51,217 nucleotides of DNA. It comes from Alphaproteobacteria bacterium. Its GTDB lineage: Bacteria; Pseudomonadota; Alphaproteobacteria; RF32; CAG-239. Positions within the stretch are counted from its first letter, which is position 1; each line of letters opens with the position of its first letter. This document shows positions 1 through 51,217 of the stretch, piece after piece. The position numbers were made by a program, and so were the translations under genes. The notes below the pieces were generated by a model that was given only the letters and a program-made list of their open reading frames with translations, was not told the origin of the DNA and made no database searches. The stretch is from the NCBI GenBank assembly GCA_017626035.1, contig JAGAJR010000009.1, positions 1 to 51,217 of the forward strand, read 5' to 3'.

Positions 1-24
1 AATCCTGCCCCCGCAACCAATAAT

Positions 25-55
25 AAAAAAGCCCACATTAAATGTGAGCTTTTTT
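25..55. terminator. Bidirectional intrinsic terminator
   Basis: An A-run, a stem of about 10 bp (one mismatch) around the self-complementary core ACATTAAATGT, and a T-run. It can stop transcription of the minus-strand J-domain gene (stop at 81) and of anything entering from the left. Confidence 0.75.
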
Positions 56-80
56 GTTAATGTCTTACAGGAATTTATCC

Positions 81-629
81 CTAGGCATTTTTTAGTTCAA
101 GTTCCTGTTGTAGTACGCTGTAGATGCGTTGCACTTTGTCAAACTTGACCACAGCGTCTGGAGCTTTGTTGCAGTCTGGATGATACTTCAAGCACAACGA
201 ACGGTATGCAGCTTTCAGTTTTTGTGCTGTGAGCGTTTCTGGTGTCAAGCCGAAAATGCGGTAATAAGCGGCAAGGTTTATGCCTTGCTGTTGCTTTTTT
301 ACCTTTTCACGATTGCAATGTTGCTGCCACCATTCTTCAAAGATTCTCTGCTGATCTTCATCAGTTTTTCCGAAAGCCTCCGTATTCTGTCGGATTTTCT
401 CTTTGATGTTTTTCAGCATTTCTTCGGCTTGCCGGATTGTTTCTTCGGTATTTTTGATGGCTTGTTTTCTTTCCTCCTCCGCATGTTTTCTATTCTCGTA
501 CAGGTGTTGGAAAATTTTAGCAATCAGCTCTTTTTCTTCGAGCTTTTTTTGTTTGTCTTTCATAGTAACCCAAATACATCCCCCAGCACATAATATTACT
601 ACCGGTAGGAAAATAAATAATACTTCCAT
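81..629 (-). CDS. Membrane-anchored J-domain protein
   Basis: 182 aa. Residues 1-22 form one hydrophobic segment, likely a membrane anchor. Residues 25-115 are highly charged and probably coiled coil. The C-terminus (about 120-178) is a J-domain with the diagnostic HPD at residues 150-152, preceded by the Tyr/Leu-rich helix. J-domains stimulate Hsp70 (DnaK) ATPase activity, so this is probably a DnaK co-chaperone working at the membrane face. It lacks the Gly/Phe and zinc regions of true DnaJ. It stands alone, with a terminator after its stop. The specific client is unknown. Confidence 0.75.
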   Translation of the reverse strand: MEVLFIFLPVVILCAGGCIWVTMKDKQKKLEEKELIAKIFQHLYENRKHAEEERKQAIKNTEETIRQAEEMLKNIKEKIRQNTEAFGKTDEDQQRIFEEWWQQHCNREKVKKQQQGINLAAYYRIFGLTPETLTAQKLKAAYRSLCLKYHPDCNKAPDAVVKFDKVQRIYSVLQQELELKNA

Positions 630-886
630 AAATACACAATATTTTTTTTATTACTATATCAATTATAGCATTTTTACGCTTTTTGTCAAAATTTTTTGTA
701 GGAAAATCATTTTCAGCGATATTACTGCAATGATTGGTTATAATTGGCATAAAGGTTTATGGAATTTTTATTGATTTAATCTGTTTAGTGATGATAAAGG
801 GGATAATAGGGATATTTTTCCAAAATCTGTTTGTCTTAATTGTTTTTATCGGGTAAGTTTTGTAAAGATGAATAAGAGGGGCAGTT
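630..886. other. Intergenic region between two divergent genes
   Basis: 257 AT-rich bases separating the J-domain gene (minus) and hydE (plus). They should hold both promoters. I could not pick a convincing -35/-10 pair or an FNR-type palindrome. An AGAGGGG ribosome site lies just before the hydE start at 887. Confidence 0.4.
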
Positions 887-1927
887 ATGTTTAAAATGAC
901 TGAAGTTTTAGAAAAAGCAATAAAGACGCATTCTTTGGAGAAAGAAGATATTGTTTTTTTGTTAGGAAATCAATCGCAGGAGCAAGACTTATTTGCTGCA
1001 GCCGACAGGGTGAGAAAGCAATTTGTGGGTGATGAGGTTCATTTACGCGGGTTGATTGAATTTTCCAATATTTGCAAGAACAACTGTTTATACTGTGGCA
1101 TTCGTCGGGATAACAAGCAAGCTCAGAGATATCGTTTACAACCGGATGAGATTATTGCTTTGGCGTCTCAGGCGAAAAACTATGGTTTTGGCACGGTGGT
1201 TTTACAATCCGGAGAGGATTTATATTTTACTCCGGAGAAAATGGCTTATATTGTTTCTAATATTAAAAAATTTGATGTTGCAGTTACGCTGAGTATCGGA
1301 GAAAAGATGTATGAGGAATACAAAGCCTATAAGGATGCCGGAGCAGACAGGTATTTAATTCGTATAGAAACGACAGACAAGGACTTGTATCATCGTTTGG
1401 ATCCGGGTATGAGCTGGGAAGAGAGAAAAGAATGTTTGGTAAATCTGCGAAAACTCGGTTATGAGGTAGGTTCCGGAATTATGGTGGGACTTCCCGGACA
1501 GACGAATGAATCAATTGCCGATGATTTGATATTTCTCAAAGAGATGGATATTGACATGGCCGGAATCGGTCCGTTTATTCCGCATCCCTGCACGCCTTTG
1601 GCTAATGAGGAGGGGCGAGCATTTAACTTGTCTTTGCGGACAATGGCGGTTATGCGTCTGCTTATGCCGGATATTAATATTCCGGCAACAACGGCTATGG
1701 AAAGTTTAAATCCCCAAGGGCGAATTATTGCTCTTCAGGCCGGAGCCAATGTTATTATGCCGAATGTTACCGATAAAGAATATCGGGATTTATACGAATT
1801 ATATCCCGGTAAGCCGAATGCTGGAGAGTCTTCTTTGGCAGAAAGGAGCCAGATTTGTGAAAAGATTTTGGCAATCGGCAGAACCATCGGAAAAGGATAT
1901 GGCGGACATAAACGGGTTTGCCTTTAA
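887..1927 (+). CDS. hydE: [FeFe]-hydrogenase H-cluster maturase HydE (radical SAM)
   Basis: 346 aa, the usual HydE length. The radical SAM cysteines are C63, C67 and C70 (CxxxCxxC), inside the HydE-typical context ending YCGIRRDN. Further HydE hallmarks are LQSGED, DRYLIRIET, the GLPGQT loop, GIGPFIPHP and IPATTAM. HydE works with HydF and HydG to build the diiron subcluster of [FeFe]-hydrogenase. The start is supported by AGAGGGG seven bases upstream. Oddly, neither hydF, hydG nor a hydrogenase gene is nearby; hydE is monocistronic with its own terminator. BioB and PylB share the fold but lack this motif set. Confidence 0.9.
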   Translation: MFKMTEVLEKAIKTHSLEKEDIVFLLGNQSQEQDLFAAADRVRKQFVGDEVHLRGLIEFSNICKNNCLYCGIRRDNKQAQRYRLQPDEIIALASQAKNYGFGTVVLQSGEDLYFTPEKMAYIVSNIKKFDVAVTLSIGEKMYEEYKAYKDAGADRYLIRIETTDKDLYHRLDPGMSWEERKECLVNLRKLGYEVGSGIMVGLPGQTNESIADDLIFLKEMDIDMAGIGPFIPHPCTPLANEEGRAFNLSLRTMAVMRLLMPDINIPATTAMESLNPQGRIIALQAGANVIMPNVTDKEYRDLYELYPGKPNAGESSLAERSQICEKILAIGRTIGKGYGGHKRVCL

Positions 1928-1937
1928 GTATTGCAAT

Positions 1938-1971
1938 AAAAAAACAGGTATCTTTCAATACCTGTTTTTTT
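1938..1971. terminator. Bidirectional intrinsic terminator
   Basis: A run of A, the perfect stem AACAGGTAT/ATACCTGTT around a 6-base loop, then a run of T. It lies between the convergent hydE and lipoprotein genes and can serve both. Confidence 0.85.
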
Positions 1972-2002
1972 GTGTTTTTGTAATTTAAAACTTAATGCCG
2001 AT

Positions 2003-2761
2003 TTATTTAATTTCTTCTTCCGGCATAATGATTTCACTTTCAACGATGGCCGGTGTTGTTTCAGTCAAGCTGACCGGCTGAGTAACAACGGTTGTTGAAG
2101 CAGGAGCTGTTGTTGTAACGACAACCGGAGCAGCTGCTGTTGTTTCGACAACGTTTGTCGGTTGAGGAATAACTTTAGTGCTGACAATCTGAGCACCGGT
2201 AACAGGTTGTTTTTCATAGCTGACAGCCTGATGTGTTTCAGGTTTGTAAACCGTTGTGTAAGTTGTTTTCTTATAAGTAACTTCTACCGGTTCTTTAACT
2301 TCTTTTACCGTAGACTGGCAACCGGAAGCAACAGCAGTCGTGTTTGTGCAAGGGACAACATTAACAACTTTTTGTGCCGGTGCGGCCGTATTTACAAGAA
2401 CAGGTTCCATTACAGGTTGAGGGGCCGGTTTTGCTTTAGCTGCGTTGCAAGGAGCAGAATCTAAAATAGAACCGTTGTAATTGCTTCTGCAAGGAGAAGA
2501 TGCCAGAAGGGTTGTGTTGGTTTCTGTTTTAGGAGCCTGATAAGTATTTTGAACAACGAGCGGACGACGGGCTTTTACAATTCTGACCGTTTGGCCGTTT
2601 TGAGTGTAATAAGTTTGAGACGTATATCTTCTGGATAAGCAATTACCGTTTTCGTCATAGTAATTACATCCTTGGTCGTCATAACCTCTGTATATTTCCT
2701 GTGTGTGTGTGGTGCAAGCTGCTAATAAAGCAATTGCTGATAAAATGAGTGTTTTTTTCAT
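2003..2761 (-). CDS. Putative lipoprotein, Thr/Val/Pro-rich
   Basis: 252 aa from the ATG at 2761, chosen over the in-frame start at 2791 because AAAGGTGAG lies just upstream and the protein then begins with a clean lipoprotein signal: Lys-Lys, a hydrophobic core, and lipobox L-A-A-C with Cys16. A Tyr/Asp/Asn-rich stretch (about 22-45) follows, then a long low-complexity Thr/Val/Pro/Ala region reaching the acidic C-terminus. This suggests an extended periplasmic or surface lipoprotein. Three short Cys-containing segments occur in the middle. No catalytic domain is recognised, and the function is unknown. Confidence 0.7.
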   Translation of the reverse strand: MKKTLILSAIALLAACTTHTQEIYRGYDDQGCNYYDENGNCLSRRYTSQTYYTQNGQTVRIVKARRPLVVQNTYQAPKTETNTTLLASSPCRSNYNGSILDSAPCNAAKAKPAPQPVMEPVLVNTAAPAQKVVNVVPCTNTTAVASGCQSTVKEVKEPVEVTYKKTTYTTVYKPETHQAVSYEKQPVTGAQIVSTKVIPQPTNVVETTAAAPVVVTTTAPASTTVVTQPVSLTETTPAIVESEIIMPEEEIK

Positions 2762-2808
2762 CAAAGTTCTCACCTTTAAAATGGTTAACAAAACATTAAT
2801 TTGCGTCT

Positions 2809-2836
2809 AATATAATGTTTTTTTTAAATTTGTCAA
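2809..2836 (-). promoter_or_regulatory. Sigma70-type promoter of the lipoprotein gene
   Basis: On the minus strand, TTGACA (2836-2831), a 16-base spacer and TATATT (2814-2809), about 45 bases before the ATG at 2761. The perfect -35 and near-consensus -10 make this one of the clearest promoters in the window. Confidence 0.65.
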
Positions 2837-2854
2837 TTTCTCATTAAAAAAATT

Positions 2855-4138
2855 TTATTTTTTTTGCTCTTCTTGAGCTTTTTTCTTTAATTCTCTTATC
2901 TTTCCCGAGAGTTTTTGAGCTTTTTTAATGATTTCTTTTTCGTCTTTTATGATTCTATTTCTCATTAATATTTGTCCATTGCAGAGAACATCGGTAATAC
3001 AGGAGCTGTCAGAAGCATAAACAATATTAGAAATAAGGTTATAATCAGGGGTAAGGAAGACATTGTCCAAATCAACCAAAATACAGTCGGCAAGAGCTTT
3101 TTCTTCAATGATTCCGGCATTAAGACCGAATGCTTGGGCTCCGTTTCGGGTTGCAATGCGGAAAATGTCCTGAGCTTTGCCGGCGGAGGCGTCCATCGAT
3201 TCGATTTTTGCGGCCAGTGAACAAAGTTTCATTTCCTCAAGCATGCTGAGGTTGTTGTTGGAAGCGGACCCGTCGGTTCCCAAAGTAAGGTTGCAGTGCG
3301 ATTTTAACAATTTTTCAAATTTGAACAGGCCGGAACAGAGTTTCATATTGGAAGCGGGATTGGTGGCAAGGCTGACTTCATGCCGATTTAAAATTTCAAT
3401 ATCTTTTTCGCTTAAGTGGATTGCGTGAGCCAAAATGGTTTTGGGGCCGAGCAGATTCCATTCCTCAAGTTTTTCAATCGGAGATTTTCCGTATTTTGCA
3501 AAGCAGTCCTCCACTTCTTTAGCGGTTTCGGAGGCGTGGATATGGATGAACAGATCGTTTTTGCGGGCAAATTCGGCAGTCCATTTAAATAAATCTTCCG
3601 AAACGGTATAAACTGCATGGCAGGAGATGCTTTTGACAATTCTTTCCGGGCAAGGGTTTGGCTGATTGTAAAAATCCAGAGCCATTTCCTTTTTTTTGCG
3701 GGCGGCTTCTTCATCAAACAAGTCAAATTGCACCAGGGAAACGGCGGCTCGGATGCCCATTTCGCAAACGGCTTGAATGGATTTTTCCATAAACCAATAC
3801 ATGTCTGAGAAAAATACGGTTCCGGTTTTTATCATTTCCAATATTGCCAGACGGGTCGCATCATAGATGTCATCGGGGGAAAGCAGGGATTCAATAGGCC
3901 AAATATCCTGATTCAGCCAGTCGAAGAGCGGTTTGTCATCCCCCAAGCCTTTTAAGACGGACATGGCGGCGTGCGTGTGGGTATTGTAAAACGCCGGAAG
4001 TATTGCTTTGCGGCTGCCGTCGATTACCGTATCGGCCGGAATGTTGATATTCGGTTCTATTTTGGAAAAAGTATTGCCGTCAATGAAAATGTCGGTGGTT
4101 TGATTGTTGAGCAGGATGTTTTTTATTAATATTGTCAT
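2855..4138 (-). CDS. Amidohydrolase, MtaD/SAH deaminase-like
   Basis: 427 aa. Metal-dependent amidohydrolase of the 5-methylthioadenosine/S-adenosylhomocysteine deaminase (TRZ/ATZ, SsnA-like) family, expected to deaminate an adenine- or guanine-type ring in the cytoplasm. Visible marks are the N-terminal metal ligands H54-x-H56 (NTHTHAAM), GLGDD after them, the later HIHASET and AHAIHL motifs carrying metal/catalytic His and Glu, and LGTDGSASNNN with the metal Asp. The start is preceded by TAAGGATA. It sits divergently from slyX. The substrate (MTA/SAH, guanine or a chlorinated ring) cannot be settled by eye. Confidence 0.8.
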   Translation of the reverse strand: MTILIKNILLNNQTTDIFIDGNTFSKIEPNINIPADTVIDGSRKAILPAFYNTHTHAAMSVLKGLGDDKPLFDWLNQDIWPIESLLSPDDIYDATRLAILEMIKTGTVFFSDMYWFMEKSIQAVCEMGIRAAVSLVQFDLFDEEAARKKKEMALDFYNQPNPCPERIVKSISCHAVYTVSEDLFKWTAEFARKNDLFIHIHASETAKEVEDCFAKYGKSPIEKLEEWNLLGPKTILAHAIHLSEKDIEILNRHEVSLATNPASNMKLCSGLFKFEKLLKSHCNLTLGTDGSASNNNLSMLEEMKLCSLAAKIESMDASAGKAQDIFRIATRNGAQAFGLNAGIIEEKALADCILVDLDNVFLTPDYNLISNIVYASDSSCITDVLCNGQILMRNRIIKDEKEIIKKAQKLSGKIRELKKKAQEEQKK

Positions 4139-4258
4139 GGCTTATCCTTATAAAATTGTCGGTATTTTTATTATTAGAGCGGATAGCATCTAAAAATTCA
4201 AGTTATATTAATTATATTATAGATAAAGTATGTTCTGTGAATGTTATCGGAGGTAATT

Positions 4259-4468
4259 ATGACAGAACACGACTTGGAAGAACGGCTTATTGATATTGAA
4301 ACGGCGATTGCCAATCAAGATCGGATTATTGAAGATTTGAATCAGGTGGTGATTGCTCAGGGAAAAATTATTGATAAGCTGGAAAAACAAAATAAATATC
4401 TGTTGGATATGGTTAATCAGGAAACCGTAAAACCGTTGAGCGAGGAAACGCCTCCTCCTCATTATTAA
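4259..4468 (+). CDS. slyX: SlyX family protein
   Basis: 69 aa from the ATG at 4259, chosen because CGGAGG lies 5 bases upstream; an in-frame start at 4241 lacks a ribosome site. SlyX proteins are short cytoplasmic coiled coils. Here there is a continuous heptad-like helix (residues 3-45) with repeated Ile/Leu/Val, followed by the family's typical PPPHY C-terminus. The molecular role of SlyX is not established. The next gene starts 19 bases later and is probably co-transcribed. Confidence 0.85.
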   Translation: MTEHDLEERLIDIETAIANQDRIIEDLNQVVIAQGKIIDKLEKQNKYLLDMVNQETVKPLSEETPPPHY

Positions 4469-4487
4469 TAACTAGAAGGGACGAAAA

Positions 4488-5192
4488 ATGACAATGGATT
4501 ATGATGCTTTGTATAAATTGACGCACGGATTATATGTGTTGGGTGCCAGAGACGGGGAGAAGTTTGCCGGGAGCATTGTGGACGCCGTTATGCAGGTGGC
4601 CAATAAGCCTTGGGTAATTGCCGTATCTTGTACCAATAGCAGTTATACCAAAGAGTGTATCACCAAAGATAAAGAATTTTCATTGTCTGTTTTGAGTAAA
4701 AAGGTTGCTCCGTTTGTTGTGGCTAACTTTGGTTTTCAATCCGGCAGAAATGTCAATAAATGGGAAAAGGTCGATTATTGCGTTGTTGACCGGCTGCCGT
4801 ATTTAAAAGACAATTTGGCGACGTTGCACTGTAAGGTGTTGCAGGAAGTTGTTTTTGAAAGCAACACGATGTTTATTGCCGAAGTTCTGAGTTGTGCAAA
4901 CAATCAGGATGAAGAGGCCCTGACTTATAATGACTATCGGACTTATTTTAAAAAAGATGTTTTAAAAAGTTTTGAAGAAATGAAAAAAGGAGGGGAGACT
5001 GCCATGACTGATAACGAAGTTAAGGAAAAAGACGTTAAAGAAGTTCAGAAAAGTGAAAAAAACGATGGAAAGCATTGGGTTTGCACGGTTTGTGAATATG
5101 TTTACGACGAAGATGTTCCTTTTGAAGAACTTCCGGATGACTGGACTTGTCCGGTTTGCGGAGTAGATAAAAGCTTATTTGTTCTTAAATAA
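4488..5192 (+). CDS. Flavin reductase-rubredoxin fusion (Hrb-like)
   Basis: 234 aa. Residues 1-160 form an FMN-binding flavin reductase-like domain; residues 160-193 are a charged linker; residues 194-234 are a complete rubredoxin, with iron ligands C199, C202, C221 and C224 (CxxC...CPVCG). This is the architecture of 'high molecular weight rubredoxin' from anaerobes such as Moorella, where it passes electrons from NAD(P)H to a flavodiiron O2/NO reductase. By analogy it should take part in oxygen or NO scavenging, although no flavodiiron gene lies in the window. It follows slyX closely and has AGAAGGGA before the start. Confidence 0.85.
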
Positions 5193-5195
5193 ATT

Positions 5196-5927
5196 CTATT
5201 TTTTATTAAAACTTATGCCGCGGGTAATGATGCCGATCATGATACCGAACATCAAATAACTGGTCAGGCATTCAAACGCGACAATGATTCTGGCAATGAC
5301 GGTGTGAGGGACAATATCTCCGTAACCGACAGTGGTCATGGTGATAATGCTGAAATACAAAGCATCGATAATGCCCGCAACGCCGTCGCCAAAATCAAAT
5401 GCCTGTTGTATTTTGAAAGAGCCGTGAATTGTGTTGAGCGAAAGATTGATAACGGCAAAAGTAATTGTCAGATTGATAAAAAAGTTGGCAAATTCGCCGA
5501 TATCCTGCGGCGTGGCCAAGGTATCAGGCGTGAGCATTGAAGAGAGTTTGGCGGCAAAGTCTTTTACGCTGAGGTAAGCGATGTAGATGATAATCAGGCT
5601 TATCAGGTAAGTGCTGGCCGGGGCGAAAGTAATGTAAATGCTCAAAAAACCGGCAATGAAAGCGACGATGGACAAAGCTTTTTTATCTGAAACATAATAT
5701 CTGCGTGTGTAGTTTTTTCCGGCAAAATAGCGATTTAAGAAAAGTGAAATCAGAGCCGTAAACAGGCCGTTGTAGACCGGTAAAACCATATAAACCAGTT
5801 CCGGATCAAGATTTAATTTTTTTGCCGGTTCGGGATATAAGGACAGGATACATAAACTTACAAAAAAGCATAAGTTAAAATCGCGAATGAAAATTTGCCG
5901 GATGTTTTGCAGGGATATTTGTATCAT
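5196..5927 (-). CDS. Voltage-gated-like potassium channel
   Basis: 243 aa inner-membrane protein with several hydrophobic helices (about 18-36, 44-62, 82-103, 104-122, 145-165) and a C-terminal pore module. The selectivity filter is T199-V-G-Y-G-D204, preceded by a pore helix and followed by a last transmembrane helix (about 212-236). It ends almost at once after that helix, so there is no RCK/TrkA regulatory domain. Predicted role: K+ conductance. Its ribosome site is buried in a long hairpin (see 5931-5984). It converges on the rubredoxin gene with 3 bases between stop codons and no clear terminator. Confidence 0.85.
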   Translation of the reverse strand: MIQISLQNIRQIFIRDFNLCFFVSLCILSLYPEPAKKLNLDPELVYMVLPVYNGLFTALISLFLNRYFAGKNYTRRYYVSDKKALSIVAFIAGFLSIYITFAPASTYLISLIIIYIAYLSVKDFAAKLSSMLTPDTLATPQDIGEFANFFINLTITFAVINLSLNTIHGSFKIQQAFDFGDGVAGIIDALYFSIITMTTVGYGDIVPHTVIARIIVAFECLTSYLMFGIMIGIITRGISFNKK

Positions 5928-5930
5928 AAT

Positions 5931-5984
5931 AAAAGCTCCGTTATTTGTTCCAGATAAAGAATCTGGTTATTAAACGGAGCTTTT
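5931..5984 (-). promoter_or_regulatory. Leader hairpin enclosing the channel gene's ribosome site
   Basis: A perfect 12-bp outer stem pairs 5931-5942 with 5973-5984, with a nested CCAGAT/ATCTGG hairpin inside (5950-5966). On the minus strand the 3' arm contains the GGAG (5939-5936) that lies 8 bases before the channel ATG at 5927. When folded, the ribosome site is paired. The same structure could act as a terminator for the upstream phosphatase gene, but only four T residues follow the stem. Terminator and translational switch are both possible. Confidence 0.6.
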
Positions 5985-5999
5985 CAAGATGTTAGGGCG

Positions 6000-6587
6000 T
6001 TATTCGACAAATCCGAGGTATTTCCATTGTTCATTGTCGTATTGCAGGTGAACAATGGAGCCGTTTGGAATGTCGTCCGTTTCAACATTTAAAGCCATTA
6101 ATGCCTGGCTGAGCGTGATACCATGTCCGGAAACGGCAATATTGGAATATTTGCTCTTGCGGGCATATTCGTTTAAGGCTTTGAATATGCGTTGTTGAAC
6201 CTGACGCTTGCTTTCGCCCTGTTCAAAATGAATATCGGCGTATTGCGGGTCGGCACTTCGCCATTGGGTATAAAGTTCGCCAAAAGTTTCCATGGCTTTG
6301 GTATAGTGCATTCCTTCAGCTATGCCGACGTTTACTTCGGTGAACCGGTCATCAAAACGGAGCGGAACCTGTATGGATTTGGCGACGATGGAGCCTGTTT
6401 GTTTGGCTCGCCTTAACGGGCTGGATACGATTACTTCGATGTTTTTATTCTTGAGAAGGTTGGCGGCATTGTGAGCCTGATCAATGCCCTGATTGGTTAA
6501 AACGGAATTGTTGGTGTGGCCTTGGATTTTGCCCTCAACATTATAAGAGCTTTGTCCGTGGCGAAAGATATAGAAGTTTTTGACCAT
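6000..6587 (-). CDS. Histidine phosphatase family protein
   Basis: 195 aa, the length of small cofactor-independent members of the phosphoglycerate mutase superfamily. The catalytic motif is R9-H10-G11 followed by QSSYN. The second Arg lies in SSPLRRAKQT, the acidic residue in the FTEVNVG stretch, and the second catalytic His in SGHG. It transfers phosphate through a phosphohistidine; the substrate (sugar phosphate, nucleotide or phosphoprotein) is unknown. AGGAG precedes the start. A second, different family member lies at 46097. Confidence 0.85.
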   Translation of the reverse strand: MVKNFYIFRHGQSSYNVEGKIQGHTNNSVLTNQGIDQAHNAANLLKNKNIEVIVSSPLRRAKQTGSIVAKSIQVPLRFDDRFTEVNVGIAEGMHYTKAMETFGELYTQWRSADPQYADIHFEQGESKRQVQQRIFKALNEYARKSKYSNIAVSGHGITLSQALMALNVETDDIPNGSIVHLQYDNEQWKYLGFVE

Positions 6588-6677
6588 ATCTTTTTACTCC
6601 TCAAAGCAGTTGATGTTTGAATGAGTGCACTATAACACTTATTGCTCTGATTTGCAAAAGTTTTTTGGTAAAAGCGG

Positions 6678-7862
6678 TTAATCTTTTTTATCCAGTTTCA
6701 GCCATTTTGCGAGAGGGGCAAGGGTTTTTCCCTGAAACAACACGGAAATAATGACTAAAAAGAAAATCAGGTTAAAAAGAAACTGCGAGTTCGGAAACTG
6801 TATCATCATCGGATAAGTTGCCAAAATAATCGGGACAGCCCCTTTTAATCCGGCCCAGCTGATGAAGAATTTTTCTTTGGTGTCAAACTTACTGCGTGCC
6901 AGACAGGCGAAAACAGCCAGAGGGCGGGCGACAAACATCAGAAATACGGCACAGCCCAAGCCTATCCAAGTAACTTCTCCGAGTTCGTGAGGGTTGACGA
7001 GCAAACCTAAAATCAAGAACATTCCGATTTGGGCAATCCAGGCCAGAGAATCGTGAAAACGTATCATTTGGCGACGGTACAGAAAAACAGTGTTGCCAAG
7101 GAAAATGCCGCAAAGGTAAACCGCCAAGAAGCCGTTGCCGCCTAACAATTCGGCTATTCCGAAGGTGGTTAAAACCAATCCTACGCCAAATACCGGATAA
7201 AGTCCGGCATAGCTTAAGCTCCATCGTTTTAAAGTATATCCGGCCAGCCGTCCGAGCAAAAAGCCAATCAGAAGCCCTAAAGACATTTGACGAAAGAATG
7301 ATTGTAAAATATCAGGCAGGTTAAATTCCGGCTGAGACAGATAAGTAATGGCTCCCATGGAAAGCAAAACCGCCATTGGGTCGTTACTTCCGGATTCAAA
7401 TTCCAGAATTGGTTTGAGCCCCGATTTTAACTCGGCTTTGTGAGAACGCATAATGGCGAAAACGGCAGGAGCGTCCGTTGATGAAACAATGACGCTCAGC
7501 AATAAGGAAACTTCAAAAGACAAGCCTAAAATGTAATAGGTGCTGATATACATAAATAAAGCGGTGAGAAATACGCCGAGTGTGGAGAGGACACTTCCTC
7601 TCGCGGCAACGTTTTTTACTTCCGACCACAGGGTTTCCAATCCGCCGGAGAACAAAATCATGCTTAAGGCGATGGTGCCGATGTAGTTGGAAAGTTTGGC
7701 GTCATAAAACTGTATGCCGCCGGGGCCGTCGCTTCCGGCCAACATTCCCAAAGCTAAAAACAATAAAAGTGCGGGAATGCCGAAATTGTCCGAAATTCTA
7801 TTAGCGAATACACAGAGCAACAGCAAAATTCCCGAGATACACATGAGTACGGTTAATGTCAT
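6678..7862 (-). CDS. CPA1 family Na+(K+)/H+ antiporter, NhaP type
   Basis: 394 aa with about 12 hydrophobic helices, no signal peptide, and the CPA1 transport motif SGSNDP near residue 160, whose Asn-Asp pair is central to cation/proton exchange. LFSGGLET and SSTDAPAVF are other NhaP2/CvrA-type signatures. Full-length NhaP2 proteins carry a cytoplasmic TrkA-C regulatory tail of roughly 150-180 residues; this one stops right after the membrane domain. Expected role: pH and K+/Na+ homeostasis. AAGGA precedes the ATG. It is divergent from the peroxiredoxin gene. Confidence 0.85.
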   Translation of the reverse strand: MTLTVLMCISGILLLLCVFANRISDNFGIPALLLFLALGMLAGSDGPGGIQFYDAKLSNYIGTIALSMILFSGGLETLWSEVKNVAARGSVLSTLGVFLTALFMYISTYYILGLSFEVSLLLSVIVSSTDAPAVFAIMRSHKAELKSGLKPILEFESGSNDPMAVLLSMGAITYLSQPEFNLPDILQSFFRQMSLGLLIGFLLGRLAGYTLKRWSLSYAGLYPVFGVGLVLTTFGIAELLGGNGFLAVYLCGIFLGNTVFLYRRQMIRFHDSLAWIAQIGMFLILGLLVNPHELGEVTWIGLGCAVFLMFVARPLAVFACLARSKFDTKEKFFISWAGLKGAVPIILATYPMMIQFPNSQFLFNLIFFLVIISVLFQGKTLAPLAKWLKLDKKD

Positions 7863-7983
7863 TTTGTCGTGTTCCTTTTTGTCAGAAGTGATTTTAGAGA
7901 ATAAATATTAATATTTCATAACTTGAATTTATATAATCCGAATTTACCTTTATTGAAGTTATTAGCTTAAAAGGAGAATTGTT

Positions 7984-8697
7984 ATGGAAGATAAAGAGAC
8001 GGTTTATACATGCAGCGGAGCAGATGAAACAACTGTCCAGACGAGATGTAACCCAATGCCGCTTATCGGGGATGACGCTCCGGAATTTACGGCTGATTCA
8101 ACTCAGGGAAAAATTCATTTTCCGCAGGATTTTGCCGGAAAATGGGTAATTTTGTTTTCTCATCCCGCTGATTTCACGCCGGTTTGCACATCGGAAATCG
8201 CTACTTTTGCCGCTATGGCAGATGAATTTAAGGCCATGAACACCGAATTGGTGGGAATTTCGGTTGACAGTGTCAGTTCGCATTTGGCATGGCTTAAGAC
8301 TATTCAGGAAAAGGTTCGTTTTGGCAAGTATGACGGACAGAAAATTAATTTTCCGATTGTGGCGGATGTTAAAATGGATGTGGCCGAGAAATACGGAATG
8401 ATTCAGCCTTCTTCCAGCGATACAAAGGCGGTTAGGGCGGTATTTTTTATTGATCCGAACAAGAAAATACGGGCGATTTTATATTATCCGATGTCAGCCG
8501 GTCGCAATTTTGCGGAAATTAAACGTTTGTTGCAAGCGTTGCAGATAACGGACAAGTATGGGATTTCCACTCCGGCGGATTGGCAGGAAGGGGATGATGT
8601 TTTGATTCCGGCTCCGGCCAATATGGAAGAACTTTCTTTGGGATATGAAGATGATGAGGATGGCCCGTGGTTCTTTCATCGCCGAAAATTGCACTAA
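7984..8697 (+). CDS. Peroxiredoxin (AhpC/TSA, Prx6-like)
   Basis: 237 aa. Residues 25-205 match the long Prx6-type thiol peroxidases: peroxidatic Cys68 in ADFTPVCTSE, the conserved Thr and Arg pocket, and the C-terminal domain starting with TPADW. It reduces H2O2 and organic peroxides in the cytoplasm. The N-terminal 24 residues are an extension with two further cysteines (C10, C22) and no signal peptide; they could help resolve the sulfenate. AAAAGGAG lies upstream of the start. It is a single gene between a divergent antiporter and the next plus-strand gene. Confidence 0.9.
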   Translation: MEDKETVYTCSGADETTVQTRCNPMPLIGDDAPEFTADSTQGKIHFPQDFAGKWVILFSHPADFTPVCTSEIATFAAMADEFKAMNTELVGISVDSVSSHLAWLKTIQEKVRFGKYDGQKINFPIVADVKMDVAEKYGMIQPSSSDTKAVRAVFFIDPNKKIRAILYYPMSAGRNFAEIKRLLQALQITDKYGISTPADWQEGDDVLIPAPANMEELSLGYEDDEDGPWFFHRRKLH

Positions 8698-8807
8698 TCG
8701 GATTATGAAAAGAATATAACTCTTTATTACAAGCTTGTTTTTTTATTGAGAAAAAAGACAGGGAAGAGTATAAGAATCTAAAACAAGTAAATTTTAAGGA
8801 GTTAAAA

Positions 8808-9779
8808 ATGATACCTGCAAAATTAGCTAGAGGAGATGAAATCCGTGTTGTTGCCCCATCCCGGGGAATTAGAATTATTTCTCAGGAAGTTCGAAAAATT
8901 GCGATTGAGCGGTTTAATAAATTGGGACTGAAAGTTACTTTCGGAAAAAATACCGTGGATGAAAACTGGGATATGCTCGGAACATCATCTGTCGAAAAGC
9001 GTGTTGAAGATATTATGGATGCTTTCAGAGATAAAAATGTGAAAGCGATTTTTACGATTATCGGCGGGTTCAATTCCAATCAGCTTTTACCGTATCTGGA
9101 TTATGAGGTTATCAGGGCCAATCCGAAAATTTTCTGTGGTTTTTCCGATATTACCGCTTTGTTGGACGGGATTTATGCCAAAACCGGATTGGTTACGTTT
9201 TCCGGTCCGCATCTCAGTTCAATCGGAATGTTGAAAGGAACGGAATATACTCTTGAAAATATGCGTAAAATGCTGATGGACAGTGGTGAAAATAATATTG
9301 TTCCGTCTGCGGAATGGAGTGATGATTTATGGTTTTTAGATCAGGAAAACCGGGAATTTATTAAAAACGAGGGATATTGGAATATTCATGAAGGAAAAGC
9401 TTCCGGCAAACTGTTAGGCGGAAATTTGGGAACGTTTAATTTGCTGCTTGGGTCTGAATATCGTCCGGCTTTTACTGCTGATACGGTTTTGTTTGTTGAA
9501 GATACCGAAGGAGCCGATATTTGCAGCTTTATGCGGAATTTGACAGCTTTGACATATCAACCTGATTTTAAGAATGTTAAAGGGCTGGTTATCGGACGTT
9601 TTCAAAAGGGTTCAAAAATTACGAGGGAACAGTTGACCTATATGATAAATTCTATTTCCGCTTTGGATAATCTTCCGGTTGTTGCCAATGTGGATTTCGG
9701 ACATTCGACACCACTGCTGACATTGCCAATCGGAGGAAAAGCGGAAGTTTCGGGAACGAATATCAAAGTCAGTTGCTGA
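8808..9779 (+). CDS. LD-carboxypeptidase / MccF-like peptidase S66
   Basis: 323 aa serine peptidase of family S66. The nucleophile is S113 in CGFSDIT; the catalytic Glu and His are E231 (FVEDTEG) and H299 (DFGHST). N-terminal APSRG and the IGGF loop are family features. Members either trim L,D-tetrapeptides during murein recycling (LdcA) or inactivate microcin C-like nucleotide peptides (MccF). The absence of a signal peptide fits either cytoplasmic role. It has AAGGAG before the start and a terminator right after the stop. The choice between LdcA and MccF cannot be made by eye. Confidence 0.85.
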   Translation: MIPAKLARGDEIRVVAPSRGIRIISQEVRKIAIERFNKLGLKVTFGKNTVDENWDMLGTSSVEKRVEDIMDAFRDKNVKAIFTIIGGFNSNQLLPYLDYEVIRANPKIFCGFSDITALLDGIYAKTGLVTFSGPHLSSIGMLKGTEYTLENMRKMLMDSGENNIVPSAEWSDDLWFLDQENREFIKNEGYWNIHEGKASGKLLGGNLGTFNLLLGSEYRPAFTADTVLFVEDTEGADICSFMRNLTALTYQPDFKNVKGLVIGRFQKGSKITREQLTYMINSISALDNLPVVANVDFGHSTPLLTLPIGGKAEVSGTNIKVSC

Positions 9780-9792
9780 TTTGTTTCACTTT

Positions 9793-9825
9793 AAAGAAAA
9801 GGCTCTCGATTGAGAGCCTTTTCTT
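9793..9825. terminator. Bidirectional intrinsic terminator
   Basis: AAGAAAAGGCTCTC pairs with GAGAGCCTTTTCTT around a 4-base loop. It lies between the convergent S66 peptidase and acrB genes, and both strands end in a T-rich run. Confidence 0.9.
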
Positions 9826-9830
9826 TTGGA

Positions 9831-12800
9831 TTATTCCTGTTGTTCTTTCTTTTTCCAGTTGTATGTATGTTCTCTCCAGGTTTGGAACAGAATATACAGT
9901 AACGGAATTATAATCAAACCGGCAGCCGTTCCGAGCAACATTCCGTAAAATACCGGAACGCCGATGGCAATACGGCTGGATGCTCCGGCACCGGTTGCCA
10001 CAATCATCGGCAGAACGCCCAGAATGAAAGTGAAGGCCGTCATCAATACTGCACGGAAACGTTCTTTGGTTCCGGTGGTGGCGGCTTTGATGATTGAGGA
10101 GCCTTTTTCACGCTCTTCTTTGGAAAATTCCACAATCAAAATAGCGTTCTTTGCGGCCAAACCAACCAGCAAAATCAAACCCAGCTGAGCGTAAATGCTC
10201 AACGGAAGTCCGGTAATGAACAAACCGGCCAAGGCTCCGAGCATGGCGACGGAAACCGAGGTTAATACCGGCAGCGGCGTAGACCAGCTTTCGTATTGGG
10301 CAACCAGGAATAAATAAGCAAAAGTCATAGCCAGCATAATTAAGTAGCCGATTTGTCCGCTGCTTGATTTTTCTTGATAGCTCATACCTGACCAGTCATA
10401 GCTGAAACCGTTAGGCAATTGTTTGGACAGTGTTTCCAAAGCTCCCATTGCCTGACCGGTACTGGATGCCGGGCTTTGGACAGCCGTAATAGAGGCACTC
10501 GGGTATTGGTTGTAACGTGTAACAACACGAGGAGCCAACACTTTTTTCATTGAGATGACAGAATCAAGCGGGACCATTTCGCCATTTTGGTTTTGAACAT
10601 GCAGGTTTTTAAGACTGTCCAAATCTTTACGGAATTTCCAGTCGGCCTGAATCATTACCTTGTTTACCTGAGTACCGAAGTTAACGTCGTTGACATAGCT
10701 TGAACCCAAATAATTTTGCAAAACGCTGTAGATGCTTCCGACGGAAACTTTCATTGATTCTGCTTTTTCACGGTCAATGGTAATGTAATAGTTTGGTGTT
10801 TGAGCCGTGTAAGTTGTATAGGCGTATAAAACATTCGGATCCATGTTGATTTTTGCCAGAATACCGTTGAGTGCGGCTTCCAGTTTACGAGGATCGTCCG
10901 TGTTTAAGGATTGTAAACGATAGTCCATACCGCCGCTCATACCCAAACCCATAATTGCAGGCGGTTCAAACAGTTGAACTTCAGCTTCCGGCATACCGAT
11001 AACTTTGGCACGGATACGGTTCAAAATGTTTGAGGAATAAAGTTCGTCCCCTTTACGTTCGTTCCATGGGTGAAGCGTAATGATGTTCATGGCAACGTTT
11101 TCACCGCTACCGCCGATCATGCTGACGCCGACCACGCTCATAACGTTATCTACGCCGGCTTCTTCTTTGATAAGAGGATAAATCTTATCAATAAAGGCTT
11201 GGGTGCGGACGCGGGTTGCACCTTCCGGAAGCTGTATGTTCATAAAGATAACGCCTTGGTCTTCAGAAGGAATGAATGAGGTTGAACTGATACGCAGCAG
11301 TCCGCCGACCCCGGCAAACAGCAAAACCATAATCAGGAAAATAACACTTACTTTGCGACCTAATAAACCGACTACGGATACATATCTGTCGCGGGATTTG
11401 TTGACGACTTTGTTAAACCAGAAAAGCGGACCGGATTGTTCTGGTTTCAACGGTTTGAGCAAAGTTGCACAAAGAGCCGGGGACAATGTCAAAGCGTTTA
11501 GGGAAGAAAAAGATACCGAAGTTGAAATCGCGATGGCGAATTGTTGGTAAATTTTTCCGGTAATGCCGCCCAAAAAGCCGACCGGGACGAAGATTGCCAA
11601 CAGCACCAATGTTGTGGCGACAACGGCACTTGATACTTGTTCCATAGCTTTGATTGTGGCTTCTTTCGGGGAAAGATGCTCGCTCTCCATTAAATAGAGA
11701 ACACGTTCAACCACCACAATAGCGTCATCCACCACCAGACCGATTGCCAATACCAATCCGAACAAGGTCATCATATTTAAGCTGTAACCCAAGGCCATCA
11801 TTACGGCGAAGGTGGCAAAAATAGATACCGGAATGGTTAAGGTCGGAACCAGTGTTGATCTCCAGTCTTGCAGGAAGACATAACAAACGAGAATTACCAG
11901 AATGAAGGTCAGAACCAAAGTAAAGACAACTTCTTCAATGGATGCTCTGATGTATTCGGTAGAATCGTAACCGATAATGTAATCAATTCCTTCAGGAAAA
12001 CGTTCAGACAGACGCTGCAGTTCTTTCTTGACGGCGTCCATGGCGTCCAAAGCGTTAGCTCCGGAGAGCTGGTTAATGGCAATGGCTACGTTTGGCACGT
12101 TATTGAATTTTGAGGTGGCTCTGAAATTTTCCTCGCCGATTTCGACGCGGGCAATGTCTTTCAGATACACCAGTCCGCCTTGGTCGGCAGTACGAATGAT
12201 AATGTTTTTGAAATCTTCCACTTCATTAATACGTCCCTGAGTTTGGAGCGTATAAACCATTTGCTGGCTGCCGTCGCCCGGCATAGCACCAATGCTGCCC
12301 AGCGAAGGCTGATAGTTTTGGCCTTCAATGGCGGCTTTGATTGTTTCAACCGGGAGGTTCAGTGCGGTGATTTTATCGGCATCAAGCCAAACACGCATAC
12401 TTAAGCGGGCGGAATAAACGTTGACTTCACCGACACCGTATGTGCGGCTTAAGCTGTCTTTAATGTTGTTTTGAACATAGTCGGACAGTTCCAGTTGAGA
12501 AAAGGCATTGTTAGATGAAACAATACTGACAAATCCTAAAATATTTGAGGAACGAGTTTTAACCGTTAGCCCCTGACGGGTAACTTCTGTCGGCAGTTTT
12601 GATTGTGCCTGTTGAATACGGTTCTGGACTTTTACCTGAGCCATATCGCGGTCAACACCGACTTTAAAGGTTACGGTCAAGCTGTATTGCGAATCTTCGG
12701 ATGAAGAACTCATGTATAACATATCTTCAACGCCGTTGATTTCCTGTTCCAGCGGAATACCGACCGTTTTAGCGATAACTTCGGCACTGGCACCCGGATA

Positions 12801-12947
12801 AGAAGCTGACACCACTACTTCCGGCGGTGTGATTTCCGGATACAGGGCGATCGGCAATGAAAATACGGAAATAATACCTGCAAGCGTTAAGACGATGGAG
12901 ATAACCATCGCAAAACGAGGCCTTTCAATAAATATGCGGGAAAACAT
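9831..12947 (-). CDS. acrB: RND multidrug efflux transporter (HAE1, AcrB/MexB type)
   Basis: 1038 aa, standard length for the HAE1 family. It is the proton-driven inner-membrane pump of a tripartite efflux system. Visible features are the N-terminal RPRFAMVI helix, two large periplasmic loops, twelve membrane helices and the proton-relay Asp pair in GLVVDDAI (near residue 405). AcrB-type motifs such as GFLGGITG and the late [10 protein letters not shown] are present. It is the last gene of acrR-acrA-acrB; its ATG shares a base with the acrA stop. No TolC-like channel is in the window, so the outer-membrane partner must be elsewhere. Substrates are not predictable. Confidence 0.95.
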
Positions 12948-14128
12948 TATTTATTTTCCTCCTTGGCAATGTCTTCGGCGGATTTGATTTCTCCGACTCT
13001 GACTTTTTGTCCGTTTTTAACTTTTTGCAATCCTTGAATGATAATTCTGTCATCAGCATTTAATCCATCGAGAACAATTTGTTTATCTTCCAAGGTGTCT
13101 CCCAAAACGACTCTTTTTTCTTCGACAATGTTATCATTGTTAACGGCCATGACAAAGTTACCGTTTTCATCCTGAGCAATTGCAGCCTGCGGGATTAACA
13201 GAGCCATTTGAGAAGCTTTTTTGCCGACGCGGATGTCAACATAGTTTCCCGGAATTAAGAGGCCTTTGTCATTGCTGTATTCTGCATAGATGGCGATGGT
13301 TGCCGTATCAGAATTGATTTCGTTGTCGGTAAAGCGGGATTTCAGGTGGTTAACCAAAACCGTACCGTTCGGGAGAACCAATTCGGTTTTAATCGGAGAT
13401 AAATCCTCGCCGTTTTTATAAGTCTGACGCATATTGAGATAATCTTTGTCAGAAACGGAAAAGGCAACGCGAATCGGATCAACTTGGACAATGCGGGCCA
13501 AGTCCTGCAAAGTGGAGTTCACATAGTTTCCTTCGGTAACTTGTGCTTTTCCGATGAAACCGCTAATCGGAGCTTTGATTTCCGTGTAATCCAAATCAAT
13601 TTTTGCAAGGTCAAGATTAGCTTCTGCCTGTGCGACAGCGGCTTTGGCCTGGAGGTAGTTACTCTCGGAAGTATCCAGTGTTGCGAGGGACGCGTAGCTT
13701 TGTTTGCTCAAAGATTTTTGACGTTTGTAGTCTCTTTCGGCACGGACAAGGCTGGCTTTGGCACTGTTTAATTCAGCCTGACGCAGTTCAACGGTAGCAA
13801 GGTAACGTTTTTGTTCGATAATGAACAAAATATCCCCTTCGTTTACAAAGCTTCCTTCCTGAAACAGGACTTTTTCGACGTATCCGGTTATTTGAGGTTT
13901 CAAATTAACGCTTTTGATAGCCTCAACGTGTCCGATATAGCTTTTTTTCGGAGAAATATCACGGCTTTCAGGAAGCTGAGTCAAAACATAAGCTTCTCCG
14001 GCAGCTCCGCCCATCATAGGCATCTGCGGGGTTAAACGGCCTTTCAGGAACCAACCGACGGCTCCGCATAAAAAGAGTATAATCAGTTGTTTTATAACAG
14101 CTCTGTTTTTTACTTTACCTACACGCAT
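12947..14128 (-). CDS. acrA: RND efflux periplasmic adaptor (AcrA/MexA type)
   Basis: 393 aa membrane fusion protein. Residues 12-27 form a single N-terminal hydrophobic anchor; there is no convincing lipobox, unlike classical AcrA. Biotinyl-lipoyl halves ([17 protein letters not shown]; then [11 protein letters not shown]) flank an alpha-hairpin at about 115-170, followed by beta-barrel and membrane-proximal domains. It bridges the AcrB-like pump and an outer-membrane channel. It starts one base after the acrR stop, consistent with translational coupling. Confidence 0.92.
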
Positions 14129-14129
14129 T

Positions 14130-14750
14130 TTAAAGTACCTTTCTTTTTAGACCGTTTGTTATTAAATCAAAACTTTTTTCAACCAAAGTCGGAAAATCAA
14201 GTGTACACTTGCCGGTAATAAAACCGCCAAGCAGTCCGTGCCACAAGGAACACAAGATTTGTGCCGTTGCTTCGATGTTGATTTCGGGAGATATTTCTCC
14301 ATTTTTTTGAGAAAAAGTCAATGTTTGTTTTATTTCTTTCAAAGGGTATTCGTCAATATCTTTAATCGATTTACAGATTGTTCCCAGAATGGCTTCGGAC
14401 CATTCCATCTGGTAAAAAATAAAAAATAAGAATTTCCGGTAATACGGCTCATCTCTGACTAGAGTTGCATTGATAATACAACGTTGCTTTAAGTCATCAA
14501 CCGATTTGATTTCGGGAACTTTTTGCAAGATAATGTTATTTGCACGGTTAAATGCTTCTCTGATAAGGGCGGCAATTAAATCAGGCTTGTTGCGAAAATG
14601 CCAGTAAACGGCACCTTTGGTCAGGTTAATCCGTTTGGCAATCTCGTCAAAAGTTGTGCGTGAATATCCTTTCTCGCAAAAAATATCAAGAGCGGAGCGT
14701 AAGATTTCAATTCTTGTTTGTTCAGCTTCTTCTTTTGTTCTTCTAGCCAT
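14130..14750 (-). CDS. acrR: TetR family repressor of the efflux operon (AcrR/TtgR-like)
   Basis: 206 aa. Residues 8-55 are a TetR helix-turn-helix with the typical TKGAVYWHF recognition helix, which matches AcrR/TtgR/MexZ-type repressors. The C-terminal all-helical domain would bind inducers. It is the first gene of the operon, so repression would be autoregulatory, acting at the palindrome in its promoter (14773-14794). The start codon has only a weak ribosome site. Confidence 0.9.
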   Translation of the reverse strand: MARRTKEEAEQTRIEILRSALDIFCEKGYSRTTFDEIAKRINLTKGAVYWHFRNKPDLIAALIREAFNRANNIILQKVPEIKSVDDLKQRCIINATLVRDEPYYRKFLFFIFYQMEWSEAILGTICKSIKDIDEYPLKEIKQTLTFSQKNGEISPEINIEATAQILCSLWHGLLGGFITGKCTLDFPTLVEKSFDLITNGLKRKVL

Positions 14751-14772
14751 GGTTCTCAGTTAATTTTTTATT

Positions 14773-14816
14773 ATACATACTTGCAGGTATATATAATAAT
14801 TTTCAAAAATTGGCAA
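14773..14816 (-). promoter_or_regulatory. acrRAB promoter with overlapping TetR operator
   Basis: On the minus strand: -35 TTGCCA (14816-14811), a 17-base spacer, -10 TATATA (14793-14788). The -10 lies inside an inverted repeat, ATATATAC-N6-GTATGTAT (14794-14773), with 7 of 8 positions paired. This resembles the GTATGTA-type boxes bound by AcrR-class repressors. Its position suggests that repressor binding blocks RNA polymerase directly. Confidence 0.65.
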
Positions 14817-14825
14817 GCTAAATTT

Positions 14826-16397
14826 TTAGTTATTTGCTCTTTTTTGACAGGATGAGAAGATGTCTGCTTCCGCGTCGTAAGTAGACGTTTCAATTCCGGA
14901 AAGCCCTAAAACCGAGTGATAAATGTTATCATGGGAATATGGATTGCGAATCTTATTTTTCAGGCAGTTTGTATCAATATTCAATGCTTGAGCGGTATCG
15001 TCAGGCATCCAGACAAAGAAAGGAATGTCTTTTTGATATGCGGGAGCCGTATCATAAGGGGCGGCGTGGAGAAATCTGCCGTCTTCCCCCAAAGATTCAC
15101 CGTGGTCGGAAGCATAAATCAAAACGGTATTATATTCTTTTGACAGATTTTGTAATTTTTCAATTATCATACTCAAAAAAGCTGAGGTGTAATGAATTGA
15201 ATTGTCATAAACATTAATAAGACTCTCTTGAGAACATTCTCCGAGCGATTGAGTTGTGCAGACGGGGGTGTAAAGTTCCGAACTCTCAGGGTAGTGTTCA
15301 TGATATGCCGGTCCGTGGCTGCCTCTTTGATGCAGAACAACGAAAGTGTTTTTGTTATGTTTTTGAACTTTTTCTTCAAATGATTGCAGCATAACTTCAT
15401 CCAGACAATGTTTTTCCCGGCAAGGAACTTCCACTTCAATACGGTCGCAGACATTATAGCAGCCGGTGTTGTTTTCCCGCCATAAGACTTTGTATCCGGC
15501 ATGATTGAGAATATCCAAAACGTTTTCGGTATATTCTTCGCTTCCGGTTTTAAATGATTTTCGATTGCTGTTGGAAAAAACGCAGGGCAGAGAAACAGCG
15601 GTGGAGGTTCCGCAGGCCGTGAAATCGTGGAAATAGATTAATTCTTTGCCGTGTTTTTCCAAAGGTCGGTTGGTCGGGCGGTGATATCCGTTTAAAGAAA
15701 AATTGGCGGCACGGGCTGTTTCGCCCATAACGAAAACAATCAGATTTTTTTTGCCGTTATTCCAATAAGGTTTTAATACCGCATCATCCGAAATTTTAAT
15801 CAGCGGCGGTTTGCGTTTCAATTTTACTTTGGCAACAGAGATAATCGCTCCGATGTAGTTAACCGGAATAAGGGAATATTTGATGTTTTTGTGGTTTTTT
15901 AAGAATGGTTTGGCTGCAGAATATCCGCCCAGAATAATGCTGGCGATAATCAAAACGGAAAGCAATAAGGATATTCCCCTTATTTTATAGGAAGAGAAGA
16001 TAATTTGCGTTTTGTAAATGAGAAAAGACGGAATAAGCCCCAAAACAATGATAAAGGCGGCAAGTTTTAAGCTGAGCAGATCGTGGACTTCATAGACATC
16101 CGTTTTCAGGACGTTAAGCAACATAATTTTATCGACTTCGGTATTGTAAGTATACATAAAATAAAATGTCAATGTGTTCAACATAAGCAATGATATGCTC
16201 AGCGGCTTAACGGTTTTGGGATGAAACAGGAGCAGGCAGGCGGCGTTTAACAGCAAAAACGCACAGATTGCGGCTCCGCAGGTAAACAGTCCGGAAGCCG
16301 TTATTTCATAAACTTTTTTTAAGAAAATACTGTTGTAGGCCAAAAGGGTAAACAGAGAATAAACTAAGTTGAAAATATAAGATTTTGTTTTAAACAT
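14826..16397 (-). CDS. eptA: Lipid A phosphoethanolamine transferase (EptA-like)
   Basis: 523 aa. The N-terminal third (to about residue 170) has five hydrophobic helices; the rest is a periplasmic alkaline-phosphatase/sulfatase fold. Marks are FVMGETARAANFSLNGY (metal Glu), the nucleophilic Thr region G263-TSTAVSLPC, and the later ASDHGESLGE metal motif. EptA enzymes add phosphoethanolamine to lipid A or core sugars, lowering surface charge and polymyxin binding. Related enzymes decorate other envelope glycans, so the acceptor is inferred. It follows hdaA by 11 bases as the last gene of the long minus-strand operon. Confidence 0.88.
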   Translation of the reverse strand: MFKTKSYIFNLVYSLFTLLAYNSIFLKKVYEITASGLFTCGAAICAFLLLNAACLLLFHPKTVKPLSISLLMLNTLTFYFMYTYNTEVDKIMLLNVLKTDVYEVHDLLSLKLAAFIIVLGLIPSFLIYKTQIIFSSYKIRGISLLLSVLIIASIILGGYSAAKPFLKNHKNIKYSLIPVNYIGAIISVAKVKLKRKPPLIKISDDAVLKPYWNNGKKNLIVFVMGETARAANFSLNGYHRPTNRPLEKHGKELIYFHDFTACGTSTAVSLPCVFSNSNRKSFKTGSEEYTENVLDILNHAGYKVLWRENNTGCYNVCDRIEVEVPCREKHCLDEVMLQSFEEKVQKHNKNTFVVLHQRGSHGPAYHEHYPESSELYTPVCTTQSLGECSQESLINVYDNSIHYTSAFLSMIIEKLQNLSKEYNTVLIYASDHGESLGEDGRFLHAAPYDTAPAYQKDIPFFVWMPDDTAQALNIDTNCLKNKIRNPYSHDNIYHSVLGLSGIETSTYDAEADIFSSCQKRANN

Positions 16398-16408
16398 TTG
16401 ATTTCTTT

Positions 16409-17137
16409 CTAAAAAAGATTTCCCTGATGATCATCTGCCAGATAAGAAAAAGCTTCTTTGACAATCGGGACGGAAACGGCTCGTTTTCTGGCTAAGGAAA
16501 TATGGTCGATTTCGGCAATCAGTTTTCTGGTATAACAAAAAGAGCGTTGCATATTGGCTAAAATGTAATTTACGATTTCCGGAGAAACGACAATCTGCCG
16601 GTCGGCAAACAGTTTGACAATCAGAGCCGATAAAAGCTCATCGTCCGGTTCTCCGATTTCAATGGCGGGAACAATATTTAATCTGGACTGTAAATCAGGC
16701 AGGCTGAAGTTAAGGCGGGCAGGGGCTTTCTCCGCCGTAAACAAAATGTTTCCGCCTTCGTTTCTGTAAAGATTGTATAAGTGGAACATTGCTTCCTGAT
16801 TAATATTTTCGTTCAAATCTTCCACGATGAGGCACTTATGCTTTTGGAACAATTGATGGACGGTTTCAAGTTTTAAGTCTTTGGCCTTGATATTAGGAAT
16901 TTTATACGGATAATGCGTCAAAACGGATACCTGGTTGGAAAAGATGTTTGCCAGGTGGGTTTTTCCGCAGCCGGAAGGTCCGTAAAGACAGACGGCAAAG
17001 AAAGGCCATTGCGGCCAAGCTTCCAAAGTTTGCACAGCTTCGATGTTGCAGCGGGCAACCATAAAATCTTCCTTATCCAAATAAGGATGATGTTCAAATT
17101 CCAGAGGAAGCTGTTGTATGTTGCTACTTTTTGCCAT
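16409..17137 (-). CDS. hdaA: DnaA-like replication regulator HdaA
   Basis: 242 aa. Begins with a beta-clamp binding motif (Q9-LPLEF14) like those of Hda proteins, followed by a DnaA-type AAA+ domain with Walker A G53-PSGCGKT60 and Walker B LIVEDL. It has no DnaA DNA-binding domain IV. In Alphaproteobacteria, clamp-bound HdaA stimulates ATP hydrolysis by DnaA after initiation and so prevents re-replication. The gene starts 14 bases after the cckA stop, with GAGA as a weak ribosome site. Confidence 0.9.
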   Translation of the reverse strand: MAKSSNIQQLPLEFEHHPYLDKEDFMVARCNIEAVQTLEAWPQWPFFAVCLYGPSGCGKTHLANIFSNQVSVLTHYPYKIPNIKAKDLKLETVHQLFQKHKCLIVEDLNENINQEAMFHLYNLYRNEGGNILFTAEKAPARLNFSLPDLQSRLNIVPAIEIGEPDDELLSALIVKLFADRQIVVSPEIVNYILANMQRSFCYTRKLIAEIDHISLARKRAVSVPIVKEAFSYLADDHQGNLF

Positions 17138-17151
17138 TTAGTGTCTCAAGT

Positions 17152-19815
17152 TTATTTTTTGCTATTTAAGACATCAAAAACCTTTTGAGTCAAGTCTCCA
17201 AGGCTGAAAGGCTTGGCCATAAACTCGAAATCCTGACTGCCGGCGAGTTCTTTGCGGGCGATTTCTTCAGAATATCCGGAAGCCAGTATAATTCTTATTC
17301 CCGGAATTTTTTCTTTGACAATTCCCGCCAGTTCGGCTCCGTTAATCCCCGGCATAACCATATCCGTAATCAGCAGGTCAAAATCTGTTGTTTGTTCAAG
17401 CTGTTCCAGAGCATTTTCAGCCGAATTGCAGGCAGTAACTTCATATCCTTTCTTTTTCAAGGCTCGGACGGCAAAAGTTCTGACGGAATCTTCGTCTTCA
17501 ACAAAAAGAATGTGAATACTGGTGGCTTTTTGAGAACTGTCGTTTTCATGCGGACGGTCAATTGCAGAAACGTTTAAGCCGAAAATAAGTTTTTGGTTCA
17601 TGGCTACAGGGGAAGTTATTTTTTCCTGAACAGTCAGAACGGGTGTTCCGTCTTTGGCGGTTATCCGGCTTTGTTCAACGGTATCTTTGTTTTTTTCTTC
17701 TTCCGTGTCATTGTCAAATCTTGGCAGGTGGATAGAAAAAGTAGTTCCTTTGCCAATGACGCTTTCTACTTTAATAAAACCTTCGGTTTGGCGGACAATT
17801 CCGTAAACCATGGAGAGACCTAATCCGGTGCCGGAACCGACAACGTTTTGTTTGGTGGAGAAAAACGGTTCAAAAATACGGGTCAGATTTTCAATCGGAA
17901 TGCCGCAACCGGTATCTTTAACGTCAATTACCACAAAATCTCCCGGCTTTATAATATCTGCACCGAATTGATACGGTTCGGTAAGTTCTTCGGTGCGGGT
18001 GGTAATGTTTAAGGTGCCGCTTCCGTTCATGGCGTCTTTGGCATTTACCGCCAGGTTGATAATTACCTGAGAAAACTGAACGGGATCAACCCTGATGTAG
18101 CCTAAATCGTTGCCATGGTGGAATTTTAATACGATTTGTTCGCCGAGAATACGTTTCAACATATGACTCAGTTCAACAAAATTTTCGGTTACGTTAATCA
18201 GTTTCGGCTTCAACGGCTGTTTGCGGGAGAAGGCGAGAAGTTGTCGAACCAATCCGGCCGCACGGTTGGCATTTTGTTTAATTTGGATTAAGTCGGCAAA
18301 TGACGGATCACCAACCCCGTGCCTTTGCAACAGAAGGTCGCAGAAGCCTATCATGGCGGTCAGCAAATTGTTAAAGTCGTGAGCCACACCGCCGGCCAGT
18401 TGTCCCATGGCTTGCATTTTTTGAGCTTGTGCAAACTGCATTTCCAAATTTTTTTGTTGTGTGGCGTCAATCATATACAGAACCAGGCCTTCCGCTTCTT
18501 CATTTTGGGAAGCGTGGAATCTTCGCATCGGGTTAACATAAAGCATGGCGATTTTGTTATCATTGCCTTTTTTGATGTGGACATCGGTGGAATATGACGG
18601 TGTTTCGCCGTCAAAAACATTATAAAATTCTTTGCGGAGTTCGATGTCATCGTCCGTGCTTATGTAGGAGAAGATGTTTTGATTGAGGAACTGAGGCTTT
18701 TCAATGTTAAAAAATTGCAGCAGGCTGTCGTTACATTCTTTGATTGTTCCGTCAGGAGCGGTAAAGACAATTCCGACCGGAGAGTTGTTGAAGAGCCAGC
18801 TGATTTTGTCTGTTGCGGAACTTAAATCCCTTTTCAGGTCGGCTTCGGCAGGGAGGTTGCCGACAACAACCCCGCGATATTTGATTTCTTTGTTGGTTCT
18901 GAAGCTTTCTTGTGCGGCATAACATTCGGTAACGATGTTTTTGGCGGAAACGAGATAAATTTTTCCCTGCCAGAAAGAGTTTTGTTCCGGGAGTGGCGAG
19001 TTGCTGCTCAGAAATTCTTTTAAATTATGTTCGCCCAGTTCTTCACGGCTTTGGCTCAGCAATTTTGCAAAACCGTGGTTGCAATATTCAATGTTGTATT
19101 CTTTGTCGCAGGTATAAACGCCGACCGGAAGATAATCCAAAAAGTCGTGAAGGGATTTTCTTTCGTCCTGAAAAATTTGTTCCATATTTTTGGAAGCCGT
19201 AATGTCTTCGATGTTCCAAAACAGGTAAGTCGATTTTTTTATTCTTTTAATTGAAAAAGGTCCCTCAAATATTCCGGATTTTTTCAGAAAGACCGGGCGG
19301 ACGGAAATTTCAAACCATTCTTCCTGTTTGAAAACTTTGTCGTCATCAGGGCTGAGAGTCAAAGCCAAAATGACTTTTTCGGGAACAAGATTGGCACAGG
19401 CCGTTTTTAAGCGGTAAAAAGCGGCTTTGTTGGCACGGTTGTCCGAGAGTTGTTTTTCCAAAAAGGGAAGTATAGGTTCGTTTTTGAAAAATTCTTTGGC
19501 ATAATCGTTTTGGATGACCGGTTCCTGAAGGGCGTTGTCTATGCGTCGGCCTTTGAAATCGTTTTTCAGAATTTCATTGGCAAAACCGCCGTAACTTATG
19601 GCTTCTTCTCCGGCCGAGATTGTTTTTATGGTCAGAATCAGGCAAAAGATTGTCATTAATACTATTGAGATAATCAGATAAAGGAAATATTGCGGATAGA
19701 GCAAAAAAGAAATAAGCAAAGCGGTCAGGCCTATTAATGAATAAGCCAGAAGAACCAGTCTTTTTTGCAACAGTCGGTCAGGCCTGTGGGTTTTTAAGCT
19801 GCATAACATATCCAA
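17152..19815 (-). CDS. cckA: Cell-cycle hybrid histidine kinase CckA
   Basis: 887 aa. Two N-terminal membrane helices (about 18-40 and 42-65), two PAS domains (about 215-300 and 335-445), HisKA with phospho-acceptor H479 in GGVAHDFNNLL, a HATPase domain with GTGLGLS, and a C-terminal receiver with D818 in LLITDMVMPG. This order and the HDFNNLLTAMIGF context are those of CckA, which feeds phosphate through ChpT to CtrA and controls replication, division and flagellar genes. No chpT or ctrA is in the window. The start overlaps the end of flhB by 38 bases, suggesting coupled translation. Confidence 0.9.
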   Translation of the reverse strand: MDMLCSLKTHRPDRLLQKRLVLLAYSLIGLTALLISFLLYPQYFLYLIISIVLMTIFCLILTIKTISAGEEAISYGGFANEILKNDFKGRRIDNALQEPVIQNDYAKEFFKNEPILPFLEKQLSDNRANKAAFYRLKTACANLVPEKVILALTLSPDDDKVFKQEEWFEISVRPVFLKKSGIFEGPFSIKRIKKSTYLFWNIEDITASKNMEQIFQDERKSLHDFLDYLPVGVYTCDKEYNIEYCNHGFAKLLSQSREELGEHNLKEFLSSNSPLPEQNSFWQGKIYLVSAKNIVTECYAAQESFRTNKEIKYRGVVVGNLPAEADLKRDLSSATDKISWLFNNSPVGIVFTAPDGTIKECNDSLLQFFNIEKPQFLNQNIFSYISTDDDIELRKEFYNVFDGETPSYSTDVHIKKGNDNKIAMLYVNPMRRFHASQNEEAEGLVLYMIDATQQKNLEMQFAQAQKMQAMGQLAGGVAHDFNNLLTAMIGFCDLLLQRHGVGDPSFADLIQIKQNANRAAGLVRQLLAFSRKQPLKPKLINVTENFVELSHMLKRILGEQIVLKFHHGNDLGYIRVDPVQFSQVIINLAVNAKDAMNGSGTLNITTRTEELTEPYQFGADIIKPGDFVVIDVKDTGCGIPIENLTRIFEPFFSTKQNVVGSGTGLGLSMVYGIVRQTEGFIKVESVIGKGTTFSIHLPRFDNDTEEEKNKDTVEQSRITAKDGTPVLTVQEKITSPVAMNQKLIFGLNVSAIDRPHENDSSQKATSIHILFVEDEDSVRTFAVRALKKKGYEVTACNSAENALEQLEQTTDFDLLITDMVMPGINGAELAGIVKEKIPGIRIILASGYSEEIARKELAGSQDFEFMAKPFSLGDLTQKVFDVLNSKK

Positions 19816-20854
19816 TTACCTCGGCAACGGCTTTAAAGTGTTCCTGCGGAATGGCCTGATCCAGTTCTACCGAAGCGAACAGAGCACGGGCCAACGGCGG
19901 ATTTTCAACGATTGGAATGTCGTTTTCTTCCGCCAGTTCCCTGATGCGGAGAGCCAAATGATCCAGACCTTTGGCGACAACGACAGGGGCATCCATTGTT
20001 TCCATTTTATATTCCAAAGCAACGGCGTAGTGCGTCGGGTTGACGATGACGACATCGGCTTTCGGAACATTGTCCATCATGCGGTGGCGAGCTCTTTCCA
20101 TACGTACCTGGCGTATTCTGGATTTAACCAGCGGGTCGCCTTCCATTTGTTTGTATTCGTCTTTGACTTCCTGTTTGGTCATACGCAATTTTTTCAAATG
20201 GCTGTATTTTTGCCAAGCGTAGTCGGCCAGGGCGATAATCAGCACTGCAATCAGAACCGTGAATATTAATAATACGACAACTTTATGAATAAAAGATAAA
20301 ATTGCCATGGTATCCATGGTCGGCATTAAATTTATTTTTTCGAGATACGGACGGATAACCAAAATGCTGATAAAGGTAATCACGGTGATTTTGATAATGC
20401 CTTTTAAGCTTTCCACCACTTTTTTCATATTAATAAATTTAGGGAGTGCCGCGAAAATGTTTAGTTTGTTCCAGTCGGGAAGAAGTTTTTTCGGGGCATA
20501 TACAAAACCGGTTTGGGCGATGCTGGCGGTGAGGCCCAAGACCATAAAAATCAGGAAAGGAATACTGAGAATCTTTAACATTCCCAAAACAGTCCGGCTG
20601 AAAAGCAACTGTAAGTGTTTGGGATCGGTCGGGATACTTTCCGGATTTTCAATAAACTTAAGAGAGAGGACATAAAACCATTTGAACATTAACGGAAGCA
20701 AAAGCCAGACGACAAACAACATTCCCAGCAGCATCAGGAAGCTTTTGGCATCTTGGGAAATCGCCACATCGCCTTCTTCTTTGGCTTTGCTTATTTTTCG
20801 TTCCGACGGTTCTTCAGTTTTGGAGGCGTCGTCATCATCTTCCGCAGCTATCAT
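19778..20854 (-). CDS. flhB: Flagellar export apparatus protein FlhB
   Basis: 358 aa. Four N-terminal membrane helices (about 38-56, 90-112, 150-168, 190-212), then a cytoplasmic domain with the self-cleaving N272-PTH275 motif that switches the type III exporter from rod/hook to filament substrates. The N-terminus carries KTEEPSERK, typical of FlhB. The non-flagellar homologue (SctU) is less likely because fliR and fliQ precede it and cckA follows. Confidence 0.95.
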   Translation of the reverse strand: MIAAEDDDDASKTEEPSERKISKAKEEGDVAISQDAKSFLMLLGMLFVVWLLLPLMFKWFYVLSLKFIENPESIPTDPKHLQLLFSRTVLGMLKILSIPFLIFMVLGLTASIAQTGFVYAPKKLLPDWNKLNIFAALPKFINMKKVVESLKGIIKITVITFISILVIRPYLEKINLMPTMDTMAILSFIHKVVVLLIFTVLIAVLIIALADYAWQKYSHLKKLRMTKQEVKDEYKQMEGDPLVKSRIRQVRMERARHRMMDNVPKADVVIVNPTHYAVALEYKMETMDAPVVVAKGLDHLALRIRELAEENDIPIVENPPLARALFASVELDQAIPQEHFKAVAEVIGYVMQLKNPQA

Positions 20855-20863
20855 CCGGCACCT

Positions 20864-21619
20864 CTATCTGGAAAATTGTTCCAAGCCTTCTTCATAATAC
20901 TTCATAAACCAAAGTATCATCATCGGCATGGTAATTAAAAATACTCCGAGCCCCAGATAAATTTGCAAAGGCAGGGACAAGAAGAAAATGTTTAATTGCG
21001 GCATTAATCTGGACACCAATCCCATGCCGACGTAGAAAACAATGGTAAAAGCGATGAATGGAGAACCGATTTTAAATCCCATGATGAAAGATTTGTTCAT
21101 TGTATCGCTTAAAAAATTTGAAAAATCTCCGACAGGCAAGGGGGCTCCCACGTTGAAAATCCGATAGCTGTCGACGACTGCTTCCAACATAAGGTGGTGC
21201 AGGTCGGTAATGAAAATGACGACAATCGCCAGCAGGCTTAAGAAGGTTTCAATCACAACGGATTGGTTCATGCTGGTCGGGTCAAAAATCTGGGCGTTAG
21301 AAAAGCCGATAGCCTGTCCGGCAAAGTTTCCCGCCAGATTGAGTGCCGAAAAAAGTATCTGCATTAGGACGCCGAAGAAAATTCCGATTGTTATTTCAAA
21401 CAGGCAGATTTGCACAAAATCCAAAAAATGTTTGGGTTGAGCAGGGAGATAGTCGTTTAAGAACGGGACTAAAACAAAAGTCAAGGCCAGAGCTACGGAA
21501 AGGCGGTATCGCATATTGACGTAATTCGTCATAAAGCCCGGCATTATCATAACGGCCGAGCCTATTCTTAAAAAGACGAGGACATAGCGATAAAGTTCTA
21601 AATTAAGAAGTTCCGTCAT
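20864..21619 (-). CDS. fliR: Flagellar export apparatus protein FliR
   Basis: 251 aa with about six membrane helices, the normal FliR length. Family stretches include LRIGSAVMIMPGF at the N-terminus, GQAIGFSNAQIFDP in the middle, and the MPQLNIFFLSLPLQI region near the C-terminus. FliR forms part of the export gate complex with FliP, FliQ and FlhB. It lies between fliQ (3-base gap) and flhB (9-base gap). Confidence 0.95.
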   Translation of the reverse strand: MTELLNLELYRYVLVFLRIGSAVMIMPGFMTNYVNMRYRLSVALALTFVLVPFLNDYLPAQPKHFLDFVQICLFEITIGIFFGVLMQILFSALNLAGNFAGQAIGFSNAQIFDPTSMNQSVVIETFLSLLAIVVIFITDLHHLMLEAVVDSYRIFNVGAPLPVGDFSNFLSDTMNKSFIMGFKIGSPFIAFTIVFYVGMGLVSRLMPQLNIFFLSLPLQIYLGLGVFLITMPMMILWFMKYYEEGLEQFSR

Positions 21620-21622
21620 GGT

Positions 21623-21889
21623 TTATCCGCCGCTTACAATCTTATCAAACAAAGTATCTGAGAGCATTTTCATTTGTGAAAACATAAACGGAAACAGTAA
21701 AATCAGGGTTACAAATACAGCCAAAATTTTAGGAACAAAGGCCAGAGTCATTTCCTGAATTTGAGTCAGAGCCTGAAAAATACCGACGATTAAGCCGATA
21801 AACAAGGCGACCAATAAAATCGGGCTGACAACCTTGATTAGGGTAAAAATAGCATCTCTGGATATGTCTAATACTTCGACTTCGTTCAT
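21623..21889 (-). CDS. fliQ: Flagellar export apparatus protein FliQ
   Basis: 88 aa, two membrane helices (about 17-38 and 52-75). The family motif around VGLIVGIFQALTQI is present. It is a gate subunit of the flagellar type III exporter. GAGG lies just before the ATG, 13 bases after the stop of the preceding secreted-protein gene. fliP is not here and must be elsewhere. Confidence 0.93.
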   Translation of the reverse strand: MNEVEVLDISRDAIFTLIKVVSPILLVALFIGLIVGIFQALTQIQEMTLAFVPKILAVFVTLILLFPFMFSQMKMLSDTLFDKIVSGG

Positions 21890-21902
21890 TTATCAGCCTC
21901 GT

Positions 21903-23015
21903 TTACTCCAATGGTGTTTGTTTTTCAAAGTAGCGGTGGTTTTCAATTCCGGTCAAAAAGGCTCCGTCATATTCGCTGTTTATGATTTTTTCAAAGTTGC
22001 GGCCCATAATTTTTTTCCAGGCATCATTCCAATATTCCGTGATGATACTGTCGTTGCTGACAAAAGATATTCTTTTGAGCCAGGACGGATTTCCTACTTT
22101 CCAGCCGAGTTTGCGGAGATACGGATTATTTCTGATTTCGCTGACATTAAACAGGGCAATAATTTGGCGGCGGGTGCCGTTCTTTTTGAACTTCATCCTG
22201 TCAATGTCTTCAGCCGTAAGAATTTCACGGTTGTGGAACAGCGGATTGATAACGACAATGTCATAATTTGAACGGCGGATGTCATCAATAAAATTTTCTT
22301 TGCTTTCATATTCGCTGTCGTTTAGCAGAAATGAAACGTTTTGAGCATCTTGCACGTTATAGATGTTTTTTGCATTTTCATTAATAACCGGTTGTCCGAC
22401 AATATGTTTGAAGGCTTCGTCTTTATTTATGAACGGATAGGTCAGGCTGTCGGTTGCAACGGCATCTTCAACCGCTTTGTCAAAAGCTTTTCCGTTCGGG
22501 CAGTGGTCTATGGAGATAAGTTTAATATTTTCATTGCGAATTATCGGGCTTATTTCCTGCGGACGGCAAAATTGATTGTTTAAAACAATCGCGTCAATGT
22601 TTTGCGTATAAGCTTTATCCCTGTATCCTGAGGCAACGTCTGCTTCCGATGCCGGTTGCTTTAGTTTGGTTAAAAAGCTGGGGTCTTCGGCGTTTGTCTC
22701 TTTTTCTCTGGCTTCGTTATAGCCTTCTAAATGTCGCTCCCACAGGCTTTTGCTTAAGAGTTCCTGTCCGCCGTGAACGATAATCTGAAAATTCTTATTT
22801 TTATTTTTGGCATATCTGCTCAGGGAAATCAAATTATCCCGCATTTGTTCACGATAGTTGACTATATGCCGGGGCGGAACGTCTATGGAAAGAATATCTT
22901 CCGCGTAGGTATAAGGATTTTCCTGATTAAAACCGTATAAACCGGTATCCGCACCCGCCGGAAAAGCAAGTGCGGTTAAAATACCGGTAATTATCAGGCT
23001 GCTACGTAATGACAT
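21903..23015 (-). CDS. Secreted GH114/TM1410-like protein
   Basis: 370 aa with a signal peptide (residues 1-22, cleavage after AGA). Three features recall the TIM-barrel GH114/TM1410 family (relatives of the PelA hydrolase domain): YDIVVINPLF at about 251-260, the IIALFNVSEIRNN region with E293, and YDGAFLTGIEN at 349-359. GH114 enzymes cut alpha-1,4-galactosaminoglycans; whether this one is active is uncertain because the Asp-rich motifs are only partly kept. An N-terminal half of about 200 residues precedes the recognisable strands. It overlaps the end of pgm by 14 bases and directly precedes fliQ. Confidence 0.55.
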   Translation of the reverse strand: MSLRSSLIITGILTALAFPAGADTGLYGFNQENPYTYAEDILSIDVPPRHIVNYREQMRDNLISLSRYAKNKNKNFQIIVHGGQELLSKSLWERHLEGYNEAREKETNAEDPSFLTKLKQPASEADVASGYRDKAYTQNIDAIVLNNQFCRPQEISPIIRNENIKLISIDHCPNGKAFDKAVEDAVATDSLTYPFINKDEAFKHIVGQPVINENAKNIYNVQDAQNVSFLLNDSEYESKENFIDDIRRSNYDIVVINPLFHNREILTAEDIDRMKFKKNGTRRQIIALFNVSEIRNNPYLRKLGWKVGNPSWLKRISFVSNDSIITEYWNDAWKKIMGRNFEKIINSEYDGAFLTGIENHRYFEKQTPLE

Positions 23016-24621
23016 CGGCCTTTTGTTTTCCTGTGCGTTGAGAAATTTCAGCCGTGTTCATGGCGATTTCCAAAATGTCTTTCAACATTTTCAACGGATC
23101 TTCCAGAAGGGCTTCCGTCTCATATTTTTCAAGGTAAACGCGAAGTGTTGCCCCGCTTGATCCTGTTCCGGACAAACGATAAACAATACGAGAGCCGTCT
23201 TCAAAAGTGATAACCAATCCGTTTTTGGTTGAGGAATGGTCAACTGGGTCGTTGTAAACAAATGGAGCGGCTTTGGAAACTTTGTATGTTCCGAAATTCC
23301 GGCCGTTTAATGACGGCAGTTTTTCTTCCAAATCGGCCATCAATTTGTCGGCAACTTCGGTAGAAATGCCTTCAAAGTCAAAACGCATATAATAGCTGCG
23401 TCCGTATTTTTTCCAGTGTTCCAACGTAATTTCTTCAACGGATTTTCCGGTAACGGCAATAATGTTGAGCCAGAACAAAACTGCCCAAATGCCGTCTTTT
23501 TCCCTGATGTGGCTGGAACCTGTTCCGAAACTTTCTTCTCCGCAGAAGGTAATGCGGTTGGAATCCATGAGGTTGACGAAATATTTCCAGCCGGTCGGAA
23601 CTTCATAGTAACCGATGTTGTGAGCTTTAGCTACGCGGGAAACGGCTGAAGATGTTGCCGCTGATTTGGCAACGCCGAAAATCCCTTTTTTGTAGGCCGG
23701 GATAAGTTGATAGTTATCCGTCAAAATTGCCAGGCTGTCGCTCGGAGTAACAAAGAATTTTTTACCGAGAATCATATTGCGGTCGCCATCACCGTCATTG
23801 GCCGCACCAAAGTCAGGAGCTTTATCCGAGAACATTAAATCGACCAGTTCTTTGGCATAAATCAGGTTAGGATCCGGATGCAGACCGCCGAAATCCGGCA
23901 GAGGGCGGAAATTAACCACCGAACCTTTCGGAGCTCCGAGAATTTCTTCAAAAATTCTTTGAGCATAAGGTCCGGTAACGGCATTCATTGCATCGAATCT
24001 CATGGTGAAACCGGAGCGGAAAAGTTTTTTGATGGCTTCGAAATCAAAAATCTCCTGCATCATGTTTACGTAGTCGGTAACAGGGTCGATTATTTCAATG
24101 ACCATATCACCCAATTTTTGAGTGCCGATTTTAGACAGGTCAATATCCGGAGCGTCAAAAATTTTGTATTCTTTAATTTCCTTGGTGTTCTGATAGATTT
24201 TATCAGTTACGCTGCTTGGAGCCTGACCGCCGCTTTCGTTGGCATATTTAATGCCAAAGTCGCCGTTTTCGCCGCCCGGATTATGGGAGGCAGACAAAAC
24301 GAAACCGCCGTCGGCTTTGTTTTTTAAGATAATGTGAGAACCGGCCGGCGTGGAAATAAAGCCGTCTTTGCCGATAATCAGTTTGGCAACGCCGTTGGCA
24401 GCAGCCATTTTTATGATTTTTTGGATGGCAATGTCATTATAGAAACGTCCGTCGCCGCCGACAAGATAAACTTTTCCGCTTAAATCTCCGATTGTATTGA
24501 AAATGCTTTGCATAAAGTTTTCGACGTAGTTGGGCTGCATAACGACTTTAGACTTTTTTCTTAAGCCGGCAGTGCCCATTTTTTGGTCGGTATACGGGGT
24601 TGTCGCAATTGTTTTTATCAT
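23002..24621 (-). CDS. pgm: Phosphoglucomutase
   Basis: 539 aa from the ATG at 24621, which has AAAGGA upstream; an in-frame start at 24654 adds only 11 unsupported residues. Alpha-D-phosphohexomutase fold: the phosphoserine loop in LSASHNPGG, the metal loop DGDGDRN, the sugar loop GEESFGTGSSH, and the phosphate-binding RLSGTGSSG near the C-terminus. The N-terminal TPYTDQKMGTAGLR is typical of the glucose-specific eukaryote-like Pgm group. It interconverts glucose-1-P and glucose-6-P for glycogen and envelope sugars. It is the first gene of the long operon running to eptA. Confidence 0.93.
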   Translation of the reverse strand: MIKTIATTPYTDQKMGTAGLRKKSKVVMQPNYVENFMQSIFNTIGDLSGKVYLVGGDGRFYNDIAIQKIIKMAAANGVAKLIIGKDGFISTPAGSHIILKNKADGGFVLSASHNPGGENGDFGIKYANESGGQAPSSVTDKIYQNTKEIKEYKIFDAPDIDLSKIGTQKLGDMVIEIIDPVTDYVNMMQEIFDFEAIKKLFRSGFTMRFDAMNAVTGPYAQRIFEEILGAPKGSVVNFRPLPDFGGLHPDPNLIYAKELVDLMFSDKAPDFGAANDGDGDRNMILGKKFFVTPSDSLAILTDNYQLIPAYKKGIFGVAKSAATSSAVSRVAKAHNIGYYEVPTGWKYFVNLMDSNRITFCGEESFGTGSSHIREKDGIWAVLFWLNIIAVTGKSVEEITLEHWKKYGRSYYMRFDFEGISTEVADKLMADLEEKLPSLNGRNFGTYKVSKAAPFVYNDPVDHSSTKNGLVITFEDGSRIVYRLSGTGSSGATLRVYLEKYETEALLEDPLKMLKDILEIAMNTAEISQRTGKQKADVIT

Positions 24622-24669
24622 CAGATTTCCTTTATCTCTAATAGTGAAACGCATTGATTGATAGTCAGG

Positions 24670-24697
24670 AGTTTATCACTTTGGTTTCTAAACTCAA
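24670..24697 (-). promoter_or_regulatory. Possible promoter of the pgm-to-eptA operon
   Basis: On the minus strand: TTGAGT (24697-24692), 16-base spacer, TAAACT (24675-24670), about 50 bases before the pgm ATG. A perfect 12-bp palindrome, GTTATTAATAAC, lies just upstream at 24709-24720 and could be an operator. Both assignments rest on consensus alone. Confidence 0.35.
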
Positions 24698-24728
24698 GGA
24701 TAAAGGTAGTTATTAATAACCATTATTT

Positions 24729-25250
24729 TTAGAGAAGCGTTTTGCAGGCCTTGTTTATCATTTCCGCAAAATAAGGATGCTTGAGGTTTTGTTTTTGTGC
24801 CGTTTCCAGAAGTTGTGTTCGGCGGTTGGGCACGGTATCCTGTTCTTGCAGGGCAGAAGAGTGCAATCCCAAGATTTTTAAGGCTTGACGAGCAGAGTAA
24901 GTCGGATGCTGTTTATCGAAATTCTGCTGCCGGTTTATTTTGCTTTCAATATGCGAAAGCGGAATCAGGCTTTTTTTACCGGAGAAGAAACGGCGAATCT
25001 GATAAAGGTAAGCAAGATGGACGCTTAAACAGAGGCAAAGGCAGCCGAACAATATCCGGTAAGGCAGGGATGCGGAAATAATCAGTCCGTAACCAGCGTA
25101 GAAAAGCATTCCCCAAGCAATGTTCAATATGGTGGTTTCGGGAATGAAGAAAAAATTACGGTGCGGATTTTGGTGGAAGAGATTTCTTAACAGGGCGGCT
25201 GTCAATATAACCGCGGCGGCGGCGAACATTAAGAAACTGAGTTCCTTCAT
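24729..25250 (-). CDS. Membrane protein with a degenerate J-domain
   Basis: 173 aa from the ATG at 25250, one base after the mipZ stop; this begins directly with the first membrane helix. Hydrophobic helices lie at about 4-22 and 38-75. The C-terminus (about 115-173) resembles the J-domain tail of membrane-anchored, TIM14-like proteins: ARQALKILGL, a charged helix, then a helix ending FAEMINKACKTLL. The HPD triad appears as H-P-Y, so Hsp70 stimulation is doubtful. Its place in the dacA-like/mipZ operon hints at an envelope or division role. The J-domain reading is my inference. Confidence 0.55.
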   Translation of the reverse strand: MKELSFLMFAAAAVILTAALLRNLFHQNPHRNFFFIPETTILNIAWGMLFYAGYGLIISASLPYRILFGCLCLCLSVHLAYLYQIRRFFSGKKSLIPLSHIESKINRQQNFDKQHPTYSARQALKILGLHSSALQEQDTVPNRRTQLLETAQKQNLKHPYFAEMINKACKTLL

Positions 25251-25251
25251 G

Positions 25252-26061
25252 TTATTCTTCCGGACAAATGAATTCCGCCAAAGCTTTGATTTCCCTTTTG
25301 GCGGCAACATGAGATACGCTCATGCGGCGTTTTAAAGCTTCATCCCGCATATCCAATACGGTCAGTCCTTCCAAGAACATTTCCTTGTAAATAACCCGGT
25401 CTTTTAATCCGGTTGAAAAACGGAATCCGTAAAGCTTAGAGAGTTTTTCAAGATACTCAAAGACAAGATGTTTGTTTTTTGATTGCAGGGCTGAAATCTT
25501 ATTGCCGACAACAATCCAGTTGAGATAAGCATGGCCTTGCGAAGCCAGGTATTTTTTTACATCCCAGATGTAATTGGCGTAATGTCCCGGTTTGCCGATT
25601 TTTTGTTCATCGAAATCAATCTCGGCCAGAGCGTTTAAATCAATCAGGCTGTCCGAAATTGGAGTGATAAGCGTATCTGCGAATTTGTGGGCTTCTTCAA
25701 AAAGGTAATTTTTGTTTCCCGGGGTGTCAATGATAATGGCATCGTAAGACGGGATAAGTTTTTGAATTTGCAGACGCACATTGCTGCGGTCGGCAGGGAT
25801 TAAATCATAGCTTTCCTGCGGAGAAAAGCGATAATGTATCGGCATCGGCAGAGAAATTTTGTTCTTTTTGCAGAAGTTCTGACGGTTTTCAATATATTTT
25901 GATAAAGTTCCCTGGCGTCCGTCCATATCAATAGTGGCAACACTAAAGCCTTCTTTAAGCAATTTGACTGCCAAGTGCATGGATATTGTGGATTTTCCGG
26001 TTCCGCCCTTTTCGTTGCTGACAACGATAATATGGGCTTTTTTTGCGATGTCGTCTATCAT
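25252..26061 (-). CDS. mipZ: Division-plane positioning ATPase MipZ
   Basis: 269 aa ParA/MinD-type P-loop ATPase. The deviant Walker A is K18-GGTGKST25, followed by DMDGRQGTLSKY and the AIIDTPG Walker B region. The DGRQ sequence and the long insertion with PIHYRFSP are typical of MipZ rather than ParA. MipZ forms a gradient from ParB at the poles and inhibits FtsZ there, placing division at midcell. Its ATG overlaps the stop of the preceding carboxypeptidase (TAATG), indicating coupled translation. Confidence 0.9.
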   Translation of the reverse strand: MIDDIAKKAHIIVVSNEKGGTGKSTISMHLAVKLLKEGFSVATIDMDGRQGTLSKYIENRQNFCKKNKISLPMPIHYRFSPQESYDLIPADRSNVRLQIQKLIPSYDAIIIDTPGNKNYLFEEAHKFADTLITPISDSLIDLNALAEIDFDEQKIGKPGHYANYIWDVKKYLASQGHAYLNWIVVGNKISALQSKNKHLVFEYLEKLSKLYGFRFSTGLKDRVIYKEMFLEGLTVLDMRDEALKRRMSVSHVAAKREIKALAEFICPEE

Positions 26062-27275
26062 TAGTACTTACTATGTGCCAATAAAAGTTGTTTGTTGCTG
26101 TTTACTGCGACTACTATACAAGACTTGTTTGATTTTTTCAAACCTTTACAAGCTTCATCCGCATCATTTTTTTCGAATCCGATGATTTGAGAACGGTAAA
26201 CAATTGCCGCTCCGTTTTCAGTCGGTTCTACGGCAATGTTTTTGTTTGAAAATTTACGTGAAACTTCTTGTTTGATTTTTAAAGCATAATTTCTGGCTTT
26301 GGTATAATTGGAAAAGGCTCCGACTTGAATTCCGAAGGTTTCTTCAGGGGCGTTTTCCGGTTTTGCATTTGCAACCTGTTGAATCTCATTTTCGGATTTG
26401 ATGTTTTTTTCTTCCAGTTTAGCGTAAATGTTTGAATTATTTAAGTTGTCGTTCATAGCCAGTTTGGTCAAGGCTTTGTCCATTAATTGGGCAACTTTCT
26501 GATCTCTGTTTTTGGCGGTTTTATGTCCCATGGTAACGGCGATAACTCTTTGTCCGTCTCTTTGAGCAGAAGTGATGATGTTGAAACCGGCGGCCGCGGT
26601 ATATCCGGTTTTCATTCCGTCAGCTCCTTCAAATGATTTAAGAAGATGGTTGTGGGTATAAATCGTTTGGCCTTTATAGGTGAATTTTTTGGCTGAAAAC
26701 CAAGAATAATACTGCGGAAAATGGTGATACATCGCAGCTCCTAAAAGAGCCATGTCGCGGGCTGTTGTTTTTTGAGCTTTATTCGGAAGGCCGGAAGCAT
26801 TTTTAAATGTGGTGTTTCTCATACCAAGTTCCCGAGCAACCTTAGTCATCGTTTTGGCAAAGTTTTCTTCCGTATAACCTAGGCCTTCTGCTAAAACGGT
26901 GGCACAGTCGTTGGCGGATTTGACTATGAGAGCCATGATGGCGTCTTTAACTTTAATGGTTTCTCCGGCTCTGACCCCTAATTTTGACGGGGAACGGTTG
27001 GCGGCATTACGGGAAACAGGCAGTTTGTCATCCAGTTTAATCAGGCCTTTTTCAAGAGCGTCAAAGGTAATGTAGAGTGTCATAACTTTAGTCAAAGAAG
27101 CCGGATATCTTAAAGTATCGGCCGCAGAAGATGAGAGAACTTCTCCGTTTTCGGCGTTGATGATGATGGAGGAGGTGGCCGCTGCGGCACCGGATACGTT
27201 TGTTATGCACCAAAATAAGGTGCTGATGAGGCACAATTTTAATAGCAACAGATTATTTCTTCTTGTTTTTTTCAT
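26061..27275 (-). CDS. D-alanyl-D-alanine carboxypeptidase with SPOR domain
   Basis: 404 aa from the ATG at 27275; an upstream in-frame start at 27329 would put 18 unsupported residues before the signal peptide. Signal peptide to about residue 33. Peptidase S11 (PBP5-like) domain with active-site S60-LTK63, S120-AN122 and K222-TG224. The C-terminal 80 residues form a SPOR domain (FGIQVGAFSNYTKA), which binds denuded septal peptidoglycan. It trims the terminal D-Ala of murein stem peptides, probably at the division site. It leads an operon with mipZ. No C-terminal amphipathic anchor is seen. Confidence 0.9.
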   Translation of the reverse strand: MKKTRRNNLLLLKLCLISTLFWCITNVSGAAAATSSIIINAENGEVLSSSAADTLRYPASLTKVMTLYITFDALEKGLIKLDDKLPVSRNAANRSPSKLGVRAGETIKVKDAIMALIVKSANDCATVLAEGLGYTEENFAKTMTKVARELGMRNTTFKNASGLPNKAQKTTARDMALLGAAMYHHFPQYYSWFSAKKFTYKGQTIYTHNHLLKSFEGADGMKTGYTAAAGFNIITSAQRDGQRVIAVTMGHKTAKNRDQKVAQLMDKALTKLAMNDNLNNSNIYAKLEEKNIKSENEIQQVANAKPENAPEETFGIQVGAFSNYTKARNYALKIKQEVSRKFSNKNIAVEPTENGAAIVYRSQIIGFEKNDADEACKGLKKSNKSCIVVAVNSNKQLLLAHSKY

Positions 27276-27407
27276 TTCCGGCTCTTCTGCTCTGATTTTC
27301 TTTAAACTGATTTTAGGGCAAAATAGCAAATAAATTATTAATTTTTGAGTGAAAAGAGATTTTTTTGAGCAGTTCTTTAGTCTATAAAAGTTGTATGAAA
27401 ATTTTGC

Positions 27408-27436
27408 TTGACTTTATTGTATATTCTCTGTAAAAC
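27408..27436 (+). promoter_or_regulatory. Promoter of tRNA-His
   Basis: TTGACT (27408-27413), a 17-base spacer and TAAAAC (27431-27436), about 12 bases before the tRNA 5' end. Position and spacing fit a stable-RNA promoter. Confidence 0.6.
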
Positions 27437-27448
27437 CCAATAGTCAAT

Positions 27449-27525
27449 GGCGAACGTAGCTCAGTTGGTAGAGCCCCGGTTTGTGGTACCGGTTGTCGTG
27501 GGTTCGAGCCCCATCGTTCGCCCCA
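27449..27525 (+). tRNA. tRNA-His (GTG anticodon)
   Basis: A complete cloverleaf. The acceptor stem GCGAACG/CGTTCGC is extended by the encoded G-1 pairing with C73, the His identity element. The D-arm contains AGCTCAGTTGGTAGAGC, the anticodon stem is CCGGT/ACCGG with loop TTGTGGT (anticodon GTG at 27483-27485), and the T-arm contains GGGTTCGAGCCCC. The 3' CCA is encoded at 27523-27525. Confidence 0.97.
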
Positions 27526-27617
27526 TTTCAAAGCCTAGGTTTTCCTGGGCTTTTGTTTTTTCTATTTTTGGGGCCTCGAACCAAGGTTCGTCTGGTTCGT
27601 AAGCTCGGCAAAGCCTT
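27507..27617. repeat. Direct repeat, copy 1 (contains the tRNA-His 3' end)
   Basis: About 111 bp, repeated almost exactly at 27740-27851; the visible differences are in the poly-T/poly-A stretch and one base after GGGGC. The first 19 bases are the 3' end of the tRNA including CCA. Next comes an intrinsic terminator (AAAGCCTAGG/CCTGGGCTTT, about 27530-27553), then a block containing CGAACC...GGTTCG inverted repeats. Confidence 0.9.
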
Positions 27618-27887
27618 GCTAACTCACTGCGGTCACTCGATTTGTAATACTTGCGTTTCGGCACTATCGTTTGTCCGCAAGTTTAACAAATCTTCGCCTG
27701 TTGTCGAAAACACATTCGCAGGATGTGTTTTCTTCCTCCAGCCCCATCGTTCGCCCCATTTCAAAGCCTAGGTTTTCCTGGGCTTTTTGTTTTTTTTTAT
27801 TTTAGGGGCTCGAACCAAGGTTCGTCTGGTTCGTAAGCTCGGCAAAGCCTTATTTCTACTTCAATCGATAGTAAGGAGAAAATAAAA
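27526..27887. other. Gene-free repeat/hairpin region after tRNA-His
   Basis: 362 bases with no credible gene. It holds the rest of repeat copy 1, a 122-base spacer (27618-27739), repeat copy 2, and the AAGGAG ribosome site of the small gene at 27888. The spacer contains two hairpins: 27639-27692, with arms GATTTGT and ACTTGCG pairing to CGCAAGT and ACAAATC; and 27707-27731, with AAAACACAT pairing perfectly to ATGTGTTTT. ORFs that can be drawn here are repeat and tRNA shadows. Confidence 0.75.
27740..27851. repeat. Direct repeat, copy 2 (with a detached tRNA-His 3' end)
   Basis: About 112 bp, matching 27507-27617. It begins with the same 19-base tRNA-His 3' end (AGCCCCATCG...CCCCA) but has no tRNA body upstream, then repeats the terminator and the inverted-repeat block. 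Such a duplicate is what integration into a tRNA gene leaves behind, although a simple tandem duplication would look similar. Confidence 0.85.
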
Positions 27888-28190
27888 ATGTCTGTCGTGA
27901 AAGTAAAGTCTTATAATAGAGGTGGAACTAAAGTTAAAGCTCATGTGAGAGGAACTGGCAATCGGCCGGGATATGTCGGTGATTGTTCGGCCAAAGAAAT
28001 GGTAAAGAAAACTATTAAAATTGCGAAAATGTCTAATGCAAAAAATCCAGTTAAAACAGGAAATATTGTTGTAGATTTTGTTGTGGGACGTATTCCTGGT
28101 GTAAAGCATTGGAATGCGGGGTTTAATGCAGGTAAGGCTGCCTTTATGGTTCAACAAACGTACAAAGAAACTTGCAAACGGAAAAAATAA
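27888..28190 (+). CDS. Small basic protein of unknown function
   Basis: 100 aa, very rich in Lys (about 19) with several Arg, calculated by eye to be strongly basic. No signal peptide or clear membrane helix; two hydrophobic patches lie at about 62-72 and 83-92. The start has a good AAGGAG site. It lies directly after the second repeat copy and is more AT-rich than the core genes around it, so it may be part of an acquired unit. I do not recognise the family; nucleic-acid binding is only suggested by charge. Confidence 0.6.
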   Translation: MSVVKVKSYNRGGTKVKAHVRGTGNRPGYVGDCSAKEMVKKTIKIAKMSNAKNPVKTGNIVVDFVVGRIPGVKHWNAGFNAGKAAFMVQQTYKETCKRKK

Positions 28191-28220
28191 TTGACTGTTT
28201 GTTGCCTATTTTAATATAAT
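28191..28220 (+). promoter_or_regulatory. Promoter of the 28254 membrane-protein gene
   Basis: TTGACT (28191-28196), an 18-base spacer and a perfect TATAAT (28215-28220), followed by AGGGG before the ATG at 28254. It begins at the stop codon of the preceding gene, so the two genes are probably transcribed separately. Confidence 0.65.
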
Positions 28221-28253
28221 TAACAACAATTTATATACTAGGGGAAATGATTA

Positions 28254-28688
28254 ATGAAAGAAAGATTGATACAAATTTCAATATTGGGTGGGTTTTATTT
28301 AGTTATTTCCTTGTTTTTGAATTTTTTTAATAATTGGTTTTTAACGATTGCAGATGTAATTTTGTTTTTTATATTGATTATTGGGGCATCAATTTTGTTG
28401 TTTATTCAGCCAGTGAATTTCATAAGAAGATTTAGAGTTTTTTTTCCAAAAATAAGCTTATATTTTGTTTGTGTCGGTTGGGTTGCATATTTGTCTTTGC
28501 CTGTTTTGATTTTGGGAGCCGTTGAAGGGTATAATGCTACATTTGCGGAATATCAAGGTCTTGAGTATAACTCATACAAGTATAATAATTTTATGCAATT
28601 TTTTAATTTAGGGTATATTGGAGCCATTATGGTTTCTTTTATAACAGCTACTTTTTTAGTTATAAAGAAATCAAAGCAGAAAGATTAA
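28254..28688 (+). CDS. Small integral membrane protein, unknown
   Basis: 144 aa with four hydrophobic helices (about 8-26, 30-51, 68-90, 118-136) and a basic C-terminus ending KKSKQKD. The segment between helices 3 and 4 (about 91-115) is Tyr/Asn-rich and probably external. The gene is distinctly AT-rich with long T-runs, unlike neighbouring core genes. The family is not recognised. The strong promoter just upstream suggests independent expression. Confidence 0.6.
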   Translation: MKERLIQISILGGFYLVISLFLNFFNNWFLTIADVILFFILIIGASILLFIQPVNFIRRFRVFFPKISLYFVCVGWVAYLSLPVLILGAVEGYNATFAEYQGLEYNSYKYNNFMQFFNLGYIGAIMVSFITATFLVIKKSKQKD

Positions 28689-28762
28689 TTATTAAGACAG
28701 TTCGTAAGACAACTAAATCATTTCATTTTAGACAAAAATAAGTTTTTTGGTATAAATTTGTT

Positions 28763-28791
28763 TTGACAAATTATTTGTCTCGTCATAAATT
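28763..28791 (+). promoter_or_regulatory. Promoter of the SPFH gene
   Basis: A perfect TTGACA (28763-28768), a 17-base spacer and TAAATT (28786-28791), about 50 bases before the ATG at 28842. No clear Shine-Dalgarno sequence precedes that ATG. Confidence 0.5.
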
Positions 28792-28841
28792 GTATGTCAG
28801 AGATTTTAAGATTTATGTCAAACTAAATTTTTATACCAATT

Positions 28842-29681
28842 ATGAAAAGTAAAAGCTTTTGGTGGAAGGTTTCCTTCTATTTTGTGATGGCGTTTATCGT
28901 TGTCTATCTGGGAATTTTTCTTTTTCAGAATTCAACAAGCGTTGCTCCTCCGGGGACAACTGCGGCAAAAGTAACATTAGGGCATGTCAGCAATAAAGCT
29001 TATCAGGGCTTCTTCTGGCGGGTTCCTTTTTGTTCGCATGCCGTGCTTGTGAATACCAAGCAGCAGATGAACAAATATGAAAGTCAGAGTATCAAAACGC
29101 GTGATTTACAGACTATCGGACTTAATTGTACGGTTATTTATCAGATTAATTCGGGGAAAGTTCCTGAAATTGTCAGAAATATTGAACCGGAACGGATTGA
29201 TACGATTGTATTATTTCCGCGTATTGCCAGTGCTTTGCAGGAAACAATCGGGAAAAACGATGTTTTCCTTTTGATAACCCAACAGGAAATGGTGCGTGAG
29301 GCGACAAAATACATCTTGGCAGATCTTTTGTCTGCCGACGGATATATTACCGTTAAAGACGTGTTGTTCAGCAATCCTAAGTTTTCTCCCCAGTTTGAAA
29401 AAGCCGTTGAAGACAAAATGGCAGCCGGACAGCTTCTGGAAGTTACCCGGATACAAACGCTCAAGGTTGAGGAAGAAGCAAAGCAGATTTTGGCTTTGGC
29501 TGAAGCTGATTTGAAAGTGTTAAAGCAGAAAAATCAGATGTTGACCAATCCTTTGATTGTGAAGTATGAAGCAACCAAAATATTACAAAAGTGGAAGGGA
29601 GATATTCCTTCAACATTAGTGATTTCAGGAAACGGAGCGTCATTGCCGATTATTCCTGTACAAGGGAGTGTTAAACCTTAA
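28842..29681 (+). CDS. SPFH/Band 7 (prohibitin-like) membrane protein
   Basis: 279 aa. One N-terminal membrane helix (about 8-27), then a Band 7/SPFH domain (about 35-205) and a helical, Glu/Ala/Lys-rich stretch (about 205-245) that would mediate oligomerisation. The order resembles prohibitins and HflK/HflC. Such proteins form large ring or cage assemblies in the membrane and often modulate proteases such as FtsH. The next small membrane protein follows after 11 bases and is a possible partner. The ribosome site is poor. Confidence 0.8.
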   Translation: MKSKSFWWKVSFYFVMAFIVVYLGIFLFQNSTSVAPPGTTAAKVTLGHVSNKAYQGFFWRVPFCSHAVLVNTKQQMNKYESQSIKTRDLQTIGLNCTVIYQINSGKVPEIVRNIEPERIDTIVLFPRIASALQETIGKNDVFLLITQQEMVREATKYILADLLSADGYITVKDVLFSNPKFSPQFEKAVEDKMAAGQLLEVTRIQTLKVEEEAKQILALAEADLKVLKQKNQMLTNPLIVKYEATKILQKWKGDIPSTLVISGNGASLPIIPVQGSVKP

Positions 29682-29692
29682 ACAGTAAAGTT

Positions 29693-30178
29693 ATGGAAAG
29701 TTATGTTATCTGGCCCGGTTTTGGGTTGAATGCGGCTTTCGTTGTCGCTTGCTTGGTTTTAGTTTTGCTGCTGACCGTTCGCAAAAAGACGTTTGAGGAA
29801 AAAGATTTTGCTTTTGAAAATGCAGGGGAATTTTTCTTGGATATGGTAACGAACAAATATCTTTTGATTGCGGTATCTATCTTAAGCCTGTTGGCAGGAT
29901 TTATCAGTACGCTTTGTTTGTTGCACCATGCTGAAGTGGATGGGTTTGTCTATGGCATGTATATTGTTTTGGCTCTTGTTCTTCCGGTGCTTCTGGTTAT
30001 GTTTATTGACGATGAATATGGTGTTTTGTGCACATTTGCGTATGGTGCCGGGCAATCTGTTATCGGACTTATTTTTCTGATATGTTGTCATTTTCCGAGT
30101 ATGTGGTATGCGTTGGGTTTCCTTGTTCTGGACATTATCGGTTTTGTTCTGGAAGTCATACGTTTGGAAAGGGCTTAA
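29693..30178 (+). CDS. Small integral membrane protein, unknown
   Basis: 161 aa with about five hydrophobic helices (8-28, 52-72, 82-104, 112-132, 137-155) separated by short loops. A charged stretch (KKTFEEKDFAFEN) follows helix 1. Not recognised. It is the second gene of an SPFH two-gene unit closed by a strong terminator, so a joint role is likely. Confidence 0.6.
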   Translation: MESYVIWPGFGLNAAFVVACLVLVLLLTVRKKTFEEKDFAFENAGEFFLDMVTNKYLLIAVSILSLLAGFISTLCLLHHAEVDGFVYGMYIVLALVLPVLLVMFIDDEYGVLCTFAYGAGQSVIGLIFLICCHFPSMWYALGFLVLDIIGFVLEVIRLERA

Positions 30179-30193
30179 TTCCGAAAGCTTTGA

Positions 30194-30236
30194 TAAAAAA
30201 ACTCCCTGTTGTTTTTACAACAAGGAGTTTTTTATT
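30194..30236. terminator. Bidirectional intrinsic terminator
   Basis: AAAAAACTCC...TGTTGT pairs with ACAACA...GGAGTTTTTT around a short T-rich loop. It separates the plus-strand SPFH unit from the end of the minus-strand coupling-protein operon and can serve both. Confidence 0.88.
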
Positions 30237-30245
30237 GTCTTGATA

Positions 30246-30689
30246 TTAGGTAACGTCCTCTTTTTCCATGTATATTTGCATAATGTCGGAGAAGGTCGGA
30301 TATTCGGCCCGGGAGAGGAGATTTATTCTGTCTGCGACGGCATAAGAATCTGATTGTTTGTCATAGAAAATAATACTTTCGGAAATTCTTCCCAATACGG
30401 TTTTGTTTATGAAGAAATCATAATCGGCGTAAGTTTTGGCAATGCTTGCCAGATCAGGAAAGACATATCCTTTTTCTTTTCGATTGTGTGTTGTTGTTCC
30501 GTAGAGTTCAAGGCCGTTATATATAAAGCCGTCGGAAAGCTTTAAAAAGACTTTGTATTCGTCCGGCAACTCTGAAAAGCCGTTATCTGCCAGCATGGTA
30601 TTAATCAGGTTAATGTTTTTATCTTCCGCCGGAGAAAATGTTACGCAGCTTTTTTTGGTTTTGAGAATATTTAAGCAACGGCTAATCAT
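30246..30689 (-). CDS. SUKH (SMI1/KNR4, YrhA-like) protein, candidate immunity protein
   Basis: 147 aa from the ATG at 30689, chosen because GAAGGGA lies 8 bases upstream and the overlap with the previous gene is then only 8 bases. The LPDEYKVFLKLSDGF core and the following YNGLELYG strand are typical of the SUKH/SMI1-KNR4 fold in its YrhA-like branch; conserved aromatic and acidic residues follow. Bacterial SUKH proteins are widespread immunity proteins for nuclease toxins. Here the gene directly overlaps one with an HNH-like motif, which fits a toxin-immunity pair. Confidence 0.7.
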   Translation of the reverse strand: MISRCLNILKTKKSCVTFSPAEDKNINLINTMLADNGFSELPDEYKVFLKLSDGFIYNGLELYGTTTHNRKEKGYVFPDLASIAKTYADYDFFINKTVLGRISESIIFYDKQSDSYAVADRINLLSRAEYPTFSDIMQIYMEKEDVT

Positions 30690-31287
30690 TGTATATTTTC
30701 CCTTCAAAATAAGGTATAAATATTTTTTTATGCAGCCGCAGGAAATTATTGGTTATCTGCATATCAAAAATCCGGTGCAGATTGTTATGTGTCGGATGGG
30801 TTTTGATGAGCATGAGATTGTCAAAACCGGTATGTCCGTCAAAGTCAAAGGGAATTTTGATGTGGGTATTTAAATTTTCGGGGGCAATGCCTTGTTTTAA
30901 AAGGTTTATGTCATCTTCGGACAGTCCGGCGTTTCTGCATTCGGCAGCTCCGGAATAGCCCAGAAGTTTGAAAAACATAATTCTGGAACGTTGATATTCT
31001 CCCAAGATTTTTTGCATATTCTGCCAAGATTGCGGATGATAAGGTTTCTCAATCAGTTCAAATTTTGTGAGTTTTAATTCCTCGATTTTCTTTTCAACCA
31101 AAGTCTTCATTTCTTTTTCGGATATGGTTGAAATTTGTTTTTGAGGTTTAGGGGCTTCGGCGTCTTTTTGCGGCGGGATATATATTTCCAGAGTTTCTCC
31201 AACCAAATCTCCGTATGCCGCCACTAAAGAAGTTTTTTTCTTTTCTTCGGTTTTCGGCTGGTTGATTTGGTTGGACCATTCCCACAT
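30682..31287 (-). CDS. HNH-type nuclease-domain protein, candidate secreted effector
   Basis: 201 aa, no signal peptide or membrane helix. Residues 1-50 are polar and Lys/Pro/Gln-rich; residues 57-110 are helical. Residues 120-172 resemble the HNH/Endo VII-like domains of bacterial toxins: GLSEDDINLLKQG, then H142-IKIP, a DFDGHTGF loop, N157-LMLI, and H167/H171. Typical toxins have His-His at the first position; here it is Thr-His. The gene starts 15 bases after the coupling-protein stop and overlaps the SUKH gene. I infer a DNA- or RNA-cutting effector for type IV export. A housekeeping HNH role is the alternative. Confidence 0.55.
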   Translation of the reverse strand: MWEWSNQINQPKTEEKKKTSLVAAYGDLVGETLEIYIPPQKDAEAPKPQKQISTISEKEMKTLVEKKIEELKLTKFELIEKPYHPQSWQNMQKILGEYQRSRIMFFKLLGYSGAAECRNAGLSEDDINLLKQGIAPENLNTHIKIPFDFDGHTGFDNLMLIKTHPTHNNLHRIFDMQITNNFLRLHKKIFIPYFEGKIYND

Positions 31288-31302
31288 GATAAAATCCTGT
31301 GA

Positions 31303-33528
31303 TTATTCCTGATTTTCGCCGTCGTCGAATTCGTCGTCTTCAAACTCGTCGTCCAAATCTTCTTCCGGATTATAGTCAAGTCCCAGTTTGGAGAGCATAT
31401 CCTCGTTAATATCTTCGCGTTGAGCGACAATCCAATCCGGAACCCACGGAGCAGGAGGAAGTTTGGACAAAGCAAGCATTTGTTTATCCAAGTAGAAACG
31501 CGGGGCATCGGCAATAATCGGTCTGTCAATGGAACCTTGCATCAGGACGACTTGTTTTAACATCGGCAAGCTCAGCAACTGCGTGGTGCTGATAACGGAT
31601 GTTCCCTGTAATTGATAAGAAACGTTTTTAGCAAACGGGTTGGAACCTTTGCCGAGACCGCCTTCGTTTTTGGAGAAAGAGGTGGTTTGAACGGTTTTGT
31701 TACCAATCATTTTGGAAAAACGCTGTGCCGTCTGTTCGTTGTTCTGAGACAAAATAACTTTACAGGCTGTTGTGGAAATCACGGTTTCCAAGTCATCTTT
31801 TCCGTATTTACCGGAGATTTGTCCCAAATCTTGTCCGATAAGCAGGTATGACACTTTCTGTCCACGACCGACCGCCGGTCCGTCAATGATGGCTTTCAAC
31901 TTAGGCATTTGCGGAAACTCGTCGAGCACGAACAAGCAAGGGTAAGGTCCCATTTTACCTTCGGTTTTGTTAACGAAGTTAGGCGGGTTTGCAATCAGGT
32001 AAGAGGACATCAATTCAATAAATGTTCCGCTGATGATGTTTAAGGCTCGGGCATCTACCTGGTTAACGGAAAGGTAAACGGAAATCGGTTTCCATTCTCC
32101 CGTAATCGGGTCTTTCATTCCGCGGAGGTCTCTGAATTGCAGGTCGGAGAAGCTGGTTCTGGATACCACGGCCGAGTTCTTGAAAATACCGATACCGGAG
32201 AAACCGGTGGAAAGTACGGAACCTCTTTCTTTGTCCGGCATGGAGCTTAATTGGCTCAACTCCACGATACAGCGTTGGGAATAACCGAACTTGCGAGCCT
32301 CGGCAATGGCTTCTTCCAGCAAGTCTCTCATCGGGTCGGCCATGGCCGCCATTTGGTCGCCTTCTTCCAGACGGCGTTTGATTTCCTGAGATTGTTTAAT
32401 CTGTGCTTCGGTAATCCATTCCAAAATCATCGCCAGGCAAGATTCATGCCCAATCCATTTTTCTGGCAGCAAGGCCCATGTTCCGATTGGGAGGTAGTTG
32501 TCTATGGTAATGTTGTTGTTTTTCAGGTTTTGAATGGCCTGAGCGGACATCGGGTCGTGCATTTCCATGTAGTAGCCTTCAAGCACGCGTTTGTCTTCCT
32601 CGTCCAGCTTTCCTTCATAAACGCGGCCGATAAAGTAGTCGTTTGCACGGGCTCTTTCGCATTTGGAGGCAATGAAGTGGATAAATCCGGTTAAGGCTGA
32701 ACGTCCGGTTTTGGACCAGTGCGGATCCGCACCGCCTTTAGGGTCTTCCACCAGAATGTTGCACATGGAGTCAACGTACATGTCGCGATCCGGTCCCGGC
32801 ATTGGCAGTGCCTGCGGAGAAAGCGGATTCCAGCTTGGGTAATAGACGCCTTCGGCCGGATTGTCTTCGGCACCCCAGTTAATAACGAATACAGGACCGT
32901 CTTTGGCTCTGGCTCCGGTTGTGCTGTAACACAATTCCGGTTTAGGGTCGTTTACGATAATGCTCATGCCGTGAGAGTTGAAAATTGTCGGAATAACCAC
33001 TCCGGCTGTTTTACCGGTACCCGGAGGTGCACAACACAAGGTGGCCAGCGTTTCTTTGAGCATAAGCATTTTGCCGTTGAATTTTCCGACAACCTGGCAG
33101 AAGCCGTCAAATCCGAGCAACGGCATTTTTTTGATGTCTTTTTCCGTCGCAATACGGGCGGAACCATGGATGTTGGATTGAAAACGGTACGGGTTGGTTA
33201 TGACCCCGATAATGATTCCCGCCGGAAGAGAAAGAATCGGCAGAATAGGGAGCCAGAGGCTTACCGAGAACGGGCCGTGATACCCGGACAACTGTTTGAA
33301 CCAGTTCCAATATCTGGAGAACAGGAAATTCGGATTGTTTATAATGGCACTGATGAATTTACCGACGTCGTTTAACGTATCTTTTGAAATACCGCTGCCG
33401 ATGAGGTAGCCCAGCGGCATGGATATGATTGCGAGAACGATTGTAACGGCCAATGAGATTAAAATGGTTAAAACCATCCATCTCACCGCGTTATCATACT
33501 CTTCCCATTCTTCTCCTCTTTTTTGCAT
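31303..33528 (-). CDS. Type IV secretion coupling ATPase (VirD4/TraG family)
   Basis: 741 aa. Two N-terminal membrane helices (about 17-42 and 90-110) flank a periplasmic loop. Walker A is A167-PPGTGKT174; Walker B is LFVLDE537 in a FVLDEFPQMPKL context typical of VirD4/TraG. NDPKPEL and IGQDLGQI are further family motifs. The C-terminus (about 715-741) is extremely acidic and could recruit basic substrates or chaperones. Coupling proteins bring effectors or relaxosomes to the type IV channel. No VirB/Dot/Tra channel gene or relaxase is in the window. It follows two membrane-protein genes and precedes the HNH and SUKH genes. Confidence 0.92.
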   Translation of the reverse strand: MQKRGEEWEEYDNAVRWMVLTILISLAVTIVLAIISMPLGYLIGSGISKDTLNDVGKFISAIINNPNFLFSRYWNWFKQLSGYHGPFSVSLWLPILPILSLPAGIIIGVITNPYRFQSNIHGSARIATEKDIKKMPLLGFDGFCQVVGKFNGKMLMLKETLATLCCAPPGTGKTAGVVIPTIFNSHGMSIIVNDPKPELCYSTTGARAKDGPVFVINWGAEDNPAEGVYYPSWNPLSPQALPMPGPDRDMYVDSMCNILVEDPKGGADPHWSKTGRSALTGFIHFIASKCERARANDYFIGRVYEGKLDEEDKRVLEGYYMEMHDPMSAQAIQNLKNNNITIDNYLPIGTWALLPEKWIGHESCLAMILEWITEAQIKQSQEIKRRLEEGDQMAAMADPMRDLLEEAIAEARKFGYSQRCIVELSQLSSMPDKERGSVLSTGFSGIGIFKNSAVVSRTSFSDLQFRDLRGMKDPITGEWKPISVYLSVNQVDARALNIISGTFIELMSSYLIANPPNFVNKTEGKMGPYPCLFVLDEFPQMPKLKAIIDGPAVGRGQKVSYLLIGQDLGQISGKYGKDDLETVISTTACKVILSQNNEQTAQRFSKMIGNKTVQTTSFSKNEGGLGKGSNPFAKNVSYQLQGTSVISTTQLLSLPMLKQVVLMQGSIDRPIIADAPRFYLDKQMLALSKLPPAPWVPDWIVAQREDINEDMLSKLGLDYNPEEDLDDEFEDDEFDDGENQE

Positions 33529-33542
33529 TTTTACTCTACACC

Positions 33543-34823
33543 TTACGCAATGTTTCTAATCAGTTTTTTTATTTTTTCAAATTTGTCTTTGTCGATTTTA
33601 TCGTTGGCTTCCTCCAATGTTTTGGAGAATAATTTTAATTCTTTCGGTGTTCCCCGGTCAATGCGGGTAACGTTAATATCCATATCATCCCAGACTTCAA
33701 ACATATCTTCGGCATTGATAATGTTGCCGATTTGTTCCACAACATAAGCTTTGATTTCAAACTTCAAATCCTGTTCTTCAAGTTTATCCGCTAAAATCCG
33801 GCGAGACAAATCAACTTTACGGACAGGGGAGATACGGTGCGAACTTTCGGAAAACCACAACGGTTCTTCGTCATTAAAACGCTCTTCGTCGGCAAGCCAG
33901 TCTCCCGGTTCTTTATCCAACAGGCACAGGCAGATTTGTTTGTCGGCAACGCCGATAAAGTCTATCAGGTTGTTTTTGATAGTGGTTCCGGAAATGACTT
34001 CATAACCTTTTTGTTTAATTACCTCCAGGCTGGAGTTGCCGCTTCCGCGAGGCGAAGCCGGTTTGGTTGCCGGTGTTGTCGGGGCAGGAGCTTTTTTCTC
34101 TTTAGAATTTCTGGTGTTTTTGGTTTTGGCACCTTTGTCTTCTTGTCTCAGAGCCGGAGTTTCATTTGCAGGTTCTTCTTTTCTGTCATCGTCCTGTTTG
34201 TCAAAGGCATCAAAATTGAAATCGAAATCATCTTCTTCACTGTCATCAAACTGGAAGAGAGAGTGGTCGAATACTTTTTCGGGAGCAGGAGCCGGTTTGG
34301 CGGCAGGAGACGGAGCTTTAGGTTTAATCCGGCTCGGAGCGGAACGGGTTACAGTCGGCTGCGGCGATATGTCAAATTTCTCGTCAAGCGGGCTGCGGAT
34401 GCTGCGAGGGCGGACTTCCTTATAGGATTTTTTCTTCTTAATGGCCCGGGAGCTTGCAGCCGTGTTGGCAATCATTTTTACCGGTTTGAAGAAAATACTG
34501 TTGAAAAGCTGCAGCGGAGACAAGATAATTTTCAGAAAGATTTTTTCCCAAGCTATCATGCTTAGGGCAGCCCATCCGGTCAGCCAGAGCGGAATAAAGG
34601 TTAAAATAATCAGAACAAAAGCCCATTCTTTGGGATCATCGATTACCCAGCCGGACATCCATAAGTCCCAGGCGTGCTGCCAATGAGCGGTTCTGAAAAT
34701 ATCAAAACGCCAGTTGCGGAGCATAATAACCCTTATGCCTTCAATGAAGAACACGCTCCAAAAAAGGCCGACGCAAATGATTCTTGTTAATATCAATAAG
34801 GGTCTCAAACTTCTCTCCAACAA
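33543..34823 (-). CDS. Coupling-protein-associated membrane protein, unknown
   Basis: 426 aa. Two N-terminal membrane helices (about 8-34 and 66-90) containing IPLWLTGW, then a basic segment, a low-complexity Pro/Ala/Lys/Asp linker (about 145-245), and a compact C-terminal domain (about 250-426) starting KQKGYEVISGT and rich in Asp/Glu. The early part of that domain (NLIDFIGVADKQICLCLLDKE) faintly recalls PD-(D/E)XK-like folds, but no nuclease motif is certain. It lies 14 bases before the VirD4-like gene and is probably a subunit of the coupling complex. The family is unrecognised. Confidence 0.6.
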   Translation of the reverse strand: MLERSLRPLLILTRIICVGLFWSVFFIEGIRVIMLRNWRFDIFRTAHWQHAWDLWMSGWVIDDPKEWAFVLIILTFIPLWLTGWAALSMIAWEKIFLKIILSPLQLFNSIFFKPVKMIANTAASSRAIKKKKSYKEVRPRSIRSPLDEKFDISPQPTVTRSAPSRIKPKAPSPAAKPAPAPEKVFDHSLFQFDDSEEDDFDFNFDAFDKQDDDRKEEPANETPALRQEDKGAKTKNTRNSKEKKAPAPTTPATKPASPRGSGNSSLEVIKQKGYEVISGTTIKNNLIDFIGVADKQICLCLLDKEPGDWLADEERFNDEEPLWFSESSHRISPVRKVDLSRRILADKLEEQDLKFEIKAYVVEQIGNIINAEDMFEVWDDMDINVTRIDRGTPKELKLFSKTLEEANDKIDKDKFEKIKKLIRNIA

Positions 34824-34864
34824 TTATGCCATAGTATAATAGCATTAGAATTGTTAACAACTGT

Positions 34865-35359
34865 TTATTTTTCGCTGTTCATTTTTTCCTGAATACTTTC
34901 TCTGATTTGAGAAGAGGTGTTTTCCGGAGATCTGTTTTTATCGAAAAGTTTCATTCTGTCTTCAATCAGTTCATCCAGTTTTTGGGCTTTTTTGCTGCCT
35001 CCCATGTTTTTCAGAACAAGACGGGAAGATGTTTCGCTGTATTTTTTTATCTTGCGTTTGTTATACCAAATAACAGGTGTCAGCAATAATTGCACAAAAT
35101 CTTTTTTGTAAAAATATTTCCAACCGAGAATCCAAACAGGAATAATCAAAAGCAGGCAGGTAACGAAAAGATAGTCTTTTCCGCTTTTTATGCGGCCGCC
35201 GCCTTCCCAAAAACTGCTGATTGTCTGCCAGTCTCCGACGGAGAGATAATTAAAATTCCAGATAAGATAAATAAGAAGGCCGGTGCAGTAGACATAGGTA
35301 TATGTCCAAATTGTTCCGACCAAACAAAATTTGATGAATTTGGCTATTTTTTTAAGCAT
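34865..35359 (-). CDS. Small membrane protein resembling the next gene's N-terminus
   Basis: 164 aa, two membrane helices (about 11-34 and 64-83) followed by a basic, helical cytoplasmic tail. The second helix and its flank (GKDYLFV...IPVWILGW, then LLLTP) parallel the same region of the following 426-aa protein (PKEWAFV...IPLWLTGW, then IILSP), suggesting a shared membrane module. The function is unknown. It belongs to the minus-strand cluster ending with the coupling ATPase. Confidence 0.55.
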   Translation of the reverse strand: MLKKIAKFIKFCLVGTIWTYTYVYCTGLLIYLIWNFNYLSVGDWQTISSFWEGGGRIKSGKDYLFVTCLLLIIPVWILGWKYFYKKDFVQLLLTPVIWYNKRKIKKYSETSSRLVLKNMGGSKKAQKLDELIEDRMKLFDKNRSPENTSSQIRESIQEKMNSEK

Positions 35360-35381
35360 TTTTCTTTATTTTCCTCGTCTT

Positions 35382-37058
35382 CTATCTATCCATACCACCG
35401 AGCATTTCAGCCATTTGACGGTTTCTTACGGCTTTATCCTGAGCCTGCTTTTCATTTTTGTTAATGATTTGCTGGGCTTTTCTGTCAGCCTCAACAACAC
35501 CGGATACCGGTTCGGTTGCTCTTAATGTGGCGAGTTTTCCTTGTATATTTGCGTATCGCTGCTGTTCTTGGGCAGTCAGATTTTCTTTACGATCAAGATT
35601 AGCTAACATTTTTTCATAAGTTTCCGTCAGTTTTCCCCGCCGGTCAATGTTATTAATCCGTCTTTTTGTAGAGGTAACAAGTTCATTGTCCTTTTGAGCT
35701 AGCTGTCCCATCATCAATTGCTCAACATTTTTTCCTTCAACGGCTTCCTGAAAAAGCCCTTTGGGTTCATTGTTTTGTTGATTGTCATTGGCAGGAGCCT
35801 TGTCCCATCCCAAAGTTTCTTTTATTTTATCAAGGGACGGATTGTCTCTTGGTTCCTTACCATTTTCGATATAATGACCTTTGTCGTGGTTTGCATCTGC
35901 TCGATCCCTGGCTTTTTGAGCTGTTTTTAATGTTTCATTTAAGAATTTGATAGGATCGCGACCGGCTTTTTGTTCTTTATCGCATTGCTTTGCAATTAAG
36001 ATTTTGGCCTTTTTCTGGTAAGCTTCAAACAGTTTTTCCGGGTCAGCTCCTTTGAAGGCGTCCGGATCGGCATGTAATTCAGCAGCCATTTGGGCTTGAG
36101 CAATTAAAGCGGAACTTTGTTCAATATTTGTTAAGTTTTGCCGCAGATTTTTCATACCTTTACCGAGGTCTTTCAGAAAATCTTTTTTTGTTTTTTTAGG
36201 ATCGTTCGGATCAGGATGTTCCGGAATATTTTCCAGAAAACGTTTGGTTTCCGGAGAAAATGTAGTTTCATCATAGTTTCCGGCCATGGCCGCTTTAAGG
36301 TCTTTTGGGAGTTGCTTGTCGTGCTCCTCCATTTCTTTAGTTTTATTCAGAGATTTATCGTCGGCATATTTATCTATTTTTTCTTTTTGTTGGGTTGTTT
36401 TATCCGGTGTTTTTCCTGAAGCCTCTCTTTTTTTCTGACGGGTTTTTTGCAGAGCTTGTTTGGTTGCAAAATAACCGGCATCGAGTTTTTCAGCACCTTT
36501 TGCCCATAGCCAGTTGGCTCCGCCAATTAACCAATCCGTATACATATATTTAATAATATCATCTTCTTTGAATGGTCCTTTTTGCGGTTCTTTTCCTTTA
36601 GGCTGTTCACCGTCTCTGTTTTGAATTTCCGGAGCTTCTTTGTCTTCCAAATTCTTTTTTTGTTCTTCAAGAGCGTTTCTTTCCGGAGCATCCAAACTGT
36701 CGACCAGTAATTTATGGTTGATTTCGTCAATAGTCAGACCTTTGGCACTTTCGGCGGTAATGCGTCCTTTTTCCTTAGGCTGTTCTTGTGTCGCTCCTTC
36801 AACAGTCAGATTTTTTTCGCCTTCGGATATTCCGAGAGTGTCCGCTTGTTTAGGCAAGTCATTGGTTGCGGTCTGAGCTCCTTTAGCGTCAGCTTCGGAA
36901 ATACGCATGGTGCTTTGGGATTCCGGTTGGCGTGTTGCCGTGGAAACAGGTTGCTTTGGCTGAGAAGCTGTTGTTGTGTTTGCAGAAGTCTGTCTCGGCT
37001 GTGCAGCTTGCTGTGTTGTTCCGGAATTAGTAGTAGTTGTCGTTTTTGTATCAGCCAT
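35382..37058 (-). CDS. Large hydrophilic low-complexity protein, unknown
   Basis: 558 aa, no signal peptide or membrane helix. Residues 1-60 are Thr/Gln/Ala-rich and probably disordered; the rest is strongly charged, Lys/Glu/Gln/Asp-rich and mostly helical, with coiled-coil potential at about 480-545. AGGA precedes the ATG. Position in the cluster suggests a cytoplasmic scaffold, chaperone platform or exported substrate of the type IV machinery. The sequence alone does not discriminate, and I recognise no family. Confidence 0.55.
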   Translation of the reverse strand: MADTKTTTTTNSGTTQQAAQPRQTSANTTTASQPKQPVSTATRQPESQSTMRISEADAKGAQTATNDLPKQADTLGISEGEKNLTVEGATQEQPKEKGRITAESAKGLTIDEINHKLLVDSLDAPERNALEEQKKNLEDKEAPEIQNRDGEQPKGKEPQKGPFKEDDIIKYMYTDWLIGGANWLWAKGAEKLDAGYFATKQALQKTRQKKREASGKTPDKTTQQKEKIDKYADDKSLNKTKEMEEHDKQLPKDLKAAMAGNYDETTFSPETKRFLENIPEHPDPNDPKKTKKDFLKDLGKGMKNLRQNLTNIEQSSALIAQAQMAAELHADPDAFKGADPEKLFEAYQKKAKILIAKQCDKEQKAGRDPIKFLNETLKTAQKARDRADANHDKGHYIENGKEPRDNPSLDKIKETLGWDKAPANDNQQNNEPKGLFQEAVEGKNVEQLMMGQLAQKDNELVTSTKRRINNIDRRGKLTETYEKMLANLDRKENLTAQEQQRYANIQGKLATLRATEPVSGVVEADRKAQQIINKNEKQAQDKAVRNRQMAEMLGGMDR

Positions 37059-37139
37059 GGTTTTTATCCTGCTTAAATTTAATTTTCTTTAATTTTATCA
37101 CAATAAAATGTTTTTGTCTATATTTTTGCTAATTTTATT

Positions 37140-38165
37140 TTAGATTTTGAGTTTCCTGATAAATTCTCCGATTTCTATATTTACTCTTATTCCGTCTTGC
37201 GGTGTCGGTTTTATCAATCCAAAGAAACGAGGAGGGATTTTACTGACGTCAATCGGAGCAAATACGGCCGGATTTTTTGTCAAAACCTGATATGCTCCGT
37301 CAGGATCTTTTTGAGCTGTTTTGAAATAATTGTTTATCAGACGTTCGGCATTAATCGGGAATTTTTTCTCTTCAATGGCTTTAATATATTTGTTTATCCG
37401 ATTAATCCGTTCTTGATGTTCCTGATAAATTTCCCGTTCGATTTTTTTACGTTGGGCTTTTAGCCGTCTTTCATCGTAAGAGATTTCGCAGCCTTCCATT
37501 TCAATCAGGATTTCAACATAGGAAATGATGGCCAATTGCAGAGCATCATCGGTTGTTTTTTCTGCAAAATCCAACAAATCTTCATCACTTGCGTTAGGGG
37601 AAATGTTTAAGGTGTGCAGCGGGTGTACTTTCAGAATGACGTCCCAGCCGGTTAAGGCATCTTCGGCGATTTTTTTGCCGATAGACGGACGGTAGCGGGG
37701 AGCCAGCATAGAAGTTGTTACTTTAAAATCCGGTGTGTCCAGAGAATTTTCTTCGGCAATTAGAGCAATTGCGTCGGCAAAGTTTTTGTAAGCCTGATAA
37801 AGAGCGTTTTCCTCTTCGTCCAAATTTTCGGCTGAGATGGACGGAAGCTGGGGAACGGATGTTTCTTCTTCCGAAGGTGTTTTTCCCGATTTGAGCTGTT
37901 CTATTTCGTTATCGACGGATTCCAGTTCCGAACTGATAAAGTCATTTAACAAACGTTCAAATTCGTCATCGTCATTACTTTCTCTGATAGTGGGAGCTTG
38001 AGAGATTTCGGTGTCGGTCGAGTTTTCCGGTAAATCAAAGTTTTCTTCTATTAAATTTGATATTTCTTCGTGTACGGGAATTTCCGGCGACGGAGAGACC
38101 GGCTGCTGTACGGCTTTTTTTACTTTTATCTTTTTGAAAACCTTAACGTTTTGCTGTTCGCTCAT
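37140..38165 (-). CDS. Acidic cytoplasmic protein, unknown
   Basis: 341 aa. Residues 1-115 are disordered-looking, with a basic start (KVFKKIKVKK) followed by an acidic Glu/Asp/Ser region. Residues 120-341 look folded: a helical segment, then a Lys/Arg/Glu-rich helix (about 230-265) and a C-terminal PRFFGLI motif. No signal peptide or membrane helix. GAGGAAC precedes the ATG, 9 bases after the stop of the small membrane gene upstream. An 81-base gap separates it from the next gene. It may be part of the coupling cluster, but its role is unknown. Confidence 0.55.
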   Translation of the reverse strand: MSEQQNVKVFKKIKVKKAVQQPVSPSPEIPVHEEISNLIEENFDLPENSTDTEISQAPTIRESNDDDEFERLLNDFISSELESVDNEIEQLKSGKTPSEEETSVPQLPSISAENLDEEENALYQAYKNFADAIALIAEENSLDTPDFKVTTSMLAPRYRPSIGKKIAEDALTGWDVILKVHPLHTLNISPNASDEDLLDFAEKTTDDALQLAIISYVEILIEMEGCEISYDERRLKAQRKKIEREIYQEHQERINRINKYIKAIEEKKFPINAERLINNYFKTAQKDPDGAYQVLTKNPAVFAPIDVSKIPPRFFGLIKPTPQDGIRVNIEIGEFIRKLKI

Positions 38166-38174
38166 TTTGTTCCT

Positions 38175-38462
38175 CTAATTGATTTTTAATGTGGAGAGCT
38201 TTTGCCCTGATGTGATGTCAAAGATTATAATACGGTCGGCTTCGCCGCCGCCTTCAACCTGAATGTAAAGTTTTCCGTTTTGCTCCAGCATGTTTTTGAT
38301 GAAACTGCCCTGCGGCTCTTGCAGGTTAATTTCTTGCGGAAAAGACGCATTGCCTTTTTTTGTTTTTTTATACAATGAACCTAAAAGGACAAGGCTTCCG
38401 AAAACCAATGCAAACGTTAAAATAAAAACGGTTGTTTTTGCCAATCTCAGTTTGTCCATCAT
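38175..38462 (-). CDS. Small anchored protein, DUF6476-like
   Basis: 95 aa with one N-terminal membrane helix (about 8-28) and a short periplasmic domain ending in beta strands (GKLYIQVEGGGEADRIIIFD). Three start codons are stacked (TTG 38465, ATG 38462, ATG 38459); AAGGA fits either ATG. In many Alphaproteobacteria a small protein of this kind, which I recall as DUF6476, is encoded divergently next to rluD, as here. It is 9 bases upstream of the 341-aa gene and may share its transcript. Confidence 0.6.
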   Translation of the reverse strand: MMDKLRLAKTTVFILTFALVFGSLVLLGSLYKKTKKGNASFPQEINLQEPQGSFIKNMLEQNGKLYIQVEGGGEADRIIIFDITSGQKLSTLKIN

Positions 38463-38546
38463 CAATTCCTTGCAAATTATTATATTAGCTGTATTTTAAT
38501 ACCGATTTGGTAACTATATAGTAAATTTTTTTGATTTTAAAGAAAG

Positions 38547-39524
38547 ATGGAAGATACGGAACAAAATATATTTTTAACCGAACCGGTGTCTGCGGAAGAA
38601 AAGGGAAGCCGCTTGGACAAGTATTTGGCCTCGGTTGTGCCGGGAATGTCCCGTTCACGGATTCAGAACCTGATAGAAAACGGTTGTGTCTCCTGTGATG
38701 ATGACATTATTTCCGATAATTCTTTTAAAGTAAAACTTGAAGATGTTTACCAGATTTTTATTCCGGAGGCAGAAGAGGCTGATCCGGAACCGGAAAATAT
38801 TCCTTTGAATGTTGTTTATGAAGACAAAGATTTGATAGTCGTAAACAAGCCTGCCGGAATGACGGTGCATCCGGCACCGGGGGCTTATCACGGGACTTTG
38901 GTCAACGCTTTGCTTTATCATTGCCGGGATAATTTGTCGGGAATCGGCGGAGTGAAGCGTCCGGGAATTGTTCACCGGATAGACAAAGACACCAGCGGTT
39001 TATTGGTTGTTGCCAAAAATGATGCGGCACACCGGGGATTGAGCGAGCAGTTTTTTGAACATACCATTGAACGGACTTATTTTGCGGTTGTGTATGGTGT
39101 TCCGAATCCGATGTCCGGACAGATTGACGCCAATATCGGCCGCAGCCCTTATGACCGAAAGAAAATGGCGATTCTTCAAGGAAAAGGGAAACATGCCGTT
39201 ACACATTATAAGACGTTGAAAAATTTTGGCGGAGCGGCGTCTTTGATACAATGCAATTTGGAGACGGGGCGGACACATCAGATTCGCGTTCATATGTCCA
39301 GTATCGGGTGTAATTTAATCGGGGATCAGGTGTATTCCAAAGCCAAAAAGTCATCATTAAGGTTTGCTGACGATGATATTAAAAACTATGTCAACGGTTT
39401 TCCCAGACAGGCTCTTCATGCCGCATCTTTAGGCTTTATCCATCCCGTAACCGCTGAAAAACTTCAGTTTTCATCAGATCTGCCGGCAGATATTCAAGAA
39501 CTTTTAGATAAACTGGTGTTCTAA
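38547..39524 (+). CDS. rluD: 23S rRNA pseudouridine synthase RluD
   Basis: 325 aa. N-terminal S4 RNA-binding domain (about 18-75) and a RluA-type catalytic domain with D146 in HRIDKDTSGLL, plus NKPAGMTVHP and RTHQIRVHM. RluD isomerises uridines in helix 69 of 23S rRNA. Length and domain order are standard. It sits upstream of rpoH on the same strand, an arrangement common in Alphaproteobacteria. Confidence 0.92.
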   Translation: MEDTEQNIFLTEPVSAEEKGSRLDKYLASVVPGMSRSRIQNLIENGCVSCDDDIISDNSFKVKLEDVYQIFIPEAEEADPEPENIPLNVVYEDKDLIVVNKPAGMTVHPAPGAYHGTLVNALLYHCRDNLSGIGGVKRPGIVHRIDKDTSGLLVVAKNDAAHRGLSEQFFEHTIERTYFAVVYGVPNPMSGQIDANIGRSPYDRKKMAILQGKGKHAVTHYKTLKNFGGAASLIQCNLETGRTHQIRVHMSSIGCNLIGDQVYSKAKKSSLRFADDDIKNYVNGFPRQALHAASLGFIHPVTAEKLQFSSDLPADIQELLDKLVF

Positions 39525-39655
39525 ATTTCCGATACCTGAAAACTAAAAAAACTGCACCAATTTGTAATTATTTATGGTAAGTTACAGCCAATAGATGGGG
39601 TGAACCTCGTCCCAATTTATTTTTGCAGTCAAATTGTATTTTAGGAGAATTTAAA

Positions 39656-40531
39656 ATGGATAACACATCTTCTCTAAATGGACTTGACTTTTCGCCGGAA
39701 ATTAATTTGGCGAGATATTTGCAGAGTATTCGTAAATACCCGATACTTACTTCTGAAGAAGAATATGAACTGGCAATGGCTTATAAAGAATCAAAAAGCC
39801 CTAAAGTTGTTTCCAAACTGGTAACTTCACATTTGCGTCTTGTGGTTAAAGTGGTTTCAAAATATAAAGGGTACGGGCTTCCTGTCAGTGAGATGATCAG
39901 CGAAGGCAATATCGGCCTTTTGTATGCGGTTGACAAGTTTGACCCGGAAAAAGGTTTTCGTTTTTCAACTTACGCTTTGTGGTGGATTAAGGCATCAATT
40001 CAAAAATATATCCTTAATTCATGGTCTTTGGTTAAGATAGGGACGACAGCGGCTCAGAAAAAACTCTTTTTTAATCTGAGAAAGATTAAAAACAGGCTTA
40101 ACCTGATGGATGACCGTGATTTGTCCAATACGGTTTTGCATAATATCGCACAGTCTCTGGATGTTAGTGTTCAGGATGTAACGGATATGAATATGCGTTT
40201 GCAGTCTCATGACGGTTCTTTGAACTCGGTTATTGATTCTTCTTCCGAGAACGGTTCCGAATGGATTGATTTTATTACGGATAATAAGCCGAATCAGGAA
40301 GATGTATTGGCTTATTCCGAAACAATGACTCATCGCCGTCGGATGTTTAATCAGGCCATAGGATGCCTGAATCCGAGAGAAAAAGATATTTTGTTTAAAA
40401 GACGTTTGGGTGACAAGGCCGTTACTCTTGATGATTTAAGTAAAATTTATGCAATTTCAAAAGAGCGGGTGCGTCAGATTGAATTAAATTCGATTAAGAA
40501 AATCAGGAAAGCTGTTGAAGTTATGCAATAA
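39656..40531 (+). CDS. rpoH: RNA polymerase heat-shock sigma factor RpoH
   Basis: 291 aa from the ATG at 39656, which has TAGGAG upstream; an in-frame ATG at 39623 has none. Sigma70-family regions are clear: region 2 (EGNIGLLYAVDKF...STYALWWIKASI) and region 4 with KERVRQIE. The RpoH box QKKLFFNLRK between them is specific to sigma32. It directs transcription of chaperone and protease genes on heat or envelope stress. The 130-base gap after rluD should hold its promoter and leader; I see no clear heat-shock promoter or strong thermometer hairpin. Confidence 0.93.
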   Translation: MDNTSSLNGLDFSPEINLARYLQSIRKYPILTSEEEYELAMAYKESKSPKVVSKLVTSHLRLVVKVVSKYKGYGLPVSEMISEGNIGLLYAVDKFDPEKGFRFSTYALWWIKASIQKYILNSWSLVKIGTTAAQKKLFFNLRKIKNRLNLMDDRDLSNTVLHNIAQSLDVSVQDVTDMNMRLQSHDGSLNSVIDSSSENGSEWIDFITDNKPNQEDVLAYSETMTHRRRMFNQAIGCLNPREKDILFKRRLGDKAVTLDDLSKIYAISKERVRQIELNSIKKIRKAVEVMQ

Positions 40532-40534
40532 TAT

Positions 40535-40568
40535 GAAAACTCCCCGAAATTCGGGGAGTTTTTTTAGT
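40535..40568. terminator. Bidirectional intrinsic terminator
   Basis: A 12-bp stem, AAAACTCCCCGA/TCGGGGAGTTTT, with a 3-base loop and flanking A and T runs. It lies between convergent rpoH and the 40564 membrane-protein gene, slightly overlapping the latter's stop. Confidence 0.92.
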
Positions 40569-41058
40569 TTTCTTTTTCGGAACGTTTGTTAACGACTTCG
40601 GTTCCCCATTCTTCGGTAAGTTTTTCCAGTTTGGCATCAATGGTTTTAAGCCTTTTTTGGGCGGAAATCTTAGAAATGAATACAAAAAAGTTCGGCAGTT
40701 CGCAATAAATAATAAGTCCGATGGCGGCAGAACCGAACATGATAATCAGGTTGAAAATATTACAAATTAAGAAAAAAGCGTGATCAACGGTAAAATTATT
40801 GGCAATATTAAAAATATATATGAGGACGCCGGAGAGGTTGAAACCTCCGACAATAACGAGTTTGTTGGTGTTTTTGACATCCGTAATCAAGACAGTCAGG
40901 GTTGGCAGCATGCCGATGAAAATAACAATGACTGCCGGAAGCATACTTATTGTTCCGACGATTAATCCGAAAATTAACAGTATTTTTTGCGGCAAAGATA
41001 ATATCTTATATGCTGATTTATTTTTGTTGCTGGGTTTTCTTCTTGGAATTCTGCTCAT
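40564..41058 (-). CDS. Membrane protein paired with a pseudokinase
   Basis: 164 aa from the ATG at 41058, which overlaps the pseudokinase stop (ATGA); an in-frame start at 41073 would overlap more. A basic N-terminus (RIPRRKPSNKNK) is followed by three or four hydrophobic helices (about 24-58, 66-85, 95-120) and a charged cytoplasmic tail (about 130-164). The family is not recognised. The four-base overlap implies coupled synthesis with the pseudokinase, whose own C-terminus is a membrane helix, so the two may form one membrane complex. Confidence 0.6.
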   Translation of the reverse strand: MSRIPRRKPSNKNKSAYKILSLPQKILLIFGLIVGTISMLPAVIVIFIGMLPTLTVLITDVKNTNKLVIVGGFNLSGVLIYIFNIANNFTVDHAFFLICNIFNLIIMFGSAAIGLIIYCELPNFFVFISKISAQKRLKTIDAKLEKLTEEWGTEVVNKRSEKEN

Positions 41059-43103
41059 TGTCCGGCCCACCATATAATTATGTTGAATACAAAAGAGGCT
41101 GTCATTGCCAATACGGCCAAAATGGAAGCAAAGCGTAAAGCTATACCGTGTGCTTCTTCATCAAGTTTGTGGCTGCTGTTTAATATTTTGTTTTTTTCGT
41201 TAAGCAGATAGTTCGCATCGTTGATGGCTTTGGCATAGTCGATACGGTCTTTCTGCCGGGCGTCTTCATCTTCAAGAATTTCGCAAATTTCAAAGAGCTT
41301 GCCGTTTTTATTGATTTTGAGCAATTCTCTTTCCAGTGTTTTTTGAAATTTTAAATTATGATAGCTTTTGATGATTTTCATTGAACTGCTTACCAGCCAT
41401 TTGGCCAGATTTGGCAGCTTTGCCGGTCCGAACTTGTTCTGCATGCTGGTATAAAGACGCAGGATGGCACTGGCTTGAAGTTCATCTCTGTTGGTATTTA
41501 AATCGGTTAAAATACCGTCAATTTTCTTGCCCATTTTGCAACGGAGGTAAGCGATGATTGTTTTATCAAAAGGGGCCGATGTTACCTGTTTGGCGGCATA
41601 AGTATGGTCTAATGCCCGAAGAACCCGGGAAGCACTGTTTACAAATTCGTCTCCGAGAAGCGGGCTGATACAAGGCAAATCCTCGTCAAAGTCATACATA
41701 ATACGGTCAATGCCGTAGCCCAAATCCTTTCGATTGATGTATGCTTTGAACTCGGCAGCGTTGGCTGGAGATCTCATGTTTTCCTGCTCCTGATACCAAA
41801 GCTTGATTAAATCAGAAGAAAACAAGTCATAAAACGGTTTTATGTCATTGCCGCTTTTGATTGTGTAGAAAATTGCTTTCGGCGTTCCGTCCGGAAACAG
41901 AGCCATATCTTTGAGTTTTATCGGAAGTTGAGGGGCAATAAGAATACAGATTTTTGAAACAATGGTTTCTTCGTTGGTAATATTTTCAATATTGCCGCTG
42001 ATAACTTTTTCAACTTTTGTGGCCAGACTTTCATTTTCGAGGCCGTTCTTTATCCAGTCCAGCACTTTTCCGCTTCTGATTAATTCAAATGCTTCGTTAG
42101 GATAACTAAGCATGGCAACAGCCACATCGCGAGCCGTATATACTTTTTCGCCGTTGATTGTCAGCGATTTTTTCGGACGTTCGGAGGCAGAGGCAACGGT
42201 AGCGGCTCCCGGTTTTCCTTCCAAGATATTGTATGCCTGAATGTAGCCCAATCGTTGTTCCTGATAATCGTTTAACAATCCTTTGAAAACAGGGAGCAGT
42301 TGGCTGGAGAGTTTTTCTTCGCCCAACAGAGCAAACAGACTGCCTTTTTTTATTTTAAGCCGGAGGATTTCCGGTGCACTTAAATCGCTAAGCGGCGTAT
42401 GTCCGAGGTAAAGGCTCAATGCGACAACGCCGATGGCATAGATGTCGTTTTTTTCGGAACCGTTTCCTCTTCCTTCTTTTAAGGATAAAAGGCTTTCAAT
42501 CGTTTCGAATGACGGAGGCTGGTTAAAAGCGGGAAAAGTTGCCAGGCAGTCGCCGAGGACAATCTCTTTTTTATCGATGGAACGATAATATATATTATCC
42601 GTACGGATGGAACGATGGGTAATGTTATAACCTTTAAGAACTTCGGAGGCGGATAAAAGATTCAGGATGATGGTTTTCAGCCGGTCGGGATGATTTTTTA
42701 AGTCGGCGTTTGTTGTTTCGTTTTCAAAAACTTTTCCGCCCAGCGGCGTTTTGTAAATAAGAGCCATGTTTCTGGAGTTTTTAGGCGGTGTTGTAACGGT
42801 GCCGTATTCAACCAGTTTCATTATGTAGGGATTGTCTATGGATTTGATGTAAGGGAGGAGAGAACTTCTCGGAGCGGTAATATTATTGCAGATAAGGGCA
42901 AAAAGCTCTTTTTTCTCGTCAATTTTATCCTGCACTTTATAAGCTTTGGCTCCGTTGTTGTCCAGCCAAGCCAAAGGTGTTGAAAAATCGATTTCATATC
43001 TTTCTTTCAACAGGTATTTGTTGTCTTTAACAGCGGTGAGGGCTTCTGCCGGAGCTGTTTCAGGGGCTACTTCCTGCGGTGTATTTTCTTCATCGTCAGC
43101 CAT
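41055..43103 (-). CDS. Membrane-anchored Ser/Thr pseudokinase
   Basis: 682 aa from the ATG at 43103. Residues 30-320 follow the protein-kinase plan: an N-lobe region, a catalytic-loop equivalent H163-RSIRTDN170, a DFG equivalent G184-DC, and the helix F region KNDIYAIGVVALSLYLG. Three catalytic features look lost: the HRD Asp is Ser165, DFG is GDC, and the beta-3 Lys position reads FALIC. The rest (about 330-640) is a long helical region with no known domain; a C-terminal membrane helix (about 655-680) anchors it. It is probably a non-catalytic scaffold. Confidence 0.7.
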   Translation of the reverse strand: MADDEENTPQEVAPETAPAEALTAVKDNKYLLKERYEIDFSTPLAWLDNNGAKAYKVQDKIDEKKELFALICNNITAPRSSLLPYIKSIDNPYIMKLVEYGTVTTPPKNSRNMALIYKTPLGGKVFENETTNADLKNHPDRLKTIILNLLSASEVLKGYNITHRSIRTDNIYYRSIDKKEIVLGDCLATFPAFNQPPSFETIESLLSLKEGRGNGSEKNDIYAIGVVALSLYLGHTPLSDLSAPEILRLKIKKGSLFALLGEEKLSSQLLPVFKGLLNDYQEQRLGYIQAYNILEGKPGAATVASASERPKKSLTINGEKVYTARDVAVAMLSYPNEAFELIRSGKVLDWIKNGLENESLATKVEKVISGNIENITNEETIVSKICILIAPQLPIKLKDMALFPDGTPKAIFYTIKSGNDIKPFYDLFSSDLIKLWYQEQENMRSPANAAEFKAYINRKDLGYGIDRIMYDFDEDLPCISPLLGDEFVNSASRVLRALDHTYAAKQVTSAPFDKTIIAYLRCKMGKKIDGILTDLNTNRDELQASAILRLYTSMQNKFGPAKLPNLAKWLVSSSMKIIKSYHNLKFQKTLERELLKINKNGKLFEICEILEDEDARQKDRIDYAKAINDANYLLNEKNKILNSSHKLDEEAHGIALRFASILAVLAMTASFVFNIIIWWAGQ

Positions 43104-43240
43104 AGTGATTCTTTCGTCATAACTTATTATTTTAGTGTATTTTATGTGATAAGAGTTAACAAAGAGCAAATATTTTATTAATAGTTTTTTAAAATAAAGA
43201 GTTTTATGATTCTTTATGAAAAATCAAGGATATTTTGGTT

Positions 43241-44359
43241 ATGGAAAATAAGATGACGATAAGCAGCGGAGGGGATGCCCTGCGGCAGTTTTTGGAAGGG
43301 CAGCCGCAAGCCGGCGGTTTTTCGGCCGGAGGAACGGATATTTTAAAAAAAGCTCCGGAATTTAACATTAATCTTTCGGCATTGGAAATTCCGGGACAAG
43401 AACAAACGGAATTGGCGGTTTTGGAGCAAAGCGGACAGAAAGAGGATTCTCCGTTGGAAGACATTCCGGTTCAAACGTTTCTCTCCAATATTGATGTCAG
43501 CCTGAAAGACGTTATTGACAGGGTGTTTCGTGATTCAACCCGACCGATTGTCATTATCCGGGACGACCGGGTGGAATATGCCAATAAAACTTTTTTGCAG
43601 GTATTGGGTTTGAACGGCGAAAGCGATGTTCTCAGCGAGAGATTTTTGAAATTCGTGTTTAAGGAAGATTGGAACCTTTTGGCGGAAAATATCGGAGAGA
43701 TGCTGACTAACGGCAAAAATCTGGCTATTCGTTTGCGAACTTTGGAAAATAAAATCATAAAGGTTAGTTTTTCGGCGGTTTATGTGCAGGACAACCAGCA
43801 TTTCAGTTTTATTTTAATCGGAGAACAGTTACAGCAAAGAAAAATGTCGGCCGTTTCCGGATTGTATGACAGCGTTACGGGGCTGCCGAATTTTTATTTG
43901 TTGGAAGACAGGATACAAGTGGCGGTTAATAATGAGAATTATAAGGATGTCCGCCAAAAAAGGAATATGATAGCCTTGTTGGGCGTTGCGATTGATAATT
44001 ATGCGGCATTGAAAACGATAGGCATGCATGAACTGGTGTTGAAAAAACTGGCGGAAAAGCTTGCTCTTAGTCTGAAAAAAACGTACACGGTTGCCAGCGG
44101 GTTGAAATATCAATTCTGGATATTGATTCCGGAAGTGCAGTCGAGTGCCGATTTAAATGTGGAGATTCAAAGAATTAAAGCGGTTTTTGACGAGCCGGTT
44201 GCTGATAATTTTACGGAACATCAGGTTGTTGTCAGTATCGGCGTGAGTATTTTCCCGGATCCGTCCACTTCGGCCAAAAAGTTAATTGAACAGGCAATTA
44301 TGGCGGTCAGAAAAGCCCAGAAAGAAGGCGGCAATAAAATTATCCTGTTCGGAGCTTAA
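43241..44359 (+). CDS. PAS protein with a degenerate GGDEF domain
   Basis: 372 aa from the ATG at 43241. Residues 1-80 are low-complexity; 85-195 is a PAS-like domain (STRPIVIIRDDRVEYANKTF); 205-372 follows the GGDEF fold (YDSVTGLPNFYLLEDR, later VSIGVSIFP). The signature GG(D/E)EF reads LKYQF (residues 288-292), so diguanylate cyclase activity is very unlikely. It may bind a ligand or partner instead. No EAL domain is present. It is divergent from the pseudokinase gene and its stop overlaps that of the convergent methyltransferase gene. Confidence 0.75.
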   Translation: MENKMTISSGGDALRQFLEGQPQAGGFSAGGTDILKKAPEFNINLSALEIPGQEQTELAVLEQSGQKEDSPLEDIPVQTFLSNIDVSLKDVIDRVFRDSTRPIVIIRDDRVEYANKTFLQVLGLNGESDVLSERFLKFVFKEDWNLLAENIGEMLTNGKNLAIRLRTLENKIIKVSFSAVYVQDNQHFSFILIGEQLQQRKMSAVSGLYDSVTGLPNFYLLEDRIQVAVNNENYKDVRQKRNMIALLGVAIDNYAALKTIGMHELVLKKLAEKLALSLKKTYTVASGLKYQFWILIPEVQSSADLNVEIQRIKAVFDEPVADNFTEHQVVVSIGVSIFPDPSTSAKKLIEQAIMAVRKAQKEGGNKIILFGA

Positions 44360-45099
44360 GAAAGTTCGAATAAGCCTTTTCCCTCACGGAGAATGGCATA
44401 AGCTTCCGGGGTGTATTCGCCGTCAACGGCATGTACAGTCAACCCCGGAAGAATTTGCGTCGGAGCTTTGGAATCTTTTTGGGCAATTATCATAACCCGT
44501 TTGGCATTTTGTCCGGCTTTGGAGTAAAGCGGGATAATACGAATGTTTCCGGCTTTGCCTCGGATTTCGCTTAAGATGTAATCCACGGCTTCTGCCCGGT
44601 TAATCATATAAAAAGTTCCCTGAGGCCTTAACATTTTAATGCAGAATTTTATCCATTCGCCCAAGGTTTGTCCGTTGTGGTTGTGAGCCAAGGCTTTACC
44701 CGGGTTGGGGGAAGGCATGTCGTGTTCCGTGTAGGGCGGGTTGGTTATAACGCGGTGGAAACTGCAGTTTTCCAAGGGAACTTTATTTTTGATGTCGGTA
44801 TTTATGTAGTTTAGAAAAGTGTCAAAGCCGTTTTCCCTAGCACTTAAATTAGAAAGCTCGGCAAGTTCCGGCTGGAGTTCAATACCGGTAATTTGCGGGG
44901 AAAGCGTTTTGAAACGTTCTGCCAGGCAAAGGGAAATTGCTCCGGTTCCGGAACCGACATCAAGGATTTTTTCGCCTTTTTTGACGCCGGACACAAGTGC
45001 GGAAAGCATAATGGCGTCCGTTGATGCCCGATAACCGTCTACGGGTTGAAAAATTTTAATGCGTTTGTTGAGCAGGTAGTCTTGGGTATAGTTTTGCAT
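44356..45099 (-). CDS. TrmN6-like SAM-dependent methyltransferase
   Basis: 247 aa Rossmann-fold methyltransferase. SAM-binding motif I is D47-VGSGTGA; the amino-methyltransferase motif is N120-PPY123; F-Q-P-x-x-G-Y-R near residue 17 is typical of the tRNA1(Val) adenine-37 N6-methyltransferase (YfiC/TrmN6) group. It probably methylates tRNA or another nucleic acid in the cytoplasm. A protein glutamine methyltransferase also carries NPPY but has a different N-terminus. It is divergent from kdsB. Confidence 0.8.
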   Translation of the reverse strand: MQNYTQDYLLNKRIKIFQPVDGYRASTDAIMLSALVSGVKKGEKILDVGSGTGAISLCLAERFKTLSPQITGIELQPELAELSNLSARENGFDTFLNYINTDIKNKVPLENCSFHRVITNPPYTEHDMPSPNPGKALAHNHNGQTLGEWIKFCIKMLRPQGTFYMINRAEAVDYILSEIRGKAGNIRIIPLYSKAGQNAKRVMIIAQKDSKAPTQILPGLTVHAVDGEYTPEAYAILREGKGLFELS

Positions 45100-45177
45100 A
45101 AAGCTTACTTTCCAATTGTTTCTTTCCGGAATTTGCTTTAAGATAACTTAAATTTTTTAGGAAAGGAAGAAAAAATT

Positions 45178-45993
45178 ATGAAAACATTGATTGGTATTCC
45201 GGCTCGTTACGGTTCAACAAGATTTCCGGGAAAACCTCTGGCAAAAATTGCCGGAAAGGAAATGCTGCTCCGGGTTTGGGAAAACGCTTTGCAGGCGGCT
45301 TCCAAATTTGAAGGTTGCGAGGCTGTCGTGGCAACGGACGACGACAGGATTATGGATTTTTGCAAGGCCAACAACATTCGTGCGGTTATGACCTCTCCCG
45401 ATTGTCCGACCGGAACCGATCGTATTGTGGAAGCTGCCGACAGTTTTGCCGACAAACCGGAATTTGTGGTTAACCTGCAAGGCGATAATCCGATTTGTCC
45501 GTCTTGGTTTGTGGAAGCTGTTATCGGGGAATATTACAAAGATAATGATGTTGAAACGGTTACGCCGGTGGTTAATCTGAAATGGGCAGAACTGGATAAT
45601 TTGAGAGAACATAAAAAAGCGACGCCGTTCAGCGGAACAACGGCTGTTTTTGATAATAAGGGCGATGCTTTCTATTTTTCCAAGAACATTATTCCGGCAA
45701 TCCGCAAGGAAGACAAGGTTCGTGAAAAAAGCGAGTTTTCTCCGGTATACAGGCAAGTCGGCCTTTACGGCTATCGTTATGACGTTTTGAAAAAAATCGC
45801 CAAACTTCCGGAAGGCGTTTATGAAAAGTTGGAAGGTTTGGAGCAGTTGCGTTGGATTGAAAATCACATTAAAGTCAGATGCGTTAAGGTTGATTATCGC
45901 AACTTTGACAAGATGGCGGCTTTGTCCGGTGTTGATTCTCCTGAAGATGTTGCCCGGGTTGAAGCTGTTCTTAAAGAATATAGCTTACTTTAA
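45178..45993 (+). CDS. kdsB: CMP-Kdo synthetase
   Basis: 271 aa nucleotidyltransferase. The N-terminus IPARYGSTRFPGKPL is the KdsB signature; VATDDDRI, PTGTDRI and VNLQGDNP follow. It activates Kdo with CTP for lipid A-core synthesis in the cytoplasm. The family is usually about 245-255 aa, so this is slightly long. AAAGGAAG precedes the ATG. Confidence 0.92.
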   Translation: MKTLIGIPARYGSTRFPGKPLAKIAGKEMLLRVWENALQAASKFEGCEAVVATDDDRIMDFCKANNIRAVMTSPDCPTGTDRIVEAADSFADKPEFVVNLQGDNPICPSWFVEAVIGEYYKDNDVETVTPVVNLKWAELDNLREHKKATPFSGTTAVFDNKGDAFYFSKNIIPAIRKEDKVREKSEFSPVYRQVGLYGYRYDVLKKIAKLPEGVYEKLEGLEQLRWIENHIKVRCVKVDYRNFDKMAALSGVDSPEDVARVEAVLKEYSLL

Positions 45994-46030
45994 TTTTCTA
46001 TGGAAAGCTAAAGCAATTTTACAAAAATTA

Positions 46031-46070
46031 AAAAATTTATGTACTTCTTTGTACACTAAAATTTTTTACT
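46031..46070 (+). terminator. AT-rich hairpin, probable kdsB terminator
   Basis: AAAAATTT and GTAC arms pair with GTAC and AAATTTTT around TTCTTT, ending in a T-run. The stem is AT-rich, so termination may be partial and the next gene may be read through. Confidence 0.5.
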
Positions 46071-46096
46071 TTAAATTATGAAAAAGGACGTTTGAG

Positions 46097-46747
46097 ATGA
46101 CAACCAGAATTATCATTGCCAGACATGGTAATACATTTACAAAAGACCAGACCCCGACCAGAGTTGGCTGTCGGACGGATTTGCCTTTGGTGGAAACGGA
46201 ACGGGGAACAAATGTCGGTTTGTATCTAAAGATGAAAGGCTTGGTTCCGGATATGGTTTATGCAGCTCCGCTGAAAAGAACCATGGAAACGGCAAAATTG
46301 GCGATTTCGGCATTGCAAAAAGATATTCCTTTGGAAGCAGACGCTTCTTTTGTGGAAATTGATTACGGCCCGGATGAAAACAAGCCGGAAGAGGAAGTTA
46401 TCGCCCGTATCGGACAAGATGCAATGGATCGGTGGAATAAGGATGCGGTTGTTCCTGACGGCTGGAATGTTTCCGTAGACGGGATTATTAATGCGTGGAA
46501 AACTTTGGGCGAAAAAGTTGAAAAGCAGTTCAAAGATAAAACGGTTATGGTGGTTTCGAGCAACGGGATTATCCGTTTTGCACCGCATTTGACCGGAGAT
46601 TTTGACGGTTTCTGCCGGGATAATGACATTAAAGTCGGAACCGGCGGAGTTTGTGTTCTGGAGAAAGAGGCCGGAGACAAATATTGGAAATGTGTGGCTT
46701 GGGGAGTTAAACCCAAGAAGGAATTGGAAGCTGCCGGTATTCTTTAA
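46097..46747 (+). CDS. Histidine phosphatase family protein
   Basis: 216 aa of the phosphoglycerate mutase superfamily. The catalytic R9-H10-G11 is followed by NTF; the second Arg is in AAPLKRTMETA, the acid in the FVEIDYGPDE stretch. The usual second His (SHG/GHG) reads VVSSNGI here, so Asn replaces it. This could lower or alter phosphatase activity. It lies 103 bases after kdsB, with AAGGA before the start. The substrate is unknown. It differs clearly from the other family member at 6000-6587. Confidence 0.8.
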   Translation: MTTRIIIARHGNTFTKDQTPTRVGCRTDLPLVETERGTNVGLYLKMKGLVPDMVYAAPLKRTMETAKLAISALQKDIPLEADASFVEIDYGPDENKPEEEVIARIGQDAMDRWNKDAVVPDGWNVSVDGIINAWKTLGEKVEKQFKDKTVMVVSSNGIIRFAPHLTGDFDGFCRDNDIKVGTGGVCVLEKEAGDKYWKCVAWGVKPKKELEAAGIL

Positions 46748-46749
46748 GT

Positions 46750-46780
46750 TAAAGCCCGCTAAAAAGCGGGCTTTTTTTGT
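46750..46780. terminator. Bidirectional intrinsic terminator
   Basis: AAAGCCCGCT pairs with AGCGGGCTTT around an AAAA loop, followed by a T-run. It separates the convergent histidine phosphatase and Cys-rich protein genes. Confidence 0.92.
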
Positions 46781-46786
46781 GTTAAT

Positions 46787-47530
46787 TTACATATAATATC
46801 CGTCTTGATATATAACTTGAATACTTGATCCGGTAGGCATTGTTCCGCTGCTTTTATAAACGGTTTGAGCTTTTCCGTTATTATAGCGAATGACGATATA
46901 TTCTCCCGATTTTAAATCTACATTATTGAGGTTTAAGCCATAAGCTGTATCTTTCATGGATGAATTTGCGGAGTTGCATATACCAGCATAAGGGCCTACG
47001 TCAACAACGGCATAACCATCGTTATTTACTTGTTTTGTGAATTCTGAGAGCGAAGGTTGATAAGGTCCGGCCAGAATGACAATCATTTTTCCGGAGCTTG
47101 TGTCCCAAGTTCCTGAACCTAAGATACCCTGTTCTCTGGCAGCATAGCTAAAAATATCCTGCATTCCGAAACCGTTGTCATGTTTTCCGCACTTATCAAT
47201 AAGTTCGGACAGTCCGCCCATATCTACGCCGTAGATTACACAAGAGGTGTTACGAGAACCGGTATAGAGTGATAATTTTTCGGTCCAAGGATATTTTCCT
47301 CTAGGCATAAAGCCATCGGGACAGGAAGGGGACGCACAGTATTTGTAGTAAGAGTCAAAAGGGCAGGTAAGTGTCGGGACATTCTTACAGTCGGAAGATC
47401 CGTAAACATATCCGAGGCTTTCACAGGTAGGCTGTTCGCCACAGGTTTGGGCGGAAGCGGTTGAGACGGCCAAGGAGAAAGCGAGTATTGAAAGGCTAAT
47501 CCCCATTTTTATTTTAGTAATTTTATTCAT
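46787..47530 (-). CDS. Secreted protein with Cys module, unknown
   Basis: 247 aa with a clear signal peptide (1-27, cleavage after ASA). Residues 30-75 are Cys-rich and contain the module shared with the next two genes (C36, C48, C56-P, C65). The remainder (about 85-247) is Gly/Ser/Tyr-rich with few cysteines and beta-like segments. GGAG precedes the start. It is the last gene of a three-gene cluster of secreted proteins. Family and function are unknown; a surface or periplasmic role is inferred from the signal peptide and paired cysteines. Confidence 0.65.
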   Translation of the reverse strand: MNKITKIKMGISLSILAFSLAVSTASAQTCGEQPTCESLGYVYGSSDCKNVPTLTCPFDSYYKYCASPSCPDGFMPRGKYPWTEKLSLYTGSRNTSCVIYGVDMGGLSELIDKCGKHDNGFGMQDIFSYAAREQGILGSGTWDTSSGKMIVILAGPYQPSLSEFTKQVNNDGYAVVDVGPYAGICNSANSSMKDTAYGLNLNNVDLKSGEYIVIRYNNGKAQTVYKSSGTMPTGSSIQVIYQDGYYM

Positions 47531-47547
47531 AATCTTTCTCCTTAGAT

Positions 47548-48360
47548 TTAATTTTTAGGCATGATTTTCATGAATTTGCATTTCCACGAACAATCCTGAA
47601 TATTGGTATATCCGGTGGCACATCCGGTAATGTAATATTTATCGGAACAGTCTTCAAAAGAGCAGGTATAACCGGCCGGGCAAGTAGTGTAGGTTCCGAG
47701 ATTTTCACAATCTTTACAGTTGTCATATTTGGTAATGCCGTTTTCGGTACAAGAATTTGCTCCGACTTCCGGTCCAAGATTACATTCTTTATATTCAGCC
47801 GGGCAGGAACATCCTGTTTTAGAGGCATTGACGACAAGAGGGATTTCACAAGACTTGCAAGAATTTTTTTGAATCCAACTTGGATTTTCATTACGTCCGC
47901 TCCTGCAGAAGTATCCGGCTTTAATGGTGAGCGGGTATTCGTTTTCGGCATTGCAAAGGGTAAGGCTGTCGTTTGCACAGCTGCAAGTATAGTGAGAACC
48001 TTTTTTGTCGGTGCAGCCTTGTGTCGTTGCCAATTTTCCGCAAATACTTTCAATAGTTTCGTTTCCATTCAGCGTAATGTCGTAGAAAGAAGTATCACAA
48101 AGACAATATTTGAAATATTTGGGGTTATTGGGACATCGGCTTGTTTCATCCGGGACATGATTACTCTCACAACTTGTGAGCGTATATCCGGTATCCGTGC
48201 AAAGAGTGTCGGTTTTGAGTCCGGTATCAACATTGGAGAAGTTTAGTCCGAATTCGCTTTTTCCGACATCAACAATGGATCTGACGGAGGCCTCTGTCTG
48301 AAAGCTGCCGGAGAGCAGAAATCCGGCGGAGGCAATCAATAAAATTTTAGCATTAATCAT
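47548..48360 (-). CDS. Secreted cysteine-rich protein, unknown
   Basis: 270 aa from the ATG at 48360 (GAGGTG upstream; the in-frame start at 48378 lies inside the previous gene). Signal peptide to about residue 25, then many cysteines (roughly one in ten residues) from C54 to the end, in patterns such as CPAEYKEC, CPAGYTC and CKDCE that resemble EGF- or growth-factor-receptor-like Cys knots. The shared module spans C54-C86. It is probably exported and disulfide-bonded. It starts 8 bases after the stop of the 946-aa gene, with nearly the same leader sequence. Confidence 0.65.
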   Translation of the reverse strand: MINAKILLIASAGFLLSGSFQTEASVRSIVDVGKSEFGLNFSNVDTGLKTDTLCTDTGYTLTSCESNHVPDETSRCPNNPKYFKYCLCDTSFYDITLNGNETIESICGKLATTQGCTDKKGSHYTCSCANDSLTLCNAENEYPLTIKAGYFCRSGRNENPSWIQKNSCKSCEIPLVVNASKTGCSCPAEYKECNLGPEVGANSCTENGITKYDNCKDCENLGTYTTCPAGYTCSFEDCSDKYYITGCATGYTNIQDCSWKCKFMKIMPKN

Positions 48361-48368
48361 AGCACACC

Positions 48369-51209
48369 TCAGTTCCATTTAGAAAAATCTGTTTCACACA
48401 CGACACAAGCCCCTTCATCTGTTGGGAAAGATTGGTTTGGTGTGGAGGTTATAATGCCATCGTGTTCCAATAATACGACGTCTTCCAGGCGTTTGCAGGC
48501 TTCTTCCGGGGTTTCTGACGATGATGCCTTTATACATAAAGGTCCCATGTCTTTATTACCGGAATAAGAGTAGCTATCCAGTATATATTGAGAACATTCA
48601 ATATTTGTTTGTCCTTTATAGTCTTCATCAAAGCTATGATCTATGCAGTATCTGACTTTGCAGTCATAACATTCAAGTTTTTGACCGCTTTCCTGATAAA
48701 GCTGTTGATTTTTTTGACAGATGAAAGCCGTGTATGAGCACATTTCTTCATCGTATCCTTCTGATGACGCAGAACAATAATTATTGTATTCAGCAACATC
48801 TTGATCATCTTTTTCTCTTAATCCATATAATTTACAGGTAACGTTATCGTAATTGAGTTCCTGATATTCAACCATATCTTTGGCAGTGCCTAATTCGCAA
48901 CTGTCAGATGCAGAGAAGTAAGAATTATTTTTTATTTGTTCGTAGAATGTTTTGCTGCGATTGTTGATGTCTCCTACATAGGTTAATTTTCCGGAAGAAA
49001 AAGTGTTATTATCCGGTTTGGCGGTATGGAAACGATAAAACAGGTTGCTTTTTCCTTTGCCGGATATATCGTTAACCGTTATGTTGAACATTTGAACGCT
49101 TCCGCTGGCATGATAATCGGTTGTAGGTACAATAACCGCTTCGGAAAAAATAGGTTCTTCTTCCGCATTGTAGCCATAAATGGTTAAATTTGACAGGTAG
49201 TTGCCGATAGGACTATAGTTGAACTCATTTTCATCTTTTATCGTATGGAATGTATCATCGTTTACCCTATGAAATGCGGCCGGACGGTTTAGGCTGCCGA
49301 TGAAGGATTCTTTAATAAGGCTAGAGTCTGTATAAGTAGTTGAGGAGCAACGGTAAGAATCTTGTGTAACACCATTATGTTCCTGCCACCAAATATATAA
49401 GGCTTCCTCAAGGTAATAAGCAGAGATGGAAGCATCTGAATAGATGTATATATTATCAGCAATAATTGTACTGTTTATCAGGGTTACACTTCCTTTAATG
49501 TGAATTTCCGGAGCGGTAAGAACAGAGTTGCTTAAAGAGGCTCCTCTTGATAAAACGATTTTGTCAGTTGCGGTTAAGTTGACATTGATAAATGAAGAAA
49601 TCATGCTATCACTCGGACTAACCGGAGTAGTATATGATTTTACGGTTACATTGACCGTATTGGGTTTTTTAGGCTGATTATATAATTCGCCAGGCCTATT
49701 TCCTGTTTGCTCGTTAAAATAAGTTTGAGAAGGTTTTTGTGTTCCGCTCCAGTAGGCCGGAGAAGTAAGAACTACTCCGTAACTGGAATTTGAGTAATCA
49801 ACGTCAATGGATGAACAATTTAAATCTTTTGTCAATACTTCAAATGCCTGACCGGTGAAGAAATATCTGTTTGTGTTAAGATGACTCGTGGATTTTAAGG
49901 TGTCACATTGGCTGATGTTGCCCTTGGTTGGTGAAAATGTTCCTGTAAATGAAGAACAGGCCGGCGTAACACAATAGTTGCCACAAGGGCCAAATGTGGA
50001 AAGCATACCACAACCTTGGAATTTGTTTGTCGACTGTTTGTAAAGTCCGGTCAAGCTTACGTGACTGTCATAAGTCTTGGCGCAGCAGGTTTGATAACCG
50101 TCTTCATAACATGTACCGTAATATTCGTCCAATTCATAATTGTCTTCGCAGATTTTGCATTTTGTGTTTGAATCGTCGGCACATTCTTTGCAGTTTTCAA
50201 CAGAACAGGTGTTTTCAACACAGTCTTTGTAGCAGTTTCTGCCGTAATATTCGGTTTTGGCGCAGGTTTTTCCGTCAGGTTGGGCGTCAAGAAAGCCACC
50301 GTTGTCGCAGGTTGGTTGATAGCAGTTGTCAAAGCATTTTGTTCCGTAATAAGAAACCGGAGTACAAACCTGATTTGTCGGAGGTTCTTTTTTATATCCG
50401 CCGTCAGAGCAGTCTGGCTGTTTGCAATCTGTTTTGCATGTTTGACCGTAATAGGTTATATCCTTACAAACATTGTTTGTCGGAGGTTCTTTGAAATAAC
50501 CTCCGTCTTCGCAGCTTGGCTGTTTACAGCCGGAGTAACAGCTTTTGCCGCAGTAAGAAACCGGAGTTCCTTCTTGGTTTGTCGGGCAGGAAGCACTGTA
50601 ACCGCCGTCTTCACAGGTTTTGTCGGAAACATCCTGATAACAGGTTTTATTGGCAAAGGAAATTTCCGTTCCTTTCTGACAGGATGTTATGGAATCGGAA
50701 TACCCGCCCTCGGCACAAGTCTTGTCCCGGCATTTGTAACAGGTATTTCCGGCTTCGTTTTGATAAGAGGTTTCCTTAACTTGTTCGTCGGAACATTCGG
50801 TTGCAGAATATCCTTCATCGCATTCATCTATGGCATCCCGGCATTTGAAATAAGATTTATTATATGGGCAGAGAGCACTTTCATCCGGAATTTGTCCGTC
50901 CGGACAGACTTTGACATATCCTTCGTCTTTGCATTGGAAATCATCATCCAAATCCATGGAGTTGAAAGATAATATGCCGCAGCTTCCTCCGCCGTTGACA
51001 GAGCAGACGGAAGCAAGTTTAACGCTATTATCCGGATTAGAAAGGGGTATAGGCTTCAGCTCATAGGGTGTGTGTATTTGTGTGTGTAATGCTAAACCGT
51101 GTGAGAATATATCAGACGAATCATAAGTTAATTTAATATCAGAAGCCTGCACATTGCCTGAAATCAGCAGGCAGGTTGAAATATATAATAAATACCTAGT
51201 ATTAATCAT
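48369..51209 (-). CDS. Large secreted Cys-rich repeat protein, unknown
   Basis: 946 aa. Signal peptide to about residue 22. The shared Cys module spans C93-C123. Residues about 163-333 contain five tandem ~34-residue repeats built on C-x-x-GGY/F, PPT, YYG and C...C. A Cys-rich region continues to about 390. Residues about 440-780 have few cysteines and many Asn/Ser/Thr, with beta-strand ladders such as VTLINSTIIADNIYIYSD that suggest a beta-helix. A second Cys-rich part closes the protein. It is likely a surface adhesin or matrix protein; that is inference. No membrane anchor is seen. It heads the cluster within the window; its upstream region is cut off. Confidence 0.65.
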   Translation of the reverse strand: MINTRYLLYISTCLLISGNVQASDIKLTYDSSDIFSHGLALHTQIHTPYELKPIPLSNPDNSVKLASVCSVNGGGSCGILSFNSMDLDDDFQCKDEGYVKVCPDGQIPDESALCPYNKSYFKCRDAIDECDEGYSATECSDEQVKETSYQNEAGNTCYKCRDKTCAEGGYSDSITSCQKGTEISFANKTCYQDVSDKTCEDGGYSASCPTNQEGTPVSYCGKSCYSGCKQPSCEDGGYFKEPPTNNVCKDITYYGQTCKTDCKQPDCSDGGYKKEPPTNQVCTPVSYYGTKCFDNCYQPTCDNGGFLDAQPDGKTCAKTEYYGRNCYKDCVENTCSVENCKECADDSNTKCKICEDNYELDEYYGTCYEDGYQTCCAKTYDSHVSLTGLYKQSTNKFQGCGMLSTFGPCGNYCVTPACSSFTGTFSPTKGNISQCDTLKSTSHLNTNRYFFTGQAFEVLTKDLNCSSIDVDYSNSSYGVVLTSPAYWSGTQKPSQTYFNEQTGNRPGELYNQPKKPNTVNVTVKSYTTPVSPSDSMISSFINVNLTATDKIVLSRGASLSNSVLTAPEIHIKGSVTLINSTIIADNIYIYSDASISAYYLEEALYIWWQEHNGVTQDSYRCSSTTYTDSSLIKESFIGSLNRPAAFHRVNDDTFHTIKDENEFNYSPIGNYLSNLTIYGYNAEEEPIFSEAVIVPTTDYHASGSVQMFNITVNDISGKGKSNLFYRFHTAKPDNNTFSSGKLTYVGDINNRSKTFYEQIKNNSYFSASDSCELGTAKDMVEYQELNYDNVTCKLYGLREKDDQDVAEYNNYCSASSEGYDEEMCSYTAFICQKNQQLYQESGQKLECYDCKVRYCIDHSFDEDYKGQTNIECSQYILDSYSYSGNKDMGPLCIKASSSETPEEACKRLEDVVLLEHDGIITSTPNQSFPTDEGACVVCETDFSKWN
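50211..50723 (-). repeat. Five in-frame tandem Cys/GGY repeats
   Basis: Each unit encodes about 34 residues: Cys, two polar residues, Gly-Gly-Tyr/Phe, often PPT, a Cys, then YYG and a Cys pair. Units 3 and 4 are the most alike; units 1 and 5 have diverged. The repeats lie inside the 946-aa secreted protein. Confidence 0.75.
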
Positions 51210-51217
51210 AGTACACC

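Follow-up and report, generated by a model that had tools for sequence, protein, structure and literature searches.

The window analysed here comprises the entire contig C8 (51,217 bp) of a draft genome of 1.64 Mb in 27 contigs from an uncultured alphaproteobacterium. Close to its right end, three Cys-rich genes, P0003, P0002 and P0001, follow one another on the minus strand (Table 1), and their operon-like order, described as tight in an earlier note on this DNA, is supported. All three frames are intact and have start codons, and the N-termini are hydrophobic with AxA-like ends, resembling Sec signal peptides as judged by eye. No anchor is recognisable in the window proteins. The first ATG of P0002 (48378) overlaps the stop codon of P0003, but alignment with paralogues suggests that translation probably starts at 48360 (MINAKILL...) instead. 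The gap between the end of P0002 and the start of P0001 is 17 bp. On the other side, the contig ends 8 bp upstream of the P0003 start codon, and at this right window end (51201–51217) the final 108 bp recur without a difference at the left ends of contigs C1 and C27, which leaves the sequence preceding P0003 without a unique assignment.

Table 1. Genes and features at the right end of the window (positions in the 51,217-bp window; a dot marks a feature without strand)
Feature	Position	Strand	Description
P0003	48369..51209	-	946 aa with 59 Cys; module between a signal-like leader and tandem Cys repeats (predicted hairpins), then a long C-terminal part
Module of P0003, aa 93–123	50841..50933	-	Leave-out profile 46.4 bits
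Tandem Cys repeats of P0003, ~aa 130–340	50190..50822	-	Two-stranded hairpins in series (predicted)
C-terminal part of P0003, aa 371–946	48372..50099	-	Without detectable relative or Pfam match
P0002	47548..48378	-	276 aa, 26 Cys; constant partner in two-gene cassette
Module of P0002, aa 60–92	48103..48201	-	Leave-out profile 31.7 bits
Conserved C-terminal Cys region of P0002	47584..47811	-	Cassette marker in relatives; alignment A7, family search
P0001	46787..47530	-	247 aa with 9 Cys; carries the tip in the cassette
Module of P0001, aa 36–65	47336..47425	-	CPFD subtype; leave-out profile 17.8 bits
Orphan tip of P0001, aa 70–247	46790..47323	-	Two copies in 152 family genomes
Terminator-like hairpin	46751..46774	.	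Interval between P0001 and a convergent phosphatase gene; consensus scan only

The earlier note had pointed to a single module, C-x3-GY...C...CP...C, shared by the three adjacent reading frames, and the coordinates that it quoted are exact for all three proteins. A profile of 26 other module copies, with the three of the window left out, recognises each of them with the scores given in Table 1, as compared with a best score of 8.5–8.8 bits among 2000 composition shuffles per protein; for none of the proteins did any of the 2000 attain the real score. The spacing, for which coincidence had been considered, also holds in an alignment of 29 copies, where three Cys residues and one Gly are invariant, and one Tyr and one Pro nearly so. 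In P0003 the module is followed by several further tandem Cys repeats. The profile search that had been suggested places the module at 30 sites in the same genome; within the bacterial family it has matches in 116 of 152 genomes, across all 16 genera, and outside the family in only one genome among 289 sampled from the class. The named relatives are the Alphaproteobacteria metagenome-assembled genomes STF2_225 and BRZ_SL__bin119. We propose that the module, which lies close to the N-terminus, is a short connector rich in Cys. The CPFD subtype present in P0001 also heads the target proteins of diversity-generating retroelements (DGRs).

That no described family has this pattern, as the earlier note stated, agrees with our searches. 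The window proteins match no family in Pfam, NCBIfam or PHROGs, and 16 aligned family members gave nothing above noise against Pfam. EGF-like and furin-like repeats had been named as possible homes for the module; the corresponding Pfam profiles match neither the window proteins (E up to 1) nor the 16 family members (E up to 0.1), in searches of a kind that may miss short divergent Cys repeats. The best hit for the module and repeat profiles in a PDB sequence search has an E value of 0.36, and among viral contigs neither P0002 nor the repeat profile found a relative. The protein family is apparently unreported and is large, with a strong expansion in the small genomes of an alphaproteobacterial family that has been little studied.

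Structure prediction, also suggested in the note, was applied to P0003 and P0001. AlphaFold2, provided with a shallow alignment of 16 rows (paralogues plus a single relative), modelled residues 24–345 of P0003 with pLDDT of at least 90 for 214 of 322 residues. In this model the repeats are two-stranded hairpins in series, plausibly forming a rod. For P0001, no usable model was obtained outside the module. In a Foldseek comparison with the PDB and with viral models, nothing reached an E value of 0.001.

About 20 loci in the genome are paralogous to P0003 and share its N-terminal third, many of them at contig ends; whole-protein searches with P0003 in this genome and in relatives return matches almost only to that third. 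Among the paralogues, the copies at the ends of contigs C16 and C17 share 97% identity over 645 bp but have different leaders, those on C10 and C5 agree exactly in their first 84 bp and give no match beyond this point at the thresholds used, and the C11 and C20 copies have repeats that are 89% identical over 536 bp and unlike ends. Leaders are also common to P0002-type and P0003-type genes. From these comparisons, the module genes are mosaics in which leaders and Cys repeats are shared and C-termini are swapped. In the C20 copy (L005), residues 441–546 resemble the Pectate_lyase_5 adhesive domain just below the cut-off (E 1e-4), which would represent another kind of head. Within the 152 family genomes, the tip of P0001 occurs only in the window and in a copy on contig C18, the two being 74% identical.

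The family also bears on the assembly itself. Counting from genome searches and fetched stretches, 32 of 54 contig ends match module-family genes, two of them doubtfully; when these two (C16_L and C25_R, 27–30% identity) are discounted, about 30 of the 54 ends lie inside such genes, which explains the fragmentation of the assembly. The identity between several contig ends spans ~80–140 bp. A mixture of strains could contribute to identical contig ends, yet several paralogues are located well inside contigs.

A conserved gene pair was recognised in relatives, defined as a gene with a P0002-type C-terminal region and, directly downstream, a P0001-type gene headed by the module, and positions 48378–46787 of the window fit this definition. 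The profile of the P0002 C-terminal region (A7) is matched in 35 of the 152 family genomes; G114 has at least 37 copies, G008 has 30 and G112 has 29. When 40 copies were fetched together with downstream DNA, two were cut by contig ends, and in all 38 assessable pairs, from seven relatives (G112, G008, G025, G105, G162, G163 and G097), the P0002-like gene is followed by a module-headed gene (36 by pattern and two by eye). Most of these second genes contain one or two Lcl_C (C-type-lectin-like) domains, and in many sister cassettes the Lcl_C end is a DGR variable region (VR) that departs from the template repeat (TR) mainly at adenines. No window protein matches Lcl_C (PF07603) above the cut-off, and the possibility that the P0001 tip is a diverged Lcl_C was rejected (hhalign probability 0.3%). 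In the window cassette, an orphan domain takes the place of the lectin tip.

In the same genome, the gene at 63958–64719 on contig C9 is a paralogue of P0001 that shares its type of leader and its module but ends in Lcl_C. Next come bAvd and, at the contig end, an adenine-rich repeat; contig C4 starts with what is apparently the other end of such a repeat, followed by an RT gene. We infer that contigs C9 and C4 are adjacent, with the template split across their ends. Over the 61 template bases compared, 24 of which are adenines, template adenines account for 12 of the 13 VR differences of the C9 gene and, in the case of a P0003-type gene on C11, for 9 of 10. By this pattern both paralogues classify as DGR variable proteins, and the C11 gene is a remote target. 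These two are the recognisable targets of the DGR in this genome, and a VR pattern scan of the genome found only the C9 gene. No VR is present in the window, where BLAST with both template ends gave no match. A 224-residue open reading frame on contig C13 (L055, ~265–936, plus strand), without an obvious signal peptide, has an end that resembles the DGR template (WSSIEYSINNSW...NNDVYPVIAF) and is possibly a further or remnant target; this C13 segment is left out of the evidence for adenine bias.

Relatives provide a more extensive view of the targets. All six Lcl_C-bearing DGR targets whose N-terminus lies on the contig (L027, L133, L134, L137, L138 and L151) have the module, that of L151 being recognised by eye, and a P0002-like Cys-rich gene lies upstream in each of the four loci with enough sequence (L027, L137, L138 and L151). 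G112 has two tandem templates and targets spread over many contigs, where mismatches fall at adenines in 17/17, 14/14, 13/13, 14/15, 17/19 and 18/20 cases; other targets are more drifted. Six VRs of G114 together show 88 differences from the template on its contig C17, of which 82 coincide with template adenines. Many dispersed sites with a VR/TR pattern, templates included in the counts, are found in G110 (20), G116 (19) and G022 (23), and none with a reversed control pattern. Because the strict pattern recovers no site in G112, where its 3' part does not suit the template, these counts are lower bounds. Two to five template-like repeats are present in several DGR loci, and three to five in tandem in each of L135, L136, L138, L141 and L145. 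Beside bAvd and RT in two other loci, L143:24–1457 (minus strand; G001) and L147:1349–3736 (minus strand; G090), are proteins with Flagellin_N above the cut-off and an Lcl_C-like stretch, one of which also has Flagellin_C. These are possible DGR-diversified flagellins, and flagellin is known among DGR targets (PMC6642488).

The window genes are probably an operon-like set belonging to a mosaic family of exported display proteins with exchangeable heads, of which the Lcl_C heads are DGR-varied in sister copies. This reading draws on the module, the paralogy, the mosaic structure, the conserved gene pair and the adenine-biased VR/TR differences in the sisters, all of which are directly supported. 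An exported and probably disulphide-bonded Cys-rich stem would present the exchangeable C-terminal heads, with P0003 contributing a rod made up of its tandem Cys repeats and an orphan end, P0002 acting as the constant partner, and P0001 carrying the tip. In sister cassettes the heads are mostly Lcl_C, and many end in a VR that would be written by the DGR in trans. The Lcl_C heads would in this way diversify by point mutation, and heads are probably also exchanged by recombination between near-identical stems. P0001–P0003 would then be located at the cell surface, their heads may bind ligands such as host glycans, other microbes or phage, and head exchange would be adaptive. The suggestion in the earlier note that the three are a set of surface or matrix proteins is plausible. 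We also suggest, more tentatively, that variation could operate in two layers, with whole heads swapped by way of identical stems and leaders, and with one DGR, often with several tandem templates, introducing point mutations in trans into the lectin heads of many dispersed copies; the window would then correspond to a head-swapped state outside DGR control.

The very high Cys content and the tandem hairpin repeats could also be taken to indicate a structural coat or matrix, in which Cys-rich proteins are cross-linked into an outer layer and C-terminal differences are a matter of drift, and such a lattice would suit many co-expressed paralogues. We regard this as unlikely. Wholesale replacement of C-termini behind nearly identical stems, and the occurrence of Lcl_C with DGR VRs at the C-termini of sister copies, favour recognition over a role in a coat; furthermore, assembly is indicated by no tool result.

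It is more improbable still that the window holds silent donors or remnants of decayed DGR cassettes that serve as sequence reservoirs for recombination. Many paralogues with common segments are also seen in gene-conversion systems, and a consensus scan of the region, where the DNA upstream of P0003 lies beyond the contig, found no strong promoter-like site. Against this reading, the three frames are intact, with start codons and signal-like N-termini, and the orphan P0001 tip has been kept in a second intact cassette, that on C18. As for the Cys pattern itself, similar Cys-rich composition can yield similar spacings, but an origin by chance or from generic low-complexity Cys-rich sequence is refuted by the shuffles; a neighbour order, identified with the independent profile A7, that is conserved across genera also speaks against it.

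The hairpin repeats of P0003 have a loose likeness to the Cys-rich ectodomains of TNF-receptor types, which provide the best rows in VIA-align (Z 3.0, rmsd 8 Å, 126 residues) and likewise form an elongated row of disulphide-type hairpins; with no significant Foldseek or sequence match, this likeness is not evidence of kinship. The variable protein on C9 shares its C-terminal domain family with the Legionella collagen-like adhesin Lcl (matches to NF046116 and PF07603), but its NF046116 score is 28 bits against a cut-off of 500, and a Cys-rich module precedes the domain. The likeness to Lcl does not extend to the window copies.

DUF1566 (Lcl_C) is reported to be the annotated domain found most often in DGR targets, and DGRs with multiple targets are already known (PMC6642488). 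Like the DUF1566/Lcl_C variable proteins in that work, paralogues of the window genes have Lcl_C ends and adenine-biased VRs, next to bAvd and RT, whereas the window copies have neither Lcl_C nor VR. In the open-access literature, we found no description of the Cys-rich module, the Cys-rich partner gene and two-gene cassette, the amplification or the orphan tips, and no gut or alphaproteobacterial precedent. A close arrangement is that of Treponema denticola, whose DGR has as many as seven dispersed targets (PMC4891356) and where one RT/template locus serves remote target genes, as it does here. Unlike the T. denticola system, some relatives of the present genome have ~20 or more sites per genome, there are several tandem template-like repeats, and the targets occupy the second position in a two-gene cassette. 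One large survey of DGRs in metagenomes used a method that is, by its own account, blind to remote targets (PMC8144416), and dispersed repertoires of this kind would consequently be under-counted. The present Cys-rich family, with its probable display function, is tied to DGR variation at many dispersed targets.
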